64,000 nt of DNA from contig NZ_MVOI01000003.1 of assembly GCF_002283555.1 (NCBI RefSeq), positions 1,414,798 to 1,478,797 on the forward strand, in the 5' to 3' direction. This DNA is from Rubrivirga sp. SAORIC476. GTDB taxonomy: Bacteria > Bacteroidota > Rhodothermia > Rhodothermales > Rubricoccaceae. Positions within the stretch are counted from its first letter, which is position 1, and each line of letters starts with the position of its first letter. The position numbers were made by a program, and so were the translations under genes. Positions 1-64,000 of this stretch are shown one piece after another. The notes below the pieces were generated by a model. It saw nothing but the letters and a program-made list of their open reading frames with translations, was not told where the DNA came from and did not search any database.

Positions 1-1
1 G

Positions 2-1120
2 CCCACGCTCGACCGATCCCCCGAGAGCGTCCGCCTGATGAGCTACAACGTGCTCCGCGACAACATCTTCGCGGGCGCCGCGCGGGAGGCGTTCTTCCGC
101 CTCGTCCGCGCCATCGGGCCCGACGTGGTCGCGTTCCAGGAGATCTACGATCACTCGGGGGCCGAGGCCGCGGCCCTCGTCGCGGAGGCGCTGGGTGGCA
201 CGTGGTACAGCGGCGACGCGGGGTCGGACAACCTCCTGGTCAGCCGCTGGCCCGTGACGCTGGAGCGCGACCTCGGCGGCAACAGCGCGTTCGTAGTCCA
301 GACGCCGGCGGAGTGGAACCACGACCTGCTGCTCGTCAACGCCCACACGCCGTGCTGCAACAACGAGGACGGGCGCCTCGACGAGACGGACCGCTACATG
401 CAGTTCGTCCGCCAAGTCAAGGAGGGGAGCATCCCCGGCATCGCCCCCGACACGCCGTTCGCCATTGTCGGCGACCTCAACATGGTGGGCACCGACCGCC
501 CGCTGCGGACGATGCTGACCGGCGACCTCGTCGACAACGCGCGCTACGGTCCGGACTTCGCGCCCGACCTCGACGGCACCGACCTCACCGACGCGCTCCC
601 GCTCCACCTCGGCGCGCCCGCGGCCTTCACGTGGTACGACGCGGGAAGCAGCTTCCCGGCCGGGCGGCTGGACTTCATCGTGTACACCGACAACGCGCTG
701 GCGATGGGCAACGCGTTCGTCCTGTTCACCCCGCACCTGTCGGACGAGGCGCTGGAGGCGGCCGGGCTCCTGGCCACCGACACGGGAACGGCCTCCGACC
801 ACCTCCCGGTCGTGGCGGACTTCGTCTCGATCCGCTACCAGGCGGCCACGCCGGAGGCCCCGCAGCAGGTCACGGTCCGCGTGGCCCCCAACCCGTTCTC
901 TGCCCGGGCCGTCGTCTCGATCCACCAGCCGCGACCGGGCCCCGTGACCGTCGAGGTGTACGACGTGCTCGGACGCCGCGTCGCGGTCCCCTTCGACGGG
1001 CGCCTCGCAGCCGGTTCGCAGCAGGTGCCGCTCGACGCGTCCGCGCTGGCGCCCGGCGTCTACCTGTACCGCGTCACGACCGCCGACGGCGTCGCGGGCG
1101 GCACGCTGGTACGTCGGTAG
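2..1120 (+). CDS. Endonuclease/exonuclease/phosphatase (EEP) family protein with T9SS sorting domain, 5' end cut by window edge
   Basis: The reading frame is open from the first bases of the window, so the true start and presumably a signal peptide lie upstream; the ATG at 38 falls inside the first conserved block (RLMSYNVLRDN). EEP-superfamily signatures follow in order: QEIYD (metal-binding Glu), VNAHTPC, VGDLNMVG (catalytic Asp/Asn) and SDHLPVVADF near residue 265 of the visible part. The last about 80 residues form a type A T9SS C-terminal sorting domain (VAPNPFS..., YDVLGRRV, LAPGVYLYRV). I infer a secreted or surface-attached metal-dependent phosphodiesterase or nuclease. The substrate cannot be read from the sequence. 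It ends 27 bp before the yebC-like gene. Confidence 0.85.
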   Translation, partial: PTLDRSPESVRLMSYNVLRDNIFAGAAREAFFRLVRAIGPDVVAFQEIYDHSGAEAAALVAEALGGTWYSGDAGSDNLLVSRWPVTLERDLGGNSAFVVQTPAEWNHDLLLVNAHTPCCNNEDGRLDETDRYMQFVRQVKEGSIPGIAPDTPFAIVGDLNMVGTDRPLRTMLTGDLVDNARYGPDFAPDLDGTDLTDALPLHLGAPAAFTWYDAGSSFPAGRLDFIVYTDNALAMGNAFVLFTPHLSDEALEAAGLLATDTGTASDHLPVVADFVSIRYQAATPEAPQQVTVRVAPNPFSARAVVSIHQPRPGPVTVEVYDVLGRRVAVPFDGRLAAGSQQVPLDASALAPGVYLYRVTTADGVAGGTLVRR

Positions 1121-1147
1121 CTTCTGGGCTCACCAGACCCCGCGCGC

Positions 1148-1873
1148 ATGGGCCGCATGTTCGAGAAGCGCAAGCACACGATGTTTGCGCGGTATGACCG
1201 GATGGCGAAGCAGTTCACCCGCATCGGGAAGGACATCGTCATCGCGGTCAAGGCCGGAGGGCCGGACCCCGACCTCAACCCGCAGCTCCGGCGGGCGATG
1301 CAGAACGCCAAGGGCGTCAACATGCCCAAGGAGAAAGTCGAGGGCGCCATCAAGCGGGCCCTCGGCAAGGACACCGCCAGCTACGACGAGGTCCTGTACG
1401 AGGGCTATGGCCCCCACGGCGTCCCCCTGCTGGTCGACGCCGCGACCGACAACGTCAACCGGACGGTCGCCAATCTGCGGGCCATCCTCTCGCGTGGCGG
1501 CGGCAACCTCGGCACGACCGGCTCGGTCGCGTTCCAGTTCACCAAGATGGGCGCCTTCACGCTCGATCCAGCGTCCGTCGGCGACCGCGACGAGCTGGAG
1601 CTGGAGCTGATCGACGAGGGGCTCGAAGAGCTGGACGAGACGACCACCGAAGACGGCCGCGAGGCGCTCCTCGTCCGGTGCGCGTTCTCGGACTTCGGGA
1701 CGATGCAGAAGGCGCTCGAAGAGCGCGGCATCGAACCCATCGCCTCGGAGATCGACTACGTCCCCACGACCACCACCGAACTGCCGGACGAGGAGGCGGA
1801 CGCGGTCCTGGAGCTCGTCGCCAAGATCGAGGCCGACGAGGACGTCCAGCGGGTCTTCCACAACCTGGCGTAG
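1148..1873 (+). CDS. YebC/PmpR/TACO1-family protein
   Basis: A 241-residue protein matching the YebC family throughout: the N-terminal [25 protein letters not shown] block, the [23 protein letters not shown]-type helix-turn region (residues about 47-70), the [18 protein letters not shown] block and the domain 2/3 region ending in [14 protein letters not shown]. Family members were first described as DNA-binding regulators and, more recently, as translation factors helping ribosomes through proline-rich stretches; the sequence does not say which applies. Length is typical. It lies 3 bp upstream of the DinB-like gene, probably co-transcribed. Confidence 0.93.
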
Positions 1874-1876
1874 GCG

Positions 1877-2371
1877 GTGCCCGAAGTCTGGCTTCGCGGC
1901 CCCGTCGACGGCGTCCCGGCGCTGCTCCAGCCGGTCGCCCACGCGCTGCTCCAGGCGCGCGAGGACGTGACCGCGCTCGTCGCCGGCCTCCCGGCGGCCC
2001 GCCTCTGGGACCGCCCCGGCGGCGCAGCGTCGGCGGGCTTCCACCTCCAGCACCTCGCGGGCGTGCTCGACCGGATGCTGACCTACGCCCGCGGCGAGCC
2101 GCTCTCCGACGCCCAGTTCGCCGCGCTCCGCGCCGAGGGCGTCCCCGACGACACGCTCTCCCCTGCCTCGCTGCTGGCCGCCTTCTCCGACCGCATCGAC
2201 GCCGCGCTCGCCCAGCTCCGCGCCACCGACCCCGCGACGCTCGCCGAGGCCCGCCCGGTCGGGCGGAAGGCGCTGCCGTCCACCGTCATCGGGACGCTCG
2301 TGCACGCCGCCGAGCACACCCAGCGGCACGTCGGGCAGTTGCTCGTGACCGTCCGCGTGGTGTCCGGCTGA
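1877..2371 (+). CDS. DinB-fold family protein
   Basis: A 164-residue all-helical protein starting at GTG 1877, three bases after the yebC-like stop. The pattern FHLQHLAGVLDRMLTYARGEPLS near residue 55 and the C-terminal IGTLVHAAEHTQRHVGQL supply the spaced histidines typical of DinB/YfiT-type four-helix bundles, which bind a divalent metal. Family members include bacillithiol or mycothiol S-transferases and many of unknown role; nothing here decides the substrate. A strong inverted repeat immediately follows the stop. Confidence 0.8.
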   Translation: MPEVWLRGPVDGVPALLQPVAHALLQAREDVTALVAGLPAARLWDRPGGAASAGFHLQHLAGVLDRMLTYARGEPLSDAQFAALRAEGVPDDTLSPASLLAAFSDRIDAALAQLRATDPATLAEARPVGRKALPSTVIGTLVHAAEHTQRHVGQLLVTVRVVSG

Positions 2372-2399
2372 CCCTGCCTCGGGACCGAGGCAGGCAGGG
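2372..2399. terminator. Bidirectional hairpin between convergent genes (REP-like palindrome)
   Basis: A perfect 8-bp stem (TGCCTCGG/CCGAGGCA, 2375-2392, GA loop) is extended outward by CCC/GGG with a one-base bulge. It fills the gap between the convergent DinB-like and SDR genes, so it can serve both as terminator. Its core is one member of the scattered CCTCGGnnCCGAGG palindrome family of this window. Confidence 0.7.
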
Positions 2400-3233
2400 T
2401 CACCGCCGCGTGAACCGCCGGTAGCCCCGACCCAGGACCCGCCAGTAGCGGACCGGCATGAGCCGCTGGAGCCACGTCCCGGCCCGCGCCCCACTCGCCA
2501 CGATCAGCCGGGGCTGCCGCCGCGCGACCGCTCCCGCGATGGCCTCGCCGACGGTCTCCGCAGGCGTCGTCAGGAACACGCGCTCGAAGCGAAGTGCCTG
2601 CTTCGAGGCGGCCTCCGGGTCCACCGCGCCCGCCGCCACCCGGGCGTTGCGCGAGATCGCCGTCGCCACCCCGCCCGGATGGATGACGGTCACGCCGACG
2701 CCCGTCCCCTCCAACTCATGCCGCAGCGACTCGCTGAAGCCGCGCACGGCAAACTTGGATGCCGCGTACGCGGTCTGCTCCGCCGGGGCGATGATGCCGA
2801 ACAGGCTCGACACGTTCGCGACCTGCCCGCCGCTCGCCGTCAGCGCCGGCAGGAACGCCTTCGTCAGGCCGATCAGACCGAACACGTTGATCTCGAAGAG
2901 CCATCGGATCTCGTCCATCGACAGCTCCTCGAAACGCCCCGCCAGCGCCACGCCCGCCGCGTTCACGAGGACCGTCACCCGCCCGTGTTCGGCGAGGACC
3001 GCCTCCGGCAGTGCAGCGACCGCCTCGGCGTCGGCCACGTCGAGGACGTGCTCGGTGACCGAGACGCCCAGGGCGCGAGCGTCGGCGGCGGTGTCCGCCA
3101 GCCCGTCCGCGTCCCGGTCCACCAGTGCCAGGGCGGCGCCGCGGCGCGCGAACGCCAGCGCCGTCGCCCGGCCGATGCCGGACGCCGCGCCCGTGACGAC
3201 GACCACGCCGCCGCTGAGGTCGAGCGCGCTCAT
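2400..3233 (-). CDS. Short-chain dehydrogenase/reductase (classical SDR)
   Basis: A 277-residue classical SDR. The NAD(P)-binding TGAASGIG motif is at 14-21, NAAG at 91-94, the structural Asn near 116, and the catalytic Ser-Tyr-Lys set is S142/S143, Y156 and K160 (YAASK). The C-terminal extension (AGTWLQRLMPVRYWRVL) is basic and hydrophobic, suggesting membrane association. I chose the ATG at 3233 because it overlaps the TGA of the upstream monooxygenase-esterase gene by 4 bp (ATGA), indicating translational coupling. By analogy with mycobacterial Rv3085 (SadH), it may oxidise or reduce an alcohol or ketone handled by the fused upstream enzyme; that role is inference. Confidence 0.9.
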   Translation of the reverse strand: MSALDLSGGVVVVTGAASGIGRATALAFARRGAALALVDRDADGLADTAADARALGVSVTEHVLDVADAEAVAALPEAVLAEHGRVTVLVNAAGVALAGRFEELSMDEIRWLFEINVFGLIGLTKAFLPALTASGGQVANVSSLFGIIAPAEQTAYAASKFAVRGFSESLRHELEGTGVGVTVIHPGGVATAISRNARVAAGAVDPEAASKQALRFERVFLTTPAETVGEAIAGAVARRQPRLIVASGARAGTWLQRLMPVRYWRVLGRGYRRFTRR

Positions 3234-5797
3234 GCCTCCTGCACCAGTCGCCGCCACCGCCGCGCGACCGCCACCGTCGCCCGCTCGGCCGACCGGCTCA
3301 CGGCGGTCAGGTGGATGAACCCGTGCGGTTGGTCTGCCTGCCGGTAGAGGTCGGCGCGCGTGCCCGCCTCGGCGAGCGCGTGGGCGTACGCCTCCCCTTC
3401 GTCGCGGAGCACGTCGAACCCGGCCGTGACCACCAGCGCGGGCGCGAGCCCGTCGAGCGTTCCGTAGATCGGCGAGAGCCGCGGGTCGCGTCCGTCTACG
3501 TCGGCGCCCGACGTGTAGACGCCGAAGAACGCCTGGCGGACGGCGTCGGGCAGCAGGTAGCCATCGAACAGGTCGCGCGACGCTCGGTGCGTCGGATGGT
3601 CGGTCGCCGGGTAGAGCAGCAACTGCCCGACCGGCGGGCGCTCGTCGCGCGTCTGCTGGGCCACGACCGCCGCGAGCGCCCCTCCCGCGCTGTCGCCTCC
3701 CACCCCGACCCGACCCGCGTCCATGCCGAGGCGGGCGGCGTTGGCCTGCGCCCAGCGGAACGCCGCCACACAGTCGTCGACGGGCGCGGGGAACGGGTGC
3801 TCAGGGGCGAGCCGGTACGCAACGCTCAGGACCGCGTGCCCGGCCTGGCGACACAGGATGCGGCATGGGCCGTCGTGCGTGTCGAGGTCGCCCTGGACGT
3901 AGCCGCCGCCGTGGAAGAACACCGTCAACGGCGGCCGCTCGACGCCCTCGGGCAGGTAGAGGCGCGCGTCGAGCGGCCCCTCGGCTCCGTCGACGGTCAG
4001 GTCGCGGACGCTGGCGACCGTCGCCGACGCACTCCCGATGGCGAGCGTGTCGCGTCGGTACTGCGCCCGCGCCCGCTCGGGGTCTGTGCGCACGATGACG
4101 GCGCCGTCGGGGCGCGGGTTGAGTTCGAGGACGGCGTGGACGGCCGGGTCCAGGCGCTGCCCGTCCACCTCCGGCGGCGCGCTCTGTGCGGCGGCCACCT
4201 GGACCGCCTCCGGCAGCGCGCCGAGCACGCGGGCCCCGACGCCGCGGACGCGGTCCACCGGCGTCGGCTCGGCGGGCGGCGACGCCGGTGCGGAGGGAAG
4301 GCGTCCTAGCGCGCGAGCGCCGCCGACGTCGGGGCCGAGCGGACGGAAGCGGTAGTCGTCCGGGTCGAACGGCGCGACGCGCTTCTGGAAGGCGGGCACC
4401 GAGCCCGGCCAGATCGCCGCGTTGCGCCCCGTCGCGTCCAGGTACCAGGACGCGCAGCCGCTCGTCCAGACCGTCCCCTCGCCCACCGCGTCCACCTCCC
4501 GCACCCATGCCGCCTGCGCCGTCCGCGTCGGCTCGACGGCCGCCAGCCGCCGCTCCCGCATCACGCGGACCGCGTTCACGACGTGGTCGATCTGCGCCTC
4601 GGCCATCAGCACCACCGACGAGTGCCCCAGGCCAGTGTTCGGCCCCTGGATCAGGAAGAGGTTGGGGAAGCCCGCCACGGTCGTGCCGAGATGGGCGACC
4701 GGGCTCTCGCCCCACGCGTCCGACAGCCGCTGCCCGGCACGCCCCGCGATACGCGTCCCGAACGGCATCTCGGTCGCGTAGAAGCCCGTCGCGAACACCA
4801 ACACGTCCGTCGGCCGCGCGACGCCGTCCGCCCCGACCGTCTCGTGGGGACGGACCTCGACCAGCGCGCCATCCACGACAGTCACGTTGGGCTGCATGAG
4901 CGCCGGGTAGTACGCGTCCGAAAGGAGGACCCGTTTGCAGCCGATCCGGTAGTCCGGCGTCAGCACGCGGCGCAGCGCGGGGTCCGGGACCTGCCGCTTC
5001 AGGTGCGGGCGCGCGAGGAGTCGCTCCGCGGCCCGCCCGATCCACGCGTGGCGAAAGGCGAGCCCGTTCGTCTCGTGGTACTGAAAGAGCGTCTGCCGCA
5101 GCTTCCGCTGCACGGCCGGCTGCTCGCGGAAGCGCCGCCGCGTGGCCTCCTTGATGGGCGCGTCGCGACGCGGGATCACCCACGGCGCCGTCCGCTGGTA
5201 CACCGTCAGCGCGCCCGCCACCTTCTGAAGCTCCGGCACCACCTGGATCGCCGACGCCCCGGTCCCGACCACCGCGACGGCCTTCCCGTCCAGGTCCACC
5301 GTGTCGTCCCAGCGCGCGGTGTGCATCACCTCGCCCGCGAACGTGTCCAGGCCGGGGATGGCGGGCAGGCGCGGCTCGGCGAGGGCGCCCGGCGCCGCCA
5401 CCAGCACGTCCGCCGTCACGTCGCCGCCCGTCGTCGCGATGCGCCAGCGCGCCGCCGTCTCGTCCCACGCCGCCTCGGTGACCTCGTGGCCGAACCGGAT
5501 GCGCGGCGTCACGCCGAACCGCCCGGCCACCTCCTCGAGGTACGCCCGGATCTCGGGCTGGCGCGCGTAGCGGAAGGACCAGTCGGGGTTCGGCGCGAAC
5601 GAGAACGCGTAGAGGTGCGCCTGCACGTCGCACGCGGCGCCCGGGTACGTGTTGTCGCGCCAGACGCCGCCGACAGAGTCCGCCCGCTCGAACAGGACCA
5701 CGTCGTCCACGCCGTCCTCCAGCAGCTTCACCGCCGCCCCGATCCCCCCGAAGCCGGTGCCGACGATAGCGACGTGGTGGTGCGGGACGGCAGGCAT
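3230..5797 (-). CDS. Flavin-dependent monooxygenase (Baeyer-Villiger type) fused to HSL-family esterase
   Basis: An 855-residue two-enzyme fusion. Residues 1-485 are a class B flavoprotein monooxygenase: FAD Rossmann motif GTGFGG (13-18), Baeyer-Villiger fingerprint FAGEVMHTARWD (153-164), NADPH motif GTGAS (178-182) and ATGF (336-339). A Pro/Ala-rich linker covers about 485-545. Residues 550-855 are a hormone-sensitive-lipase-type alpha/beta hydrolase with oxyanion HGGG (629-632), nucleophile S703 in GDSAGG, and probable D795 and H825. A ketone could be converted to an ester and then hydrolysed in one polypeptide (inference). I took the ATG at 5797; an in-frame upstream start at 5905 would add a low-complexity leader. 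The downstream SDR overlaps by 4 bp. Confidence 0.9.
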   Translation of the reverse strand: MPAVPHHHVAIVGTGFGGIGAAVKLLEDGVDDVVLFERADSVGGVWRDNTYPGAACDVQAHLYAFSFAPNPDWSFRYARQPEIRAYLEEVAGRFGVTPRIRFGHEVTEAAWDETAARWRIATTGGDVTADVLVAAPGALAEPRLPAIPGLDTFAGEVMHTARWDDTVDLDGKAVAVVGTGASAIQVVPELQKVAGALTVYQRTAPWVIPRRDAPIKEATRRRFREQPAVQRKLRQTLFQYHETNGLAFRHAWIGRAAERLLARPHLKRQVPDPALRRVLTPDYRIGCKRVLLSDAYYPALMQPNVTVVDGALVEVRPHETVGADGVARPTDVLVFATGFYATEMPFGTRIAGRAGQRLSDAWGESPVAHLGTTVAGFPNLFLIQGPNTGLGHSSVVLMAEAQIDHVVNAVRVMRERRLAAVEPTRTAQAAWVREVDAVGEGTVWTSGCASWYLDATGRNAAIWPGSVPAFQKRVAPFDPDDYRFRPLGPDVGGARALGRLPSAPASPPAEPTPVDRVRGVGARVLGALPEAVQVAAAQSAPPEVDGQRLDPAVHAVLELNPRPDGAVIVRTDPERARAQYRRDTLAIGSASATVASVRDLTVDGAEGPLDARLYLPEGVERPPLTVFFHGGGYVQGDLDTHDGPCRILCRQAGHAVLSVAYRLAPEHPFPAPVDDCVAAFRWAQANAARLGMDAGRVGVGGDSAGGALAAVVAQQTRDERPPVGQLLLYPATDHPTHRASRDLFDGYLLPDAVRQAFFGVYTSGADVDGRDPRLSPIYGTLDGLAPALVVTAGFDVLRDEGEAYAHALAEAGTRADLYRQADQPHGFIHLTAVSRSAERATVAVARRWRRLVQEA

Positions 5798-5960
5798 GGA
5801 CGAGCGGGGAGACAGGGCCGCCGTCAACCCGCCGCCGCCGCCGAGGGTCCGCCGACTCGTCCACCCAGACGTGGCGGCCCGCTCCTCGATCCTCCGTAGG
5901 GGCACACCGGCGGTGTGCCCCTACCGGCGAGATGACGCTCGCCTGACTCCGCAGTCCCGT

Positions 5961-5980
5961 CCACCTCGGCCCCGAGGCGG
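5961..5980. repeat. REP-like palindrome
   Basis: CCTCGG (5964-5969), a 2-base loop and CCGAGG (5972-5977), flanked by CCA and CGG as in other members of the family in this window. Confidence 0.6.
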
Positions 5981-6004
5981 ACCGCCCCCCAATTGTGAAG
6001 GCAA

Positions 6005-6214
6005 TCCGACGCGGCATCGGAGACCTCCGAGACGGCATCAGAACCTTCCGAGACGGCATCAGAACCTTCCGACACGGCACTAGAACCCTCCGAAACGGCA
6101 TCCGAGCCCTCCGATCTGGCCAAAGAGGTCTCAGACTTGACCCAGGAAGCCTCCGACCCGGCCCCAGACGAGTCGGACGTGACTCAAGAACCCTCCGACC
6201 CGGTTCCAGACCCC
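6005..6214. repeat. Ten tandem 21-bp degenerate repeats
   Basis: Ten head-to-tail 21-bp units start with TCC/TCA/TCG-GAn. Units 2 and 3 are identical; divergence grows to the right. Because 21 is a multiple of three, several frames stay open on both strands. On the plus strand one frame reads Ser-Asp/Glu-x-x-x-Glu/Asp-x heptads, but a TGA at 5996-5998 precedes it and no start codon follows. A minus-strand frame reads GSDAVSE heptads. It could be a decayed repeat protein or a non-coding tandem repeat. Confidence 0.75.
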
Positions 6215-6230
6215 TCCGACCGCCTTCCAG

Positions 6231-6252
6231 CCCACCTCGACCCCGAGGCGGG
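6231..6252. repeat. REP-like palindrome
   Basis: A CCACCTCGA/CCGAGGCGG variant of the scattered palindrome, with one mismatch in the stem. It lies just downstream of the dnaA stop and may help terminate dnaA. Confidence 0.5.
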
Positions 6253-6299
6253 CACCCTCGACCCGCCGACGAACCCCGAACCCTGAACCCCGAACCCGC

Positions 6300-7856
6300 T
6301 CAGCGCTGGTGCATCTCCATCTTCTTCCGCACCGCGTTCACCATCTCCCGGAACTGCGGGTCCGTGTCCACCTGGTCCTCCACGCTCCGCACCGCGTGGA
6401 TCACCGTCGAGTGGTCGCGCCCGCCGAAGTGCAGCCCGATCGTCTTGAGGCTGTGGTTCGTGATCTCCTTCGAGAAGAACATCGCCACCTGCCGGGCCTG
6501 CACCACCTCCCGCTTGCGCGTCCGCGCCCGCACGAGGTCCTCCGGGATGCCCAGGTACTCGCACACCACCGCCTGGATCACCTCGATCGTCAGCTGCGGG
6601 CGCGCCTCCTTGATGAGGTCCTTCAGCACGTCCCGCGCCAGCTCCTGGTCGATCTCGCGCCCCGTCAGAGCCGCGTGCGCCTGCAACCGGATCAGCGCCC
6701 CCTCCAGCTCCCGGATGTTGCTCTTGACGTGCGTCGCGATGTACTCGATCACCTCCGGCAGCACCTTCGTGCCGTCGTCCTTTGCCCGGCGGTTCAGGAT
6801 CGCGATGCGCGTCTCGAAGTCCGGCGGCTGCACGTCCGCCGCCAGCCCCCACTGGAAGCGGCTCAGCAGCCGCTCCTCGATGCCCACGATGTCCTTCGGC
6901 GGACGGTCCGCCGAGAGCACGAGTTGCTTGCCCTGCTGGTGCAGCTCGTTGAAGATGTGGAAGAACTCCTCCTGCGTCTTCTCCTTGCCGCCGAAGAACT
7001 GGACATCGTCGATGATCAGGATGTCCACCCCCCGATAGAACTGCGAGAACTCCCCGATCCGGTTCGACTGGATCGACTGCACGAACTCCGCCGTGAACAT
7101 CTCCGACGAGACGTAGCGGACCGTCTTCGCGTGGTTGTTCGCCAGCGCGTAGTTGCCGATCGCCTGGATCAGGTGCGTCTTGCCCAGCCCCACGCCCCCG
7201 TAAATCAGGAACGGGTTAAAGCTGGTGCCGCCCGGGTCCTGCGCGATCGCCCAGCTCGCCGAGCGCGCCAGCCGGTTGCAGTCGCCCTCGATGAAGCTCT
7301 CGAACGTGTACGACGTGTTGAGGTGCGGGTCCACCTCGATCGGCTTGACGCCCGGCAGCGCGAACGGGTGCGCCGACGGCGCCCGGCGCCGCTCCGGCGA
7401 CCGGTCGAACCCGCGCGTGCGGTCGACCGACCGGCCAGCGTCGGACGGGACGTCGGCAGCCGTGCGCGGCGGGGTGACCCCCTCGGGCAGCTCCACGCGC
7501 GGCGGACGCTCGGCAGGCGGCACGTTGGCCGGCTGCCTCGCCGGAAGCTCCATCGACGCCCCCCGCCGCCCGCCCGAGGTGGGCTCGTCGCGCTCGATCA
7601 CGATGTCGTAGTAGAGGCGCCCGCCCGGCCCCAGCACCTTCGTGATCGTCTTGCGCAGCAGCGCGAAGTAGTGCTCCTCCAGCCACTCGTAGTAGAACCG
7701 GCTCGGCAGCTGGACGGTCAGCTTGAGCGCGCCGTCCTCCTCCTCCAGCCCGACCGCGCGGAGCGGCTCGAACCACGTCCGGAAGCTCTGCCGGCTGATG
7801 TTGTCCCGGATGATCCCGAGGCACTCGTCCCAGACGTCGTCACGCGATCGGTCCAT
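6300..7856 (-). CDS. dnaA: Chromosomal replication initiator protein DnaA
   Basis: A 518-residue DnaA with all four domains: N-terminal domain I (VWDECLGIIRDNISRQSF...), a Pro/Arg-rich linker (about 92-165), the AAA+ domain with Walker A GGVGLGKT (220-227) and Walker B IIDDVQF (281-287), and the C-terminal DnaA-box-binding helix-turn-helix with GGRDHSTVIHAVRSVE near 488. It binds DnaA boxes and opens the origin. The ATG at 7856 matches the family's N-terminus; the open frame upstream is unrelated. It is divergent from the yceD-rpmF-plsX-fab genes, with a 570-bp gap that carries DnaA boxes, consistent with autoregulation and/or an origin. Confidence 0.97.
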   Translation of the reverse strand: MDRSRDDVWDECLGIIRDNISRQSFRTWFEPLRAVGLEEEDGALKLTVQLPSRFYYEWLEEHYFALLRKTITKVLGPGGRLYYDIVIERDEPTSGGRRGASMELPARQPANVPPAERPPRVELPEGVTPPRTAADVPSDAGRSVDRTRGFDRSPERRRAPSAHPFALPGVKPIEVDPHLNTSYTFESFIEGDCNRLARSASWAIAQDPGGTSFNPFLIYGGVGLGKTHLIQAIGNYALANNHAKTVRYVSSEMFTAEFVQSIQSNRIGEFSQFYRGVDILIIDDVQFFGGKEKTQEEFFHIFNELHQQGKQLVLSADRPPKDIVGIEERLLSRFQWGLAADVQPPDFETRIAILNRRAKDDGTKVLPEVIEYIATHVKSNIRELEGALIRLQAHAALTGREIDQELARDVLKDLIKEARPQLTIEVIQAVVCEYLGIPEDLVRARTRKREVVQARQVAMFFSKEITNHSLKTIGLHFGGRDHSTVIHAVRSVEDQVDTDPQFREMVNAVRKKMEMHQR

Positions 7857-7949
7857 GGGGGAGTGACGGGCAGGGATGTGGGTGGGAGGGCCTGGAATAT
7901 CGGGACTGCCGCCGCAAAAGGAAGCCCGCCCGACAACCTCCACAGAGAG

Positions 7950-7958
7950 TTGTCCACA
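7950..7958 (+). promoter_or_regulatory. Near-consensus DnaA box
   Basis: TTGTCCACA differs from TTATCCACA at one position. A second near match sits at 8015-8023. Confidence 0.4.
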
Positions 7959-8156
7959 ACCCGCCGAGCGGCCGATGCGCCATACGCGCCAGGATCGCAG
8001 GTTCCAGAATGAGGTTGTCCACCGGCCGTCCACCACCAACAGCGATTCACTGCCCGTTGCAGGACAACACGTTGCAGCCAGCAGGTCAGAGCACGGCTGC
8101 GCGGATTACCACGAGATGACGCATGGCGCGCCGGTGGACCCGATTTCGAAATCTCG

Positions 8157-8165
8157 TTATCCACA
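8157..8165 (+). promoter_or_regulatory. DnaA box
   Basis: TTATCCACA is a perfect match to the DnaA-box consensus TTATnCACA, about 300 bp upstream of the dnaA start. Confidence 0.65.
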
Positions 8166-8343
8166 CCCTGTGCACGCTCTGGCTCCAGTACCGGATGAGG
8201 TGTGGCACGGGTTCTCCCTACCGCCGTATGCGAGAGGCTCCAGGGCTCCGCCTCGGTCCGCTCGATGGCCGTAGGACCGACAGGCGACGGCGCTCCAGCA
8301 TGTGGATGCCGGGCGGGGCTTCATCGAACATCGCGTGAGGCTC

Positions 8344-8375
8344 TTGGCGGGCGCTCGGCCCCGCCTCTACCTTCA
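8344..8375 (+). promoter_or_regulatory. Candidate promoter for yceD-like/rpmF genes
   Basis: TTG (8344-8346), a 21-bp spacer and TACCTTCA (8368-8375) resemble the Bacteroidota promoter TTTG-N19-21-TAnnTTTG, with two mismatches in the -7 element. It sits about 50 bp before the yceD-like start. Confidence 0.35.
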
Positions 8376-8426
8376 CGGGCTCCCAGGGCGACAGCCCTCA
8401 TTCTGCCGGGCCTGTGCCCGCGTTCC

Positions 8427-8960
8427 TTGACGACCGACGTCCGAGACACCGTGTTCCGGGTTCGCATCGCTCCGCTCCCCGACGGCCTCCATCAGGAGAC
8501 CCACCACCCCTCGGCCGAGGATCTCGGCCTCGACCCGGAGGTGTTCTCCGGCATCGAGGTGGACCTGCGGCTCGATGTCGCCGAGCGACGCGTGCTGGCC
8601 GCCTACACGGCCCGCGCCACGGCCCGCCTGGAGTGCGACCGGACCCTGGAGATGTACGACGAGCCGGTCGAGGCCGACCACGCCGTGCTCTTCTCGGCCG
8701 ACGCGCAGCCCGACGGGGACGACCCCGATGACGACCTCCTGCCGCTCGACGCGGACGCGCTCGCCATCGACCTCACCGCGCCGGTCCACGACACGCTCTT
8801 GCTCGCGCTCCCGCTCCGGCGCGTGAGCCCGGCCGCCCGAGCGGCCGAGATCCCGACGACGTTCGGCGAGCCCGACGACGACGACGACAGCCCGGCCGAC
8901 CACCGCTGGGCGGCCCTTCGAGGCCTCCGCCCCGACGGCGACCCCGACTCTTCCGACTGA
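8427..8960 (+). CDS. YceD/DUF177-family protein
   Basis: About 177 residues. The start of the conserved part, VFRVRIAPLPDGLHQE, followed by a FSGIEVDLRLDVAERRVLAAY-type strand region, a later acidic segment and the position directly before rpmF mark it as DUF177/YceD. In many bacteria this gene precedes rpmF and is linked to 23S rRNA or ribosome assembly. The start is uncertain: TTG 8427 gives eight residues before the first conserved Phe, GTG 8451 gives one, and the frame is open further upstream. The C-terminus is very acidic (DDDDDS). rpmF follows after 30 bp. Confidence 0.75.
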   Translation: MTTDVRDTVFRVRIAPLPDGLHQETHHPSAEDLGLDPEVFSGIEVDLRLDVAERRVLAAYTARATARLECDRTLEMYDEPVEADHAVLFSADAQPDGDDPDDDLLPLDADALAIDLTAPVHDTLLLALPLRRVSPAARAAEIPTTFGEPDDDDDSPADHRWAALRGLRPDGDPDSSD

Positions 8961-8990
8961 CCCCGCCGCGAGGCGACACCCCCGACTCCG

Positions 8991-9179
8991 ATGGCCAACC
9001 CCAAACGCAAGCATTCCAAGGCGCGCTCCCGTTCGCGCCGCGCGAACTACCGCGTCAAGAACGTGCCCCAGACGCACGAGTGCCCCAACTGCAGCAATGC
9101 CAAGCTGATGCACCGGGCCTGCCCGACCTGCGGCCACTACCGAGGTCGCGAAGTCCTCGCCGTCAAGGGCTACGTCTAG
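8991..9179 (+). CDS. rpmF: Large-subunit ribosomal protein bL32
   Basis: A 62-residue bL32. The basic N-terminus MANPKRKHSKARSRSRRA is characteristic, and two CxxC pairs (CPNC at 32-35, CPTC at 45-48) form a zinc-ribbon site, making this the zinc-binding C+ form. It is followed by a strong inverted repeat and then plsX, the common yceD-rpmF-plsX-fabH order. Confidence 0.97.
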   Translation: MANPKRKHSKARSRSRRANYRVKNVPQTHECPNCSNAKLMHRACPTCGHYRGREVLAVKGYV

Positions 9180-9224
9180 ACGGACCGGGGCCCTCGCGGG
9201 GTCTCATCGTCTCTGATCGCCTGC

Positions 9225-9259
9225 CCGCCCGCGCGACCCGACATGGCTCGCGCGGGCGG
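9225..9259 (+). terminator. Strong GC hairpin between rpmF and plsX
   Basis: A 12-bp perfect stem (9225-9236 with 9248-9259) and an 11-nt loop lie in the 145-bp rpmF-plsX gap. No T-run follows. It may terminate or attenuate transcription or stabilise the rpmF mRNA, separating ribosomal-protein from lipid-gene expression. Confidence 0.55.
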
Positions 9260-9324
9260 CGTCCGTTGACGGCGGCGGGTATCTTCCCGTCCCCTCCTCC
9301 CCGCCCGTCTCGCCCCGCCTGCCC

Positions 9325-10362
9325 ATGCCCGTCCGAGTCGCCGTCGACGCCATGGGCGGAGATTATGCTCCGGGCGTCGTCGTGGAAGGTGTGCTGGATG
9401 CGCTCGCCGAGGCCGGCGACCGCGTGACGGTGCTGCTGGTCGGCCGCGAGGCCGAGGTCCGCGCCGAGCTGGACCGCCTCGGCGGCGCCGAGAACGAGAC
9501 GCTGCGCGTGGTGGACGCGCCGCAGGCCATCGGCATGGGCGAGAGCCCGACGGTGGCGCTCAAGACCAAACCCGAGTCCTCGATCCACATCGGCATCGGC
9601 GCCGTCAAGAACGGCCGGGCGGACGCGTTCGCCAGCGCCGGCAACACGGGCGCCGTGATGACGGCAGCGCTGTTCGGACTGGGCCGCCTGCCTGGCGTGC
9701 TCCGCCCCGCCCTGCCGGGCTACCTCCCCACGCCGTCTGGCACGTGCGTCGTGCTCGACGTGGGCGCCAACGTGGAGGTCCGCCCCGAGCACCTCGTGCA
9801 GTTCGCCCAGATGGGCGCCGTCTTCGGGGCCGCGTTCCTCGGCAAGGAGGACCCGACGGTCGGGCTCATCAACGTCGGCGAGGAGCCCGGCAAGGGCACC
9901 GACACGGTCAAGGAGGCCCACAAGACGCTGGCCGCGCTCGGCGAGCAGGGCACGATCCGGTTCGTGGGCAACGTCGAGGGCCGCGACATCCTCCAGCACG
10001 GCGCCGACGTGTGCGTCTGCGACGGGTTCGTAGGCAACGTGGTCCTCAAGCTGGCCGAGTCGGTGGCGACGATCCTGCCCCAGATGGTCCGGTCCGAGAT
10101 CGGGCGCCAGGAGCTCGCGCCGGAGCAGGCCCAGTTGGTCGGCGGCGTCCTCAAGGGGATGCTGGCCCCGTTCGACTACCAGGCCTTCGGCGGCGTCCCC
10201 ATGCTCGGCATCGACGGGACGGTCGTGATCGGCCACGGCGGGTCGTCGGCGCGAGCCATCCGCCAGATGGTGCTCTCCACGGCCAGCCTCGTCGAGCAGA
10301 ACCTGACCGCCCGGATCGGCCGCGCGCTCCGCGACCCCGGCCCCGACGCCTCGTCCTCCTGA
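9325..10362 (+). CDS. plsX: Phosphate acyltransferase PlsX
   Basis: A 345-residue PlsX, which makes acyl-phosphate from acyl-ACP and phosphate to feed PlsY in phosphatidic acid synthesis at the inner face of the membrane. Family signatures are the start [34 protein letters not shown] near 105, [17 protein letters not shown] near 130 and [14 protein letters not shown] near 230. Length is normal. A possible -7 element TATCTTCC lies at 9280, so it may have its own promoter. fabH starts 11 bp after its stop. Confidence 0.96.
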
Positions 10363-10372
10363 TTCCCTTCTG

Positions 10373-11374
10373 ATGCCCGATTCCAAGACGACGGCCGCCG
10401 TGACGGCGGTGGGGACCTACCTCCCCCCGGATCGCCTCACCAACGCCGACCTCGAGAAGCTCGTCGACACCAACGACGAGTGGATCCGGACGCGGACGGG
10501 CATCGAGGAGCGCCGCATCCTCAAGGACAAGACCAAGGCGACCTCGTTCATGGCGTCCGAGGCGGCCAGGATGTGCCTCGCCAAGGCCGGCGTCGACGCG
10601 TCCGAGGTGGACTGCATCCTGGTCGCGACCGTCACCCCCGACGTGGTCTTCCCGTCGACGGCCTGCCTCGTGCAGAACCAGATCGGCGCGACGAACGCCT
10701 GGGGCTACGACATCTCGGCGGCCTGCTCGGGCTTCCTCTACGCGCTCACGACGGGCTCGAAGATGATCGAGGCGGGCATGCACCAGAAGGTGCTCGTGAT
10801 CGGGGCGGACACGATGACGCGCATCATCGACTACACCGACCGCGCGACCTGCATCATCTTCGGCGACGGCGCCGGGGCGGTCCTGCTGGAGCCCACCACC
10901 GACGGGACGGGCTTCCAGGACAGCGTCCAGTACGTGGACGGCTCAGGCGTGGACTCGCTCTGGATGCCGGGCGGCGGCAGCCTCCACCCGGCCACCCACG
11001 AGACGGTCGACGCCCGCCTCCACTACGCCAGCCAGGACGGCAAGACGGTCTTCAAGCGCGCCGTCACCGGCATGGCCGACGCAGCGGCCGAGGTGATGGA
11101 GCGCAACGGGCTCGTCGGCGAGGACATCCGCTACCTCGTGCCGCACCAGGCCAACCTCCGCATCATCGACGCGACCGCGCGGCGGATGGGCGTCGGGCCG
11201 GACCAGGTGATGGTCAACATCGCGAAGTACGGCAACACGACCGCGGCCACCCTCCCCCTCTGCCTCGGCGACTGGGAGAACCAGCTCCGGCCGGGCGACA
11301 ACCTGATCCTGGCGGCCTTCGGCGGCGGCTTCACCTGGGGCGCGACCTGGCTCAAGTGGAGCTACGGCGCGTAG
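10373..11374 (+). CDS. fabH: Beta-ketoacyl-ACP synthase III
   Basis: A 333-residue KAS III. The thiolase-fold triad is visible: Cys118 in [10 protein letters not shown], His258 in VPHQANLRI and Asn288 in [11 protein letters not shown]. It condenses acetyl- or another short acyl-CoA with malonyl-ACP to start type II fatty acid synthesis; the sequence does not say which primer is preferred. It follows plsX closely and precedes fabD in a standard fab cluster. Confidence 0.96.
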
Positions 11375-11428
11375 GGCGTGGAGCGTAGGCCGTAGGCATC
11401 CCACGAACAACGCACCACGCACGACGAC

Positions 11429-12352
11429 ATGCTCGCTTTCCTCTTCCCCGGCCAGGGCTCCCAGGCGCCCGGCATGGCCGCCGACCTCGTCGATCTCCCC
11501 GAGGCCCGCGCGATCCTCGACGAGGCGGACGCCGTGCTCGGCTTCTCGCTGACCGACCTGATGTTCGGCGACGACCCGGAGGCGCTCAAGCCGACCGAGA
11601 TCACGCAGCCGGCGCTCTACACACACAGTCTGGCTGTCAACGCCGTGCTGGCAGCGCGGGGCGTCCGGCCGGATCTGGCGGCGGGGCACAGCCTCGGCGA
11701 GTGGAGCGCGCTGGCAGCCGTCGGCGCGATGTCGTTCGCGGACGGGCTACGCGCCGTCCGGCGCCGTGGCGAGCTGATGGCGACCGCGGGCGACGTGCGC
11801 CCTGGCGCGATGGCGGCCGTCCTGGCACTCGACGCCGATGCGCTCGAAGCCGTCTGCCGCGAGGCCACCGAGGCGGGCGAGGGCGAGGTGGTCCCGGCCA
11901 ACTACAACGACCCCGGCCAGATCGTGATCTCGGGCGACGCCCCGGCCGTCGAGCGCGCCTCGGCGCTCGCCTCGGAGGCGGGCGCGCGGCGCGTGGTCCC
12001 TCTCCCGGTCTCGGGCGCCTTCCACAGCCCGCTCATGGCATTCGCCCGCGACGGGCTCAAAGAGACGCTGGACGCGCTGATGCTCCACGTCCCGTCGTGC
12101 CCGGTCGTCCTGAACGTGACCGCCGAGCCGACGACCGACCCGGAGGCGATCCGGATGCGGCTGCTCGACCAGCTCACCGCGCCGGTCCGCTGGGCGCAGT
12201 CGCTGGAGCGGATGCAGGCCGACGGCACCGAGCGCTTTGTCGAGGTGGGCACGGGCAAGGTGCTCTCGGGCCTCGTCAAGCGAACGCTGGGCCGCGACGC
12301 GGTCTCCGTCCAGGCCGGAACGGCCGCGGAGGTGGCGGCGCTGACGGCGTAG
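11429..12352 (+). CDS. fabD: Malonyl-CoA:ACP transacylase
   Basis: A 307-residue FabD. It opens with the family motif LAFLFPGQGSQ, carries the nucleophile Ser88 in GHSLGEWSAL and His199 in SGAFHSPLM, and ends with the VEVGTGKVLSGLVKR block. It loads malonyl groups onto acyl carrier protein. It sits 54 bp after fabH and 67 bp before fabG. Confidence 0.96.
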   Translation: MLAFLFPGQGSQAPGMAADLVDLPEARAILDEADAVLGFSLTDLMFGDDPEALKPTEITQPALYTHSLAVNAVLAARGVRPDLAAGHSLGEWSALAAVGAMSFADGLRAVRRRGELMATAGDVRPGAMAAVLALDADALEAVCREATEAGEGEVVPANYNDPGQIVISGDAPAVERASALASEAGARRVVPLPVSGAFHSPLMAFARDGLKETLDALMLHVPSCPVVLNVTAEPTTDPEAIRMRLLDQLTAPVRWAQSLERMQADGTERFVEVGTGKVLSGLVKRTLGRDAVSVQAGTAAEVAALTA

Positions 12353-12419
12353 TCGAGGCCGAGCGAGCAGGGCGCGGCCGGGGGTGCGATCTTTCGGCCC
12401 CTCTGACCGACCGACCCTC

Positions 12420-13163
12420 ATGACCCTCGATCTCTCCGGCAAGGCCATCCTCGTCACCGGTGGCACCCGCGGCATCGGCCGCGCCATCGTCGAAGCCGCC
12501 GCCCACGCGGGCGCCTCGGTGGCCTTCACCTACCGCTCCTCTACCGAGACGGCCGACCAGCTGGTCGAGGCGCTCGGCGGCGACGAGAAGGCCCTCGCCA
12601 TCCAGGCCGACGCGGCCTCGGGAGAGGACGCCCAGACGGCCGTCGAGGCGGTCGTGGCGAAGTGGGGCTCCATCGACGGGCTCGTGGTCAACGCGGGCAT
12701 CACGCGCGACGGGCTCATGATCCGGATGGACGCGCAGGCGTGGCAGGACGTGATCGACACCAACCTGACGGGCGCCTTCCACGTCACCAAGGCCGCCTAC
12801 CGGCCGATGATGAAGCAGCGCGCCGGGTCCATCGTCACCATCTCGTCGGTGGTCGGCGTGATGGGCAACGCGGGGCAGGCCAACTACGCAGCGTCGAAGG
12901 CCGGACTGATCGGCTTCACCAAGAGCATCGCACGCGAGCTGAGCGGCCGCGGCGTCCGCGCCAACGTGGTGGCGCCGGGCTACATCGAGACCGACATGAC
13001 GGCCGACCTCGGGCCTGCCGCGGAGGCCCTCATGGACCAGATCCCGCTCAAGCGGCTCGGCCAGCCGGACGACATCGCGGCGGCGGTCCTCTTCCTCCTG
13101 TCAGACGCCGCGGCCTACGTGACCGGCCACGTCTTGCACGTCGACGGCGGGATGGCCATGTAG
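12420..13163 (+). CDS. fabG: 3-oxoacyl-ACP reductase FabG
   Basis: A 247-residue SDR matching FabG: cofactor motif TGGTRGIG (13-20), NAG (91-93), Asn115, catalytic Ser142/143, Tyr156 and Lys160 (YAASK), VAPGYIETDM and the C-terminal HVLHVDGGMAM. It reduces 3-ketoacyl-ACP with NADPH in each elongation cycle. I used the ATG at 12420, where the FabG N-terminus MTLDLSGK begins. acpP and fabF, which often follow fabG, are not in this window. Confidence 0.95.
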   Translation: MTLDLSGKAILVTGGTRGIGRAIVEAAAHAGASVAFTYRSSTETADQLVEALGGDEKALAIQADAASGEDAQTAVEAVVAKWGSIDGLVVNAGITRDGLMIRMDAQAWQDVIDTNLTGAFHVTKAAYRPMMKQRAGSIVTISSVVGVMGNAGQANYAASKAGLIGFTKSIARELSGRGVRANVVAPGYIETDMTADLGPAAEALMDQIPLKRLGQPDDIAAAVLFLLSDAAAYVTGHVLHVDGGMAM

Positions 13164-13235
13164 CACGCCTGGTGCGTCTGCATCAGGGTAGAGGCCGACC
13201 GCCGTGCGAGGTTGGGGGTTTCTCCTTCAGTCGTC

Positions 13236-13769
13236 GTGCGTCCTGTCGTCCTGCTCTCGCTTTTCCTCACCGTCGCCGCTCAGGCCCAGGACCGGGAGCC
13301 CGCCTTCCTTCCTCGGGCCGCCGTCGTCACGGTGGGCGTGGCGGGCGGCGTCGGCGCGGTGGTGGGGGCCTACTACCTGATCCCCTCGTGGTACGACACG
13401 CCCCCCGGGGCGGCGCTTCTGGTGCTTTCGTACCCAGCGGGAGTCGCACTCGGAACGATGCTCGCCTCTGAGGCCCTCGGCCTGGACGCGCCGCCGGGCC
13501 GGGTGCTGACGGATGCGGCGCTGGGCCTACCGGCTGGCGCGCTGGCGGGGCTGGTGACCGGCGGCCTCGTCGCGGGGCTGATCTACCTCCCGACGGCCGA
13601 GGTGGAGTACAACCTCCTGCCCGCGCTCATCGGCGGCGGCGTGGGGATTCTGACCGCCGTCGGCGTGTCTTCGGTGGTCGCCTCCCGGCGCGTAGAGGCG
13701 TCCCCGGTGCCCCTGCGGGCGCCGATGGGCGAGTCCGGCGCCGGGCTGTCGCTCCGCATCGCGCTCTGA
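13236..13769 (+). CDS. Hypothetical small integral membrane protein
   Basis: Not recognised. From the GTG at 13236 it encodes 177 residues beginning with a signal-peptide-like stretch (VVLLSLFLTVAAQAQ), then three or four Gly/Ala-rich hydrophobic segments, including VVTVGVAGGVGAVVGAYYLI and ALAGLVTGGLVAGLIYL, and a short C-terminal tail. A TTG at 13212 would add eight residues. The glycine-rich segments with an N-terminal signal suggest an envelope protein. It starts about 50-70 bp after fabG and ends at a hairpin shared with the convergent sigma-factor gene. Confidence 0.6.
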   Translation: MRPVVLLSLFLTVAAQAQDREPAFLPRAAVVTVGVAGGVGAVVGAYYLIPSWYDTPPGAALLVLSYPAGVALGTMLASEALGLDAPPGRVLTDAALGLPAGALAGLVTGGLVAGLIYLPTAEVEYNLLPALIGGGVGILTAVGVSSVVASRRVEASPVPLRAPMGESGAGLSLRIAL

Positions 13770-13776
13770 CCCCGCC

Positions 13777-13794
13777 CGCCTCGGTCACGAGGCG
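13777..13794. terminator. Hairpin between convergent genes (REP-like)
   Basis: A 7-bp stem CGCCTCG/CGAGGCG with a 4-nt loop lies between the membrane-protein stop (13769) and the sigma-factor stop (13827). It is related to the scattered palindrome family. Confidence 0.55.
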
Positions 13795-13826
13795 AAGCGG
13801 GTCGAAGAGGGCCACGAGGTGGGGTG

Positions 13827-14426
13827 CTACCCGGCGTCCGGGTCGTGGGCGCCCGTGATGTCGCCCTGGAGCTCGCCGTAGAGCCATGCCCGGGCGGCTC
13901 GCCAGGAGCGCGCGACGGTCGCCTCGGACACGCCGAGCGCCTCGGCCGTCTCGACCACCGAGAGGCCACCGAAGAAGCGGCACTCGACCACGCGCGCCGC
14001 GCGCGGGTCGGCGGCCTCAAGCCGCTGGAGCGCCTCCTCGACCATCGCCGCACGGTCGGCCTGGGCCTCGGTGAAGGGCAGGCCCATCACCTCTTCGTTC
14101 AGCGACGTGTGGGCGGCGCCGCCGCCGCGCTTCTGCGCCTTGCGCGCCTCGCCATAGCTGACGAGGACCTGCCGCATCGCGCGCGAGGCGACCGCCAGCA
14201 GGTGCGCCCGGTTCTCGACCGAGGCGTTCTCCAGCTTGATGTACGCCTCGTGCACGAGCGCGGTCGTGTTGAGGGTGTCGTTGCCGATCCAGCGCGAGCG
14301 GTGACGCTGCGCGATCTGCCGAAGGTCGCCGTAGATCCGCTCGAAGAGCGCGCCCGAGGGCGGCTCGCCGCGACCGATCGCGTCGAGGAGCGCGGTGGTC
14401 TCCTCGGCCAGGGTTGGAGCATCCAT
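13827..14426 (-). CDS. ECF-like RNA polymerase sigma factor
   Basis: A 199-residue protein of the Sigma70_ECF-like group. Region 2 includes ERIYGDLRQIAQRHR and LVHEAYIKLENASVENRAHLLAVASRAMRQVL. Region 4 (about 135-185) has RAARVVECRFFGGLSVVETAEALGVSEATVARSWRAARAWLY. Such factors direct RNA polymerase to dedicated promoters and, in related bacteria, often sit next to a Ser/Thr kinase gene. Here no kinase or anti-sigma factor gene is adjacent, so control is unclear. A -7-like TAGGTTCC lies 22 bp before the ATG on the minus strand (14455-14448). Confidence 0.88.
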   Translation of the reverse strand: MDAPTLAEETTALLDAIGRGEPPSGALFERIYGDLRQIAQRHRSRWIGNDTLNTTALVHEAYIKLENASVENRAHLLAVASRAMRQVLVSYGEARKAQKRGGGAAHTSLNEEVMGLPFTEAQADRAAMVEEALQRLEAADPRAARVVECRFFGGLSVVETAEALGVSEATVARSWRAARAWLYGELQGDITGAHDPDAG

Positions 14427-14690
14427 ACCGTGTCGTGGTGGGATGCCGGAACCTACGGTCAGGCCTGCCCTTTCGCGTCACGGCCGCGTGTGAAGCCCCG
14501 GGATGACAACGAACCGTGGAGAGAACTCCGCCCGAAGTCGTCCGCGCGCCATACCGAGGGCGGACGAGATGCGTAATGTGAGGCAGGTGCGGACGTTCCG
14601 TATCCGCGCGTGGCGAGAGCCCGCGCCTGCGACGCCGGTCGGGAGGAGACGACGAGACCCGGGCGGCCCCCTCCACTCCCCCCGACCGAC

Positions 14691-16433
14691 ATGGCGTTCA
14701 AAGCCGTTTTCGATCTCACCCAGAAGGCCCAGAACGAGGCCAAGGCCGAGCGTCAGCTCGACACCCCCTTCGACGCCCCCGACGAGAACGTCGACGCGGC
14801 GGCCATCGCCGACCTGCCCGAGCGCCTCCAGGCGGGCGTCGAGGCCCTCGGCTGGCCCGCGCTGATGCCCGTCCAGGCCGAGGCGATCCCCTACATCCTC
14901 GACAACCGCGACCTGATCGTGCAGTCGCGGACCGGCTCGGGCAAGACGGGCGCGTTCCTGCTGCCGCTGCTCGAGAAGCTCGACGTCCGCGAGAAGACGA
15001 CGCAGGCGCTGGTCCTCTGTCCGACCCGTGAGTTGGCGAGCCAGATCCACGCCGAGTTCGAGCGCATGAACGCCGGGCTCGCCCCGGAGGAGCGGCTCAA
15101 CGCGATCCCGGTCTACGGCGGCGTCGGCTACGGCCCCCAGGTGGAGGCCTTCGAAAAGGGCGCCCAGCTGGTCGTCGGCACGCCGGGGCGCGTGCTGGAC
15201 CACCTCTCGCGCGGGACGCTCAAGCTGGACAAGCTGCGCACGATCATCCTGGACGAGGCCGACGAGATGCTCTCGATGGGCTTCTTCCCCGACATGATCA
15301 AGGTCCGCCGCTACCTGCCCAAGCAGCGCGACTCGTACATGTTCTCGGCCACGATGCCCTTCCAGGTGCAGCGCATCGGCAAGGAGTTCCTGACCGACCC
15401 GGTGTTCCTGGCCACGGCGGGCGGCCAGATCCACGTCGAGCTGATGACGCACCGCGCGTACCAGGTCCACCCGATGCAGAAGGACCGCTCGCTGGCGACG
15501 CTCATCGAGTGGGAGAACCCGACCGCGGCCATCATCTTCGCCAACACGCGCCGCGAGGTCGAGTACCTCGCCACGTTCCTCAACAACTACGGCTACGACG
15601 CCGCCGGCATCTCGTCCGACCTGACCCAGAAGGCGCGGGAGAAGACGATGAAGCGGATGCGCGACGGCGAGCTGCGCTTCCTGGTGGCCACCGACGTCGC
15701 CGCGCGCGGCATCGACGTGGAGGACCTGAGCCACGTCTTTCAGTACGACATCCCGCAGGACCGCGAGTACTACGTCCACCGCTCAGGCCGGACGGCGCGT
15801 GCGGGCAAGGCGGGCGTCTCGATCGCCATCACGACGGCGACCGACATGCCGACGCTGCGCCAGATCGCGCGCAAGTACGACATCCCGCTCGAGGAGCGCG
15901 ACATGCCGACCGAGGAGGAACTCGCGTCCCGCGTCGGCCAGCGGCTGACGAACCTCTTGGAGGACCGGATGCGCTCCCGCTCGAACCTGGAGCGCGAGCG
16001 CCAGAGCCGCTTCGTCGCCGTCGCCAAGGCGCTGGTCGAGGAGGGCGAGCCCGAAGTGCTGGCCATGCTTCTGGACGAGGCCTACCAGTCCAGCCTCCAC
16101 GGCGCGCCCGTCGGCCCGGCGATGGACCGCTCGGAGTCCGAGTACGACATCCGCCAGCGGGAGGCCCGTGAGGAGCGCGAGGGCCGCGGCGAGCGCCGCT
16201 CCCGCCGCGACGACGACGACCGCGGAGGCCGGGGCCGCTCCCGCCGCCGCGACGACGACGCGGCCGACGACCGCCCGGACGAAGCACACGCCGACGCCCG
16301 CGACGACGTGTCCACCGACACCGCCTCCGAGACGCCCCGTGCCGACGATCAGCCCGAGGCGGACGTGAAGCCGAAGCGCAAGCGCCGTCGCTCCAAGCGC
16401 AAGTCGAGCGGCGACGGCGGGTCGGAGGCCTAG
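14691..16433 (+). CDS. DEAD-box ATP-dependent RNA helicase
   Basis: A 580-residue DEAD-box helicase: Q-motif region, motif I TGSGKT (81-86), Ia PTRELASQ (111-118), motif II DEAD (188-191), SATMP (about 218), TDVAARGIDV and HRSGRTARAGK. The C-terminal about 90 residues are a charged, repetitive RR/RS/DDD tail ending in a very basic KPKRKRRRSKRKS, typical of cold-shock or ribosome-assembly helicases and probably RNA-binding. It resembles the CsdA/DeaD group, but I do not assign a symbol. The ATG at 14691 starts at the helicase N-terminus; the frame is open upstream to 14610. Confidence 0.93.
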   Translation: MAFKAVFDLTQKAQNEAKAERQLDTPFDAPDENVDAAAIADLPERLQAGVEALGWPALMPVQAEAIPYILDNRDLIVQSRTGSGKTGAFLLPLLEKLDVREKTTQALVLCPTRELASQIHAEFERMNAGLAPEERLNAIPVYGGVGYGPQVEAFEKGAQLVVGTPGRVLDHLSRGTLKLDKLRTIILDEADEMLSMGFFPDMIKVRRYLPKQRDSYMFSATMPFQVQRIGKEFLTDPVFLATAGGQIHVELMTHRAYQVHPMQKDRSLATLIEWENPTAAIIFANTRREVEYLATFLNNYGYDAAGISSDLTQKAREKTMKRMRDGELRFLVATDVAARGIDVEDLSHVFQYDIPQDREYYVHRSGRTARAGKAGVSIAITTATDMPTLRQIARKYDIPLEERDMPTEEELASRVGQRLTNLLEDRMRSRSNLERERQSRFVAVAKALVEEGEPEVLAMLLDEAYQSSLHGAPVGPAMDRSESEYDIRQREAREEREGRGERRSRRDDDDRGGRGRSRRRDDDAADDRPDEAHADARDDVSTDTASETPRADDQPEADVKPKRKRRRSKRKSSGDGGSEA

Positions 16434-16540
16434 GCCTGCGAGGTGTGGAGGGCGTGGACCGCGGGCCGCTGTGCCTCTGGGGGCGTCCTACGCACCGTGC
16501 CCGACGGCCTCGCTCCGGTGTGACCTGACTCTCCCCTCCT

Positions 16541-17389
16541 ATGATCGAACTCTGCACCGCCGCGCTGCTCTACGCCGCCTCTGCCGGAGCGCCGGGCGCC
16601 GCCCCGTTCACCGTCTTCGACGCGCAGGGCGCGCAGGTGGAGCTGGCGACCCTCTGCAACGCCATGGACGACGCCGACGTCGTCTTCCTGGGTGAACTGC
16701 ACAACGACTCGACGGCGCACGCCATCCAGCTCGAACTGCTCGCGTGGGCAGACGCGGCCACCCGGAGCACCGACCGGCCACTGGTGCTTGGCCTGGAGAT
16801 GGTCGAGACCGACGCACAGACGGTGCTGGACGAATACCTCGCCGGGCTCGTCCGGGAGCGCGACTGGCTGGCCGCGAGCCGCCCGTGGACCAACTACGAG
16901 ACCGACTACCGCCCCCTGGTCGAGTTCGCCCGCGAGCACGGCGCCGCGGTCGTCGGCACGAACGCGCCGGGGCGCTACGTGAGCCTGGTCTCGCGGCGCG
17001 GCGGCGTGGCCGTGCTCGACAGCCTGAGCGCGTCCGCCCGCGCATGGCTGCCTCCGTCCTCGGCTCCCCCGTCCGACCCGCTAGCGGCCAAGTTTATGGA
17101 CCTGATGGGCGGGATGCCGCACGGCGCGGGCCCGACCGTGGAGGGCATGCTGGCCGGGCAGAACCTGCGCGACGCCACGATGGCGTGGCAGATCGCCCAG
17201 TCGCTGGCCGACCATCCCGGCGCCTTGGTGATCCACGTCAACGGGAGCTTCCACAGCGAGGGCGGGCTCGGCATTCCCGAGCACCTCGCCCGCCTCGCGC
17301 CCGAGGCGCGAGTCCTCGTCGTCACGATGGCGCCCGACGCCAAGCCCGGCTCCCTCGGCGACGACTTCGTGATCCGTACCGCCCCGTAG
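16541..17389 (+). CDS. ChaN-type haem-binding/uptake family protein
   Basis: A 282-residue protein with the ChaN (cofactor/haem-binding) layout: a short N-terminal hydrophobic segment, VVFLGELHND at 48-56 (the GExH motif), the LVLGLEMVETDAQ block, the RPWTNYETDYRPLVEFA block, and a C-terminal ALVIHVNGSFHSEGGLG segment with another conserved histidine. Family members are often iron-regulated lipoproteins that bind haem. Here the leader lacks a lipobox cysteine in the usual position, so export is uncertain. A TonB-dependent receptor gene follows 200 bp downstream, consistent with a role in nutrient or haem uptake. Confidence 0.8.
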   Translation: MIELCTAALLYAASAGAPGAAPFTVFDAQGAQVELATLCNAMDDADVVFLGELHNDSTAHAIQLELLAWADAATRSTDRPLVLGLEMVETDAQTVLDEYLAGLVRERDWLAASRPWTNYETDYRPLVEFAREHGAAVVGTNAPGRYVSLVSRRGGVAVLDSLSASARAWLPPSSAPPSDPLAAKFMDLMGGMPHGAGPTVEGMLAGQNLRDATMAWQIAQSLADHPGALVIHVNGSFHSEGGLGIPEHLARLAPEARVLVVTMAPDAKPGSLGDDFVIRTAP

Positions 17390-17404
17390 GGACGGATCGC
17401 GATC

Positions 17405-17426
17405 CGCTCTCGCCGGGGGGAGAGCG
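17405..17426 (+). terminator. Candidate terminator after the ChaN-type gene
   Basis: A 6-bp stem CGCTCT/AGAGCG with a 10-nt GC-rich loop, 16 bp after the stop codon. Confidence 0.4.
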
Positions 17427-17588
17427 AGGACCCGTCCTCCGTCTCCGGTCGCCCGTCCTCGCAGGGCACGTCCTCCTCCCCGGACGTGGCGCCCGAAGAC
17501 GGTATCTTCGCCTCTCCTCTTCGCGGCCGCGCCTATTCGCCTTCGGAACGCCCTGTCTGACCCTCGCTCGGCTCGTCCCGACGGCACC

Positions 17589-20066
17589 ATGCGCGCACGC
17601 CTGCTTCCCCTCGCGGGGCTCCTCCTACTTCTGGTCACCCCCGCCTCGGCGCAGGTCTGGGGCGAGATCTCCGGCCGCATCACCGAGGCCGACGGCGGGG
17701 CGGTCGCAGGCGCCTCGGTCCTCGTCGAAGGGACCTCGTTCGGCACTAACACGGGGGCTGACGGCCGCTACGGCTTCCGCATCCCCGAGGGGACGTACCC
17801 GGTCCGCGTCTCGTTCGTCGGATACACGACCGTGCGCGACACGCTCGTGGTTCGGCGCGGCGCCACGACCACGTTCGACGCCCGGCTGACCTCCGCCGTC
17901 GGCGACCTGGGCGACGTGGCGGTCGAGGGCCAGGCGGTCCCCCAGGACGTAGGCGTCAGCCGCATCGACCCGCGGACGGTCCGCGACATGCCGCTCCCGG
18001 TGACCGACGCCATCCGCGGCGTCAAGACAGAGCTGGGTGTGTCCTCGTCGAATGAGCTGTCCAACTCCTTCTCGGTGCGCGGCGGCAGCTACGACGAGAA
18101 CCAGTTCTTCATCGACGGCTTCGAGATCTACCGGCCGCTGCGCATCAGCCAGGGCGAGCAGGAGGGCCTCGGCCTCATCAACGGCGACCTGACCTCCCGG
18201 ATGACGCTCTTCGCAGGCGGCTTCCCGGTGCGCTACGGCGGCAAGCTGGCCTCGGTCTTGGACGCCACCTACACCACCCCGGAGGGCGTCCCGAGCGGCA
18301 CGGCGTACGCCTCGACGCTGGACGCAGGCGCGCAGGTCGGCGGCCGCCTGTCGGAGCGCGTCGGGCTGGCCGTCGCCGCGCGCTCGGCGCGGCCCCAGCG
18401 CTTCTTCGCCGGGCAAGAGCTCGACGGTGCCTACGACCCCGACTTCCGCGACATCCAGGGCGTCGTGGACGTGCAACTCGCGCCCGCGCACACGCTCCGC
18501 ACGCTCGGCCTCTACGCGCGCCACCGCTTCCGCCTCGCGCCGCGCCAGCAGGAGACCACGTTCGGCATCTACCCGAACCTCGTCCAGACGGTCGCCCGCG
18601 ACTTTGAGGGCATCGAGGAGGACGGCTACGACATCGCCTTCGGCGGGCTGCTCCTCACGAGCCAGCTTGGCCAGAACGCCACCGCCGAGCACCGTCTCTC
18701 GGTGTTCACCCTGGACGAGTTCGAGACCTACGACGTGACCTCGCGCACCTCGCTCTACCGCCGCCAGCAGCGGCCCGAGGGCTCGCAGGCCGACCTCGAC
18801 CGCCTCCTCGAAGGCCAGACGCTCCAGCGCGACGTGGCGGCCAACGACATCCAGCAGCTCATCCTGACCGCCCAGGGCCGCTACCTCGCCCGCCTCGGCG
18901 AGCACACCGTCGAGGCGGGCTGGCAGGCGCGTACGCTGCGCTTCGACGACCAGATCGACGAGCAGACCACCTTCTCCGGCCAGGGCGACGACGGCGAGCC
19001 GGTCACCCTCCCGGCCCGCGTGCTCGTGGCCGACACCACGTTCGCGTCCTGGCAGGGCTCGGTCTGGGCCGAGGACGCCATCCCGCTCGGCCGCCTCACG
19101 GTCACGCCTGGCCTCCGCGCCGACTACTTCGCCTACAACGACGAGCTGACGCTCTCGCCGCGGCTGACGGCGCGGTACCGCCTCTCGCCGCAGACCTCGT
19201 TCTCGGGCGCGACCGGCCTCTACCACCAGGCGCCGACCTACCGCGAGCTCCGTGGCGACCCCGTCCCCGGCGTCTCGGCGTTCCGCACGCTCGACGGCGA
19301 CATCCGGAGCCCGCGCGCGCTCCAGGCGGTGGTCGGGCTGGATCACTTCTTTACGTCCCGCCGCGTCGCCCTCCGCGCCGAGGCTTACGTCAAGCAATAC
19401 ACCGACCTGATCTCGTACGATGTCGAGAACGTCCGCGTGGTGTACTCCGCCGAGAACGACTCCGAGGGCTACGCCGCCGGCGCCGACCTCCAGCTCCGCG
19501 GCGAGCTCGTGCCGGGCCGCGAGAGCTGGATCAACTACGGCTTCCTCTTCACCCAGGAGCGCTTCTACACGCCCGAGGCCACCGACGAGCAGACGCTCGC
19601 GCGCTTCGCCGCGCAGGGCGGCGGCGACTGGATCGCCCGCCCCACCGACCGCCGCCACAACCTGTCCATCTTCATCCAGGACTACGTCCCCGGCGACGAC
19701 ACCTGGACCCTCCATATCCGCACGCTCTACGGCTCCGGCATCCCGACGACGCCGCCCGCACGCGACGTGGAGCGCTCCAACACGTCCATCACGGTCTTCG
19801 ACGAGGGGCAGCGCAACGCCATCCGCCTGCCGAGCTACTTCCGGTTCGACCTCGGCGCCACGAAGGTGCTCCGCCTCGCCGATCTCGCCACCGGCGACCC
19901 GCTGGAGCTGCTCGCGACCGTGGAGGTGCTCAACTTGTTCGACCAGACCAACGCCGTCGCCTACTCGTGGGTCGAGCAGTTCTCGGGCGACCGCCGCATC
20001 TACACCGCGGTCCCGACGCGCCTGACGCCGCGCACCCTCAACGTCCGCTTCCGGGTCGACTTCTAG
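17589..20066 (+). CDS. TonB-dependent outer membrane receptor
   Basis: An 825-residue receptor: signal peptide 1-21 (cleavage at ASA/Q), a carboxypeptidase-regulatory-like beta domain (about 24-105; ISGRITEADGGAVAGASVLVEG, VSFVGY), a plug with VRGGSYDENQFFIDGFEI near 158-175, and a C-terminal barrel ending in a terminal Phe (TLNVRFRVDF). It should import a substrate across the outer membrane using TonB energy; the ligand cannot be read. It differs clearly from the two receptors at 21692 and 25401. A -7-like TATCTTCG lies at 17503-17510. Confidence 0.93.
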   Translation: MRARLLPLAGLLLLLVTPASAQVWGEISGRITEADGGAVAGASVLVEGTSFGTNTGADGRYGFRIPEGTYPVRVSFVGYTTVRDTLVVRRGATTTFDARLTSAVGDLGDVAVEGQAVPQDVGVSRIDPRTVRDMPLPVTDAIRGVKTELGVSSSNELSNSFSVRGGSYDENQFFIDGFEIYRPLRISQGEQEGLGLINGDLTSRMTLFAGGFPVRYGGKLASVLDATYTTPEGVPSGTAYASTLDAGAQVGGRLSERVGLAVAARSARPQRFFAGQELDGAYDPDFRDIQGVVDVQLAPAHTLRTLGLYARHRFRLAPRQQETTFGIYPNLVQTVARDFEGIEEDGYDIAFGGLLLTSQLGQNATAEHRLSVFTLDEFETYDVTSRTSLYRRQQRPEGSQADLDRLLEGQTLQRDVAANDIQQLILTAQGRYLARLGEHTVEAGWQARTLRFDDQIDEQTTFSGQGDDGEPVTLPARVLVADTTFASWQGSVWAEDAIPLGRLTVTPGLRADYFAYNDELTLSPRLTARYRLSPQTSFSGATGLYHQAPTYRELRGDPVPGVSAFRTLDGDIRSPRALQAVVGLDHFFTSRRVALRAEAYVKQYTDLISYDVENVRVVYSAENDSEGYAAGADLQLRGELVPGRESWINYGFLFTQERFYTPEATDEQTLARFAAQGGGDWIARPTDRRHNLSIFIQDYVPGDDTWTLHIRTLYGSGIPTTPPARDVERSNTSITVFDEGQRNAIRLPSYFRFDLGATKVLRLADLATGDPLELLATVEVLNLFDQTNAVAYSWVEQFSGDRRIYTAVPTRLTPRTLNVRFRVDF

Positions 20067-20081
20067 GCCACCTGCCGTAGC

Positions 20082-20597
20082 CTAGAGCTTCGTCAGCGTG
20101 ACCGAGAGGGTGCCCGGAATCGCGGTCGCCCCGCTGTAGGCGACCGGGTCGAACGCCTGGAGGTTGACCGTCCGAGCGTAGGTGCCCGTGAGGCGGCTCC
20201 CCGTCTCGGTGTAGTTCAGAGAGAACTGGTTCGGGAGGAGGATCCGCGCCAGTTCGGCCGTGTCATCGTCGGTGAGGCCCCGGAACGTCGCCCGGCCGTT
20301 CGAGGCCTCGACCGCGAGGTCGGTCCGGTAGGACAGGTTCTCGTTCGCAAACCGCGTGACGAGGATCGCGTTGGCGTCGCCCCCGAACACGTCGAGGCGG
20401 GTCACCTGGAGGTTCAGGCCCGCCGCCACGTCCACAGGGTCAATGGCGGTCCCGTCCGGGTCGAACGTGATCGACGTGACGGCATAGCTGCCATCGACGA
20501 TGTTCAGGTCGCGGCCGGGGTTCGACGAATCACAACCCGTGAAGGCGGCGACGGCGAGAACGATCGCGACGAGCGCGCAGCGGGGGCAAGTCGGCAT
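20082..20597 (-). CDS. Hypothetical lipoprotein
   Basis: Not recognised. 171 residues with a lipoprotein signal (hydrophobic core IVLAVAAFTGC, lipobox Cys about 21) and a mature domain predicted to be beta-rich (SYAVTSITFDPDG, LTGTYARTVNLQAF). It converges on the receptor at 17589 with 15 bp between stops and reads away from the DUF4249 gene at 20700. It is probably an envelope protein of lipocalin-like or immunoglobulin-like style, but that is only a guess from the strand pattern. Confidence 0.65.
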   Translation of the reverse strand: MPTCPRCALVAIVLAVAAFTGCDSSNPGRDLNIVDGSYAVTSITFDPDGTAIDPVDVAAGLNLQVTRLDVFGGDANAILVTRFANENLSYRTDLAVEASNGRATFRGLTDDDTAELARILLPNQFSLNYTETGSRLTGTYARTVNLQAFDPVAYSGATAIPGTLSVTLTKL

Positions 20598-20699
20598 GGG
20601 AGATCCGGGGGGAAAGAGAGGCGGGTTTACGAATCTCGCCTCGGTTTCGTGCCCTGGCCGGGGCCTTTGTGTGGATCCGCCCCTGCGTGCAGCCCTCGG

Positions 20700-21689
20700 C
20701 TACGGCGCCTCAGCCTCGAACGTAACCTCGGCCAGCGTCACCGCCCCGACCAGCCCGTATCCGCCCACGACGTTCGAGGGCAGGTTGATCGGTTCGGCGA
20801 ACGGGTTCTCGTCTCCGCCAGAGAAGTACTCGATCCGGTACGCGTCGTAGACATCGCCCGAGAGCGCGGCGACCTGGACCGTCTCCGCGCCGTAGGCATC
20901 GCCCGGGCCGTAGCGATCGTCGCGGGCCATCGTGAACGTCTTCTCCTGGCCGTCGAACGTTTGATCCTGGAAGACGACGAACGTGATGTTGCCGTCGATC
21001 TCGACCGAGGCCGAGAGCAAGACGGGGTCGCTGGTGGTGAAGCTGTTGAGCAGCCGAGTGGTCTCCGTCGTCTCGGTGCACTCGCCGGTGTTGGGGTCGC
21101 AGGTGACCGTGGACGTGTAGGTGTAGTCCCGCAGGAGCGACAACCCGTAGAGGTCTCCGAGGCCGGCCGGATCGGTCAGTCGAACACGGAACCGGCGGTC
21201 CGCCCCGTCGCCCTCCTGGGTGGCCGTCAACGTGGGGCGGCGCGGGATGGTCACCGTGGCCGTCGCCGTCGGGTAGCCCGCCGCGTCGACCCGAAACGTG
21301 TAGGTGGCTCCGGGCTCCATGCGCGTCGTGCCCTGGTAGGGCCCGCACGGGAACGTCGGCGGGAAGCCGTCCGGACCGGGGGGGCGGCTGTAGTCGTCAC
21401 ACACGTCGGGGCAGAGCACGAGCGTCTCGACGGGCTGGCCGTCGCGCAGAAGCGTGACGGTGGCGTCGGCGCTGGGCGCGGTGGGGCCGAGGTACGACCG
21501 CCCACCGTACGGGTCCCGGCTTTCGGTCACGCGGAGGCTCACCGTCGAGTCGGCGGCGAGGACGGCGCGGAGCACGAGCCCCGGCTCGTACGCCGGCGTG
21601 TCGATGTCGAGGGCCGGCGTGAAGTCGCACCCGCCGACGGCCGCCAGCAGGAGCGCCGCGCCGAGCGAGCGGAGACGGGAGGCAGGCAT
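20700..21689 (-). CDS. DUF4249-family lipoprotein paired with TonB receptor
   Basis: A 329-residue lipoprotein with lipobox AAVGGC and the diagnostic opening ALDIDTPAYEPGLVLRAVL followed by LRVTESRDPYGG. DUF4249 proteins are found beside TonB-dependent receptors in Bacteroidota and are thought to act at the outer membrane with them; the biochemical role is unknown. It starts 2 bp after the receptor stop at 21692, so the two are an operon. It is a paralogue of the protein at 24319. Confidence 0.88.
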   Translation of the reverse strand: MPASRLRSLGAALLLAAVGGCDFTPALDIDTPAYEPGLVLRAVLAADSTVSLRVTESRDPYGGRSYLGPTAPSADATVTLLRDGQPVETLVLCPDVCDDYSRPPGPDGFPPTFPCGPYQGTTRMEPGATYTFRVDAAGYPTATATVTIPRRPTLTATQEGDGADRRFRVRLTDPAGLGDLYGLSLLRDYTYTSTVTCDPNTGECTETTETTRLLNSFTTSDPVLLSASVEIDGNITFVVFQDQTFDGQEKTFTMARDDRYGPGDAYGAETVQVAALSGDVYDAYRIEYFSGGDENPFAEPINLPSNVVGGYGLVGAVTLAEVTFEAEAP

Positions 21690-21691
21690 GG

Positions 21692-24139
21692 TCAAAACGA
21701 GAACTGGTACGAGAGCGTCGGGAGGACCGGGAACAGCGCCACGCCGACGAGCTTCTGCCGCTGGGAGCCCGACTGCGGGTCCGTCTCGGTGTCGGTCGTG
21801 GTGAGGAACGGGTTCTTCTGATTGGTCGCGTTGTATACGTTGAGCGCGAGCGCATGGGGGCGCGGGCCGCGCCGGAAGTACCACGTCGCGCCCAGGTCGA
21901 GGCGGACGTAGGCCGGCAGCCGGAACCCGTTGCGCGCTCCGTAGACCGTCCGCTCGTCGGTGTTGTCGCCCTTGATCCACCCGTCGACGCTCCCGCCCGC
22001 GAACGTCGTCCCCTCGTAGGCTGCAACGGGCAGCGTGACCGCGTCACCGGTGCCGTACACGAACGCAGCCGACACGTCGAACGGCCGCGAGATCTGGTAG
22101 AGCGCGACGGCCGAGACGTCGTGGCGGCGGTCGTAGCGGAAGGGGAAGCGCTCGCCGTCGTTGAGGGCGTCGAACTGGCGGTCGGTCTTGGCGAGGGTGT
22201 AGCCCAGCCACGTCGTCAGCCGGTCGGTCCGGTGCTGGACGAACAGCTCCAGCCCACGGCTCGTCCCGTCGCCGGTGACGACCAACTCCTGCCAGTCGTC
22301 GAAGGGCGTCGTGAAGGCGGCGCCCTCGCGGTAGGCCACGAGCCCCCGCATATCGCGCCAGTAGCCCTCCAGGGTCCACGTCGTCCGCCCGCTCCGCGAC
22401 GACCCCGCCAGCCCGGCGGCCACCTGGGTGCCCCGCTGCGGGCCGATCGAGTCGGCCGGGACCCACAGGTCGGCGGGCAGGCCGATGCCCGCGCCGGTCG
22501 TCAGCAGATGGATCGGCTGCTGGGTGATGGCCGCGCTCGCCTTGAGCGCCAGCCGGTCGCGGAGCTGGAACGCGGCCGAAAACCGGGGCTCCAGGGACGG
22601 ATAGACGTAGTCGCCCGTCGTGTAGACGGCGCCATGGAGCCCGAGCCCGAGTTGGAGGCGGTCGCTGACGCGCCATTCGTCCTCCGCGTACGCCACGAGG
22701 TCGGCGCCCAGCGTCCGAGACGCGCCCAGGAGGGTGTCGATGGCGACCCCCTCGCGCGCGATCTCGCCGGTTAGGGAGAGCGCGCCCGGCGTGAAGCGGT
22801 GCAGCGTCGCCCCGCCGCCGACGCGGACGTTGTGGCCCGCGCCCGCCGCGATGTCGAGGTCGAGCCGGGCGCCCAGGTCCAAGATGCCCGACGTGTAGCG
22901 GACGCGCGCGGACGCCGGGTCCGGCCCGCCCCGCCCCTCCTCGATGTCGGCGCCCACGTCGAAGCGGTAGTCGCTGGCCGTCACCGTCAGCGCGGCGAAG
23001 GTGCGCGGCGAGACCGTCCGCGTCCAGCGGAAGGCGCCGGTCAGGTTGCCCCAGTCGAGCCCGCCGCCGGTGACGTCCTCCACCTCGGTGGGCGTGCAGC
23101 CTGCCTGGTTGCACTGCCGGTACGGGTCGACGGACTCGAACCCGAACACGTCGGCGCCGCCGTAGAGGCTGAGGTAGACGCGGTCCCGGTCGCTCGGCCG
23201 CCAGTTGACCTTGGCGTTGAGGTCGTAGAAGTAGGCGCTCGGGTCGACGGTCTCGCGCCCGTTCGCCTCGGCCTCACGGTTGGCCGCGTCGATGAACGGC
23301 CGGGCGACCAGGTCGATGTACGTCCGCCGCCCCGAGATCAGGAACGACGCCTTGCCGGGCACGAGCGGCCCCTCGAACAGCAGCCGCGACGACAGCAGCC
23401 CTACCTGCCCCTGACCGCCGATCTCCTCCATGTTGCCGTCGCGCAGGCGCACGTCGAGCACGCTCCCCAGCCGCCCACCGAACCGCGCCGGGTAGGCCCC
23501 CTTCGTCAGTTCGACGCGGCTCACGGCGTCGCCGTTGAACGTGGACAAGAAGCCGAACAGGTGCGACGAGTTGTAGACGGGGACGCCGTCTAGCAGGATG
23601 AGCGTCTGGTCCGGCGAGCCGCCGCGAACGTAGATGCCCGCCGTCCCCTCGGCGCCGCCGCGGACGCCCGGCAAGAGCTGGATGGCCTTCAGCACGTCGG
23701 CCTCGCCCAGCAGCGCGGGCAGCCCCTGCACGTCGCGGCCCGTCAGCGCGACCTCGCCCATCTGGGCGGTCGCCTCGGGCCGCTCGCCCACGTCGGCCGC
23801 CTCGACGACGACCTCACCCAGCGCGGACTCGGCCTGGAGCGCCACGTCCACACGCACGTCTGCGCGAGCGTCCACCGCAAGATCGGCCGTCTGGTAGCCG
23901 ACGTACGAGACCCGGAGGCGGACCGAGTCGGAGGGGGCGGGCAGGCTGAAGAAGCCGTACGCGTTCGTCGCGGCGCCGCGGCCGAGGTCGGGCGCGAAGA
24001 CGGTGGCCCCGATCAGGACCTCGCCGGTCTCGGCATCGGTCACCACGCCGCTGACGACGCCGCGCCCCGGCGACGGCCCCGCGCTCGCGGCCGAGGCGGC
24101 CAGGAGCATCCACAGAACGGGCAACAAACGGAACGACAT
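21692..24139 (-). CDS. TonB-dependent receptor (tandem copy A)
   Basis: An 815-residue receptor: signal peptide (LLAASAASA), a carboxypeptidase-regulatory-like domain (VVSGVVTDAETGEVLIGATV), a plug with IYVRGGSPDQTLILLDGVPVY and the SVLDVRLRDG block, and a barrel ending in Phe (LPTLSYQFSF). I chose the ATG at 24139; eight in-frame residues lie upstream. It is closely similar over its whole length to the receptor at 25401, with almost unchanged stretches such as HLLTTGAGIGLPADLWVPAD. Its partner is the DUF4249 gene 2 bp downstream. A -7-like TAGCTTCC lies at 24194-24187 on the minus strand. Confidence 0.93.
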   Translation of the reverse strand: MSFRLLPVLWMLLAASAASAGPSPGRGVVSGVVTDAETGEVLIGATVFAPDLGRGAATNAYGFFSLPAPSDSVRLRVSYVGYQTADLAVDARADVRVDVALQAESALGEVVVEAADVGERPEATAQMGEVALTGRDVQGLPALLGEADVLKAIQLLPGVRGGAEGTAGIYVRGGSPDQTLILLDGVPVYNSSHLFGFLSTFNGDAVSRVELTKGAYPARFGGRLGSVLDVRLRDGNMEEIGGQGQVGLLSSRLLFEGPLVPGKASFLISGRRTYIDLVARPFIDAANREAEANGRETVDPSAYFYDLNAKVNWRPSDRDRVYLSLYGGADVFGFESVDPYRQCNQAGCTPTEVEDVTGGGLDWGNLTGAFRWTRTVSPRTFAALTVTASDYRFDVGADIEEGRGGPDPASARVRYTSGILDLGARLDLDIAAGAGHNVRVGGGATLHRFTPGALSLTGEIAREGVAIDTLLGASRTLGADLVAYAEDEWRVSDRLQLGLGLHGAVYTTGDYVYPSLEPRFSAAFQLRDRLALKASAAITQQPIHLLTTGAGIGLPADLWVPADSIGPQRGTQVAAGLAGSSRSGRTTWTLEGYWRDMRGLVAYREGAAFTTPFDDWQELVVTGDGTSRGLELFVQHRTDRLTTWLGYTLAKTDRQFDALNDGERFPFRYDRRHDVSAVALYQISRPFDVSAAFVYGTGDAVTLPVAAYEGTTFAGGSVDGWIKGDNTDERTVYGARNGFRLPAYVRLDLGATWYFRRGPRPHALALNVYNATNQKNPFLTTTDTETDPQSGSQRQKLVGVALFPVLPTLSYQFSF

Positions 24140-24318
24140 GCGCGACGATCGGGCTGATGACATCGAGGCCCATCTCGAGCCGCACAGGAAGCTAGTCCGG
24201 TCACTGGATCAGACGTATGCACTTCGTGTGCCCCGATGCTCCCTGCCGTCGCCCCCTGTCGTTCACCGAGGCGGACAGCCGGCGACGCGCGCGTCGGCGC
24301 GTGGGAGCGCCGCGACCC

Positions 24319-25317
24319 TCACTCCTCGAACCGCACCTCGGTGACCGCCACCGCACCGACGCGCCCGTAGCCGCCGAGCACGTTGACGGGAAGGTCGGCG
24401 GGCTCGGCGAACGGGTTCTCGTCCACCTCGAAGTTGGTGATCTGGTAGGCGTCGTACAGCTCCGCCGTCATGGCCGTCACCTGCACGCGGATGGCGCCGG
24501 TGTCGCCCGGGTGCGTGCCCCGCGGCGTCGCCTCGATGACGAAGTCGCGCGTCCGCCCGTCGAAGGCGTCGTCGGGGAACGTGACGAAGTGGATGGAGCT
24601 GCCCGCCTCGCGCGAGCCCGACACGATCACCGGGTCGGTGGACGAGAAGTCGCTCCGGTAAACGCGCGCCCGGTCCAGCACGACGAGCGTGTCGACGGCA
24701 CCGCCGACGCGGCACTGCGACACGGTGATCTGGTCCAGTTCCCGGAGGATGGTCAGCCCGTAGCGGTGGCCGAGGCCGGGCGGGTCCGCCAGGCGGACGC
24801 GGAACCGGCGCAGGCCGCCCGCCTCGGGCAGCGCCTCGACCGACACCTCGGGCGCCTCCGGAATGGAGACCGCGGCCTCGGCCGAGGGAAGGCCAGGCAG
24901 CTCGGCCCGGACGGTGTACGTCGCACCCGCCTCCAGCCGGACGCCACCGCGGTAGCTCCCGCACGCGAACGGCCCCTCGGTGGTCGTCTCCACCTGGCCC
25001 GTCTCCACGTTGCACGACGACCTCGACGACTGGTAGCACGTCTGCTCCGAGCCGGTGAGCGTCTCCACCTCGACGCCGTCGCGGAGCAGCGTCACCCGGC
25101 CGTCGGTGCGGGAGGGTCGCGCCACGAGCCCCTCGCCCGCCGGGTCGACGACGTACGGATCGCGGCTCACGCTCAGCCGGACCGTCGCCACGCCGTCGGC
25201 CATCAGCACCGACCGGATCACGGCCCCCGCCTCATACGGCGGCGTCTCGATGTCGAGCGTCGTCGAGAGGTCGCAACCTGCGAGCGAGATCAGGAGAAGG
25301 AAGGCTGCGAATCGCAT
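24319..25317 (-). CDS. DUF4249-family lipoprotein (tandem copy B partner)
   Basis: A 332-residue lipoprotein (lipobox LISLAGC, Cys15) with the DUF4249 signature TLDIETPPYEAGAVIRSVL and LSVSRDPYVVDPAG. It is homologous to the protein at 20700; the C-terminal pattern DENPFAEPADLPVNVLGGYGRVGAV is nearly the same in both. It is 83 bp downstream of the receptor at 25401 and presumably expressed with it. Confidence 0.88.
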   Translation of the reverse strand: MRFAAFLLLISLAGCDLSTTLDIETPPYEAGAVIRSVLMADGVATVRLSVSRDPYVVDPAGEGLVARPSRTDGRVTLLRDGVEVETLTGSEQTCYQSSRSSCNVETGQVETTTEGPFACGSYRGGVRLEAGATYTVRAELPGLPSAEAAVSIPEAPEVSVEALPEAGGLRRFRVRLADPPGLGHRYGLTILRELDQITVSQCRVGGAVDTLVVLDRARVYRSDFSSTDPVIVSGSREAGSSIHFVTFPDDAFDGRTRDFVIEATPRGTHPGDTGAIRVQVTAMTAELYDAYQITNFEVDENPFAEPADLPVNVLGGYGRVGAVAVTEVRFEE

Positions 25318-25400
25318 GGGGACGAGAGACAGGGTACCCGATACGAGGTACGGTCGATGCGAGCGCGGAGCCGCTCCCGCCGACGCACCTCATACCGCGC

Positions 25401-27824
25401 TCAAAACCCGAACCGGTACGACAGCGACGGCAGCACGGGAAACAGCGCGATACCGACGAGTTGCTGGCGGACCTCGCCCGTCTCCGGGTCGGTCCGCTCG
25501 TCGAGGAGCGTGGTGAAGGGGTTCTTCCGGTTGAGGGCGTTGTAGACGTTGAGGGCGACCGCGTGGGGCCGGTCGCCGCGCTGGATGTGGACCGTCAGCC
25601 CGAGGTCGAGGCGCGAGTAGGCGGGGAGCCGGTTGCCGTTGCGCGGCCCGTACGCCACCTCCGACGCCGATGCAGGAACGGACTGCGTCCAGTACCCGAT
25701 GGAGCCCGAACTGAGGAACGTCGCGTCGTAGGTCGCCGCCGGGAGCGTGACGGCGTCGCCGGTGCCGTAGACGGCCGCGACCGAGGCGTCGACGCGCCCG
25801 AGGCGGAGCACGGCGACGGCGGACACGTCGTGGCGTCGGTCGTAGCGGTAGGGAAACCAGGCGCCGTCCGCAATGGCGTCGAACCGACGGTCGGTCTTGG
25901 CGAGCGTGTAGGCGAGCCACGTCGTCAGCCGGTCGGTGCGGTGCTCGACGAGCGCTTCGAGCCCGCGGCTCCGCCCCTCGCCGGTCACCACCAGTTCCTG
26001 CCAGTCGTCGAAGGGCGTCGTGAAGGCGGCGCCGTCGCGGTAGGCGACCAGCCCGCGCATGTCGCGCCAGTAGCCCTCCAGCGACCACGTCGTCCGCCCC
26101 GACGGGCTCGACCCGGCCAGGCCGAGCGCGACCTGGGTGCCCCGCTCCGGCCCCACCGAGTCGGCCGGGACCCACAGGTCGGCGGGCAGGCCGATGCCCG
26201 CGCCAGTCGTCAGCAGGTGGACCGGCTGCTGGGTCACGGCGGCGCTCGCCTTCAGCGCGACGCGCGGCAGCACGCGGAGCGACGCCGCGATGCGCGGCTC
26301 GACGGACGGGTAGCGGTACCGGCCCGAGGCGTAGAGCGCGCCGTGCACCCCGAGGCCGAGCGTGAGCGGCCCGAGGCGCCACGTGTCGTCCACGTAGAGG
26401 ACGCCCTGGATGCCGTCCGAGGCGCCGCCGCCGAGCGTCGTGTCGGTGGGGACGCCCGTGGCCGCCTCGTCGCCGAGCAGCGCCAGCGCGCCGGGCGAGA
26501 ACCGGTGCCGGGTGACCGCCGCGCCGACGCGGAGCGTGTGGGTCGCGCCCGCGGCGATGTCGAGGTCGAGGCGGGCACTGAGGTCGCGGATGCCAGACCG
26601 GTAGAGCGCCGCCGCCGCGACCGGGCTCGGCCCGTTGCGCCCCTCGTCGGAGGTCACCTCGACGTCGAATCGGTAGTCGCTGGCCGTCAGCGTGAGCGCG
26701 CCGAACACGCGCGGCGAGAGCACGCGGGTGGCGCGGACGGAGCCCGTCAGCGAGCCCCAGTCGAGCGCGCCGCCCGTCACGTTCTCGACGCCCGTCGTCG
26801 CGCAGTCGCCGCCGGTGCAGGCCACCTCGGGGTCGACGGCGGTGAACCCGAACGCGTCGCCGCCGCGGTAGACGCTCAGGTAGACGCGGTCGCGGTCGGC
26901 CGGTCGCCAGCTCAGCTTGGCGTTGAGGTCGTAGAACGAGAGGCGGGGGTCGAGCGTGGCGTCGTTGCGCGCCATCGCGTCCTCGTTGGCGCGGTCGATG
27001 AAGGGTCGCGCGAGCAGGTTGACGTGCGTCCGCCGCCCCGAGACCAGCAGCGAGGCCTGGCCGGGAACGACCGGTCCTTCCGCCAGGACCGTCGTCGAGA
27101 GCAGCCCGACCTGCCCGCGCACGCGCCGCCGCTCGAAGTCGCCGTCGCGCAGGCGCACGTCCAGCACCGACGCCAGCCGCCCGCCGAAGCGCGCCGGGTA
27201 GGCGCCCTTCGTCAACTCCACCCGGCTGACGGCGTCCGCGTTGAACGTCGAGAGGAAGCCGAACAGGTGGGCGGCGTTGTAGAGCGGTGTGCCGTCGAGC
27301 AGCACGAGCGTCTGGTCGGGCGAGCCGCCGCGGACGTAGAGCCCCGCCGTCCCCTCCTGCCCCGCGCGGACGCCCGGCAGCAACTGGACCGCCTTCAGCA
27401 CGTCGGCCTCGCCGAGCAGCGCGGGGAGCGCCTGCACGTCGCGCCCCGACAGCGCGACCGTGCCCATCTGGGGCGTCTCCTCGGGCCGCGCCGCGCCCGC
27501 CCCGTCCGCCTCGACCACCACCTCGCCGAGGTCGGCGGGGACGAGGGCCACGTTCAGCCGGCCGCCCTCGGCGTCCGCCGACTCCACCTCGCGCGGCTGG
27601 TAGCCGACCGACGAGACGACCAGCGCCACGGAGTCGGCCGGGAGGGGCAGGCTGTAGTGGCCGTACGCGTTCGTGACCGCGCCTCGGTCGAGCGTCGGCG
27701 CGTAGACGGCCGCGCCGATCAGCACCCCGCCCGTCCGCGCGTCCGTGACCGTGCCGCTCACCACGGTCTGCGCGGAGGCTCCGGCAGACAGGAGGACGAC
27801 GAGGCCGAGGACGAGACGCACCAT
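25401..27824 (-). CDS. TonB-dependent receptor (tandem copy B)
   Basis: An 807-residue receptor, paralogue of the one at 21692: signal peptide MVRLVLGLVVLLSAGASA, regulatory-like beta domain, plug with LYVRGGSPDQTLVLLDGTPLY, barrel ending LPSLSYRFGF. The ATG at 27824 begins the signal peptide; the frame is open further upstream, but that sequence has no signal character. The order receptor-DUF4249 repeats that at 20700-24139, indicating duplication of a two-gene module. Confidence 0.93.
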   Translation of the reverse strand: MVRLVLGLVVLLSAGASAQTVVSGTVTDARTGGVLIGAAVYAPTLDRGAVTNAYGHYSLPLPADSVALVVSSVGYQPREVESADAEGGRLNVALVPADLGEVVVEADGAGAARPEETPQMGTVALSGRDVQALPALLGEADVLKAVQLLPGVRAGQEGTAGLYVRGGSPDQTLVLLDGTPLYNAAHLFGFLSTFNADAVSRVELTKGAYPARFGGRLASVLDVRLRDGDFERRRVRGQVGLLSTTVLAEGPVVPGQASLLVSGRRTHVNLLARPFIDRANEDAMARNDATLDPRLSFYDLNAKLSWRPADRDRVYLSVYRGGDAFGFTAVDPEVACTGGDCATTGVENVTGGALDWGSLTGSVRATRVLSPRVFGALTLTASDYRFDVEVTSDEGRNGPSPVAAAALYRSGIRDLSARLDLDIAAGATHTLRVGAAVTRHRFSPGALALLGDEAATGVPTDTTLGGGASDGIQGVLYVDDTWRLGPLTLGLGVHGALYASGRYRYPSVEPRIAASLRVLPRVALKASAAVTQQPVHLLTTGAGIGLPADLWVPADSVGPERGTQVALGLAGSSPSGRTTWSLEGYWRDMRGLVAYRDGAAFTTPFDDWQELVVTGEGRSRGLEALVEHRTDRLTTWLAYTLAKTDRRFDAIADGAWFPYRYDRRHDVSAVAVLRLGRVDASVAAVYGTGDAVTLPAATYDATFLSSGSIGYWTQSVPASASEVAYGPRNGNRLPAYSRLDLGLTVHIQRGDRPHAVALNVYNALNRKNPFTTLLDERTDPETGEVRQQLVGIALFPVLPSLSYRFGF

Positions 27825-28020
27825 GGAAGTCGGAAGGCCCAGCCCTGCGCGCACCGCAGGGGGCGGAGGCACGGCCAGGCGGCTCCGGGACCGAGAGAAT
27901 ACCACACCCACGATTCCTTCACAATGACCAACGCGTTGCCTTGCCTCGACTTCCCGCATCCGGAATCCGTCATGCCTCGTCGCCCGGACACTCCGCCCGC
28001 CTGGGCGGCGTTGGCGGGCT

Positions 28021-28872
28021 ATGGACACGCTCACGCCCTCCCGCCCCGCTGACCTCGACGCTCTCGTGGACCTCCTCCGCGACCGACGCCTCGCCGTGCT
28101 GGCAGGCGCCGGAATCTCGACCGAGTCCGGCATCCCCGACTACCGCGGCCCCGAGACGCGCCACATCGAGCGCCGCCCGGTCCAGTACGACGACTTCGTG
28201 CGCGACGCCGCCGCGCGGCAGCGCTACTGGGCCCGCGCGAGCCGCGGTTGGGCGCGCATGACCGGCGCCCGCCCCAACGACGGCCACCGCGCCCTCGCGA
28301 CGCTGGAGGCGGCGGGCAGGGTCGAGGGCGTCATCACGCAGAACGTCGACGGGCTCCATCAGGCCGCCGGGTCCGAACGGGTGGTGGAACTGCACGGCGC
28401 GCTGGACCGGGTCGTCTGCCTGGGCTGCGACGCGCGCCAGTCGCGCCAGTCGGTGCAGGCACAGATCGCCGCTCGCAACCCCGGCTGGGTCGACCTCGGC
28501 GCCGAGACAGGGCGGGTCGCGCCCGACGGCGACGTGGAGATCGAGGCCGGGGTCGCGGCCTTCGTGCCGCCCGCGTGCCCGGCGTGCGGCGGCGTCCTCA
28601 AGCCCGACGTGGTGTTCTTCGGCGAGAGCGTCCCCAAGCCGCGCGTCGCCGAGGCCGCCGGGATGGTGTCGCGCGCCGACGCGCTGCTGGTGGTCGGCTC
28701 CAGCCTGGCGGTCTATAGCGGCTATCGGTTCGTGCGGCAGGCGGAGAAAGAGGGCACGCCGGTCGCCATCGTGACGCTGGGCGAGACGCGCGGGCACCGT
28801 CACGCCGCCGTCGCCGTGGACGCGCGCCTGGGCGACGTGCTGCCCGCGTTGGCGGACGCGCTCGGCGCCTGA
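28021..28872 (+). CDS. NAD-dependent protein deacylase (sirtuin, Sir2 family)
   Basis: A 283-residue sirtuin. NAD-binding GAGIS (29-33) and GIPDYRG (37-43), QNVDGLH (107-113), catalytic His125 in VELHG, and a zinc ribbon from C133/C136 and C186/C189. The spacing and the PDYRGPETRHIERRPVQY block resemble class II (SIRT4-like) enzymes. It removes acyl groups from lysines using NAD. No obvious partner lies nearby; it is divergent from the receptor at 25401. Confidence 0.92.
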   Translation: MDTLTPSRPADLDALVDLLRDRRLAVLAGAGISTESGIPDYRGPETRHIERRPVQYDDFVRDAAARQRYWARASRGWARMTGARPNDGHRALATLEAAGRVEGVITQNVDGLHQAAGSERVVELHGALDRVVCLGCDARQSRQSVQAQIAARNPGWVDLGAETGRVAPDGDVEIEAGVAAFVPPACPACGGVLKPDVVFFGESVPKPRVAEAAGMVSRADALLVVGSSLAVYSGYRFVRQAEKEGTPVAIVTLGETRGHRHAAVAVDARLGDVLPALADALGA

Positions 28873-28904
28873 CGCCCTCCACCTCAGTGGCCCGCCGGAT
28901 ACTC

Positions 28905-28924
28905 CCACCTCGGCACCGAGGCGG
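28905..28924. repeat. REP-like palindrome between convergent genes
   Basis: CCACCTCGG, a CA loop and CCGAGGCGG, located between the sirtuin stop (28872) and the stop of the convergent hypothetical gene (28942). It can act as a bidirectional terminator. Confidence 0.65.
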
Positions 28925-28941
28925 ACAGGGCTGCCAGGCTC

Positions 28942-29391
28942 CTATGCCTGCGGACCGCCGACCGGCCCACCCATCCGCGCCTCGTCGCCGCGCATCAGGT
29001 GCACCAGTCCGACCGGCTGCATGATGCCGCGCTGCATCCCGATGGCCTCGTTGCCGCCCCACGGGCGCCCGCGCTGGAAGTCGGCGTCACCCGCGTTCAT
29101 CAACGCCACGGCGCGCTGGCGGAGGCGGTCGCTCTCCGGCCGCCCGAACGCGTCGTCGAGGACCAGTCCCACGATGGCAAGCCCCATCCCGTCGAACGCG
29201 ACGCTGTGGGCCTGGCACAGCCCGTCCACCACGCCGACGAAGTAGCCGAGTGCGAAGGGTGTGGTCCATGCCACTGCGGGCGGGAACGGGGCACCCTCGG
29301 CCTCCCCTCGCTGCCGCTGGTCGCGGACGAGCCGGAGGGCGTCCGAGAGGACCCGGCGCTGGTACTTGGAAAGGGGGGACGAAGGAGGCAT
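28942..29391 (-). CDS. Hypothetical protein
   Basis: Not recognised. 149 residues, mostly helical in appearance, with a moderately hydrophobic middle (TPFALGYFVGVVDGLCQAHSV, GMGLAIVGLVLDDAFG) and a Gly/Met-rich end. It has no signal peptide. Codon usage matches its neighbours, so it is probably real. It follows the HAD nucleotidase gene at 29480 on the same strand with an 88-bp gap. Confidence 0.6.
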   Translation of the reverse strand: MPPSSPLSKYQRRVLSDALRLVRDQRQRGEAEGAPFPPAVAWTTPFALGYFVGVVDGLCQAHSVAFDGMGLAIVGLVLDDAFGRPESDRLRQRAVALMNAGDADFQRGRPWGGNEAIGMQRGIMQPVGLVHLMRGDEARMGGPVGGPQA

Positions 29392-29479
29392 CAGGAATCG
29401 GAGGGCGAGGAATCAGGAGTCAGCAGAGGAGCGCGAACAGGCCACGAACCCGCGACGAGCCCCCCTGATCGCGGAGCCC

Positions 29480-31021
29480 TCATCCCTCTTCCCCGAACCC
29501 GTCCACGCCCATCTCGTGGGCGGCGGCTTCGAGGCCGCGGTCCTGGGGCGTGGCATGGTCGTGGGGGAGCGAGCCACGCGGGCTGCGAAGCGTCACGAAG
29601 GGCGTGTAGTGGAGAAAGTTGGAGACGCGCGCCGTGTAGATGTCCGCCGACGCCTCGATCTGGCGGGCGAGGTGGCTCTTGTCGTTGCCCGCCCACATCA
29701 GCGGCCCCCAGCGGGGGTTGACGAGACGGCTCGCCTCGGCGGCCAGCGGGGCGATCTCGGCGTCCAGCACCAGCAGCCGCTCGCGGACGGCCGTGATCTG
29801 TTCGCTCAGCCACTCCGGCGAGCGCTCCGTCAGCGGGCCGTAGCCCTGGTCGTTGCGCTGCCGCTCCAGGCGGAGCGCCGAAAAGTAGGCCTCCAGGCGC
29901 TCCTTCTCCGACATCATGGCCGAGAGCCGCGCCTGCGTGCCGCGCCACGCGTCGAGCGCCTCGATCTCGTCCTCCAGCGGACGCAGCACGAGGGCCGTCC
30001 GCCACCGGAGGACGCTCTTCGACGCCTTCACGTCCGCGAACACGTGGTCGCCCACGTACAGGATCTCGGAGCCGCTCAGCCCGAGGCTGGCCTCCACCAG
30101 CGCCGCGTGGCCGCCGACGTAGGCGCGCCCCTCCTCCAGCATCCCGGTCTGGCTCCGCAGCACCGCCCGGCCGTCCTCGTCCTCGCCGACGACCTCGAAC
30201 GCGGGCGCGCGCTCGTCGAAGAAGGCCGGCTTCCGCGCGCCGACGATGGCGATGTCGAACAGGTCCTCCCAGGTCATGTCGCCGGGCAGGTACGGATCGA
30301 AGGCGTAGCGCAGGATCGGCGCCGCGTACTCCCACTCCGAGTTGGTGATGAGCAGCACCTTCTTGCCCGCGTTCTTCTGGTCGAGCAGCGTGAGCGGAAT
30401 GTCCGGGTCGCGCTCGACGAAGCGGTCGGGGTCGGCCAGGATCTCGGCCTTCAGCAGGCCCTCTAGGTGGGCCGCGTCGAGCGTCTTGCGGATGGCCTCG
30501 TAGAGATCGTCGTAGCCCAGCCCCGTCGGCAGGACGCCCTCGTCCAGCTTGTCGACCAGTTGGAGGTAGATGCTGGCCTCGGAGATCGAAAAGAGCGTGT
30601 TCATGAACCGCCAGCGGCGGTCGTGGAGGTCGACGAGCGTGCGGCGGTACGTTTTCCGCTGCTCGGCGTAGGGTAGCGAGCGCGTCCCGTGGAAGGCCCG
30701 CTTGACGTAGCCGAAGCGGTTGGCCTTGACCACGTTGCCCTTCTCCGTATCCACCACGAGCCCCTGCACCACGAGGTCGGGGTCGAAGACGAGGTCCGAA
30801 ACAGGCCAGCCCTGGCGGACGAGCCCGTCGCGGATGTAGGCGTACGCGCGCTCCTCCCACAGCGCGACGTGGTAGTGGACCAGCGTGTAGTCCATGTCGT
30901 ACCCGATGGCCTCGATCTTGCGGAGGTTGAGGGTCCGGTTGCAGAAGAGACCGCGAGGGTGGTCGAAAGCGTCGGGGACGGCGGGCGTGCCGTGGATTCC
31001 AGTGCCGATGGTGGCGTCCAT
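29480..31021 (-). CDS. HAD-IG family 5'-nucleotidase
   Basis: A 513-residue member of the cytosolic 5'-nucleotidase II-like HAD-IG group: RTLNLRKIEAIGYDMDYTLVHY with nucleophile Asp42 and acid Asp44, LLITNSEWEY (motif II), and EILYVGDHVFADVKASK (motif IV). A long helical insert occupies the C-terminal third. It is expected to dephosphorylate nucleoside monophosphates in the cytoplasm. Length is typical for the bacterial branch. Confidence 0.88.
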   Translation of the reverse strand: MDATIGTGIHGTPAVPDAFDHPRGLFCNRTLNLRKIEAIGYDMDYTLVHYHVALWEERAYAYIRDGLVRQGWPVSDLVFDPDLVVQGLVVDTEKGNVVKANRFGYVKRAFHGTRSLPYAEQRKTYRRTLVDLHDRRWRFMNTLFSISEASIYLQLVDKLDEGVLPTGLGYDDLYEAIRKTLDAAHLEGLLKAEILADPDRFVERDPDIPLTLLDQKNAGKKVLLITNSEWEYAAPILRYAFDPYLPGDMTWEDLFDIAIVGARKPAFFDERAPAFEVVGEDEDGRAVLRSQTGMLEEGRAYVGGHAALVEASLGLSGSEILYVGDHVFADVKASKSVLRWRTALVLRPLEDEIEALDAWRGTQARLSAMMSEKERLEAYFSALRLERQRNDQGYGPLTERSPEWLSEQITAVRERLLVLDAEIAPLAAEASRLVNPRWGPLMWAGNDKSHLARQIEASADIYTARVSNFLHYTPFVTLRSPRGSLPHDHATPQDRGLEAAAHEMGVDGFGEEG

Positions 31022-31125
31022 AGAGTCGTGTGGTTTCCGACCGAACGCCCCGCCCGCGCCGACTCGTTCCCGTGGGGGACGCTGTTCACCGTCCGGTCAT
31101 GCCGACGTGCGGCCAGCGACCCTGC

Positions 31126-31145
31126 CCGCCTCGGCACCGAGGTGG
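31126..31145. repeat. REP-like palindrome
   Basis: CCGCCTCGG, a CA loop and CCGAGGTGG; same core and loop as the copy at 28905. Confidence 0.6.
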
Positions 31146-31256
31146 CGAGATCTCTGTTCCCTTCTCCCTAGCCTCGCTCCCGGTGCGGCCGACAGTCCCC
31201 TCTCGACCCCACACCTGCGTCGGATCACGTTACGAGTCGTTAATGAGACGCACCTA

Positions 31257-31287
31257 TTGACATGTATCCATCGATACCATAAGGTTT
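31257..31287 (+). promoter_or_regulatory. Candidate promoter upstream of lipoprotein at 31515
   Basis: TTGACA at 31257-31262 and, 20 bp after the TTG, TAAGGTTT (31280-31287), close to a Bacteroidota TAnnTTTG element but with one extra base. It lies in an AT-rich pocket. Confidence 0.3.
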
Positions 31288-31514
31288 CAATCACGAAGGC
31301 ACCAAATGCCTCCGCTTCGACACACCGAACTCTGCTCGCCGCCTATCCAGCGAATCCTGCGACGCACGATGAGGTCGCTCGACCTCCATCTCTCACCACT
31401 CTCTGACAGACGACACCGGATGAAGGACATGGTGAGCCGACGGGGTTCGCATGTCAGGAGTGACCACTGGAAGCAGAGAGTGCACCGCGTTCCGCTGCCA
31501 AGCCCCCTCGACCT

Positions 31515-32192
31515 ATGAGACCCCTCCTCTTTCACTCCCTCGCGGTCTGCTCCATCCTGTTCCTCGCGGGCTGTGAGGCAACCCTGTCCCAACAGGATGT
31601 CGCTCCCCGGGTCGCAGCCTCCCCCGCCATGCTGGTGACCGCCGTCCCTGACGGCTACCACGAAAGCGAGGACCCGGATGCGCGGCACGAGGGATTCAAG
31701 GCGCGCTCTGCGATGCGAAGCGCTGTCCGCTACGCGATCGGTGGAGCCGAAACCTGGCAAGAAGCGCACGTCGCTGCCGAACGGGCCGCCGCCCAGCATC
31801 CGAACGCCCCGGCCTTCGAGAAGGAGCAGTACATCGCCATCCTGATGCTCGAGACGCAGCTCCTGCCGGGCTCCCCCGAGACCGACCCGGACCGCCTCGA
31901 TGCCATCGGCGACTACACCGAGGTGCTGGTGAGGCACCGGAACCCGACAGCGGGGCTCATCGACCGCGCTCTCTCGACGCTCGAGGCGCACTGGCCGACA
32001 GAGCGGGTCGCCACGACCGCAAGCACCGCCTACGCCGCCGCCGAACGGTACGTCGAGATCAAGACCGACTGCGACGGATGCGGCCTGGAGTCGATCCGCG
32101 CGTCAGCGGCGCGTGTGAGCGGCGGGGATGCCGTCGTCCGCTCCCTCCAGTCCACGCTGGACGGCTCCGCATCCCTTCGGGCTCGCTTCTGA
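31515..32192 (+). CDS. Hypothetical lipoprotein
   Basis: Not recognised. 225 residues with a clear lipobox (ILFLAGC, Cys20). The mature part is helical and Ala-rich (AMRSAVRYAIGGAETWQEAHVAAERAA...), somewhat like TPR or alpha-solenoid repeats, and contains a Cys pair CDGC near the end. It directly precedes the glycosyltransferase gene and may belong to the exopolysaccharide locus. Confidence 0.7.
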   Translation: MRPLLFHSLAVCSILFLAGCEATLSQQDVAPRVAASPAMLVTAVPDGYHESEDPDARHEGFKARSAMRSAVRYAIGGAETWQEAHVAAERAAAQHPNAPAFEKEQYIAILMLETQLLPGSPETDPDRLDAIGDYTEVLVRHRNPTAGLIDRALSTLEAHWPTERVATTASTAYAAAERYVEIKTDCDGCGLESIRASAARVSGGDAVVRSLQSTLDGSASLRARF

Positions 32193-32339
32193 TGAGTCCT
32201 CGTGGGGCTCGGCGGTGCTCGGTCGCGGCCCCCTCCACTTCGCCTCTCGGGATCGGCTCGTCCGGGTTCCGAGAGGCGGGGTGAAGGCAGGGCGCGGTCC
32301 GCCCTCCGGACTGGCAGGGAGCTTGCTGAAGAGCGTCAC

Positions 32340-33785
32340 ATGCTTCCTTCGCCGTCCCACCACACGGTGCCCGCCCGACGCCTGCTGCGGTCTCTGATCG
32401 CCCTGTTCCTGCTCAGCGCCGCCCCACCGGCCCTCGCCCAGCCTCTCGACTCTGCCTGGGAGGGGCCCTGGCGTGTCGAAGCCGCTCCGCCGCCGAGCGT
32501 CGACCTCGACCACTCGTGGGTCGAGACGGTACTGATCTACACGCTGGGAGGTGTGATCTTCCTGGTGCTCGTCTACACGGCGAGGCACTACGTGTTCACG
32601 CTGAGCCGCCTGCTCGGCCGCCAGCGACATCCCTACGCCCTCGTCGACACGCTCGACTGGCCGACGGTGACCGTGTTCATCGCGGCGCACAACGAGGAGG
32701 CCGTGATCGGGTCCAGCCTGGAGAACCTGCTCCAGGTCGACTACCCGACCGACCGGCTCGCGCTCGTGCCCGTCAACGACCGCTCGAAGGACCGGACGCG
32801 CGAGATCATCGACGCCTACGTCGAGCGGTACCCGGGCCGCATCCAGCCCTTCCACCGGACCGACGGCAAGCCCGGCAAGGCCGCGGCCCTGGCCGACGCG
32901 ATGGCCCAGGTGGACTCGGAGGTCGTCATCGTGTTCGACGCCGACTACCTGCCGGGCCGCGACATCCTAAAGCGGCTCGTGGCTCCCTTCGCCGACCCCG
33001 AGGTGGGCTGCGTCATGGGTCGCGTGGTGCCCGTCAACACCGACTCGAACCTGCTGACGCGACTCCTGGACCTGGAGCGCACCGGCGGGTATCAGGTGGA
33101 CCAGCAGGCGCGCGTCAACCTGGGCCTCGTGCCTCAGTACGGCGGCACAGTCGGCGGCGTGCGCCGGGCGGCGCTGGACGCCGTCGGCGGTTGGAACCCG
33201 GAGACGCTCTCTGAGGACACCGATGCCACCTGCCGCCTGCTCACCGGGGGCTGGAAGGTGGCCTACGTCAACCGGGCCGAGTGCTACGAGGAGAGCCCCG
33301 AGGAGTGGCCCGTCCGAATCCGCCAGATCAAGAGGTGGGCGCGGGGCCACACCGACGTGGCCCGCCGCTTCACGGGCGGGATCCTCACGGGTCGGCACCT
33401 GCGGTGGCGCGAGCGCCTCGACGGCGCGCTGCTGATGGGGGTCTACGCCATGAGTCCGGTGCTGCTGCTCGGCTGGGTGCTCGCGACGGCGCTGTTCTAC
33501 CTCGGCGCCCACCCCCTGCACGGGTTCATCGCCATGCTGGCCGTCGCCTCGTACAACACGATGGGCAACTTCGCGGCCTTCTTCGAGATCGCGACCGGCG
33601 CGCGGCTGGACGGGTCTCCGCGGCGCATCCGCCTGCTCCCCCTGAACCTGCTCGGCTTCCTGGTCAGCCTCGTCGCCACCAGCCAGGCAGTCCTCGACGA
33701 GATCCGGCCGGGCGGAGCCTTCGTCTGGCACAAGACCGAGCGCTTCCGCACGAACGCGCCGACGGCCCCTCTCCCCCCTCCATGA
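32340..33785 (+). CDS. Membrane glycosyltransferase, family 2 (cellulose/PNAG-synthase-like)
   Basis: A 481-residue processive-type GT2. An N-terminal hydrophobic segment (20-34) resembles a signal anchor, followed by a TM helix (about 65-82). The catalytic domain has FIAAHNEE (113-120), Asp147, DAD (200-202), SED (291-293) and QIKRW (329-333, the QxxRW motif of processive synthases). Two or three C-terminal TM helices follow. It should polymerise a sugar on the cytoplasmic side and may extrude it. I used the ATG at 32340; the frame is open upstream to 32202. The next gene overlaps by 4 bp. Confidence 0.9.
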   Translation: MLPSPSHHTVPARRLLRSLIALFLLSAAPPALAQPLDSAWEGPWRVEAAPPPSVDLDHSWVETVLIYTLGGVIFLVLVYTARHYVFTLSRLLGRQRHPYALVDTLDWPTVTVFIAAHNEEAVIGSSLENLLQVDYPTDRLALVPVNDRSKDRTREIIDAYVERYPGRIQPFHRTDGKPGKAAALADAMAQVDSEVVIVFDADYLPGRDILKRLVAPFADPEVGCVMGRVVPVNTDSNLLTRLLDLERTGGYQVDQQARVNLGLVPQYGGTVGGVRRAALDAVGGWNPETLSEDTDATCRLLTGGWKVAYVNRAECYEESPEEWPVRIRQIKRWARGHTDVARRFTGGILTGRHLRWRERLDGALLMGVYAMSPVLLLGWVLATALFYLGAHPLHGFIAMLAVASYNTMGNFAAFFEIATGARLDGSPRRIRLLPLNLLGFLVSLVATSQAVLDEIRPGGAFVWHKTERFRTNAPTAPLPPP

Positions 33786-34717
33786 CCGCCTTCCTCCTGC
33801 TGGCGGCCGTCCTCTGCTGGCTCGCCCTCCCCTTCCTTCCGGCCCTCCACGAGGCGCTCCGCCCCCACGACGACGGGGCCCTGCCCATCTCCGAGCGGTA
33901 CCAGGAGGACCTCCGCCTCGCCACGCCCGACGCGGACGACGTCCCGCCCCAGCTCCCAGACGGACGCTCCGATGCGGACCCCGCGCGTGATCTCCCGCTG
34001 ATCGTCCGCCACGCCTACATCGGCGCGGTGGGCCAGTCGGCCGATGAGATCCGCGTGAGCGGCATGGCGCGCCTGCGGGCCGGCACGACGGTGCGGCGGC
34101 GGCTTCAGGTGGGCGGCTCCGTGGAGGTCGATCCCGGATCGGTGCTGCGTGGGTCGGCGGAGGCGGGCACCCACTTCTGGCTCGGCTCGGACGTCACCTT
34201 CGAGCGCGTCCACGCCCCCACCATCGAGGTGGGAGTGGGCAGCGCCACGCTCCCGGACGCCATCCCGGCTCCGTTCGACTTCCCCGTCCCCGATGACGCC
34301 GATCTGCGAGCCGGGCGAGCGCTCATCCGCGGCGACCTGATGGTGCCGCCGGGGGCCCGCCTCGACGTCACCCTGGTCGTCACCGGCACCCTCGCGCTCG
34401 GCCCCGGCGCTCACGTCACCGGCGACGTAAAGGCCCATGGGGACGTGACGCTCGGGCACGGCGCGGCGGTCGGCGGCAACCTGTTTGCCGGGAACGACCT
34501 CACGCTGGGAGACCGCGCGACCGTGACCGGGGCGGCGGTCGCAGAGGGCGTGCTGACGATCGGGGCGAGTGCCTGCATCGGCCAGCCCACGGCCCCCACG
34601 ACGGCGACCGCCCGCGAAATCCAGGTCGCATCCGGGGCGCGCATCCACGGCACCCTCTGGGCCGAGACGACCGGGCGGACGCTCTCGATGACGGCCGCAG
34701 CGGACGCGGTGGCCTGA
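33782..34717 (+). CDS. Membrane-anchored bactofilin-like (polymer-forming) protein
   Basis: 311 residues. An N-terminal TM helix (2-22, FLLLAAVLCWLALPFLPAL) is followed by a region of short beta-strand repeats: IRGDLMVPPGARLDVTLVV, GTLALGPGAHVTGDVKAHGD, VTLGHGAAVGGNLFAGND, LTLGDRATVTGAAVAEGV. This is a right-handed beta-helix pattern as in bactofilins or polymer-forming cytoskeletal proteins. Its start overlaps the glycosyltransferase stop (ATGA), so the two are coupled; I infer a scaffold that localises the polymer synthase. A beta-helix acyltransferase is the alternative, but I see no clear hexapeptide catalytic His. Confidence 0.7.
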   Translation: MTAFLLLAAVLCWLALPFLPALHEALRPHDDGALPISERYQEDLRLATPDADDVPPQLPDGRSDADPARDLPLIVRHAYIGAVGQSADEIRVSGMARLRAGTTVRRRLQVGGSVEVDPGSVLRGSAEAGTHFWLGSDVTFERVHAPTIEVGVGSATLPDAIPAPFDFPVPDDADLRAGRALIRGDLMVPPGARLDVTLVVTGTLALGPGAHVTGDVKAHGDVTLGHGAAVGGNLFAGNDLTLGDRATVTGAAVAEGVLTIGASACIGQPTAPTTATAREIQVASGARIHGTLWAETTGRTLSMTAAADAVA

Positions 34718-35019
34718 GGCCACGTCCCGCCTCGCGAGCCTCCCGAGGCGGAGGCCCTCCCCCTTCTCCGGGCGGAGGGATGGAGCGCGCGCTTGCAGAG
34801 TGGACGAGGGCGAGGCCGCGACGGACTGAGGGGTACGAAACGGAACCCTGCAGGGCATCCCGGAACGCCACGAAAACGGCCCAGAACACTGTTCGCAGAT
34901 CGATTCGAGGGATTCGTCGGTAGCCCCGGCCGTTGGTCGGCGCAGCCCCGCCGTTCGTCGACAGAGGGGGTGTGCGGCATGGGGGGTGCATGGACTCAGA
35001 ACTCCCACCACACAGTTGC
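34718..35019 (+). other. 302-bp gap before the epimerase gene
   Basis: Contains the hairpin at 34727-34751 just after the bactofilin-like stop and presumably the promoter of the epimerase-YaiO-fusion unit. No gene or further conserved element was seen. Confidence 0.5.
34727..34751 (+). terminator. Terminator-like hairpin (REP-like variant)
   Basis: An 8-bp stem CCGCCTCG/CGAGGCGG with a 9-nt loop, 10 bp after the stop of the bactofilin-like gene. It is a long-loop variant of the scattered palindrome. Confidence 0.55.
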
Positions 35020-36270
35020 ATGCCCCGCTCGACCGTCCTCCTCTGCATGGGGACCCGCCCGGAGATCATCAAGATGGCTCCGGTGTACCACGCCCTCCGC
35101 GGCGGCCCCCTGACGCCCGTGGTCCTGCACACCGGCCAGCACGACTCGATCGCGTGGCCGCTGTACCAGTTCTTCGGCATGGAGCCGGACCGGGTGCTGG
35201 ACCTCACACGCGAGCGGCCGAGCCTGGGCCACCTCAACGCCCAACTCCTCGACGCCCTCGACGGCGTGCTGGATGCTGAGAACGCCGAGGCCGTCCTGGT
35301 CCACGGCGACACCTCGTCGGCGCTGTCGGCTGCGATGGCAGCGTTCTACGCCGGCGCGCCGGTGGGTCACGTCGAGGCCGGGCTCCGGTCGGGCAACCCG
35401 ACCGACCCCTTCCCGGAGGAGATGAACCGGACGGTGATCGCGCGCCTGGCGACGTGGCACTTCGCCCCGACGCACCGCGCCGTCCGCAACCTGGTGCGCG
35501 AGGGCGTCCGCCCGGAGAGCATTTCGCTGGTCGGCAACACCGTCGTCGACGCCGTACACCACGGGCTGGGTGTGATCGGGTCCGGCAGTTGGGTGCCCTC
35601 GGGCCTCCCGGCCGACACGGCCGAGTGGACCCGGAGCGGACGCCTGGCGCTCGTGACGATGCACCGCCGTGAGAACTGGGGCCGCCCCATCGAGGAGGTG
35701 GCGGCCGCGATCGCCGAGGCGGTCCTGGCCACACCTGACCTCCGCGTTCTATGGCCCGTCCACCCGAATCCGGCCGTCGGAGCCGCCGTCCAGGCGGGCC
35801 TCGACCGCGCGGGGCTCTCGGCGGCAGCGCGCGCCCGCATCCGCCTCGTCGAGCCGCTGGACTACCCCGCCATGCTGTGGGCGCTGCGCCGGTCCTGGCT
35901 CGTGCTGACCGACTCGGGCGGCATCCAGGAGGAAGCCGCCGCGCTCGACCGCCCGGTGCTGGTGCTCCGCCAGACCACCGAGCGACCGGAGCTGATCGAG
36001 GCCGGCGGCGGCGTGCTGGTCGGCGCCAGCGGCGACGCGGTCCGCGGCTGGCTCCGCGACCTGACGACTCGCCCCGACGCCTACGCTGCGCTCCGCTGCG
36101 AGACCAACCCCTACGGCGACGGCACCGCGGGCGAGCAGATCGCCGCGACGCTAGCCGACGAGGTCGCCCACCGCGCTACCACCGGCATGCCACGCATCCC
36201 TGCGCCCTCCGCGCCCCACGTCGGCCCGCTCCCGCCCGCCCCGGTGGTGCTGTCGGTCCTCGCCGCCTGA
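35020..36270 (+). CDS. wecB: UDP-N-acetylglucosamine 2-epimerase (non-hydrolysing)
   Basis: A 416-residue WecB-type epimerase making UDP-ManNAc from UDP-GlcNAc. Signatures: GTRPEIIKMAPV (11-22), HTGQHD, VHGDTSSALSAA, VGHVEAGLRS, PFPEEMNR, LVGNTVVDAV, TMHRRENWG and TDSGGIQEEAA. About 20 extra Pro/Ala residues follow the normal end. The ATG at 35020 fits the family N-terminus; an in-frame ATG at 34990 is possible. It starts a second unit of the polysaccharide locus and suggests ManNAc or a derivative in the polymer (inference). Confidence 0.92.
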   Translation: MPRSTVLLCMGTRPEIIKMAPVYHALRGGPLTPVVLHTGQHDSIAWPLYQFFGMEPDRVLDLTRERPSLGHLNAQLLDALDGVLDAENAEAVLVHGDTSSALSAAMAAFYAGAPVGHVEAGLRSGNPTDPFPEEMNRTVIARLATWHFAPTHRAVRNLVREGVRPESISLVGNTVVDAVHHGLGVIGSGSWVPSGLPADTAEWTRSGRLALVTMHRRENWGRPIEEVAAAIAEAVLATPDLRVLWPVHPNPAVGAAVQAGLDRAGLSAAARARIRLVEPLDYPAMLWALRRSWLVLTDSGGIQEEAAALDRPVLVLRQTTERPELIEAGGGVLVGASGDAVRGWLRDLTTRPDAYAALRCETNPYGDGTAGEQIAATLADEVAHRATTGMPRIPAPSAPHVGPLPPAPVVLSVLAA

Positions 36271-36272
36271 TC

Positions 36273-37028
36273 ATGCGCGTCCTCATCGCTTTCGTCGTCG
36301 TTTCGCTGGTGGCCTCCGTCGAGGCCCAGCCGCGCACCGTCGCCGTCGGGGCCGAGGTCTCGTCGCTGAGCGGACCCTATGCCGACGGCCAGGCCGCCTC
36401 GGTGCGCGTGACGCTGCCCCGCCGAAACGGCTGGCTGCGCGTGGACGCGAGCGCCGAGGAGCGCTTCGGCGACCGAGCGCTCGTCTACAGCGCCGCGGCC
36501 GCGCAAGACCTGGGGTCGCGCTGGCTGATCGTCGGCGGGGCCGGGTCCAGCACGTCGGGCCTCGCCTACCCGCGCCTCCACGCCGACGTCGGAGTCGGGC
36601 GCAAGTGGGGCTCGCGGCGCCAGCTGCTGACGACGGCGACCGTGGCCCTCCAGGATGCTCGCGACGTCCACCGAGACCTGAGCGCCGTCGGCGAGGTGAC
36701 CCTCTACGGCGACGGCCTCGTGGCCCAAGTCGGCGCGCGGGCCACGCTCAGCCAGCCCGGCGACGCACTCGGCTACGGCGCCCATGCCGCGGTGACGCTC
36801 GGCGACCCGGCCGCGCGCCACGCCGTCGTGCGTCTCGCGGCGGCCCACGAGGCCTACCTGCTCGTCGGCCCGACGCCGACCGACGTGGGCTTCCGCAGCG
36901 GCGAGGCCTCAGCCACGTGGCACCAGCCGGTGCGCGGCCCCTGGAGCGCGACCGTGAGCGCGGGCCTCTACGCCAACCCGTACTACACCCGCGCCGGCCT
37001 CCGCACCGGCATCTCCCGGAGGTTCTGA
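36273..37028 (+). CDS. YaiO-like outer membrane beta-barrel protein
   Basis: 251 residues: signal peptide VLIAFVVVSLVASVEA, then alternating amphipathic strands (VAVGAEVSSLSGPYADG, RVTLPRRNGWLRVDASAEERFG, WLIVGGAGSSTSG, HADVGVGRKWG) ending with an aromatic residue (ISRRF). This resembles YaiO-family barrels that accompany exopolysaccharide synthases. It begins 2 bp after the epimerase stop, and the following gene's ATG overlaps its TGA by one base, so all three should be co-translated. A role as an export pore is inference. Confidence 0.65.
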   Translation: MRVLIAFVVVSLVASVEAQPRTVAVGAEVSSLSGPYADGQAASVRVTLPRRNGWLRVDASAEERFGDRALVYSAAAAQDLGSRWLIVGGAGSSTSGLAYPRLHADVGVGRKWGSRRQLLTTATVALQDARDVHRDLSAVGEVTLYGDGLVAQVGARATLSQPGDALGYGAHAAVTLGDPAARHAVVRLAAAHEAYLLVGPTPTDVGFRSGEASATWHQPVRGPWSATVSAGLYANPYYTRAGLRTGISRRF

Positions 37029-40000
37029 TGCGGCCAGCCTTCTCCCGTCCGGCGCGTGCGCCCTATCGCTCCGGCGCGTCGACGTACGCGCTGGAGCACC
37101 GGGCCTTTGCTCGGCTCGACCGCCGCGCTCGCACGCTGGCCGAGGCGGCCGTGCTCACGATCACGGTGACGGCCGCCTGGGTGCTGGCTCTGCCTGCCGT
37201 CGCCCGCCTCTGGGGCCACACCCTCGTGGTGCTCGCCGCCGGCCTGGACGCCCCCGCCGAGACGGTCCTCCGCGTCCACGACGTGTGGGGGCTGGAGGTG
37301 GCGGTGCCCTACTGGTCGATGGCCTTCGCCCTGCCGAGCACGCTGCTGCTGTTCGGGGTGGGCCTGGGGAGCCTGGCGCTGTTCCTGGCGACCGGGTTCC
37401 TGGCCGAGCGGTGGCGGCCGGGTGTCTACCTCGCGCGCGCGGTGCTGCTGGTCCAGCTCTCGGCGGTGGTCTACTTCGCCCTCTGGCCGGAGCACTTCCC
37501 CTACACCCTCGCCGACTACCTCCACGGCATGATGGCGACCGGCCTCGCCATCACGACCGCGACCCCGCTGGTGCTCGGGCTGACGTTCTACGTCCAGGAT
37601 CTGAGCCGCTCCCAGAAGGTGGCCCTGACGGCTCTCGCGATGGGCTACTCGGTGGTCCTCGTCCCGCTCCAGTACGCCCTCCACGGGATCGCCCTCGCCA
37701 GCGGCACGGCGCTCTGGATGCCGACGGTCTACCTCTTCCTGGGCGTACCGCTGCACGTGTTCGCCCTGGTCTCGCTCTATGCCTGGGGCATGAGCTGGGA
37801 GGGGCGCCTTCCGGCCCTCGGCGTGCCGGCCCCCGCCGCTCCGGCCCCGCCCGGCCCCGAGGACGACGCCTCCCCCCCTGCTTCCGACCCCGCTCCTTCG
37901 ATTCACACCACCACACCCTCCATGACCTCGCCTCTTCTGACGGCACCCCGGTGGCTCGCCGTCCTCGCCGTCGCCCTGCTCCTGGGCACCACCGCCCACG
38001 CCCAGACCGCGCTGTCCCTGCGCCAGGGCTTCGAGGGCAAGGTGGGCTACACGTCCGCCTCGGGCACCTTCCGGACCCAGTCGAACGCCAACAACCAGTG
38101 CACCGTCGGGACCACCTCGACGCTGAACCTGACGGGCATCCCGACCGGCGCCACGATCCGCTCGGCGGTCCTGTACTGGGCCGGCTCGGGCCGGACGCCC
38201 GACGGCACCGTCCTGCTGGACGGCGCGACGGTCACCGACGCGGCCCCGCTCACGGACCTCTACGTGTACGACGCCACGTACACGATGTACTTCTTCCAGG
38301 GCTCCGCCGACATCACGGCGGCCGTCGCGAGCAAGCGCAACGCGGCGTACCAACTCGGCGGGCTCACCGTCTCGACGGGCAACATCACCACGAGCACGCC
38401 TCAGGAGCCCTACTGCGCCACGGCCACCGTGCTCAAGGCCTGGTCCATCCACGTGGTCTACGAGGACGCCTCGATGACCCGCCGCAGCCGCGTCAACCTG
38501 TACGACGGCTTCCAGGTACGCCTCGACCAGCCGTTCTCGGCCACCATCGACCAGTTCGAGACGCCGACGGCCAACAACTCCTCGATCAACTACGTGATCT
38601 GGGAGGGCGACCCCAACCAGGGCACGGGAGAGACCGTCTCCTTCGCGGCTGACACTACCACGCCGGTCGTGCTCGACAACACGGACCCGTTCAACCAGCT
38701 CCCGCGCGCGACGTCGGGGACGGAGGGCAGCGCCATCTACAGCGTCGACCTGGACGCGTACGCCATCTCGGGCGGCCTGCCCGTGGGGACCACCTCGGGC
38801 ACCTTCTCGGCCCGGGCAGCCTCCAACGACCTGGTGATCGTGTCCTCGAGCGTGCTCCAGATGCACAGCCTCGCCTCGGACCTGGAGGTGACGCTCTCGA
38901 CGACCGACGCCACGCCCGGCCTGATGGGCGAGACGGTCCTCTACGTGGACGTCGCCAACCTCGGGCCCGACGCTTCGGCGGCCATCGCGACCGCCGTGAC
39001 GATCCCGGCGGGCTACGTCCTCGTCGCCACCGACGCCCCGGTCGGCACCAGCTACGACGCCGCTACGGGCATCTGGACGGCCCCCTCCGGGCTGGCCGTC
39101 GGGGCCAGCACGCAGCTCGCGCTGACGCTCCGCGCCGAGACCGAGGACCCGGTGACCGCCTCCGCCTCCGCGACGGCGACCAACCGCGTCGAGGATGACC
39201 TGACCAACAACATCGACACGCTCGGCTTCGATGCCGCCCCCGAGGTGGACCTTTCGGTCCAGGTCTCGGTGGACGACGACGCGGCCCTCCCGGGCGAGAC
39301 GGTCACCTTCACCGTCGCCGTCACCAACGACGGCCCGACCGACGCCACCGGCGTCGACCTCCTGGGCACGATCGCGGGCGACCTCACCGTGACCGGCCTC
39401 TCGGTCACGAACGGCAGCTACGACGCCGCGACCGGAGCCTGGACGCTGGGTGACCTCGCCTCGGGCGAGACCGCCTACGCGACCGTCACCGCGACCGTCA
39501 CCGGCCCGACGCCAGGCAGCCTCACGGCAGAGGTCACGGCCACGAACGAGCCCGACGTCGACTCGACCCCCAACAACGCCGAGGCGGGCGAGGACGATCA
39601 GGACGCCGCCACCGTCACTCCGGCCGTCGCCGACCTCGCGCTGGCGCTCGACGTGAGCGACCCCGCGCCGGCCGTGGGCGACATCGTGACGTTCTCCGTC
39701 ACGGTCTCCAACGAGGAAGGGATCGACGCGTCCGACGTCCGGGTGTCCTTCCCGGTCTACGACAGCGCCCTGCTGACCGTCGTCGGCTCCAGCCCGGAGG
39801 TCGGAGCCTGGGACGGCACCATCTGGACCGTGGGCGACCTCGCCGTCGGCGAGTCCCGGACGCTGACCGTCCAGGTGCAGCTGCTCCAGGACCTGACCGG
39901 CTACACCGCGCTCGCCGAGGTGTCGCACGCCGACCAGACGGACGTGGACTCGGACCCCAACAACGGCATCACGAGCGAGGACGACTACGCCTCGGCCTCG

Positions 40001-41761
40001 GCCTCTACGGGCGGCGCCTCGACGGCCGGGGAGGGCGGCCTCGAGTCCAACGGCTCGATGGCGCAGGCCCTCGCGAGCGTGCTCTACGGCCGTCGCCAGC
40101 AGACCGCCGCGCGGGGCGACGCCGGGCTCCCGGCCCCCCGCCTGGTCCCGCTCGCCGAGGCCCGCCGCAGCCAGGCCCGCCTCTCCAGCAGCGCGCTCGC
40201 ACTGGCCGTTCCCTCCTTCGGCCCCAGCGAGAGCATCGCCGTCGAGGTCTCCCCGACCGACCTGCTGCCGGTCACCAACGCCCTCGACGTGGTCGCGGCC
40301 GACTACCTCCGCGCCGACGGCCGTCGGGTCGGGGCCATCTTCGCGACGGCGACGGCGCCGGGCGAGGTCTACGAGCACACCAAGCCCGTCTGCGATCGCC
40401 TCCGCGGCGGCGTGCTCGACGGCGTCGAGCGCGTCTCGGTCGCCGGGCAGCCCTTCGTGCTGACGCGCCTGACGCAGGCCGACGGCTCGGTGGACTACGC
40501 CATCAGCTTCGTCGTCTACCGGACCGGGGACCAGCGCGTCGTGGACAGCCGCTTCCTGCTCCACGAGTACGACACGGCCGCCATGGCCGATGCCGAGGTG
40601 CTCAACTTCCAGGCCTGGGGCCCGTCGCGCGAGTACGCTGCGGCGCTCGTCGCGGCCACGCTCGCCGAGCTCTCCGGTGAGGGCCCGCTGCGGTTCCGCA
40701 ACCAGGGCGCGCAGGCTCCCGAGCTGCCCACCGTGTTCGTCCGCACGGGACGATACGAGGATGGGCACCTGGTGCTCGACCTCTACAACGCGGCCGGAGC
40801 GACCAGCCTCCGCCTGACCGGCGGCACGATGACGCGCGCCGAGGGCGCCGCCCCGGTACCCTTCACGCAGACCGTCGCGGTGCCCGGCGGCTCGCCGGAC
40901 GAGCCCTTCGTGACGGTCGCCGTCGAGACCGGCGCGCTGTTCGATGCCGCCTTCTTCGTGGAGACGGACCAGAGCGCGGCCCCGGACCGGCTCTACCTGG
41001 CCGACGGCACCTGGGGCGTGGCCCTGGACCCGACCTCCGAGGCGGCCCGCCTCGACGCCTTCGAGGTGGCCCCCGAGACCGGCACGCCGCTCGACGGCGT
41101 CCGCCGCGTCGAGCGCGCCGTCCGCGTGGCCGGCCAGATGGACTCCTTCGCGACGCTCTACCGGACGCTCGCTCCGGGCGGCGGCGCGCTCGACCTCTCG
41201 CCCTACTCGTACGTCGAGTTCGAGGCCGCGGGCTCGGGCGAGGTGCAGGTGCTCCTCCAGCAGGCCTCCATCGCCACGTCCGATCACTTCGGCGCGACGG
41301 TGCGCCTGACGCCGGAGCCCACGCGGCACCGGATCTACTTCGAAGACCTCCACCTCGCCGACGGCACGCGCGGCTTCGACGGCACCGACGTGGTGACGCT
41401 GTCGCTGACGGCGCGCACGGCCGGGGCGAGCGCCTTCGACCTCGCCGTGCAGGATGTCCGCTTCGGAGGTGCCGAGGGCGACGCCGAGGCGGCCGCGGCC
41501 GAGGTGGCGCTGCTCACGCCGGTCCCGAACCCGTTCGGGGCCTCGGCGCGACTCCGCTTCGACCTCGCCACGGCGGGCCCCGCGACGCTGCGCGTCTACG
41601 ACGTGCTCGGCCGCGAGGTCGCGCGCCCGGTCGACGGCGAACTCGCCGCAGGCCGCCACACGGTGGCGATCGACGGCACCGGGCTGGCAGCCGGCGTCTA
41701 CGTGGTCCGCCTCGACGCCGACGGCCGCACGCTCACCCAGCGGATGACGCGCGTCCGCTGA
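37028..41761 (+). CDS. Polytopic membrane protein joined in frame to a DUF11-repeat T9SS cargo protein
   Basis: A continuous 1577-codon frame. Residues about 30-265 contain around six TM helices (e.g. AAVLTITVTAAWVLALPAVA, LLFGVGLGSLALFLAT) with no cysteines and no family I recognise. A Pro/Ser/Thr stretch (about 270-297) leads to an internal signal peptide at 298-320 (WLAVLAVALLLGTTAHA). Then come an adhesin-like domain, three DUF11 repeats (about 615-985), an unassigned region of about 430 residues, and a T9SS type A sorting domain (VPNPFGAS..., YDVLGREV, LAAGVYVVRL). It starts inside the YaiO-like stop. It may be two genes whose stop was lost. Confidence 0.7.
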   Translation: MRPAFSRPARAPYRSGASTYALEHRAFARLDRRARTLAEAAVLTITVTAAWVLALPAVARLWGHTLVVLAAGLDAPAETVLRVHDVWGLEVAVPYWSMAFALPSTLLLFGVGLGSLALFLATGFLAERWRPGVYLARAVLLVQLSAVVYFALWPEHFPYTLADYLHGMMATGLAITTATPLVLGLTFYVQDLSRSQKVALTALAMGYSVVLVPLQYALHGIALASGTALWMPTVYLFLGVPLHVFALVSLYAWGMSWEGRLPALGVPAPAAPAPPGPEDDASPPASDPAPSIHTTTPSMTSPLLTAPRWLAVLAVALLLGTTAHAQTALSLRQGFEGKVGYTSASGTFRTQSNANNQCTVGTTSTLNLTGIPTGATIRSAVLYWAGSGRTPDGTVLLDGATVTDAAPLTDLYVYDATYTMYFFQGSADITAAVASKRNAAYQLGGLTVSTGNITTSTPQEPYCATATVLKAWSIHVVYEDASMTRRSRVNLYDGFQVRLDQPFSATIDQFETPTANNSSINYVIWEGDPNQGTGETVSFAADTTTPVVLDNTDPFNQLPRATSGTEGSAIYSVDLDAYAISGGLPVGTTSGTFSARAASNDLVIVSSSVLQMHSLASDLEVTLSTTDATPGLMGETVLYVDVANLGPDASAAIATAVTIPAGYVLVATDAPVGTSYDAATGIWTAPSGLAVGASTQLALTLRAETEDPVTASASATATNRVEDDLTNNIDTLGFDAAPEVDLSVQVSVDDDAALPGETVTFTVAVTNDGPTDATGVDLLGTIAGDLTVTGLSVTNGSYDAATGAWTLGDLASGETAYATVTATVTGPTPGSLTAEVTATNEPDVDSTPNNAEAGEDDQDAATVTPAVADLALALDVSDPAPAVGDIVTFSVTVSNEEGIDASDVRVSFPVYDSALLTVVGSSPEVGAWDGTIWTVGDLAVGESRTLTVQVQLLQDLTGYTALAEVSHADQTDVDSDPNNGITSEDDYASASASTGGASTAGEGGLESNGSMAQALASVLYGRRQQTAARGDAGLPAPRLVPLAEARRSQARLSSSALALAVPSFGPSESIAVEVSPTDLLPVTNALDVVAADYLRADGRRVGAIFATATAPGEVYEHTKPVCDRLRGGVLDGVERVSVAGQPFVLTRLTQADGSVDYAISFVVYRTGDQRVVDSRFLLHEYDTAAMADAEVLNFQAWGPSREYAAALVAATLAELSGEGPLRFRNQGAQAPELPTVFVRTGRYEDGHLVLDLYNAAGATSLRLTGGTMTRAEGAAPVPFTQTVAVPGGSPDEPFVTVAVETGALFDAAFFVETDQSAAPDRLYLADGTWGVALDPTSEAARLDAFEVAPETGTPLDGVRRVERAVRVAGQMDSFATLYRTLAPGGGALDLSPYSYVEFEAAGSGEVQVLLQQASIATSDHFGATVRLTPEPTRHRIYFEDLHLADGTRGFDGTDVVTLSLTARTAGASAFDLAVQDVRFGGAEGDAEAAAAEVALLTPVPNPFGASARLRFDLATAGPATLRVYDVLGREVARPVDGELAAGRHTVAIDGTGLAAGVYVVRLDADGRTLTQRMTRVR
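37921..41761 (+). other. Alternative internal start: secreted DUF11/T9SS protein on its own
   Basis: The ATG at 37921 begins MTSPLLTAPRWLAVLAV..., a complete Sec signal peptide ending THA, so the following 1279 residues make a self-sufficient T9SS cargo. The about 14 codons before it (37879-37920) have many A/T third positions, unlike the coding sequence on either side, as expected of former intergenic DNA. Either a real fusion or two adjacent genes is possible. Confidence 0.55.
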
Positions 41762-41787
41762 CGCGAACGACCGTCGAGCCACGTGCT

Positions 41788-41810
41788 CGCCCCGGAGTCT
41801 CTCCGGGGCG
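41788..41810 (+). terminator. Terminator-like hairpin after the T9SS cargo gene
   Basis: A 10-bp perfect stem CGCCCCGGAG/CTCCGGGGCG with a TCT loop, 27 bp after the stop at 41761. Only a weak T-run follows. Confidence 0.65.
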
Positions 41811-41862
41811 GGCATGTTCTTTGTGGGCACCCCCCTGCATCCCACCACCCTGCTTGTCCTGA

Positions 41863-44289
41863 ATGGTCCCGTACGACGCACAGATCGGCCTGCTCCGTGA
41901 GATCGCAGCCCTTTCGGGGCTACCGCTTGACGAAATGCTCCACCGGGTTCTGTCCCGGACGGCCTCGCTCCTGGACCTCGAACTCGGCATTTTCAGCCGG
42001 ATCGAGGGAGACATGTACACGGTGGAGGCGGTGTACGACGAAAGCGGCGAACTCTCTCCCGGCGCGACGTTTGCATTTCCGGACACCTACTGCTCCATCA
42101 CAGCCCGCTCGGGTGACGTCGTCTGCATCGAAGCGATGGGGCAGAGCGTCCACGCCGGGCACGCGTGCTACGCGCAGTACGGCATGGAGACCTACATCGG
42201 CGCGCCGGTCACCGTCAGCGGGCAATTCTACGGCACGCTGTGCTTCACCTCGGTCGTCGCGCGGACGACCCCGTTCTCCGACGCCGACGCGGACCTGATC
42301 CGCCTGCTGGCATCCTGGGTGGGCACGGCCGTCGGGCGGATGCGAGACAGCGAGGCCCGGCATCGCTCCGAGCACCGGCTGGCGAGGGTGCTGGACGCGG
42401 CCCCCGACGCCGTCGTGCTGGCCAACGCCGACCGCATCATCGAGTACGTCAACCCGGCCTTCGAGCGACTCTTCGAGTGCCCGGCCGAGCAGGCGATCGG
42501 CCAGCCGACGCGGGCGTTCTACGCCCGTCCCGCAGACTTCGAACACCAGGGCGCGGTCCGCTTCCGCGCGGACGCGACGCTCGACCGGGCTCCCTACCTC
42601 GTCGAGTACCGCCGCGCCGATGGGACGACGTTCCTCGGCGAGACGGTCGGCGGCCCGGTGGCGGCACAGGGCGAGGCCCCCAGCATGCTGGGGTTCGTCC
42701 GCGACGTGACCGAGCGCGAGGCCGCCCGCGAGCGCGAGGCGGACACCGTCCGCGCCCAGGCCGAGGCGGTCCGCGCCAAGGAGCGCTTCCTGGCCAACAT
42801 GAGCCACGAGATGCGGACGCCGCTCAACGCCGTCCTCGGCCTCGGCCACCTGCTCGGCCAGACGCCACTCTCGGCCGACCAGTCGGGCCTGCTGGACGGC
42901 GTCACGACCGCCGCCGGGACCCTCCTCTCGCTCATCGACGACCTGCTCGACTTCGCCCGCCTCGGAGCCGGGCAGCTCCCCATCGAGACGATCCCCTACG
43001 CCCCGGCCGAGGTCGTCGAGGAGGTCCGCCAGATGCTCTACGCCCGCGCCCGGGAGAAGGGCATCCTGCTGCAGGTCACGGTCGCCTCCGACCTCCCCCC
43101 GACCCTCCTCGGAGACCCGACGCGCCTGCGCCAGGTGCTCCTCAACCTGACCTCGAACGCCGTCAAGTTTACCTCGCACGGGAGCGTCCGCGTCACGGTC
43201 CGCGCCGACCGCGAGGCCGAGGGGGCCCGCCTCCACATCGAGGTGGCCGATACGGGAGTCGGCATCCCGGCCGATCGCCAGGCGGCCATCTTCGACCCGT
43301 TCGTGCAGGCCGCCAGCGACGCCGCGCGCCGGTTCGGCGGCACCGGCCTGGGGCTCGCCATCGTCAAGGAACTCGTCGAGCGGCAGGACGGGCACATCAC
43401 GGTGGAGAGCGTCGAGGGCGAGGGCAGCACCTTCCGCGCCGACCTGTGGGCCGGGCTTCCGGCCGCCTCCGAGGCGGCCCCGCAGACGGCCTCGGCACCC
43501 GCCGTACCGTCCGACCTCACGGGGGTCCGCATCCTGGTGGTGGAGGACAACGCCACCAACCGGTTCGTGGCCCGGCGTGTGCTGGAGAACTGGGGCGTGA
43601 TCGTGTCCGAGGCCCGGGACGGGCGCGAGGCGATCCGCGCCGTCGTCGACGCTGAGCCTATCGACCTGGTGCTGATGGACCTCCAGATGCCCGAGATGGA
43701 CGGGATCGCCGCGACGCGATACATCCGCGAGGTGCTGGCGGTGGACTCGGACACGCTCCCCATCCTGGCGCTGACGGCCTCCGTGCTCGCCTCCCAGCAT
43801 GAGGACGTGCTGGCGGTCGGCTTCGACGACTTCCTGCTCAAGCCCTTCGACCCTCCCGTGCTCCGTGAGCGCATCGCCGCCTGGACGGGGCGCACGCTGC
43901 CGCTGGACGAGCCGGCTCCCGAGCCCGTCCTCGATCCCGACGAGCTGTCTCGCTACACGAACGGCGACCCCACGCTCGCCGCCCAGGTGGCCGGCCTGTT
44001 CCTCGCCGACGGCCGGCGGACCGCCCAGGCGGTCGCCGAGGCGGCCTCGGCAGGAGACCTGGACGCCCTGAGTGCACACGCGCACGTGATGAAGGGGCAG
44101 GCCGGGTACGTGGGTGCGTCGACTCTGGCGGCGTCCGCCGGCCGGCTGGCCGAGGCCGCGCTCCAGGGAGACCGCGTGACGGTGTCGTCCAAGGCCCCGC
44201 TCGTCGAGAGGCAGTTCCATGCCGCCGCCGAGGAGCTGGCCCGACTGTACCCGCAGGTCGCCTTCGCCCCCTCCCGGGCGACCGCGTGA
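41863..44289 (+). CDS. Hybrid sensor histidine kinase (GAF-PAS-HisKA-HATPase-REC-HPt)
   Basis: 808 residues, no TM helix, so cytoplasmic. Order: GAF domain (about 15-160), PAS (about 170-285, with PAC-like GFVRDVTERE), HisKA with phospho-His315 in NMSHEMRTPLNAV, HATPase with N-box N432 (NLTSNAVKF) and G-boxes DTGVGIPA and GGTGLGLAI, receiver with Asp606 (LMDLQMPEMDG), and a C-terminal HPt domain with His741 in AHVMKGQAGYVGA. A complete phosphorelay in one chain. The HPt output could pass phosphate to the LytTR regulator encoded 86 bp downstream (inference). The GAF ligand is unknown. Confidence 0.93.
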   Translation: MVPYDAQIGLLREIAALSGLPLDEMLHRVLSRTASLLDLELGIFSRIEGDMYTVEAVYDESGELSPGATFAFPDTYCSITARSGDVVCIEAMGQSVHAGHACYAQYGMETYIGAPVTVSGQFYGTLCFTSVVARTTPFSDADADLIRLLASWVGTAVGRMRDSEARHRSEHRLARVLDAAPDAVVLANADRIIEYVNPAFERLFECPAEQAIGQPTRAFYARPADFEHQGAVRFRADATLDRAPYLVEYRRADGTTFLGETVGGPVAAQGEAPSMLGFVRDVTEREAAREREADTVRAQAEAVRAKERFLANMSHEMRTPLNAVLGLGHLLGQTPLSADQSGLLDGVTTAAGTLLSLIDDLLDFARLGAGQLPIETIPYAPAEVVEEVRQMLYARAREKGILLQVTVASDLPPTLLGDPTRLRQVLLNLTSNAVKFTSHGSVRVTVRADREAEGARLHIEVADTGVGIPADRQAAIFDPFVQAASDAARRFGGTGLGLAIVKELVERQDGHITVESVEGEGSTFRADLWAGLPAASEAAPQTASAPAVPSDLTGVRILVVEDNATNRFVARRVLENWGVIVSEARDGREAIRAVVDAEPIDLVLMDLQMPEMDGIAATRYIREVLAVDSDTLPILALTASVLASQHEDVLAVGFDDFLLKPFDPPVLRERIAAWTGRTLPLDEPAPEPVLDPDELSRYTNGDPTLAAQVAGLFLADGRRTAQAVAEAASAGDLDALSAHAHVMKGQAGYVGASTLAASAGRLAEAALQGDRVTVSSKAPLVERQFHAAAEELARLYPQVAFAPSRATA

Positions 44290-44317
44290 ACTCCTGCAGA
44301 GGCTCCCGAGTCAGACA

Positions 44318-44328
44318 TTGTCCGACAA
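44318..44328. promoter_or_regulatory. Small perfect inverted repeat upstream of LytTR gene
   Basis: TTGTC-C-GACAA, centred about 53 bp before the LytTR ATG and just upstream of a candidate promoter; a possible operator. Confidence 0.3.
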
Positions 44329-44330
44329 CG

Positions 44331-44356
44331 TTGGGTCGGGAGCCAGAGTAGGTTTG
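44331..44356 (+). promoter_or_regulatory. Candidate promoter of LytTR gene
   Basis: TAGGTTTG (44349-44356) is an exact match to the Bacteroidota -7 element TAnnTTTG. A TTG lies at 44331-44333, but the 15-bp spacing is shorter than the usual 19-21. Confidence 0.45.
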
Positions 44357-44375
44357 GTGCCATCCCACCCCGTTC

Positions 44376-45068
44376 ATGCGCTGCCTCATAGTCGAAGACG
44401 ACCCCGTCGCCCGCGCGGTGATGGAGGCCCACGCCCGCCGGGCGGGGCTGGAGATCGCCGCCTCCGTCGCGGACGCCAGCCGGGCGCGGCAGGCGGCCCG
44501 GGCTCCCTTCGACGTCGCGTTCTCGGACATCGAACTGCCCGACGGATCGGGCCTGGACCTCGCCCGTGACCTCGTCCAACGTGGCGAGGTGGTCCTCGCC
44601 ACCGCGCGCGAGCGCTACGCCGTCGACGCCTACGACCTCGGCGCGGCCGACTACCTGCTCAAGCCCGTCGCCTTCGAGCGGTTCGAGCAAGCCGTCGAGC
44701 GGGTGCGGAAGCTGCGCGCAGCCGAGCGGGCAGTCGCACCTCCGACCGACGACGACGGAGCCCTCCCGGACGGGCCGGTCTACGTCCGCTCCGGCGGCGC
44801 CCTCGTCCGCGTCGACCTGCGGCGCGTCGACCGCATCGAGGCCGAGCGGGACTACATCCGCCTCCACGGCCCGGACATCCGGGTCCAGGAAACCATGTCC
44901 CGGATGATCAAGCGCCTCCCCGCGCCCTTCGTCCGCATCCACCGGTCCCACATCGCCCGCCTGGACCGGATCGAGCAGGTGCTGGACCGCGCGGTGGTCA
45001 TCGGCGGCCAGCGTGTGCCTGTCGGCGCGTCGCACCGGGCCTCCCTGCTGGACCGCCTCCAGACGTAG
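44376..45068 (+). CDS. LytTR-family response regulator
   Basis: 230 residues. The receiver domain (1-115) has acidic pocket Glu7-Asp8-Asp9, phospho-acceptor Asp51 (FSDIELPDGSG), Thr/Ala switch region LATARERYA and Lys (LLKPV). The C-terminal LytTR DNA-binding domain (about 130-230) has IEAERDYIRLHGPD, VRIHRSHIARLDRI and VPVGASHRASLLDRL. It probably receives phosphate from the hybrid kinase immediately upstream. Its targets are unknown; the neighbouring polysaccharide/T9SS unit is a candidate. Confidence 0.92.
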   Translation: MRCLIVEDDPVARAVMEAHARRAGLEIAASVADASRARQAARAPFDVAFSDIELPDGSGLDLARDLVQRGEVVLATARERYAVDAYDLGAADYLLKPVAFERFEQAVERVRKLRAAERAVAPPTDDDGALPDGPVYVRSGGALVRVDLRRVDRIEAERDYIRLHGPDIRVQETMSRMIKRLPAPFVRIHRSHIARLDRIEQVLDRAVVIGGQRVPVGASHRASLLDRLQT

Positions 45069-45096
45069 CCTCCGGTGCCGGGGCCTGCTCTCGGCC

Positions 45097-45864
45097 CTAC
45101 CCCACCAGATCCAGCCAGTGGTACACGATCCACCAGAGCTGGGCCTGCGGCACGACCAACCCGAAGAGGGCCCCGCCGATCACCTGCGCCCGCGTGTGCG
45201 CCCCGACGCGGACGCGCGCCCACATCAGCAGCGGCACCAGCACCACCAGCGGGCCGACGGTCGCCAGCGTGAGGGCGGCCTCGACGCCTGCCGGCAGGTC
45301 GCGCCAGACGGTCAGCGTGGTGAACAGGAGCACGCCCACGAAGCCCGCCAGGCTCGACATGTGGAGCGAGATCTTCCAGCGCGTGTTGATGAGCAGCAGC
45401 AGCGCCGTGTTGATGGGGAAGAGGGCCGCGAACGCCACGATCAGCGGCAGCGCCGGCCCCTCGACGGTCCGCCACAGCAGCAGCGCCCCGATGGCGTACG
45501 ACACGATGCCCACCACCAGCGGCCCGAGGCGGGCGGCACGGTCGCGCACCTCCAGGCTCTCAGCACGCCCCGCGCGAATCATGCCCATCACGTAGAACAG
45601 GGGCACGAGGCAGAAGAAGACGATCGACACGCCGAACGTCCACACGACCTCGCCTGGCCCGGCGCCGAAGTGGGCGTCGATGAGCGTGAACGCGATCGGC
45701 GGGAAGATGAGCGGGTTGAGGAAGTACGAGACCGCGTTCGCGAGCCGGTAGCCGCGCGCGCGCGGGTCCAGCCCCCCCGGCCTCGGCGCCGAGGGGGACG
45801 CCGAAGAGGCCCCGTCCCCCGATGCCGGGAGAGAGGAGATCGTCGACGGCCTCGAACCTCGCAC
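45097..45864 (-). CDS. PAP2-like polytopic membrane protein
   Basis: 255 residues from GTG 45864, four bases after the proS stop. About six TM helices. Weak PAP2-superfamily signatures are LHMSSLAGFVG (compare SGH) and ARVRVGAHTRAQVIGGALFG (compare SRxxxxxHxxxD, with the last acid missing), so it may be a lipid-phosphate phosphatase relative with an altered active site. A REP-like palindrome sits inside the coding sequence for its N-terminal soluble leader (SPSAPRPGGLD). Co-transcribed with proS by spacing; no functional link is evident. Confidence 0.7.
   Translation of the reverse strand: MRGSRPSTISSLPASGDGASSASPSAPRPGGLDPRARGYRLANAVSYFLNPLIFPPIAFTLIDAHFGAGPGEVVWTFGVSIVFFCLVPLFYVMGMIRAGRAESLEVRDRAARLGPLVVGIVSYAIGALLLWRTVEGPALPLIVAFAALFPINTALLLLINTRWKISLHMSSLAGFVGVLLFTTLTVWRDLPAGVEAALTLATVGPLVVLVPLLMWARVRVGAHTRAQVIGGALFGLVVPQAQLWWIVYHWLDLVG
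45781..45794. repeat. REP-like palindrome inside a coding sequence
   Basis: Perfect CCTCGG-CG-CCGAGG within the N-terminal codons of the PAP2-like gene. Confidence 0.55.
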
Positions 45865-45868
45865 CGGC

Positions 45869-47353
45869 CTAGTAGGACTTGGCGTAGACCACGCGCCGGT
45901 CGGCGGGCGCCCCGCTGACCGGGTCCGTGCCCGCCTCCTCGGTGTCGATTCCCGGGAACTGGCCGGGGAAGGGCAGGCAGCGGATGGTCGCCTTCGTCTC
46001 CTCCTTGACACGCGCCTCTGTCTCGGCCGTCCCGTCCCAGTGCATGAGCGCGAAGCCCCCCGCGTCCATGACCTCCTTGAAGCGGTCGTAGGAGTCCACG
46101 ACGTGCGTGTTCTCGCGGCGGAAGGCGTAGGCCCGGTCGTAGAGGCCCTGCTGGATGTCGTGGAGCGCCTCGCGGATGGCGGGCACGATCTCACGCGCGC
46201 TGACGGACTTCTTCTCCCCCGTGTCGCGGCGGGCCATCTCGGCCGTCCCGTTCTTGACGTCCCGCGGCCCGACGGCCAGCCGGATCGGCACGCCCTCGAC
46301 CTCGTACTGCGCGAACTTCCACCCCGGCCGGTACTGGTCGCGGTCGTCCAGCACAACACGGTAGCCCGCCTTGGTGAGCGCGTCGCGCATGCCCTCGGCG
46401 GCCTCTAGCACCTCGGTGTTGTCGTCGTTCTTGCGCGTGATCGGCACGATGGCGATCTGGATGGGCGCCAGCTTGGGCGGCAGAATCACGCCCTGGTCAT
46501 CGCCGTGGGTCATGATCAGCGCGCCGATGAGTCGCGTGGACACGCCCCAGGAGGTCGCCCAGACGTACTCCGCCTCGTTGTCGGCGTTCTGGAACGTGCA
46601 CTCGAAGGCCTTGGCGAAGTTCTGCCCGAGGAAGTGGCTCGTGCCCGCCTGGAGCGCCTTGCCGTCCTGCATCAGCGCCTCGATGCAGTACGTGTCGACG
46701 GCGCCGGGGAAGCGCTCCGAGGCCGTCTTGACGCCCTTGATGACGGGCATCGCCATCCACTCCTCGGCGAACGTGGCGTACACGTCGAGCATCGTGGTTG
46801 TCTCCTCGACCGCCTCGGCCTCCGTCGCGTGGGCGGTGTGGCCCTCCTGCCACAGGAACTCGGCGGTGCGCAGGAAGAGGCGCGTCCGCATCTCCCAGCG
46901 GACGACGTTGGCCCACTGGTTGAGCTTCAGGGGCAGGTCGCGCCAGGACTGGATCCAGCGCGAGTAGGTGTCCCAGATGATGGTCTCGGACGTGGGCCGC
47001 ACGATGAGCGGCTCCTCCAGCTTCGCGTCGGGGTCCACGATCAGCTCGCCGTCGACCTCTTTGAGGCGGTAGTGCGTCACCACGGCGCACTCCTTGGCGA
47101 AGCCCTCCACGTGCTCGGCCTCCTTCTCCAGGAAGCTCTTCGGGATGAAGAGCGGGAAGTAGGCGTTGCGGTGGCCGGTCGCCTTGAACATGCCGTCCAA
47201 GCCGCGCTGCATGTTCTCCCACAGCTCGTAGCCGTTGGGGGGGAGGACCATCGAGCCACGCACGGGCGAGGTCTCGGCGAGCTTGGCCGCCCGGATGACA
47301 TCCTGGTACCACTGAGCGTAGTCGGTGGCGCGGGGGGTGATCGACTCGGCCAT
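45869..47353 (-). CDS. proS: Prolyl-tRNA synthetase, archaeal/eukaryotic type
   Basis: A 494-residue class II synthetase of the short (ProS type 3) form lacking the bacterial editing insertion. Motif 1 region [18 protein letters not shown], motif 2 [15 protein letters not shown] with [24 protein letters not shown], motif 3 [21 protein letters not shown], an anticodon-binding domain and the C-terminal Tyr (YAKSY) typical of the type. It charges tRNA-Pro. I used the ATG at 47353, where [16 protein letters not shown] matches the family start. Confidence 0.95.
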
Positions 47354-47574
47354 GGGGCAAAGCGTCCGGGACGGGACGCGGGGATGCGCGGGTGTACCTT
47401 TCGTGTGCGGACCGTGTGTGAGCCCCGGGGATCGCTCGTTCCTTGGCGGCGTTACCTCGCCCATGGAGGGCGCGGCTCTCTATACACGGGCCGACGAATA
47501 TACCCGGGCTCACGGGTGCGACCGGTCCCACCGTTCCCTCTTCGCGCGGCCTCCGCACCGACGTCTCCCCTGCC

Positions 47575-49161
47575 ATGCGCGCTCACTCCTCCCGACGGCT
47601 CGCCGTCCTCGTTCTTTCCGCTGTCGGCCTGGTCGGCCTGCCAGCGCTCTCTGGCTGTGCGTCCTCCCGCCCTGAGGCTGAGCGCACCGCACGCGCCCCG
47701 GTCGCCCAGGCCGACACCGCCGGGCCCGCCCGCGTCGGCCTCGCGGCCACGATGGACATCCCCGACAACCCGTATGGGGACACGGCTATCGTCGATGTCC
47801 CCGCCGCCGAGGACATCGCCTCGGGCGCCGTCCCGCTCGGCTACTACGACGAGGAAGAAGGCGCCGTCGACCCGGACGCCATCACGGTGGGCCGCTACTA
47901 CTACGACGACGAGGGCACGACCTACTACGAGGACGTCGCCGAGGACCTCGACGACTACGGCCAGGGCGCCGACGACGACGTCTACTACGGCGGCTACTAC
48001 GCCGACTACTACCGCTACGGCGACCCGGCGTACTACCCGTCGCCCTACATGTACTACCGGCCTTACACCACGTACCGCCCGTACGTGCGCTACGGCTGGT
48101 ACCCCACGTGGCGCCACCGCCGGGCCTGGGCCTACAGCCCGTACTACGCCGGGTATCACGGCTACTACGACCCGTACTACGGCTGGGGCTACGACCCGTA
48201 CTACAGCTACGGCCCCGGCGTCTACGTCTCGGTCGGCTTCGGATGGGGATGGGGCGGATACGGCAGCTATGGCCACGGCTACTCGGACGGGTACTACGAC
48301 GGCCGCTATGCGAGCGCGGGCTACTACGGCCCCGGCTACTACGGCCGCCCTCGCAACCGCGCCTATTACGACGACTACCGCCACGACCGCGGCGACGACG
48401 GTCGCCGGAGCCGCGTCCGCGGACTGCCGGGCACCAGCACGTCGCCCATCGCACAGTCCTCGACGGACCCCTCGCGGCAGCCCGCGCGCCGCGGCCTCGC
48501 CCCGGCCCGCCTGCCCCGGCCCTCCACCGACCGCGGCATCACGCGCTCGACCGGTCGCGTGACCCGCACCTCGCCTGACCGCGACGTCGCGAGCGACCGT
48601 CCGGCCCGGATCCCCCGCACCGGCGGCGTGACCTCGACCGGCCCCGGCCGCACTGGCACGGCCAGCCCAACGACCTCCCGCCCGACGCGCGAGGCTGCCC
48701 CGACGCGGAGCACTAACCCCGTCCGCCGGACCGCGCCCCGGACCGCAGACCCGGTGACGCGCTCCGATACGCCGACGCGCACCACGCGTCCGGAACCGAC
48801 CCGTCGTGCGGAGACGCCACGCCGCACCCGGGCCGACGAGCGCCCGACCCCACGCCGCGAGACGAGCCCTGCGCCTTCCCCGAGGACGGAGCGTCCGGCC
48901 CCGCGCCGTGAGGTGTCGCGCCCGGCACCGGCGCCTCGTCGCGAGAGCCGACCCGCACCGGCTCCGCGTCGGGAAAGTCGGCCCGCTCCCGCACCGCGAC
49001 GGGAGAGCCGCCCTGCTCCCGCCCCGCGACGGGAGAGCCGCCCCGCTCCTGCCCCGCGTCGGGAGAGTCGGCCCGCCCCCGCACCGCGTCGGGAGAGCCG
49101 GTCCTCGGGCAACCGCTCGTCGGGCAGCCGGTCCTCGCGCCGCGGCGGAAACGACGACTGA
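47575..49161 (+). CDS. Tyrosine-rich, Arg/Pro-repeat lipoprotein of unknown function
   Basis: 528 residues. Lipoprotein signal LPALSGC (Cys about 28). Residues about 85-270 are extremely Tyr/Gly/Asp-rich (YYGGYYADYYRYGDPAYY, GYYDPYYGWGYDPYYSYG). The rest is low-complexity and basic (Arg, Thr, Pro), with six perfect RPAPAPRRES decapeptides near the end and a Ser/Arg tail. It has no recognisable catalytic domain. The composition suggests a cell-surface or matrix structural protein; tyrosines and arginines could promote phase separation or cross-linking (inference). TATAC-type AT-rich sequence near 47485-47505 may be part of its promoter. Confidence 0.75.
   Translation: MRAHSSRRLAVLVLSAVGLVGLPALSGCASSRPEAERTARAPVAQADTAGPARVGLAATMDIPDNPYGDTAIVDVPAAEDIASGAVPLGYYDEEEGAVDPDAITVGRYYYDDEGTTYYEDVAEDLDDYGQGADDDVYYGGYYADYYRYGDPAYYPSPYMYYRPYTTYRPYVRYGWYPTWRHRRAWAYSPYYAGYHGYYDPYYGWGYDPYYSYGPGVYVSVGFGWGWGGYGSYGHGYSDGYYDGRYASAGYYGPGYYGRPRNRAYYDDYRHDRGDDGRRSRVRGLPGTSTSPIAQSSTDPSRQPARRGLAPARLPRPSTDRGITRSTGRVTRTSPDRDVASDRPARIPRTGGVTSTGPGRTGTASPTTSRPTREAAPTRSTNPVRRTAPRTADPVTRSDTPTRTTRPEPTRRAETPRRTRADERPTPRRETSPAPSPRTERPAPRREVSRPAPAPRRESRPAPAPRRESRPAPAPRRESRPAPAPRRESRPAPAPRRESRPAPAPRRESRSSGNRSSGSRSSRRGGNDD
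48919..49098 (+). repeat. Six tandem 30-bp coding repeats
   Basis: Six head-to-tail 30-bp units, each encoding RPAPAPRRES. The peptides are identical but the DNA copies differ at many third positions, so the repeat is old or maintained at protein level. Confidence 0.85.
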
Positions 49162-49186
49162 CCTGCCCGATCCGACCCGACGACCT

Positions 49187-49215
49187 GCGGCCCCTGCCTA
49201 CCCGGCGGGGGCCGC
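49187..49215. terminator. Hairpin between convergent genes
   Basis: An 8-bp stem GCGGCCCC/GGGGCCGC with a 13-nt loop, spanning the gap between the Tyr-rich lipoprotein stop (49161) and the last codons of the permease gene. Confidence 0.55.
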
Positions 49216-50796
49216 TTCTGTGTAAACGGTCGGGGCGCCCACCTCGGCACGCCGAACGGGGCGGCGGCGCGGCCACCGGACGACGACTTCGCCCACCAGC
49301 GCGGAGGCCATCAGGATGCCGACCACGACGGCGAGCGCGCGGCCGACGCTCGTGAACGCCCACACCTGAAGGATCATCACGGCGATCGCCGCCGGAATCG
49401 ACAACAGCAGCGGCCCGAACCGCGACATGGCATTGAATCGGTCGCCCCGGCTCGAGAACGGGGGCGTCTTGTGGGCGACCGCCACCACCCGCGAGACGGC
49501 GGCCGAGACCGCGAACCAGAACGCCGCATGGAGAAGGGCTGCCACGGCGGGCATCGAGAGGGCCAGCAGCACCGCCATCCCCACATGGAGCGGAAACAGG
49601 ACGCGCCACGTCAGCGCCTTTTGCGCCCCGAGCTGCACCACGCGCGGCCGCGACTCGGGCAGCGTGCCGAACACCCAGGCCGCCGACGCGTGGTCCGATG
49701 TCTGGAGCGTCTGGACGAGCGTCTGGATGCAGAACAGCAGGACCACGAGCACCGACAGGTGGAGTTGCGTCGCCGGGTTCTGGAGCACGTTCAGCGTCCC
49801 CTCGAGCGCGCCGGCCTCCCCCGCGCCGACCATGCTGCCGAGGCCGCCGACGAGCCAGCCATACACGACGAACCCCGCCGGGAGCAGCGCCGCGGGCCAC
49901 AGCCTTCCCCGCACCAGCCGGTCGTCGGCGAAGGCGGCCGTCGCGAAACCGTAGGCTGCCCGGATGGGACCGTTCGGAACGGCCCACCGCTCCGGTGCCG
50001 TCATCTGGCGCCCGAGGCGGGTCCGCGCGCCCTCCTGGCGGGTCCCGTCGGCCAGGCGGCGCAGCAGGCGGAAGTAGTGGTACGGGAAGAGCCCGCCGAA
50101 GGCGATGCCGAACACCATCAGGGAGACGCCCAGCACCACGATGCCGACCGTCACCTCGCCGCCGAGCACGTCGGCGATCCAGGCCCCCGGCCACCACGGC
50201 GCGGCGAGCGCGTCCGTCGACGTGCCGACGAGTTGGAAGCCGAGCACGAGGGCCGCGATGAGCGCCGTTCGCGTGACCGAGAGCGACGTGCGGAGCGCGC
50301 GTGAGGGGAGCGTGAGCGTGAACGTCCACAGCACTGCCAGCACGAGCAGCGCCGTCCAGACCGTCGCCCCGCCGATCCCGAGGCCCACCAGGAGACCCAG
50401 CGCCGGACCGTGCGCGACCCCCGTTCGGAGGGCGACCGGTACCGCGATGCCGACCACCATCAGTGCCACATACGTCCCGATGCCCATCAGCCGGGCCAGG
50501 TAGTGCTGCCGCTCCGTTGCGGGCAGGGTCGCCAGCCACGCGTTGTCACGGGGCCGGCCCATCAGCTCGTCGTACGAGCCGACGACCCCGAAGGCCGCCA
50601 GCACGATCCCGAAGCTGCCCCCTACGAAGAGCGCTGCCGTGGCGGGCGCCTCCCCCAGCGAGAGGGCGAGCACGACGCCCGAGAAGCCGTACGCCGCGAT
50701 GGTCGTCATGAGACGGCCGGCGCCCCGACGGCCCGTGCGGCCGTGGCGGAGGTCGGCCCGGAGTTGGGCGGCGGCGAGCGTGAGGACCGAATTCAT
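49198..50796 (-). CDS. ABC-2-like multi-spanning membrane protein
   Basis: 532 residues with about 12 hydrophobic segments in two halves, similar in layout to ABC-2-type exporter permeases of the large single-chain kind: N-terminal LAAAQLRADLRHGRTGRRGAG, a loop ELMGRPRDNAWLATLPATERQHYLARL and the central AWVFGTLPESRPRVVQLGAQKAL. No ATPase gene lies beside it, so a partner would be encoded elsewhere. The assignment rests on topology and the LP(A/E) loops only. Confidence 0.55.
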   Translation of the reverse strand: MNSVLTLAAAQLRADLRHGRTGRRGAGRLMTTIAAYGFSGVVLALSLGEAPATAALFVGGSFGIVLAAFGVVGSYDELMGRPRDNAWLATLPATERQHYLARLMGIGTYVALMVVGIAVPVALRTGVAHGPALGLLVGLGIGGATVWTALLVLAVLWTFTLTLPSRALRTSLSVTRTALIAALVLGFQLVGTSTDALAAPWWPGAWIADVLGGEVTVGIVVLGVSLMVFGIAFGGLFPYHYFRLLRRLADGTRQEGARTRLGRQMTAPERWAVPNGPIRAAYGFATAAFADDRLVRGRLWPAALLPAGFVVYGWLVGGLGSMVGAGEAGALEGTLNVLQNPATQLHLSVLVVLLFCIQTLVQTLQTSDHASAAWVFGTLPESRPRVVQLGAQKALTWRVLFPLHVGMAVLLALSMPAVAALLHAAFWFAVSAAVSRVVAVAHKTPPFSSRGDRFNAMSRFGPLLLSIPAAIAVMILQVWAFTSVGRALAVVVGILMASALVGEVVVRWPRRRPVRRAEVGAPTVYTEAAPAG

Positions 50797-50908
50797 GACG
50801 GGCAGTATCGGCGGGTCCCCCGGACGGGGTTAGCCCCGGCCCCAACGCGGCGCGTCTGCGCGCGGTGCCCTCCCGTCTCGGTGCGCTCGCCGAGGTGCCC
50901 AGACACGC

Positions 50909-50938
50909 GTGCGCCCCCGCCGGGTGGCAGGGGCGCAC
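50909..50938 (-). terminator. Hairpin downstream of lipoprotein at 51038
   Basis: A 9-bp stem GTGCGCCCC/GGGGCGCAC with a 12-nt loop, about 100 bp after the minus-strand stop. Its GCGCCCCCGCCG core is shared with the terminator of the paralogous gene (51933-51965). Confidence 0.55.
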
Positions 50939-51037
50939 AGGGGGCGGCGAGGTCAGGCTCGCCCCCACCGGAGCGGGGATCGGTCCGCAGAGCTTCTACC
51001 ACAGAGCATCCACAGACCGTCCCCAGTTCAGCAGCGG

Positions 51038-51781
51038 CTACTCGATCTCGGCCTCGACGGCGTACACCGTGCGGGCGGCTTCCTGGAGTTGCTGCGGACG
51101 CGAGACGCCCCCGATGACCTTGAGCGTCCGGAGGGTGTACTCCACGAAGTCGAACCGCGACGTCGTGCTGCGGTGGCTCGGGTCCGTGAAGGTGCCGCTG
51201 GTGCAGCTCACCGTCTCGTAGCGATCGTCGACCAGGACGCCACCCCGCTGGTAGTGGCGGACCTGCATCCGGCACAGCGAGGCCTGGGGGTCCACCTCGG
51301 TCGGGTCCCACGTCGTCAGGACGCTGTTGGACTGCGGGGTGACCGAGAGGACGAGGTCGTAGGTCGGCGGCGGCGGCGGACCCGTGATCGAGACGGAGTA
51401 CGACAGCTGGCGCGTCGTCTGGGTGCCGCCGTTCTGGTACGTGAAGTCGGCCGTGAGGGTGTAGGACCCGTTGGGGACGTTCCCCGCCTGGACGAGGAGG
51501 TAGGAGCAGGGCGACGTGGCACAGTCGGCGGCGACCACAGAGGCATCGCCCGAGAGCGAGAGCGTGTTGCTGATCTCGGTGCCGCAGTCCGAGAAGTCGA
51601 ACGAGTACGCATTCTGGGTGCCGGGGTCGACGGTCTGGAGGCCGCTGAAGCGCGCACAGTCCAGCATCGCGCTGGCCTCGACGGCCGATGCCGCCGGCAC
51701 GTCGGCGACGAAGTCGTCGGCGCAGCCGGAGAAGAGGGGGGCAGCCAGCAAGAGGGCCGCGAAGAGGGCGAGGGGACGCAT
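51038..51781 (-). CDS. Lipoprotein of an unrecognised family (paralogue 1)
   Basis: 247 residues with lipobox APLFSGC (Cys20). The mature part is beta-rich with several cysteines. It shares with the protein at 51985 the blocks DCA(R/K), SNT(L/F)S(L/I)SGD, PNGS(Y/F)xLTA, ITGPPP, TYDL, a WDPxEVxP-type motif, CRMQV(R/K)H, RYETVxCxSG and DFVxYTLxT. I do not recognise the family. A GTCAGAACCGAC dyad lies 100 bp upstream of its ATG, pointing to control by the local two-component system. Probably an outer-membrane or periplasmic sensor accessory or stress lipoprotein (inference). Confidence 0.75.
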   Translation of the reverse strand: MRPLALFAALLLAAPLFSGCADDFVADVPAASAVEASAMLDCARFSGLQTVDPGTQNAYSFDFSDCGTEISNTLSLSGDASVVAADCATSPCSYLLVQAGNVPNGSYTLTADFTYQNGGTQTTRQLSYSVSITGPPPPPTYDLVLSVTPQSNSVLTTWDPTEVDPQASLCRMQVRHYQRGGVLVDDRYETVSCTSGTFTDPSHRSTTSRFDFVEYTLRTLKVIGGVSRPQQLQEAARTVYAVEAEIE

Positions 51782-51880
51782 GGGAGCGGTGGGAGTGAGT
51801 TCTCAGGTTCGCACGCCGTGCCCCGGTGTGCCTGAGCCGTCGATCCCGTTGGCATGCGGAAGAAGCGGCCGTTCGAGCCG

Positions 51881-51892
51881 GTCAGAACCGAC
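51881..51892. promoter_or_regulatory. Candidate operator (dyad GTCnGAACCGAC), site A
   Basis: GTCAGAACCGAC, symmetric as GTCnG-nn-CnGAC. It lies 100 bp upstream of the lipoprotein start at 51781; one of four such sites in 5 kb. Confidence 0.55.
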
Positions 51893-51932
51893 TACTCGTC
51901 ACAGGAAGCCGTTCTGCCGCCGATCCACACGA

Positions 51933-51965
51933 GCGCCCCCGCCGACACCGAGTCGGCGGGGGCGC
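51933..51965 (-). terminator. Very strong hairpin downstream of lipoprotein at 51985
   Basis: A 14-bp perfect GC stem (51933-51946 with 51952-51965) and a 5-nt loop, 20 bp after the minus-strand stop at 51985. Confidence 0.75.
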
Positions 51966-51984
51966 AGACGAGCGATGCGGCAGC

Positions 51985-52788
51985 CTACATCGCTGCGGGG
52001 TTGCTCTCAACGGCGAACACGCCCCCTGAGGCCGACTGAAGCAAGTCGATCGACTGGCTGGGGCTCTGGCCCGCCACCTCGTACGTCTGGAGCGTGTACG
52101 TCACGAAGTCGACCTGCGAGGACGTACTCTGATGGCCCAGATCCACGAAGGCGCCACTCGCGCAGTTCACCGTCTCGTAGCGGTTGTCGACGGTGGACCC
52201 GTCTAGCCGTAGGGTGTGCTTGACCTGCATGCGGCAGAAGTTGGCTGTCGGCTCCACCTCAGCCGGGTCCCAGGCCACGTCGACGCGGTCGGCCAACGCA
52301 GTCGCGTCGAGCGCGAGATCGTAGGTCTCCGTCGGCGGCGGCCCCGTGATGGCGACCGTCTTGGTGAGCGAACGGCAGGTCGAGTCGTCGACGAGGCCAT
52401 AGCAGAAGGCCGCGGTAAGGACGAAGGAGCCGTTCGGCGTGGAATCGGCCGCCGCGCCGATGACTTCCTCGGCTCCTGGCGACCCGGCGAAGATCCCGGT
52501 GATGGTGCCGTCCCCCGAGATCGAGAAGGTGTTGCTGAGGAACGGGCCACACGCCGACAGATCCAGCATGTACTTGTGGCTTGCCCCTGGCTCGACGGGG
52601 GACTGGCCCTCGATCTTGGCACAGTCGAGAGCCCGCGCCCCAGCGCTCGGCGGGTCGTGCGGGTTCGGCGGGTCCTCCCCGGCATGGGCCAGGGCGGCGT
52701 CGGCCCCGTCGGTCACGAGGCCGTCGGCGCAGCCGGAGACGAGAGGCGCGGCCAGCAGGAGGGCCACGAAGAGAGTGAAGAAGCGCAT
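51985..52788 (-). CDS. Lipoprotein of an unrecognised family (paralogue 2)
   Basis: 267 residues, lipobox APLVSGC (Cys20), paralogue of the protein at 51038, with the same ordered motifs and cysteines (DCAK, SNTFSISGDG, FCRMQVKH, RYETVNCASG). It differs by an Asp/Pro-rich insert (EDPPNPHDPPSAG) after the lipidated cysteine. It is divergent from the histidine kinase at 52955; the 166-bp shared gap carries operator site B 103 bp upstream of this start. It has its own strong terminator. Confidence 0.75.
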   Translation of the reverse strand: MRFFTLFVALLLAAPLVSGCADGLVTDGADAALAHAGEDPPNPHDPPSAGARALDCAKIEGQSPVEPGASHKYMLDLSACGPFLSNTFSISGDGTITGIFAGSPGAEEVIGAAADSTPNGSFVLTAAFCYGLVDDSTCRSLTKTVAITGPPPTETYDLALDATALADRVDVAWDPAEVEPTANFCRMQVKHTLRLDGSTVDNRYETVNCASGAFVDLGHQSTSSQVDFVTYTLQTYEVAGQSPSQSIDLLQSASGGVFAVESNPAAM

Positions 52789-52890
52789 CGGGTGGTGAGG
52801 ATGTCAGCCCCCATGGTCGCCCGGCCCTGCCGCGCTTCGCGTCCCCCGCACCGACCGTCCCCGGCCACCTCAGTGACCCATTTCGGGGGG

Positions 52891-52902
52891 GTCCGAACCG
52901 AC
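52891..52902. promoter_or_regulatory. Candidate operator (dyad GTCnGAACCGAC), site B
   Basis: GTCCGAACCGAC in the divergent gap between the lipoprotein (start 52788) and the histidine kinase (start 52955). It ends 24 bp upstream of a -7-like element, a plausible activator position. Confidence 0.6.
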
Positions 52903-52926
52903 TCCCGCGCTGGCCGACTCTGCCGA

Positions 52927-52934
52927 TACCTTCG
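52927..52934 (+). promoter_or_regulatory. Candidate -7 element of kinase-regulator operon
   Basis: TACCTTCG, one base from TAnnTTTG, 20 bp before the kinase ATG. No -33 TTG is present at the normal spacing, as expected for an activator-dependent promoter. Confidence 0.4.
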
Positions 52935-52954
52935 GCTCCTGCCCTCCCGTATCG

Positions 52955-54166
52955 ATGCCCCTGCTCGCTCTCCTGCTCGCCGCGGCCCTCCAGACGGGAT
53001 CTGTGGAGGCCGCCTCCGACTCGGCGCTCGCGCGCGGGGCCGTGCTCTCGGCCACCGAGGCGGCCGAGCGTGACGGGCCGTTCGCGGACATCGGGGCCTT
53101 CTTCGAATGGGTCGACCGCAACCAGCCCATGAGCGGGAGCCGCCTCGTCAACCCGCACACCGACCCCACCGGCGAGCGCGGGATCTACTACGTGCTCGAC
53201 CGCGACTCGACAGTATGGATCCAGGGCCCCGACGGCCAGACCCTCCGCCTCGATGCGTACCTACCCTACAAGATGGGCCGCACGATCAACGAGGAGTTCA
53301 AGTACAGTGAGAGTCGTCCCAAGGGGGTCGGGTGGGGGGTCGAGGCGGGCGAGTTTCTGATCTACATCAACAGCGGCCTCCCGCAGCGCCTCGCGCTCGC
53401 GCTCTTGGTCCTCGTGCCGCTGCTGGTGCTCGCCGTCATCTACGGCCTCTGGCGACGGCTCCGGCTGGCGACCGAGCGGGGCCTCCAACTCGCCGAGTCG
53501 CGGCGGCGCCTCGCGGACAGCCGTGAGAACGAGCGGATGCACCTCGCGCGAGACCTCCACGACGGCCCCCTCCAGGACCTCCAGGCCCTCCGGATGCGGC
53601 TCGGCGTCGTCCAGCGGGCGGTCGAGCGGGGCACCCCACTCGCCGACGCGGCGCTCGACCCCGTGCAGGCGGACCTGCTCCGCGTCGTCCACGAACTGCG
53701 CGGCGTCAGCGAGGGACTGCGCCCGCCGGTGCTGGGGCCGTTCGGGCTGGCCGCCGCGCTGCGGACGCTGGCCACGCGCGCGAGAGAGACCCACCCGGAC
53801 CTGACCATCGACCTCGACCTTCAGGCCGATGGGACACGCCTCAGCGAAGCGGCACGCATCGCGCTCTACCGCGTCGTCCAGGAATCGATCAACAATGCCG
53901 CCGTGCACGGCCGGGCGCACCGCGTCACGGTGACCTACCGCGAGCACAACGGCGTCCGCCTCGTCGTCGAGGACGACGGCACCGGCTTCACGATGCCCGA
54001 CGCCGTGTTCGACCTCGAACGCGAGGGCCACCTCGGCGTGGCGGGCATGAGCGAGCGCGCCGAGGCGATCGGCGGCACCTTCGCCGTCGACACCCGCCCG
54101 GGCGCAGGCACCCGCGTCCTCGTCACCGCTCCACCTTCCGTCTTCTCCACCCCGATCCCCGCATGA
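52955..54166 (+). CDS. Sensor histidine kinase, NarL-partner type, with unrecognised extracytoplasmic domain
   Basis: 403 residues: signal-like N-terminus (1-20), an extracytoplasmic domain of about 120 residues (ADIGAFFEWVDRNQPMSG ... YYVLDRDSTVWIQGPDG ... EFKYSESRPKGVGWG), one TM helix (146-166), a HisKA_3 dimerisation domain with His202 in LARDLHDGPLQDLQAL, and a HATPase domain (VVQESINNAAVHG, DDGTGF, GHLGVAGMSERAEAIGG). The sensor domain recurs in the kinase at 55567. The response regulator starts within its stop codon (ATGA), so it is the cognate partner. Operator site B and the -7 element lie upstream. Confidence 0.92.
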   Translation: MPLLALLLAAALQTGSVEAASDSALARGAVLSATEAAERDGPFADIGAFFEWVDRNQPMSGSRLVNPHTDPTGERGIYYVLDRDSTVWIQGPDGQTLRLDAYLPYKMGRTINEEFKYSESRPKGVGWGVEAGEFLIYINSGLPQRLALALLVLVPLLVLAVIYGLWRRLRLATERGLQLAESRRRLADSRENERMHLARDLHDGPLQDLQALRMRLGVVQRAVERGTPLADAALDPVQADLLRVVHELRGVSEGLRPPVLGPFGLAAALRTLATRARETHPDLTIDLDLQADGTRLSEAARIALYRVVQESINNAAVHGRAHRVTVTYREHNGVRLVVEDDGTGFTMPDAVFDLEREGHLGVAGMSERAEAIGGTFAVDTRPGAGTRVLVTAPPSVFSTPIPA

Positions 54167-54771
54167 TCCGCATCCTCGTCGCCGACGACCACCCCCTCTG
54201 GCGCCGCGGCGTCTGCGATCTGCTCGACGGCGAGCCTGACCTGTCGGTCGTCGGGCAGGCCGGCGACGGCGCCGAGGCGCTGGACCTCATCCGTACCGTC
54301 CCGGCCGACGTGGCCCTGCTCGACATGGAGATGCCGCGCATGAGCGGGGTCGAGGTCACGCGCACCGTCCGCGCCGAGGGGCTCACGATGCGGCTGCTGG
54401 CGCTCTCGGCGTACGACGAGCCAGAGTACGTCTCGGGCTTGATGGACGCCGGGGCCGACGGCTACATCACCAAGGAGCGCCCCCCCGAGATGTTGCTCGA
54501 GGCCGTCCGCGCCGTGGCCGACGGGCAGGGGCGGTGGTTCGTGCGGGCGGTCCCGGCCAGCGACCACACGAGCCACCTGTCGGAGCGCGAGCGCGAGGTG
54601 CTGGCCCTGCTCGCCGAGGGGCGCCCCAACCGCGGCATCGCCGAGGCGCTGTTCATCTCCGAGAACACCGTCCGGAACCACCTCAGCAGCCTGTATGCGA
54701 AGATCGACGTGCAGGGCGCCCGCGAGGCGGTCGCGTGGGCGTGGCGCAACGGCGTGATCCGAGCGGAGTAG
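54163..54771 (+). CDS. NarL/LuxR-family response regulator
   Basis: 202 residues. Receiver domain with Asp8/Asp9 (VADDHPLW), phospho-acceptor Asp54 (LLDMEMPRMSG) and Lys (YITKERPPE), then a LuxR-type helix-turn-helix (about 140-200: LSEREREVLALLAEGRPNRGIAEALFISENTVRNHLSSLYAKI). It overlaps the kinase gene by 4 bp. It is the only DNA-binding regulator in the island and the natural candidate to bind the four GTCnGAACCGAC dyads, including one starting at its own last base. Confidence 0.93.
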   Translation: MIRILVADDHPLWRRGVCDLLDGEPDLSVVGQAGDGAEALDLIRTVPADVALLDMEMPRMSGVEVTRTVRAEGLTMRLLALSAYDEPEYVSGLMDAGADGYITKERPPEMLLEAVRAVADGQGRWFVRAVPASDHTSHLSEREREVLALLAEGRPNRGIAEALFISENTVRNHLSSLYAKIDVQGAREAVAWAWRNGVIRAE

Positions 54772-54782
54772 TCCGAACCGAC
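54771..54782. promoter_or_regulatory. Candidate operator (dyad GTCnGAACCGAC), site C
   Basis: GTCCGAACCGAC beginning at the last base of the response-regulator stop codon, 80 bp upstream of the lipoprotein gene at 54862. Identical to site B. Confidence 0.55.
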
Positions 54783-54861
54783 CAGTTCCAAACGGCCGGT
54801 CTGTGCCGTTGCCGACGGGACAAGTCGGCCCGAACCTCAGGGCACAGTCTCCATCTCTCCC

Positions 54862-55536
54862 ATGACACGCTCCCTCTCCTCTGCCCTCGCTGGATCCCTC
54901 GGGGTCGCCCTGCTCCTGGGCGCCTGCGACACGGCCGGGCCGTCTGCGTCCGCCGCGTTCGGTCCCTTCCCACCGGCCGACGTGTCGCTTCACCAGACGA
55001 CCATCGTCCCTCTCGACAAGAGTGGCACCGACCTGACGTACGCGTTCGCCGACGCCGACTCGACCTGGGACGGAACGTTCTCCGTGACGACCTACGACGA
55101 CGACGGCGCTCCCATCGTCACGTTCGAGCAGGACGCGTGGGTGGAGGCCAGCGGCGTCACCCGGTACGGGATCGACTTCTCCTGGAACCTCGCGATCGCG
55201 GAGAACGCCGAGATCTACTACCTAGACATCCTGGGCGACGACGTGCAGGTGAGGAGCATCATCACCGACGCCGAAGGGGATGACGGCGACGGCGACGGCG
55301 GCGACCCTGGCCACTCATTCCACACCGACCCCGAGGGCGAGATCCGCATCGACTACCCGCGGGAGGGGGACCCGAACGCCCCCAACGGAGGGATTCGGAA
55401 CGGCCTCGGCGAGCCGCTCGTCGGCATCACGGACGTGGCCGTCCGGTTCAAGGAGGGCACCGACGTCCCCGTCGCCGTGGAAGCGCGCTTCCGCTACCCC
55501 CACGGGGTGACCTTCACGTACACGGTCGAGAACTAG
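54862..55536 (+). CDS. Hypothetical lipoprotein in two-component island
   Basis: Not recognised. 224 residues, lipobox LLLGAC (Cys22). The mature part appears beta-rich (LTYAFADADSTWDGTFSVTTYDDDG, TRYGIDFSWNLAIAENAEIYYLDI) with an acidic Gly/Asp/His loop (DDGDGDGGDPGHSFHTD) that could bind a metal. It is not an obvious paralogue of the two lipoproteins at 51-53 kb. Placed between the two kinase genes and preceded by operator site C, it is probably part of the same regulon. Confidence 0.75.
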   Translation: MTRSLSSALAGSLGVALLLGACDTAGPSASAAFGPFPPADVSLHQTTIVPLDKSGTDLTYAFADADSTWDGTFSVTTYDDDGAPIVTFEQDAWVEASGVTRYGIDFSWNLAIAENAEIYYLDILGDDVQVRSIITDAEGDDGDGDGGDPGHSFHTDPEGEIRIDYPREGDPNAPNGGIRNGLGEPLVGITDVAVRFKEGTDVPVAVEARFRYPHGVTFTYTVEN

Positions 55537-55566
55537 CGCCGGCCCACCGCAGACTCGCGCCAACGG

Positions 55567-56820
55567 TCAGGAGGGGTCGGCCCCGAGAGGAACGGACATC
55601 TCGATGGTCGTCCGGCCGGGCACGCTCTCGATGCGCAGCGTACCGCCGAGCGCCTCGGCGCGCTCGGCCATCCCGGCGAGCCCGAGGTGCCCCTCTCGCT
55701 CGAAGGCGTGGAGATCGGCCGGGACCGCGAACCCCGCCCCGTCGTCAGCCACCGTGAGTCGGGCCCGTCGCTCGCCGTCCAGCGCATACTCGATGCGGAC
55801 CTGCTGCGCCTGGCCATGCTCGATGGCGTTGTTGACAGCTTCCTGCAGGACGCGGTAGAACGCGAGTCGCACCGGGTCTGGCAGGTCGCGCCCCTCGCTC
55901 TCCAGATGGTGATGGACCGCGAGCGCGGGATGGGAGGTGCGCAGACGGTCTACGAGGACGCGCACTGCGGGCGCGAGCCCGAAGGAGCCCAGCACCGGAG
56001 GCCGAAGCCCTTCCGAGATCTCGCGGAGTTCAGCGCCGACCCGCAGGAGTTCACCCTGAACCCGCTCGACGGCGGCCGACAGACTGTCTGCAGCTTCCCG
56101 GTCCGGCGCGCTCGGCGACCGACCGCGTCGCTTCCGCTCAGCGACAGCGAGTTGCATGCGGAGCGCCTGGATGTCCTGGAGGGGGCCGTCGTGCAGGTCG
56201 CGAGCGAGTCGGATCCGCTCTTCTTCGCGGCTCTCCACCAGCCGGCGCCTCGACGTTACCAGTCGTCGCTCCTGCTCGAGCGAGTGCTCCAAAGCTCTCC
56301 GCAGGCGGTAGACCCCCATGCCCCCACCCAGGAGCAGGAGAAGAAGCACGACGAGAACGCCGACCACAGGCGCACTCTGGGTCACGTCGGGATAGAGGCG
56401 CCCCGACTCGTACCCGTACCCCACGCCTTCGGTGTACATGTCTGCATACCCGAGCCTCCCCGCGCCGGCCCTGCCGAGGCTCCACAACAAGTAGGCGCCC
56501 GTGTGGAAGGGGTCGCCCTGCGCGGGCTGCACCCACACCGTACTGTCTGCTCCCAGGACCCACGACGCCCCCTCGTCACGAGGGCGTCTGTGCGGCGAGG
56601 ACCCGGCCGCGCGCTGCCTGGGCTCCAACTCCCAGAACCAGTCGAACAGAGCCTCTTGGCCAGCAAACCGCCCGTATTCGCGCAGGTACGGTTGGACGAG
56701 GGACTCCAACGGCACGACCGCGGAGTCTGGCGGCGCGGCCAGAGAGTCGGGCGACTGGGCAGACGCAGAGGGGAGGAGTCCAACGACCACGACTGTCGCG
56801 AACCGTAACAAATGCCTCAT
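55567..56820 (-). CDS. Second sensor histidine kinase with the same extracytoplasmic domain
   Basis: 417 residues: signal peptide (1-21, LLPSASA), extracytoplasmic domain (about 45-140: GRFAGQEALFDWFWELEPRQR ... ASWVLGADSTVWVQ ... GYADMYTEGVGYGYESG), a TM helix (about 150-172), HisKA_3 with His210 in LARDLHDGPLQDIQAL, and HATPase (VLQEAVNNAIEHG, DDGAGF). It parallels the kinase at 52955 along its whole length, including the ADSTVWVQ / RDSTVWIQ core. No response regulator is adjacent, so it may share the regulator at 54163. Operator site D lies 87 bp upstream. Confidence 0.9.
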   Translation of the reverse strand: MRHLLRFATVVVVGLLPSASAQSPDSLAAPPDSAVVPLESLVQPYLREYGRFAGQEALFDWFWELEPRQRAAGSSPHRRPRDEGASWVLGADSTVWVQPAQGDPFHTGAYLLWSLGRAGAGRLGYADMYTEGVGYGYESGRLYPDVTQSAPVVGVLVVLLLLLLGGGMGVYRLRRALEHSLEQERRLVTSRRRLVESREEERIRLARDLHDGPLQDIQALRMQLAVAERKRRGRSPSAPDREAADSLSAAVERVQGELLRVGAELREISEGLRPPVLGSFGLAPAVRVLVDRLRTSHPALAVHHHLESEGRDLPDPVRLAFYRVLQEAVNNAIEHGQAQQVRIEYALDGERRARLTVADDGAGFAVPADLHAFEREGHLGLAGMAERAEALGGTLRIESVPGRTTIEMSVPLGADPS

Positions 56821-56906
56821 CGAAAAAGATCAGCCTGGAGGGATGACGTGGCACAACCTAGCCGCGCCACCCACCTCCCCGGGGGCCGATACCGCTCGAT
56901 GTAGCA

Positions 56907-56918
56907 GTCGAAACCGAC
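56907..56918. promoter_or_regulatory. Candidate operator (dyad GTCnGAACCGAC), site D
   Basis: GTCGAAACCGAC, a one-arm-mismatch version of the dyad, upstream of the kinase at 56820. A -7-like TAGGTTGT is found between it and the gene (minus strand, 56860-56853). Confidence 0.5.
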
Positions 56919-57063
56919 TATTAAACGAGACCACAGGACTACGTCCTACCCCTCATCCGGTCTCAGGCCACCGACCTCCTTTCCCTCGGCTTCATCGCCT
57001 GTGCACGGTCGCAGCGACGGACGCGGCCGCCCGACGCCAGCACGGTGAGCAAGAAGCCGCTGC

Positions 57064-58128
57064 TCAGGGACTGGCCTCCGCCGCCTCCCGCTGCCGGCGA
57101 ATGCGGGTCTGCTCCTGGAGGTACTGGCTCCAGCGGGCCGCCTTCGCGTTGTGCTCGGCGACGGTCCGGCTGAAGTCGTGGCCGCCCGTGCCGTCGGCGA
57201 CGAAGAAGAGGAAGTCGTGCGACTCGTTGTCCAGGACCGCCTCGACGGTGCCGTCGGAGGGGTTGGTGATGGGGCCGGGCGGGAGGCCGTCGATGAGGTA
57301 CGTGTTGTAGGCGCTCGGGAAGGCGTAGTCGCTGAAGAAGAGGCGCCGCATCTGCGGCTCGCCGCCCTCCTCCATGAGCGCGAACTGGACGGTCGGGTCG
57401 GCCTGGAGGCGCATGGTGCCCGCCGACGTGCGGCCGAGGAGGCGGTTGAGGTAGAGCCCCGCGATGCGTCGGCGCTCCTCTGGCTTACGGGCCTCCCACT
57501 CGACGAGCGAGGCGAGCGTGACCACCTCGTCCGGCGTCAGGCCGAGGGCGTCGGCCTTGGCGCGGCGGGCGTCGGTCCAGAAGCGGTCGTAGCGCTCGTG
57601 GATGCGGCGCAGCGCCGTCTCGGCGTCGTCGGTCCAGTACATGTCGAACGTCTCGGCCAGCATCTGGCCGTGGAGGTGCGCCACGTCGGTGCCGAGCGAC
57701 TCGGCGAAGGCGGGGTCGCGGAGCAGGCGGGCGACCTCGGTGGAGTCGGTGCCGAGCTGGTTCCGGAGCACGCGGGCGGTCCGCTCAGGACGCGAGCCGG
57801 GCGGAATGGTGATGCGGATCGGGTCTTGGAGCCCCTTCCGGATTTTGTCGAGCACGGCCCAGTTGCTCATGCCGGGCTCGATGTAGTAGTGACCCGTCTT
57901 GACCTGGTCGGCCCAGCCGGTGAGCCGCCCGAAGAGCTCCATCGAGGACCGGTTGGCGAGCGCATCGGCGGACTCCAACGAGTCGAGCGCGGCCTCGAAG
58001 CCCGTCCCCTCGGGGATCCGCACGCTGTGGCGCTCGGTGCCGCCGACGTTGGACGAGAAGGCGAACCACCAGACCGCACCCGCGGCGAGGGCGCCGATGG
58101 CGAGAACGAGGAGAAAGAGCTTTTTCAT
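57064..58128 (-). CDS. mltG: Endolytic murein transglycosylase MltG
   Basis: A 354-residue YceG/MltG: single N-terminal TM helix (LFLLVLAIGALAAGAVWWFAF), a LysM-like segment (HSVRIPEGTGFEAALDSL), and the lytic domain with Glu210/Glu212 in SLVEWEA, matching the family ASxVExE catalytic stretch, plus YNTYLIDGLPPGPITNPS and the C-terminal FFVADGTGGHDFSRTVAEHN. It cleaves nascent peptidoglycan strands in the periplasm. Length is normal; it stands alone here. Confidence 0.95.
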   Translation of the reverse strand: MKKLFLLVLAIGALAAGAVWWFAFSSNVGGTERHSVRIPEGTGFEAALDSLESADALANRSSMELFGRLTGWADQVKTGHYYIEPGMSNWAVLDKIRKGLQDPIRITIPPGSRPERTARVLRNQLGTDSTEVARLLRDPAFAESLGTDVAHLHGQMLAETFDMYWTDDAETALRRIHERYDRFWTDARRAKADALGLTPDEVVTLASLVEWEARKPEERRRIAGLYLNRLLGRTSAGTMRLQADPTVQFALMEEGGEPQMRRLFFSDYAFPSAYNTYLIDGLPPGPITNPSDGTVEAVLDNESHDFLFFVADGTGGHDFSRTVAEHNAKAARWSQYLQEQTRIRRQREAAEASP

Positions 58129-58258
58129 CGAGAGGGGAACGCAGAAACGAGAGGTCTGGCAGACAGGGGGAGCGCCCTCCCCATCCCGTCCCAGGGTGCC
58201 GGGGCGAGACCTGCCACGCGGCGGAGAGGACGCGGCATGCGGCTAACGCGACATGCGG

Positions 58259-58795
58259 CTAGGCCGCACCGTCCCCGCCGGCCTCGGCGCCGAGGCCGGC
58301 CGGCTGGTCGCGGCTGTCGACGGCGCAGACGGTGTGGATGCCGCCGCGGACCGTGTAGTCGGTCGTGACGACGAGATGGTGGGGGTCGCCGAGGTGGCGC
58401 ATCAGGTCCTCGAAGAGGAGCGCCGTGATGTCCTCCTGGGCCGCGCCGATGTGGCGCCAGCTCATGAGGTAGTACTTCAGGCTCTTCAGCTCCAGCAGCC
58501 ACGAGCCGGGCACGTACTCGATGCGGACCGTCCCGGAGTCCGGCAGCCCGGAGAACGGGCAAAGCGCCGTAAACTCGCCGGGCTCGGTCGTGTACGTCAC
58601 CACCTGACGCGCGGCGTGCGTGTAGGGCATCCGGTGGATGTCCTGCTGGCGGGCGTCCGGCGGGAGGAACAGCGCGACGCGGCCCTCAGGCTCGATGCCG
58701 TAGCGCGCCATGTGCGCCAGCGAGGCCTTCGTGTGATCGAGGGCGCGCTGGTGGAAGTCGTCGAGGCGGTCGGCCGCGGTCGGCGTGTCGGCCAT
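58259..58795 (-). CDS. queF: preQ1 synthase (NADPH-dependent 7-cyano-7-deazaguanine reductase), short form
   Basis: A 178-residue QueF. The catalytic Cys79 is in FTALCPFSGLPDSG with Asp86, and the QueF motif LELKSLKYYLMSWRHIG follows (102-118), then AQEDITALLFEDL. It reduces the nitrile preQ0 to the amine preQ1 for queuosine in tRNA. The start at 58795 removes an unrelated upstream open stretch. The last about 12 residues (DQPAGLGAEAGGDGAA) lie over a perfect palindrome and look like an added tail. It is divergent from queC. Confidence 0.92.
   Translation of the reverse strand: MADTPTAADRLDDFHQRALDHTKASLAHMARYGIEPEGRVALFLPPDARQQDIHRMPYTHAARQVVTYTTEPGEFTALCPFSGLPDSGTVRIEYVPGSWLLELKSLKYYLMSWRHIGAAQEDITALLFEDLMRHLGDPHHLVVTTDYTVRGGIHTVCAVDSRDQPAGLGAEAGGDGAA
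58277..58300. repeat. Perfect 24-bp REP-like palindrome inside the 3' end of queF
   Basis: CCTCGG-CG-CCGAGG core (58282-58295) extended by GCCGG/CCGGC on both sides. It encodes part of the queF C-terminal tail. Confidence 0.65.
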
Positions 58796-58980
58796 GGCGA
58801 AGGCGGTGGGGCGGGGCAGGATAGCAACGCCCCCGGCGGAGCCCCGGTGCGCGGCGAAGAAGAGGGAATGGGGAAAAGAGGAAACAGGAATCGGGAACGA
58901 GGAATCAGGGACCGGGTCTCCCGGGTCCACCGCCTGCCCGACTCTGCGAATGCCGCCTCCGGGTCTCGCCCCGATGCCTG

Positions 58981-59709
58981 ATGCCTGACTCCTCGAACGC
59001 CCTCGTCCTCTTCTCCGGCGGCCAGGACTCGACGACGTGCCTCTTCTGGGCGCTCGCGCCTGACGGCGGCGCGTTCGACCACGTCGAGGCCGTCGCCTTC
59101 CGCTACGGCCAGCGCCACGCCGTCGAGATCGAGCAGGCCCGCGCCATCGCCGAGGCGGCCGGGGTCCCGCTCACCGTCCTCGACCTGACCGGCCTTCTCT
59201 CGGGCTCGGCTCTCCTCGCCGACGAGGCCGCCGACACCAACGACGCGCACGCGCTCGCGCCCGACCTCCCAGCGTCGTTCGTGCCCGGCCGCAACGCGCT
59301 CTTCCTGACCGCCGCCGCCTCGCTCGGCTTCACCCGCGGCATCGCAGACCTCGTCGGCGGCATGTGCCAGACCGACTACTCCGGCTACCCGGACTGCCGC
59401 CTCGACTTTGTCGAGTCCCAGGCGCAGACGCTGTCGCTGGCCCTCGACACGGACCTCCGCATCCACACGCCGCTCATGCACCTCACCAAGGCCGAGACCT
59501 GGAAGCTGGCCGCCGACCTCGGCACCGTGCGCGGGCTGGACGTGCTAGAGACGGTCCGCGAGATGAGCCACACCGACTACCACGGCGACCGGACGCAGCG
59601 CCACGCGTGGGGCTACGGCCGGCTCGACAACCCCGCCTCGGTGCTCCGGGCGAAGGGCCACGCAGAGGCCGTCGCGAAGGGGTGGGTCCCCGATGTGGAC
59701 CTCCCCTAG
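58981..59709 (+). CDS. queC: QueC-like 7-cyano-7-deazaguanine synthase lacking the zinc cysteines
   Basis: 242 residues. The N-terminal PP-loop SGGQDSTTCLFWAL (12-25), RYGQRHAVEI, VPGRNALFLT and CQTDYSGYPDCR are textbook QueC, the enzyme making preQ0 from 7-carboxy-7-deazaguanine. In QueC the C-terminus normally carries four zinc cysteines (a TCY and a GYGCGxCxxC block). Here the equivalent positions are Asp199 (TDY), Arg214, Asn217 and Ser220, while the surrounding SHTDYHGDRTQRHAWGYG and LRAKG are kept. It may fold without zinc, work differently or be impaired. It is divergent from queF; queE is 2 kb away. Confidence 0.85.
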   Translation: MPDSSNALVLFSGGQDSTTCLFWALAPDGGAFDHVEAVAFRYGQRHAVEIEQARAIAEAAGVPLTVLDLTGLLSGSALLADEAADTNDAHALAPDLPASFVPGRNALFLTAAASLGFTRGIADLVGGMCQTDYSGYPDCRLDFVESQAQTLSLALDTDLRIHTPLMHLTKAETWKLAADLGTVRGLDVLETVREMSHTDYHGDRTQRHAWGYGRLDNPASVLRAKGHAEAVAKGWVPDVDLP

Positions 59710-59739
59710 GAGCAGACCGAAACCCTCCTGGCGCAGGCC

Positions 59740-61224
59740 TCAGTCGTGCCCGAACGCGTCGGCCAGCGTGCCGAGGTGTCGGCCGAACTGGGCCATGACG
59801 AACAGGTGCGCGACGGCCTGCGTGAGCCGGTAGAGGCCCCACGGCAGGCGCGGCGCGAAGTCGTGGATGGCCGCCAGCAACGTCGTCCCGCCGAGCACCT
59901 CGCGGAACTCAAGCCGCGCCCGGCGGCGTGTGTCGACATCGGCGAGCAGGCCGCCGGTCACATAGAACAGCGCTCGGTCCGGCGTGCTGCGGTCGGGCGA
60001 GTGCGTCAGCTCCAGAACCGGCTTTGGCAGCGGGCGGACGTGGAAGCGCGCCACGTACTGCCCCGCCGACTCGTCGACCCGGACGCGGATGAAGGGGCCG
60101 GCGAACCCGTCCAGCCACCTCATGTACTCGCGTCCCGCCCACTCAGCCGAGCGGCCTCGGGGCAAGCGGTAGCGCTGCACCGAACGGACGAGTTGCTCTT
60201 CGCGGATCGTCGCGTCGTCCTGCTTGCGGTGTGTGTGCCGGGCGTCCGGGAAGGGACGGCCGCCGGGCGCGATCGCCTCCCGGAGCGCCTCCTTGAACGG
60301 CGTCGCCCCGTGCGCCAGGGCCTCCTGCACCCGGTTCGGGCGGGCGACCATGTCGTGGCGGAGGCTCGCGATCAGCGGTCCCACGAGGGCGCGAGGGCTC
60401 CGCGTGGTCAGGCTCACCCACAGCGTCGACAGCCTCGGCGTGATGACCGGCACCCCGGAGGCCGGGCGACGCACGCCGAGCACCTCGGCCGTCTGCTCCA
60501 GCATCTCGCGGTAGCTCATCACCTCGGGCCCGGCCACATCGAAAACCCCCCCGAAGCGGTCCGGCGCCCCGAGCACGAGCCGGAATGCGCGAACCACGTC
60601 CACCAGAGCGATGGGTTGCGTGTCGGACTCCGTCCACTCCGGCAGCAGCATCGCGGGAAGCCGTCGGACGAGGTTGACCAGAATCCGGAGGGACGAGCCG
60701 CCCTTGCCGACGACGAGCCCGGTCCGGAGCGTCGTCACGGGGACGCCGTGGCTGGCGAGCGCGCGCTCGACCTCCCAGCGGCTCTGGAGATGGTGGGAGA
60801 GATGCGCTGTGTCCTCGGGCAGAAGACCGCTCAGGTACACGATCTGGCGGACCCCGTTGCGCTTCGCCGCCCGCGCGAAGTTGTCGGCCAGGATCAGGTC
60901 GAGGTCGGCGAAGGTGCCCTGCGTCAGCCGGGACGAGGGCAGCATCGAGTGGACGAGGTAGATCGCCAGATCGGCGCCCTCCAGGCCCTGCTCGACTTCG
61001 CGGAGCGAGTACAGGTCACAATGGCGCCACACGATCGGGTCGCCGGCGTCCTTCCGCGCCGCCCGGTTGGGGGAGCGCGTCAGGCCGACGAGATCGTAGT
61101 CGTCAGCGAGGGCGCGGCGGAGGGCGGTGCCCACGAACCCGGACGCTCCCGCGATGGCAACGGTCGGCCGATCGGGGACGGTGGCATCGGGGGATGGCGG
61201 CGCGAGCGCCTCGGTGGCGAGCAC
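59740..61224 (-). CDS. Atypical SDR / NAD(P)-binding epimerase-like protein with C-terminal extension
   Basis: 494 residues from GTG 61224. The N-terminal Rossmann domain has AGASGFVGTAL (GxxGxxG) near 24-34, the YLSGLLPE segment and an LRTGLVVGKGGSSLRILVNLV block typical of NmrA/YbjT-like atypical SDRs. It lacks an obvious YxxxK. The C-terminal about 190 residues (REYMRWLDGFAGPFIRVRV ... ARLEFREVLGGTTLLAAIHDFAPRLPWGLYRLTQAVAHLFV) look like the extension found in related membrane-associated or SRPBCC-type proteins. It is the third gene of a three-gene minus-strand operon. The substrate is unknown. Confidence 0.8.
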   Translation of the reverse strand: MLATEALAPPSPDATVPDRPTVAIAGASGFVGTALRRALADDYDLVGLTRSPNRAARKDAGDPIVWRHCDLYSLREVEQGLEGADLAIYLVHSMLPSSRLTQGTFADLDLILADNFARAAKRNGVRQIVYLSGLLPEDTAHLSHHLQSRWEVERALASHGVPVTTLRTGLVVGKGGSSLRILVNLVRRLPAMLLPEWTESDTQPIALVDVVRAFRLVLGAPDRFGGVFDVAGPEVMSYREMLEQTAEVLGVRRPASGVPVITPRLSTLWVSLTTRSPRALVGPLIASLRHDMVARPNRVQEALAHGATPFKEALREAIAPGGRPFPDARHTHRKQDDATIREEQLVRSVQRYRLPRGRSAEWAGREYMRWLDGFAGPFIRVRVDESAGQYVARFHVRPLPKPVLELTHSPDRSTPDRALFYVTGGLLADVDTRRRARLEFREVLGGTTLLAAIHDFAPRLPWGLYRLTQAVAHLFVMAQFGRHLGTLADAFGHD

Positions 61225-61226
61225 GG

Positions 61227-61610
61227 TCAGCGCCTCAGCCCGATCACGAACCCGGCCAGCAGCGCCAGCCCGGCGGCCACGTAGGTGGCCTCGCGAGGGG
61301 GCGTGACCTGGACGGCATCCAGCCCGACGGCCTTTGCCAACCGCCCGGCCTGCGCCGAGGGCCCGACCGCCAGCACCGCCCGGCCACCGACCGTCACGTC
61401 GACATCGACGCCGACCGCCGAGAGTGTGTCGGTGAGCGCGCGGACGAGGTGACGGCCGGGGCGGCGGGCCTGGAACAGTCGGTAGGCCGTCGCCGCACTG
61501 TCGACGGCGATGGTGACGCGTGCCCCGTCGCCGCGGATCGCAACGGGGTGGCCATCGACCGACAGGTCCAGGTCGGCGTCGACGAAGAGTTGCCTGCGGA
61601 GCGGCGGCAT
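61227..61610 (-). CDS. Small hypothetical protein with C-terminal membrane anchor
   Basis: Not recognised. 127 residues: a soluble N-terminal domain (LFVDADLDLSVDGHPVAIRG...) and a C-terminal TM helix (TYVAAGLALLAGFVIGL). Its ATG overlaps the TGA of the upstream small gene (ATGA), and the SDR gene begins 2 bp after its stop, so all three are one operon. Confidence 0.65.
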   Translation of the reverse strand: MPPLRRQLFVDADLDLSVDGHPVAIRGDGARVTIAVDSAATAYRLFQARRPGRHLVRALTDTLSAVGVDVDVTVGGRAVLAVGPSAQAGRLAKAVGLDAVQVTPPREATYVAAGLALLAGFVIGLRR

Positions 61611-61825
61611 CAGCTCGCGGCGCCGCCGTTCTCGGCGTCCCGGGTGCGGATCCGGATGGTGCCGTTCATCTTCCACTGCGCGTGGCTGGCGGCGTCGCCG
61701 GTGCCGCTGGGCACCTGGAGGTCGAAGTCGTCGAACTCGTACTCGATCTCGGCGCCGCGGCCGGTGAGCTTGTCGTAGAGGCCGATCGCGAGATCGGGCC
61801 AGGTCTGGGTCTGGGAGTCTGCCAT
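61610..61825 (-). CDS. Small hypothetical protein
   Basis: Not recognised. 71 residues (MADSQTQTWPDLAIGLYDKL...), acidic middle (EIEYEFDDFDLQVPSG) and AQWKMNGTIRIRTRDAEN. It is the first gene of the operon with 61227 and 59740; coupling by ATGA overlap supports it as a real gene. Confidence 0.65.
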   Translation of the reverse strand: MADSQTQTWPDLAIGLYDKLTGRGAEIEYEFDDFDLQVPSGTGDAASHAQWKMNGTIRIRTRDAENGGAAS

Positions 61826-61950
61826 GGAAGGGAGGATGGAAGTAGACCCTCCGTATCGGCCCCGGACGCACCGGTTCGCGCCGATCGAAGAATGAGGCTG
61901 TTCCCGACGCGACCGTGCGGGTCCCCCTTGCGACGCCGTTTCTTCGCCTC

Positions 61951-62703
61951 ATGAGTGCCTCCCTTCCGACCGTCGAGACCGAGACCGGGCTGGCCGCCCG
62001 ACTGGCGGCGTCGCCCGCCGGGCCGAAGCGCTACGCCGTCAAGGCGCTCTGGCGGACGGTCCAGGGCGAGGGCACCCAGGCCGGGCGCGCGGCCGTCTTT
62101 GTCCGCCTGGCGGGCTGCAACCTGTGGAGCGGCTTCGAGGCCGACCGCACGCGCGACGCGGCCCGGTCGGGCGCCGACTGCCCGCTCTGGTGCGACACCG
62201 AGTTCACGCCGCCGGACGCGGTCAAGCTCTCCGCCGCCGACCTCGCCCGCGCCGCTGCCGAGGCGGGCGGGGCGGTCCGGTTCTGCGTGCTGACAGGCGG
62301 CGAACCGCTCCTCCAGGCCGACGCCGCGCTCCTCCGCGCGCTCCACGCCGAGAGGTTCGTCGTGGCCGTCGAGACCAACGGCACGCAGCGCCTCGCCGAC
62401 GCCTTCGGTGAGGACCCCGCCGACCACCCGGACTGGGTCGTGTGCAGCCCCAAGCTGCCCGAGGCTCAGCTCCCGCTGGAGGCGTGCGACGAGCTCAAGC
62501 TGGTCGTCCCGGACTACCGGCCGGAGGCCTATGCGTCGATGGCGACCCGCGTCCGCGAGCACGCGGGGCGGCGGGCACTCTGGCTCCAGCCCGAGGACGG
62601 CCCGCGGCTGACGGAGGCGACGCGGCTGGCGCTCGACCTCGTGTTTCAGGACCCACGCTGGCGGGTCTCGGTGCAGACACACAAGGCGCTCGGCGTAGAC
62701 TGA
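61951..62703 (+). CDS. queE: 7-carboxy-7-deazaguanine synthase (radical SAM QueE)
   Basis: A 250-residue QueE: KALWRTVQGEGTQAGRAAVFVRL (31-53), iron-sulfur cysteines Cys56 (AGCNLWSGFEADR), Cys77 and Cys81 (CPLWCDTEF), LTGGEPLLQ and VAVETNGTQRL. It converts carboxy-tetrahydropterin to CDG, the QueC substrate. The cluster cysteines are spaced C-x20-C-x3-C, wider than the C-x14-C-x2-C of well-known QueE proteins. The ATG at 61951 fits; an upstream in-frame GTG at 61915 is possible. queD is not in this window. Confidence 0.92.
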   Translation: MSASLPTVETETGLAARLAASPAGPKRYAVKALWRTVQGEGTQAGRAAVFVRLAGCNLWSGFEADRTRDAARSGADCPLWCDTEFTPPDAVKLSAADLARAAAEAGGAVRFCVLTGGEPLLQADAALLRALHAERFVVAVETNGTQRLADAFGEDPADHPDWVVCSPKLPEAQLPLEACDELKLVVPDYRPEAYASMATRVREHAGRRALWLQPEDGPRLTEATRLALDLVFQDPRWRVSVQTHKALGVD

Positions 62704-62986
62704 GGACCGCCAGGCTCACGGGGACCTCACCACCGACTTCTCTGCACGACGATCGGGTGCGCAGCGCGGGCCACGCTGGGCCCAGCTCGACCTTCCGCTC
62801 CGCAACGAAGGCCGCAATCTGGGGGGCGTCCTCAATCCTCGGCGGGCGCAAGAGCGGGAAGTTGGGGATCGGACGAGCGTATCACCTCCGACGGCCCCGC
62901 GCCGACGGGTCTGGATTGTAACCGTTCGGACAGGCGGGCGTCCCACATCCGGCGGTTCGCCCTTCTCCCCTCTCCCACCACTCCGC

Positions 62987-64000
62987 ATGCTCGCTGCCGT
63001 CGCCCTCGCCCTCCTCTTCCAGGTGCCCGCCCCGCCGCCCGCGGCTCCCGACACCGTGGACACTCCGGAGGAGGTGATCGAAGAGGCCGTCGAAGACGTG
63101 GCGGACGACCTGGACCGGGCGCGCGTCCGGCCGGTGTTCTCGCCGAGCGCGCTGTACTCCCCGTCGAAGGGGGTCGGTCTCGGCGGCGGGGTCGCGGTGG
63201 ACGGCGTGATCGCGAGCGACGACCACCTTCAGGTCGAGGCGCGGATCGCGCAGCGGCTCCAGGGCGGCCTCGCCGAGTACCTCACCGGCGACCTCGACCG
63301 CGCGCCACTCGTCGGCACCCTCGGCGTGGCCGGGTGGACCACCACGCGGACCGGTTTCGTCGGGCACGGGCCCCACTCCGCCGACGGCGGCGAGCTCTTC
63401 CTCGACCGCCTCTCCGCGCTGGGCGAGGCCCGGCTGGCGTGGGCCCCCGCGGGCCCGCGCGGCCTCCGCCTGCAGCCCACCGTCCGCTACCGATTCGACC
63501 GCCTCCGCGGCTTCACCGAGCGGCGCGACGGCGCGCTGGCGCTCGTCCGGCCGGACGACCTCGCCCGCCTGGAAGCGCTCCAGGGGGCCGACCGGCAGGG
63601 CGTCGAGGTGGCCCTGGCCGCCATCCGCGACACGCGCGACATCCCGGGCATGCCCCGGTACGGGAGCTACACCGAGGCGGAGGTCGCCCGCTTCGAAGCC
63701 ACCGACGCGTCCGGGCTGGGCTTCTGGCGGGCCCAGGCGTCCGGCATCCTGTTCCGCCCGGCCCTCATCCGGCTCCCCTTCCTGCCCGAGCGCGGCGCGC
63801 TGTTCGTCCGCGCCGCGGGCGTGGTGACCCGCCAGGACGGTACCGAGCCGCTGCCGTGGATCTACCTGCCCGAGCTCGACCGCGACCTCCTGATGGGCTA
63901 CCCGAAGGGCGACTTCGTGGGCCGAGACGCCCTGTCGCTGGGCGTCGGCGTGCGGGGCGTGATCGCGGAGGCCATCGGCGCGTTTCTGGTGGAGGGCGTC
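62987..64000 (+). CDS. Omp85/BamA-like outer membrane protein, 3' end cut by window edge
   Basis: 338 codons are visible with no stop. An N-terminal hydrophobic leader (MLAAVALALLFQVPA) is followed by a Glu/Asp-rich stretch and then strand-like barrel sequence (GVGLGGGVAVDGVIASDDHLQVEARIAQRL, LRLQPTVRYRFDRLRGF). Close to the window end, MGYPKGDFVGRDALSLGVGVRGVI resembles the RGY...F...NALxxxxEYR block of Omp85-family barrels. I infer a surface-antigen-type barrel of the metallophosphoesterase-linked or TamA-like kind. The 283-bp gap before it shows nothing else clear. Confidence 0.7.
   Translation, partial: MLAAVALALLFQVPAPPPAAPDTVDTPEEVIEEAVEDVADDLDRARVRPVFSPSALYSPSKGVGLGGGVAVDGVIASDDHLQVEARIAQRLQGGLAEYLTGDLDRAPLVGTLGVAGWTTTRTGFVGHGPHSADGGELFLDRLSALGEARLAWAPAGPRGLRLQPTVRYRFDRLRGFTERRDGALALVRPDDLARLEALQGADRQGVEVALAAIRDTRDIPGMPRYGSYTEAEVARFEATDASGLGFWRAQASGILFRPALIRLPFLPERGALFVRAAGVVTRQDGTEPLPWIYLPELDRDLLMGYPKGDFVGRDALSLGVGVRGVIAEAIGAFLVEGV

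Follow-up and report, generated by a model that had tools for sequence, protein, structure and literature searches.

Introduction

LiaRS-like systems belong to the HisKA_3/NarL class; their kinase-regulator operons are autoregulated and act on nearby envelope genes as well. In NarL operators, each arm follows the consensus TACYYMT. According to one account (PMC7419079), NarL sites often consist of two inverted 7-base elements placed 2 bp apart, and NarL is able to activate transcription from positions -44.5, -67.5 and -77.5.

Here, we describe an island of six genes, lying in a 64-kb stretch of DNA (the window), in which four short repeats stand before genes encoding lipoproteins and kinases. 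Like the LiaRS-type systems, the island joins a HisKA_3 kinase to a NarL-type regulator and has sites before its own operon and before genes for envelope proteins; unlike them, it has no recognised transporter or LiaF-like gene among its six genes, its apparent targets are lipoproteins without a Pfam or NCBIfam family, and, with the LiaS model, its first kinase scores just 56 of 450 bits. With NarL and NarP of E. coli it shares a receiver joined to a LuxR-type helix-turn-helix, an operator of two 7-bp arms around a 2-bp centre (7-2-7; PMC7419079) and sites a few tens of bp upstream of promoters, whereas the arms here read TAGTnnn, or nrGTCnr in the window, and the set of sites looks local rather than global. 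Related units of the same bacterial order encode homologous regulators (44-65% identical) and have a 7-2-7-like site before the kinase or the post-regulator gene, but among the units read, four sites, two kinases and three lipoproteins occur together in the window alone. We propose that the four repeats are probably operators of the predicted NarL/FixJ-type regulator encoded at 54163-54771. Text searches of a literature collection turned up no paper on such an operator in this order, and the repeats offer a testable one for this regulator family.

Genes of the island

The genes are as follows; the lipoboxes, and the signal/extracytoplasmic part and transmembrane segment of kinase 1, were recognised by eye.

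51038..51781, minus strand: lipoprotein 1, lipobox LFSGC, paralogue of lipoprotein 2
51985..52788, minus strand: lipoprotein 2, lipobox LVSGC
52955..54166, plus strand: kinase 1, HisKA_3 and HATPase_c, with a signal/extracytoplasmic part and a transmembrane segment
54163..54771, plus strand: response regulator, receiver and GerE/LuxR helix-turn-helix, putative binder of sites 1-4
54862..55536, plus strand: lipoprotein 3, lipobox LLGAC
55567..56820, minus strand: kinase 2, HisKA_3 and HATPase_c

HisKA_3 and HATPase_c score above cut-off in both kinases, which are sisters in the kinase tree (support 96/92). The regulator contains Response_reg (87.6 bits) and GerE (66.2 bits) domains, with receiver residues D54 and K104 counted by eye, and its domain content places it among the NarL/FixJ-type response regulators; it scores below the NCBIfam equivalog cut-offs for both NarL (139.9 of 250 bits) and NarP (144.3 of 343). 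An earlier sequence-only reading of this DNA had named it the only DNA-binding protein of the island, and a Pfam and NCBIfam domain search likewise recognised no other among the six genes. The same reading correctly paired the first two lipoproteins as paralogues (49% identical). Neither of these belongs to a Pfam or NCBIfam family, and a search of 114 genomes of the order with lipoprotein 2 matched nothing beyond lipoprotein 1. Predicted structures of the lipoproteins were too poor for searching, with a mean pLDDT of 44 for lipoprotein 3 and 55 for lipoproteins 1 and 2.

Four repeats and their geometry

Four copies of a 12-bp dyad had been reported at 51881, 52891, 54771 and 56907, and all four are present. 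The degree to which they share one pattern had been slightly overstated: GTCnGAACCGAC is exact in three of the four, but the copy at 56907, GTCGAAACCGAC, carries one mismatch. Their placement upstream of all units was borne out, the distance between core end and start codon being 99 bp for lipoprotein 1, 102 for lipoprotein 2, 52 for kinase 1, 79 for lipoprotein 3 and 86 for kinase 2 (52-102 bp overall, given previously as 53-103).

The 12-bp motif was too narrow; the core is better understood as belonging to a 16-bp inverted repeat with the 7-2-7 form known for NarL. The four 16-mers, and a nearby hairpin, are:

51879..51894, unstranded: site 1, CGGTCAG-AA-CCGACTA, 5' of lipoprotein 1; arms alike at 4 of 7 positions; two mismatches to TAGT-N8-ACTA
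52889..52904, unstranded: site 2, GGGTCCG-AA-CCGACTC, divergent gap between lipoprotein 2 and kinase 1; arms 5 of 7; three mismatches
54769..54784, unstranded: site 3, TAGTCCG-AA-CCGACCA, 77 bp 5' of lipoprotein 3; arms 5 of 7; one mismatch
56905..56920, unstranded: site 4, CAGTCGA-AA-CCGACTA, 5' of kinase 2; arms 5 of 7; one mismatch
51933..51965, minus strand: hairpin with 14-bp arms, directly 3' of lipoprotein 2

All of the 16-mers have two inverted 7-bp arms and a 2-bp centre, with arms alike at 4-5 of 7 positions, and their consensus is nrGTCnr-AA-CCGACym. The inner GT...AC is invariant across the four, and the outer ends match TAGT and ACTA, the arms of a dyad found in the order (see below), imperfectly. 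Site 3 overlaps the stop codon of the regulator gene. Against TAGT-N8-ACTA, sites 1 and 2 fit poorly, and site 2 is the poorest of the four; this fit and the imperfect agreement of the arms count against the operator reading.

Sites beside related regulators

All four regulators of the clade have a recognition helix that begins SENTVR[NS]H, and most other aligned regulators have a similar start. One clade member (clade support 91/94) is encoded on contig C10 of a sister genome, G003, where a perfect GTCGGWWCCGAC palindrome stands on either side of it: GTCGGTTCCGAC lies 3' of the regulator gene, 103 bp before a gene for a small secreted peptide, and GTCGGTACCGAC lies 121 bp before the kinase. 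In the regulator tree this protein is closer to a paralogue in the window genome than to the window regulator and is therefore a clade relative, not a strict orthologue; in the kinase tree, the G003 kinase was not joined with the window kinases. The pattern GTCnGWWCCGAC occurs at 12 places in G003 (5.0 Mb), two flanking the related unit, eight in coding sequence and two in other gaps, and at four places outside the island in the window genome, three coding and one before a carB-like gene; this background covers these two genomes, with the other seven family genomes left out. The ten G003 places away from the unit were treated as background. One of the two in other gaps lies 59 bp before a gene for a receiver-kinase hybrid.

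The sequence-only reading had proposed comparing related islands for conservation of the sites, and the outcome is divided: perfect palindromes flank the G003 unit, but the window core is absent in two of the three nearest relatives, since GTCGGNNCCGAC at up to one mismatch was absent from the flanking gaps of clade members G000 C3:2009466 and G029 C36. The latter does carry TAGT-N8-ACTA. A 7-2-7 matrix built from the window alone reached p<=0.03 in 5 of 25 scored loci (L079, L072, L070, L078 and L083), the best match at L079 being TGGTCCG-AT-CGGACTA (p=0.003), and its matches sit 5' of the kinase or 3' of the regulator. Other units, among them G017 C2, G039 C70, G007 C201 and G003 C1:4032228, have a 7-2-7-like site before the kinase or the post-regulator gene. 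Among the best 80 of 132 loci from a genome-collection scan with the regulator the sole near relative came from a Rhodothermia MAG (46%) and has the same sequence as a contig already in the comparison set; the remainder of these 80 were at most 44% identical and mostly actinobacterial or unrelated.

A dyad counted across the order

All tetramer dyads with spacers of 0-14 were counted in the flanks 5' of the kinase and 3' of the regulator for 54 related regulator matches, equal to 52 loci, with a few contigs present twice. TAGT-N8-ACTA ranked first, at 8 of the 52 loci in 8 different genomes against 0.26 expected (log10 P -9.4; runner-up -6.2), with P values that are optimistic in that further dyads also score below 1e-5. 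At every other spacer, the TAGT dyad was found at one locus at most. It lies ahead of either the kinase or the post-regulator gene, the latter often encoding a lipoprotein. In an enumeration over every gap near the regulators, TAGT-N8-ACTA fell outside the first 25, a miss that we think arose from a home-made gene caller leaving much coding sequence as gap in lower-G+C contigs; the count above is limited to the two flanks. The first, wider count also gave nine matches for a comparison dyad, TTGA-N8-TCAA, which was rejected as a rival motif: two pairs were duplicate contigs and the matches had no common position.

Genome-wide, TAGT-N8-ACTA occurs at 29 places in the 8 genomes (about 34 Mb), five of them adjoining the regulator unit. 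The 21 places read among the other 24 comprise 8 in coding sequence and 13 in gaps, beside mixed genes that form no coherent regulon. The fixed pattern was also applied to 11 additional units that are more distant; exact sites were absent from all of them, and one-mismatch sites were no commoner than those at other spacings.

A proposed circuit and its alternatives

In the circuit that we propose, one or both membrane kinases would sense a signal outside the cytoplasm and in response phosphorylate the regulator. A phosphorylated dimer would then bind the 16-bp 7-2-7 inverted repeats 50-100 bp before start codons and alter, more likely raise, transcription of the operon that encodes it and kinase 1, and also of kinase 2 and the three lipoproteins; the second kinase may engage in cross-talk with the regulator, and the lipoproteins may play a part of their own. 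The island thus looks like a genuine sensing module under its own control, of a mechanistically familiar type. The earlier picture of a self-contained island with its own operator, probably autoregulated, survives as the best reading: every unit is covered, the sites are rare elsewhere and some related units have the same geometry. Similar sites also occur in the order's other units, so the motif is not confined to this island.

An unlikely alternative is that the sites are operators of a regulator encoded elsewhere, such as another NarL-type protein, so that the island is a target and is not autoregulated. A search of the window genome with the regulator gives 54 matches at E<=0.001, several of them 46-63% identical with a similar recognition helix, which makes cross-binding by a paralogue plausible; however, sites of the same geometry adjoin kinase-regulator units in several genomes and are rare elsewhere, a pattern of local autoregulation.

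It is quite improbable that the repeats are functionless leftovers of duplication in an island that grew by copying two kinases and two lipoproteins. The identity of lipoproteins 1 and 2 and the sister relationship of the kinases fit such a history, as does the upstream similarity of lipoproteins 1 and 3, which extends past the core (0/200 shuffles). Apart from that pair and about 10 bases by the core in lipoproteins 1 and 2, though, upstream regions are unalignable beyond the core: the paralogue pairs have diverged around it, the aligned segment of lipoproteins 1 and 2 is just 22 bases, and the best alignment upstream of the two kinases misses the site. Furthermore, the search with lipoprotein 2 missed lipoprotein 3 at E<=0.001, and similar sites are present in other genomes.

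Very improbable, too, is a chance clustering of sequence favoured by high genomic G+C. The one-mismatch pattern is not over-represented across the window (4 found against a mean of 3.3 in 100 shuffles, with at least 4 in 41 of them), and the genome scan that had been put forward as a check returned 147 one-mismatch matches, against 35 for the reversed pattern; the exact form GTCnGAACCGAC, by contrast, occurs just five times in 4.48 Mb, three of these within the single 2.9-kb stretch of the island. The unusual feature is the clustering of the sites, not the one-mismatch frequency in 64 kb. In a de novo test, the score of the best 12-mer common to the four promoter gaps was reached in 0/1000 Markov shuffles and in 1/1000 sets of four real gaps drawn from a 102-gap pool of the same genome; any pool gap shorter than its target was taken unaltered, which slightly favours the observed value. 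Sites also recur beside relatives. A palindrome-only statistic on the window gaps alone was unconvincing (GTCGG-N2-CCGAC, log10 P -4.2 before correction), and the case for operators of the island regulator is built on the shared word, the relatives and the order-wide count.

A role as transcription terminators, or as a structural repeat of another kind, is barely conceivable: site 3 lies directly 3' of the regulator gene, and GC-rich palindromes with a similar core (CCTCGGNNCCGAGG) near a paralogous unit resemble terminators, but by inspection no stable hairpin should form from imperfect arms around a 2-bp centre. Moreover, two divergent starts enclose site 2, and sites 1 and 4 precede starts. 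The hairpin at 51933..51965 is, from its position, probably the terminator of lipoprotein 2 and stands outside the operator set.

Regulator-adjacent lipoproteins and other units of the order

The analysis points to an unnamed lipoprotein family, defined here by a profile match together with an SxH...DY motif. In a combined list of units (23 + 45 rows, some contigs twice), 17 genomes have a family member close to such a regulator. Of the rows with a neighbouring family lipoprotein, 13/23 have a gap site within 3 kb at one mismatch or fewer, vs 11/45 of those without (p=0.015). Exact sites were found in 5/23 vs 3/45 (p=0.11), so that the majority of units are without one. Among family lipoproteins, 10 of 21 have an exact or one-mismatch site in front, as do 5 of 23 kinases, vs 7 of 231 other genes, a count not independent of the discovery set. 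Second-subfamily lipoproteins beside other genes had no such site in front (L309, L310, L312 and L075 read; L311, which the gene caller failed to resolve, left out).

Lipoproteins 1 and 2 had no significant match to the family profile. Lipoprotein 3 may be a remote relative, though a doubtful one; it holds an SxH...DY-like stretch, and its E values were 0.21, 0.016 and 0.039 in rounds 1-3 (threshold 0.001) and 6.5e-4 in a fourth round with 3693 ORFs.

Tentatively, we suggest that units of this kind might form self-contained surface-sensing modules throughout the order, each pairing a membrane kinase and NarL-type regulator with a secreted product that diverges fast, either a lipoprotein or a small di-cysteine peptide. 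They would share a 7-2-7 operator whose arms drift between modules, leaving paralogues in one cell insulated, and the lipoprotein or peptide may feed a signal back to the kinase. If arm sequences track regulators, the many paralogous modules of one genome would be a natural set for the study of two-component insulation. Between related units the arm sequences differ, as in TAGTAC, TGGTGC and TCGTCGG.

Repeats in front of the island genes

The island encodes two kinases of the HisKA_3 class, a receiver-GerE regulator and three lipobox proteins (lipoboxes assigned by eye). The sites are listed in their 16-bp form, the 12-bp core plus two bases on each side.

51038..51781 (-), lipoprotein 1
51879, site 1, CGGTCAG-AA-CCGACTA
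51985..52788 (-), lipoprotein 2
52889, site 2, GGGTCCG-AA-CCGACTC
52955..54166 (+), kinase 1
54163..54771 (+), regulator
54769, site 3, TAGTCCG-AA-CCGACCA
54862..55536 (+), lipoprotein 3
55567..56820 (-), kinase 2
56905, site 4, CAGTCGA-AA-CCGACTA

The two kinases are sisters in the tree (support 96/92). None of the three lipoproteins belongs to a Pfam or NCBIfam family; lipoproteins 1 and 2 form a paralogous pair (49%). In 114 genomes of the order lipoprotein 2 matched nothing apart from lipoprotein 1, and lipoprotein 3 as query returned only itself.

All four 12-mers are present where the sequence-only reading placed them, but the pattern it gave as common to them, GTCnGAACCGAC, is exact in three and carries one mismatch in the fourth. 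They lie 99 bp (lipoprotein 1), 102 bp (lipoprotein 2), 52 bp (kinase 1), 79 bp (lipoprotein 3) and 86 bp (kinase 2) from the start codons, four sites serving five starts. In a word-sharing test of the four promoter gaps, the observed score was reached in 0/1000 Markov and 1/1000 real-gap draws. Exact GTCnGAACCGAC occurs at five places genome-wide, three of them inside the island. At the one mismatch proposed for a genome scan the pattern proved common (147 places; 35 for a reversed control), with no enrichment within the 64-kb window. The sites mark a local set, since outside the three island copies GTCnGWWCCGAC occurs in this genome at only four further places, three of them coding and the fourth ahead of a carB-like gene (7 distinct places in all).

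The candidate operator and its proposed mode of action

NarL sites often consist of two inverted 7-base elements with a 2-bp spacing, and activation by NarL is possible from positions -44.5, -67.5 and -77.5 (PMC7419079). Within each island site the two arms match at 4-5 of 7 positions, and the distances to the start codons would allow NarL-like activating positions. A phosphorylated regulator dimer would sit on each candidate site and would probably activate the kinase-regulator operon, kinase 2 and the three lipoproteins; both the positive sign of control and kinase cross-talk are guesses. The operator mechanism is already known. A literature search, mostly at title level, found no published operator or module of this kind for the order, and within its reach neither the sequence of the operator nor the module nor the lipoprotein family appears to have been described.

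Clade relatives of the regulator

The regulator's clade (support 91/94) holds units in a related genome (G029 C36), in the window's own genome (G000 C3:2009466) and in a sister genome (G003 C10), whose regulator is closer to the G000 paralogue than to that of the window. With 54 regulator and 24 kinase matches at E<=0.001 in 4.5 Mb, G000 is rich in NarL-type two-component systems. Conservation of the core in relatives holds in part: of 12 GTCnGWWCCGAC places in G003, two flank the C10 regulator-kinase pair and are perfectly palindromic (GTCGGTTCCGAC lies beyond the regulator gene, 103 bp before a gene for a 40-residue secreted peptide, and GTCGGTACCGAC 121 bp before the kinase), but the core is absent from the gaps of G029 C36 and G000 C3:2009466.

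Two clade relatives, L069 (the paralogous G000 unit) and L077, share an exact GACTA-N7-TAGTC before a small peptide gene (L069:7202-7218, L077:8146-8162). Because this overlaps a TAGT-N8-ACTA site in L077, half-sites may be arranged in more than one way. Another paralogous unit, L070, carries a pair of long GC-rich palindromes built around a CTCGGNNCCGAG core, downstream of the regulator and upstream of the kinase (7830-7857 and 10686-10713), which may be terminators or operators.

A related dyad at other loci

A 7-2-7 matrix built from the eight window arms was scanned over the gaps of 25 other kinase/regulator loci and reached p<=0.03 at 5/25. Its best hits in their loci (TGGTCCGATCGGACTA, TGGTGCGGATGGACTA, TAGTACGGATGTACTA, TAGTACATACGCACTA, TAGTACGTGTGTACTA, TAGTGCATCTGCACTA, TAGTATTGAACTACTA) suggested TAGT-N8-ACTA as the pattern. 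In ~292 kb of sequence surrounding 63 matches to the regulator (some contigs present twice), TAGT...ACTA occurs 9 times at spacer 8, or 8 once a duplicate contig is removed, and 0-2 times at each other spacer from 3 to 14. Among tetramer dyads counted in the flanks of 54 matches (52 loci; kinase 5' and regulator 3' sides), it ranks first, at 8 loci vs 0.26 expected. Whole-genome counts in 8 genomes gave 29 places, of which 5 adjoin the unit.

Counting near matches, a site lies 50-119 bp upstream of kinases in the window, L078, L079, L072, L194 and L087, and 77-208 bp before the post-regulator lipoprotein in the window, L082, L191, L194, L071, L080 and L189; divergent genes share a single site in L050 and L200, at 273-298 bp from the kinase. 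Sites with <=1 mismatch precede 10/21 family lipoproteins, 5/23 kinases and 7/231 other genes, counts that are description more than test because the sites were partly discovered in the same flanks.

Across all units, a <=1-mismatch site occurs in 13/23 rows with a nearby family lipoprotein vs 11/45 without (p=0.015), and an exact site in 5/23 vs 3/45 (p=0.11). A fixed-pattern test of 11 more distant units gave 0 exact sites, and 1-mismatch counts there resembled those at other spacings. On these results, the site family occurs in some but not all of the regulator family. Queried with the G013 regulator (E<=1e-40), 244 genomes of the class gave matches in 39, 39/39 in the same order.

Two species (L276:4939, G000 C15; L279:4971, G003) carry similar sequences, TAGTGCGCCAGGACTA and TAGTGCCTCAGTACTA, at an equivalent position, between an ATP-grasp-like gene (by eye) and a small ORF whose ends converge; they are perhaps a terminator.

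Lipoproteins and small peptides near the regulators

A profile seeded from six lipoproteins that follow the regulator recovers further members in other genomes, many with an SxH...DY motif. Lipoprotein 3 ranked first among the window's proteins in all rounds and passed the threshold in the fourth only (E 6.5e-4, 3693 ORFs). A wider alignment including it matched 33 of 114 genomes at E<=0.001, many weakly and in the N-terminal part only. A second subfamily (L075:9910-10656, L309, L310, L312), with no TAGT-N8-ACTA site in front of the lipoprotein, neighbours a presumably cyclic-nucleotide-binding-like protein that begins with a shared 'IPLFxxL...HRRxYVAGESIF'-like stretch.

Three same-clade units encode a small secreted peptide near the regulator (L078:7787-7909, L077:7791-8000, L069:6873-7094), ending in the two-cysteine motifs ICFPLIGC, ICIPFIGC and CIIIMGHIVC; these are possible signals or RiPP-like peptides. 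Beside the paralogous G000 unit, the protein at L069:5128-5580 has weak, below-cut-off similarity to NHLP-leader RiPP precursors and adjoins an NtrC-like AAA+ regulator.
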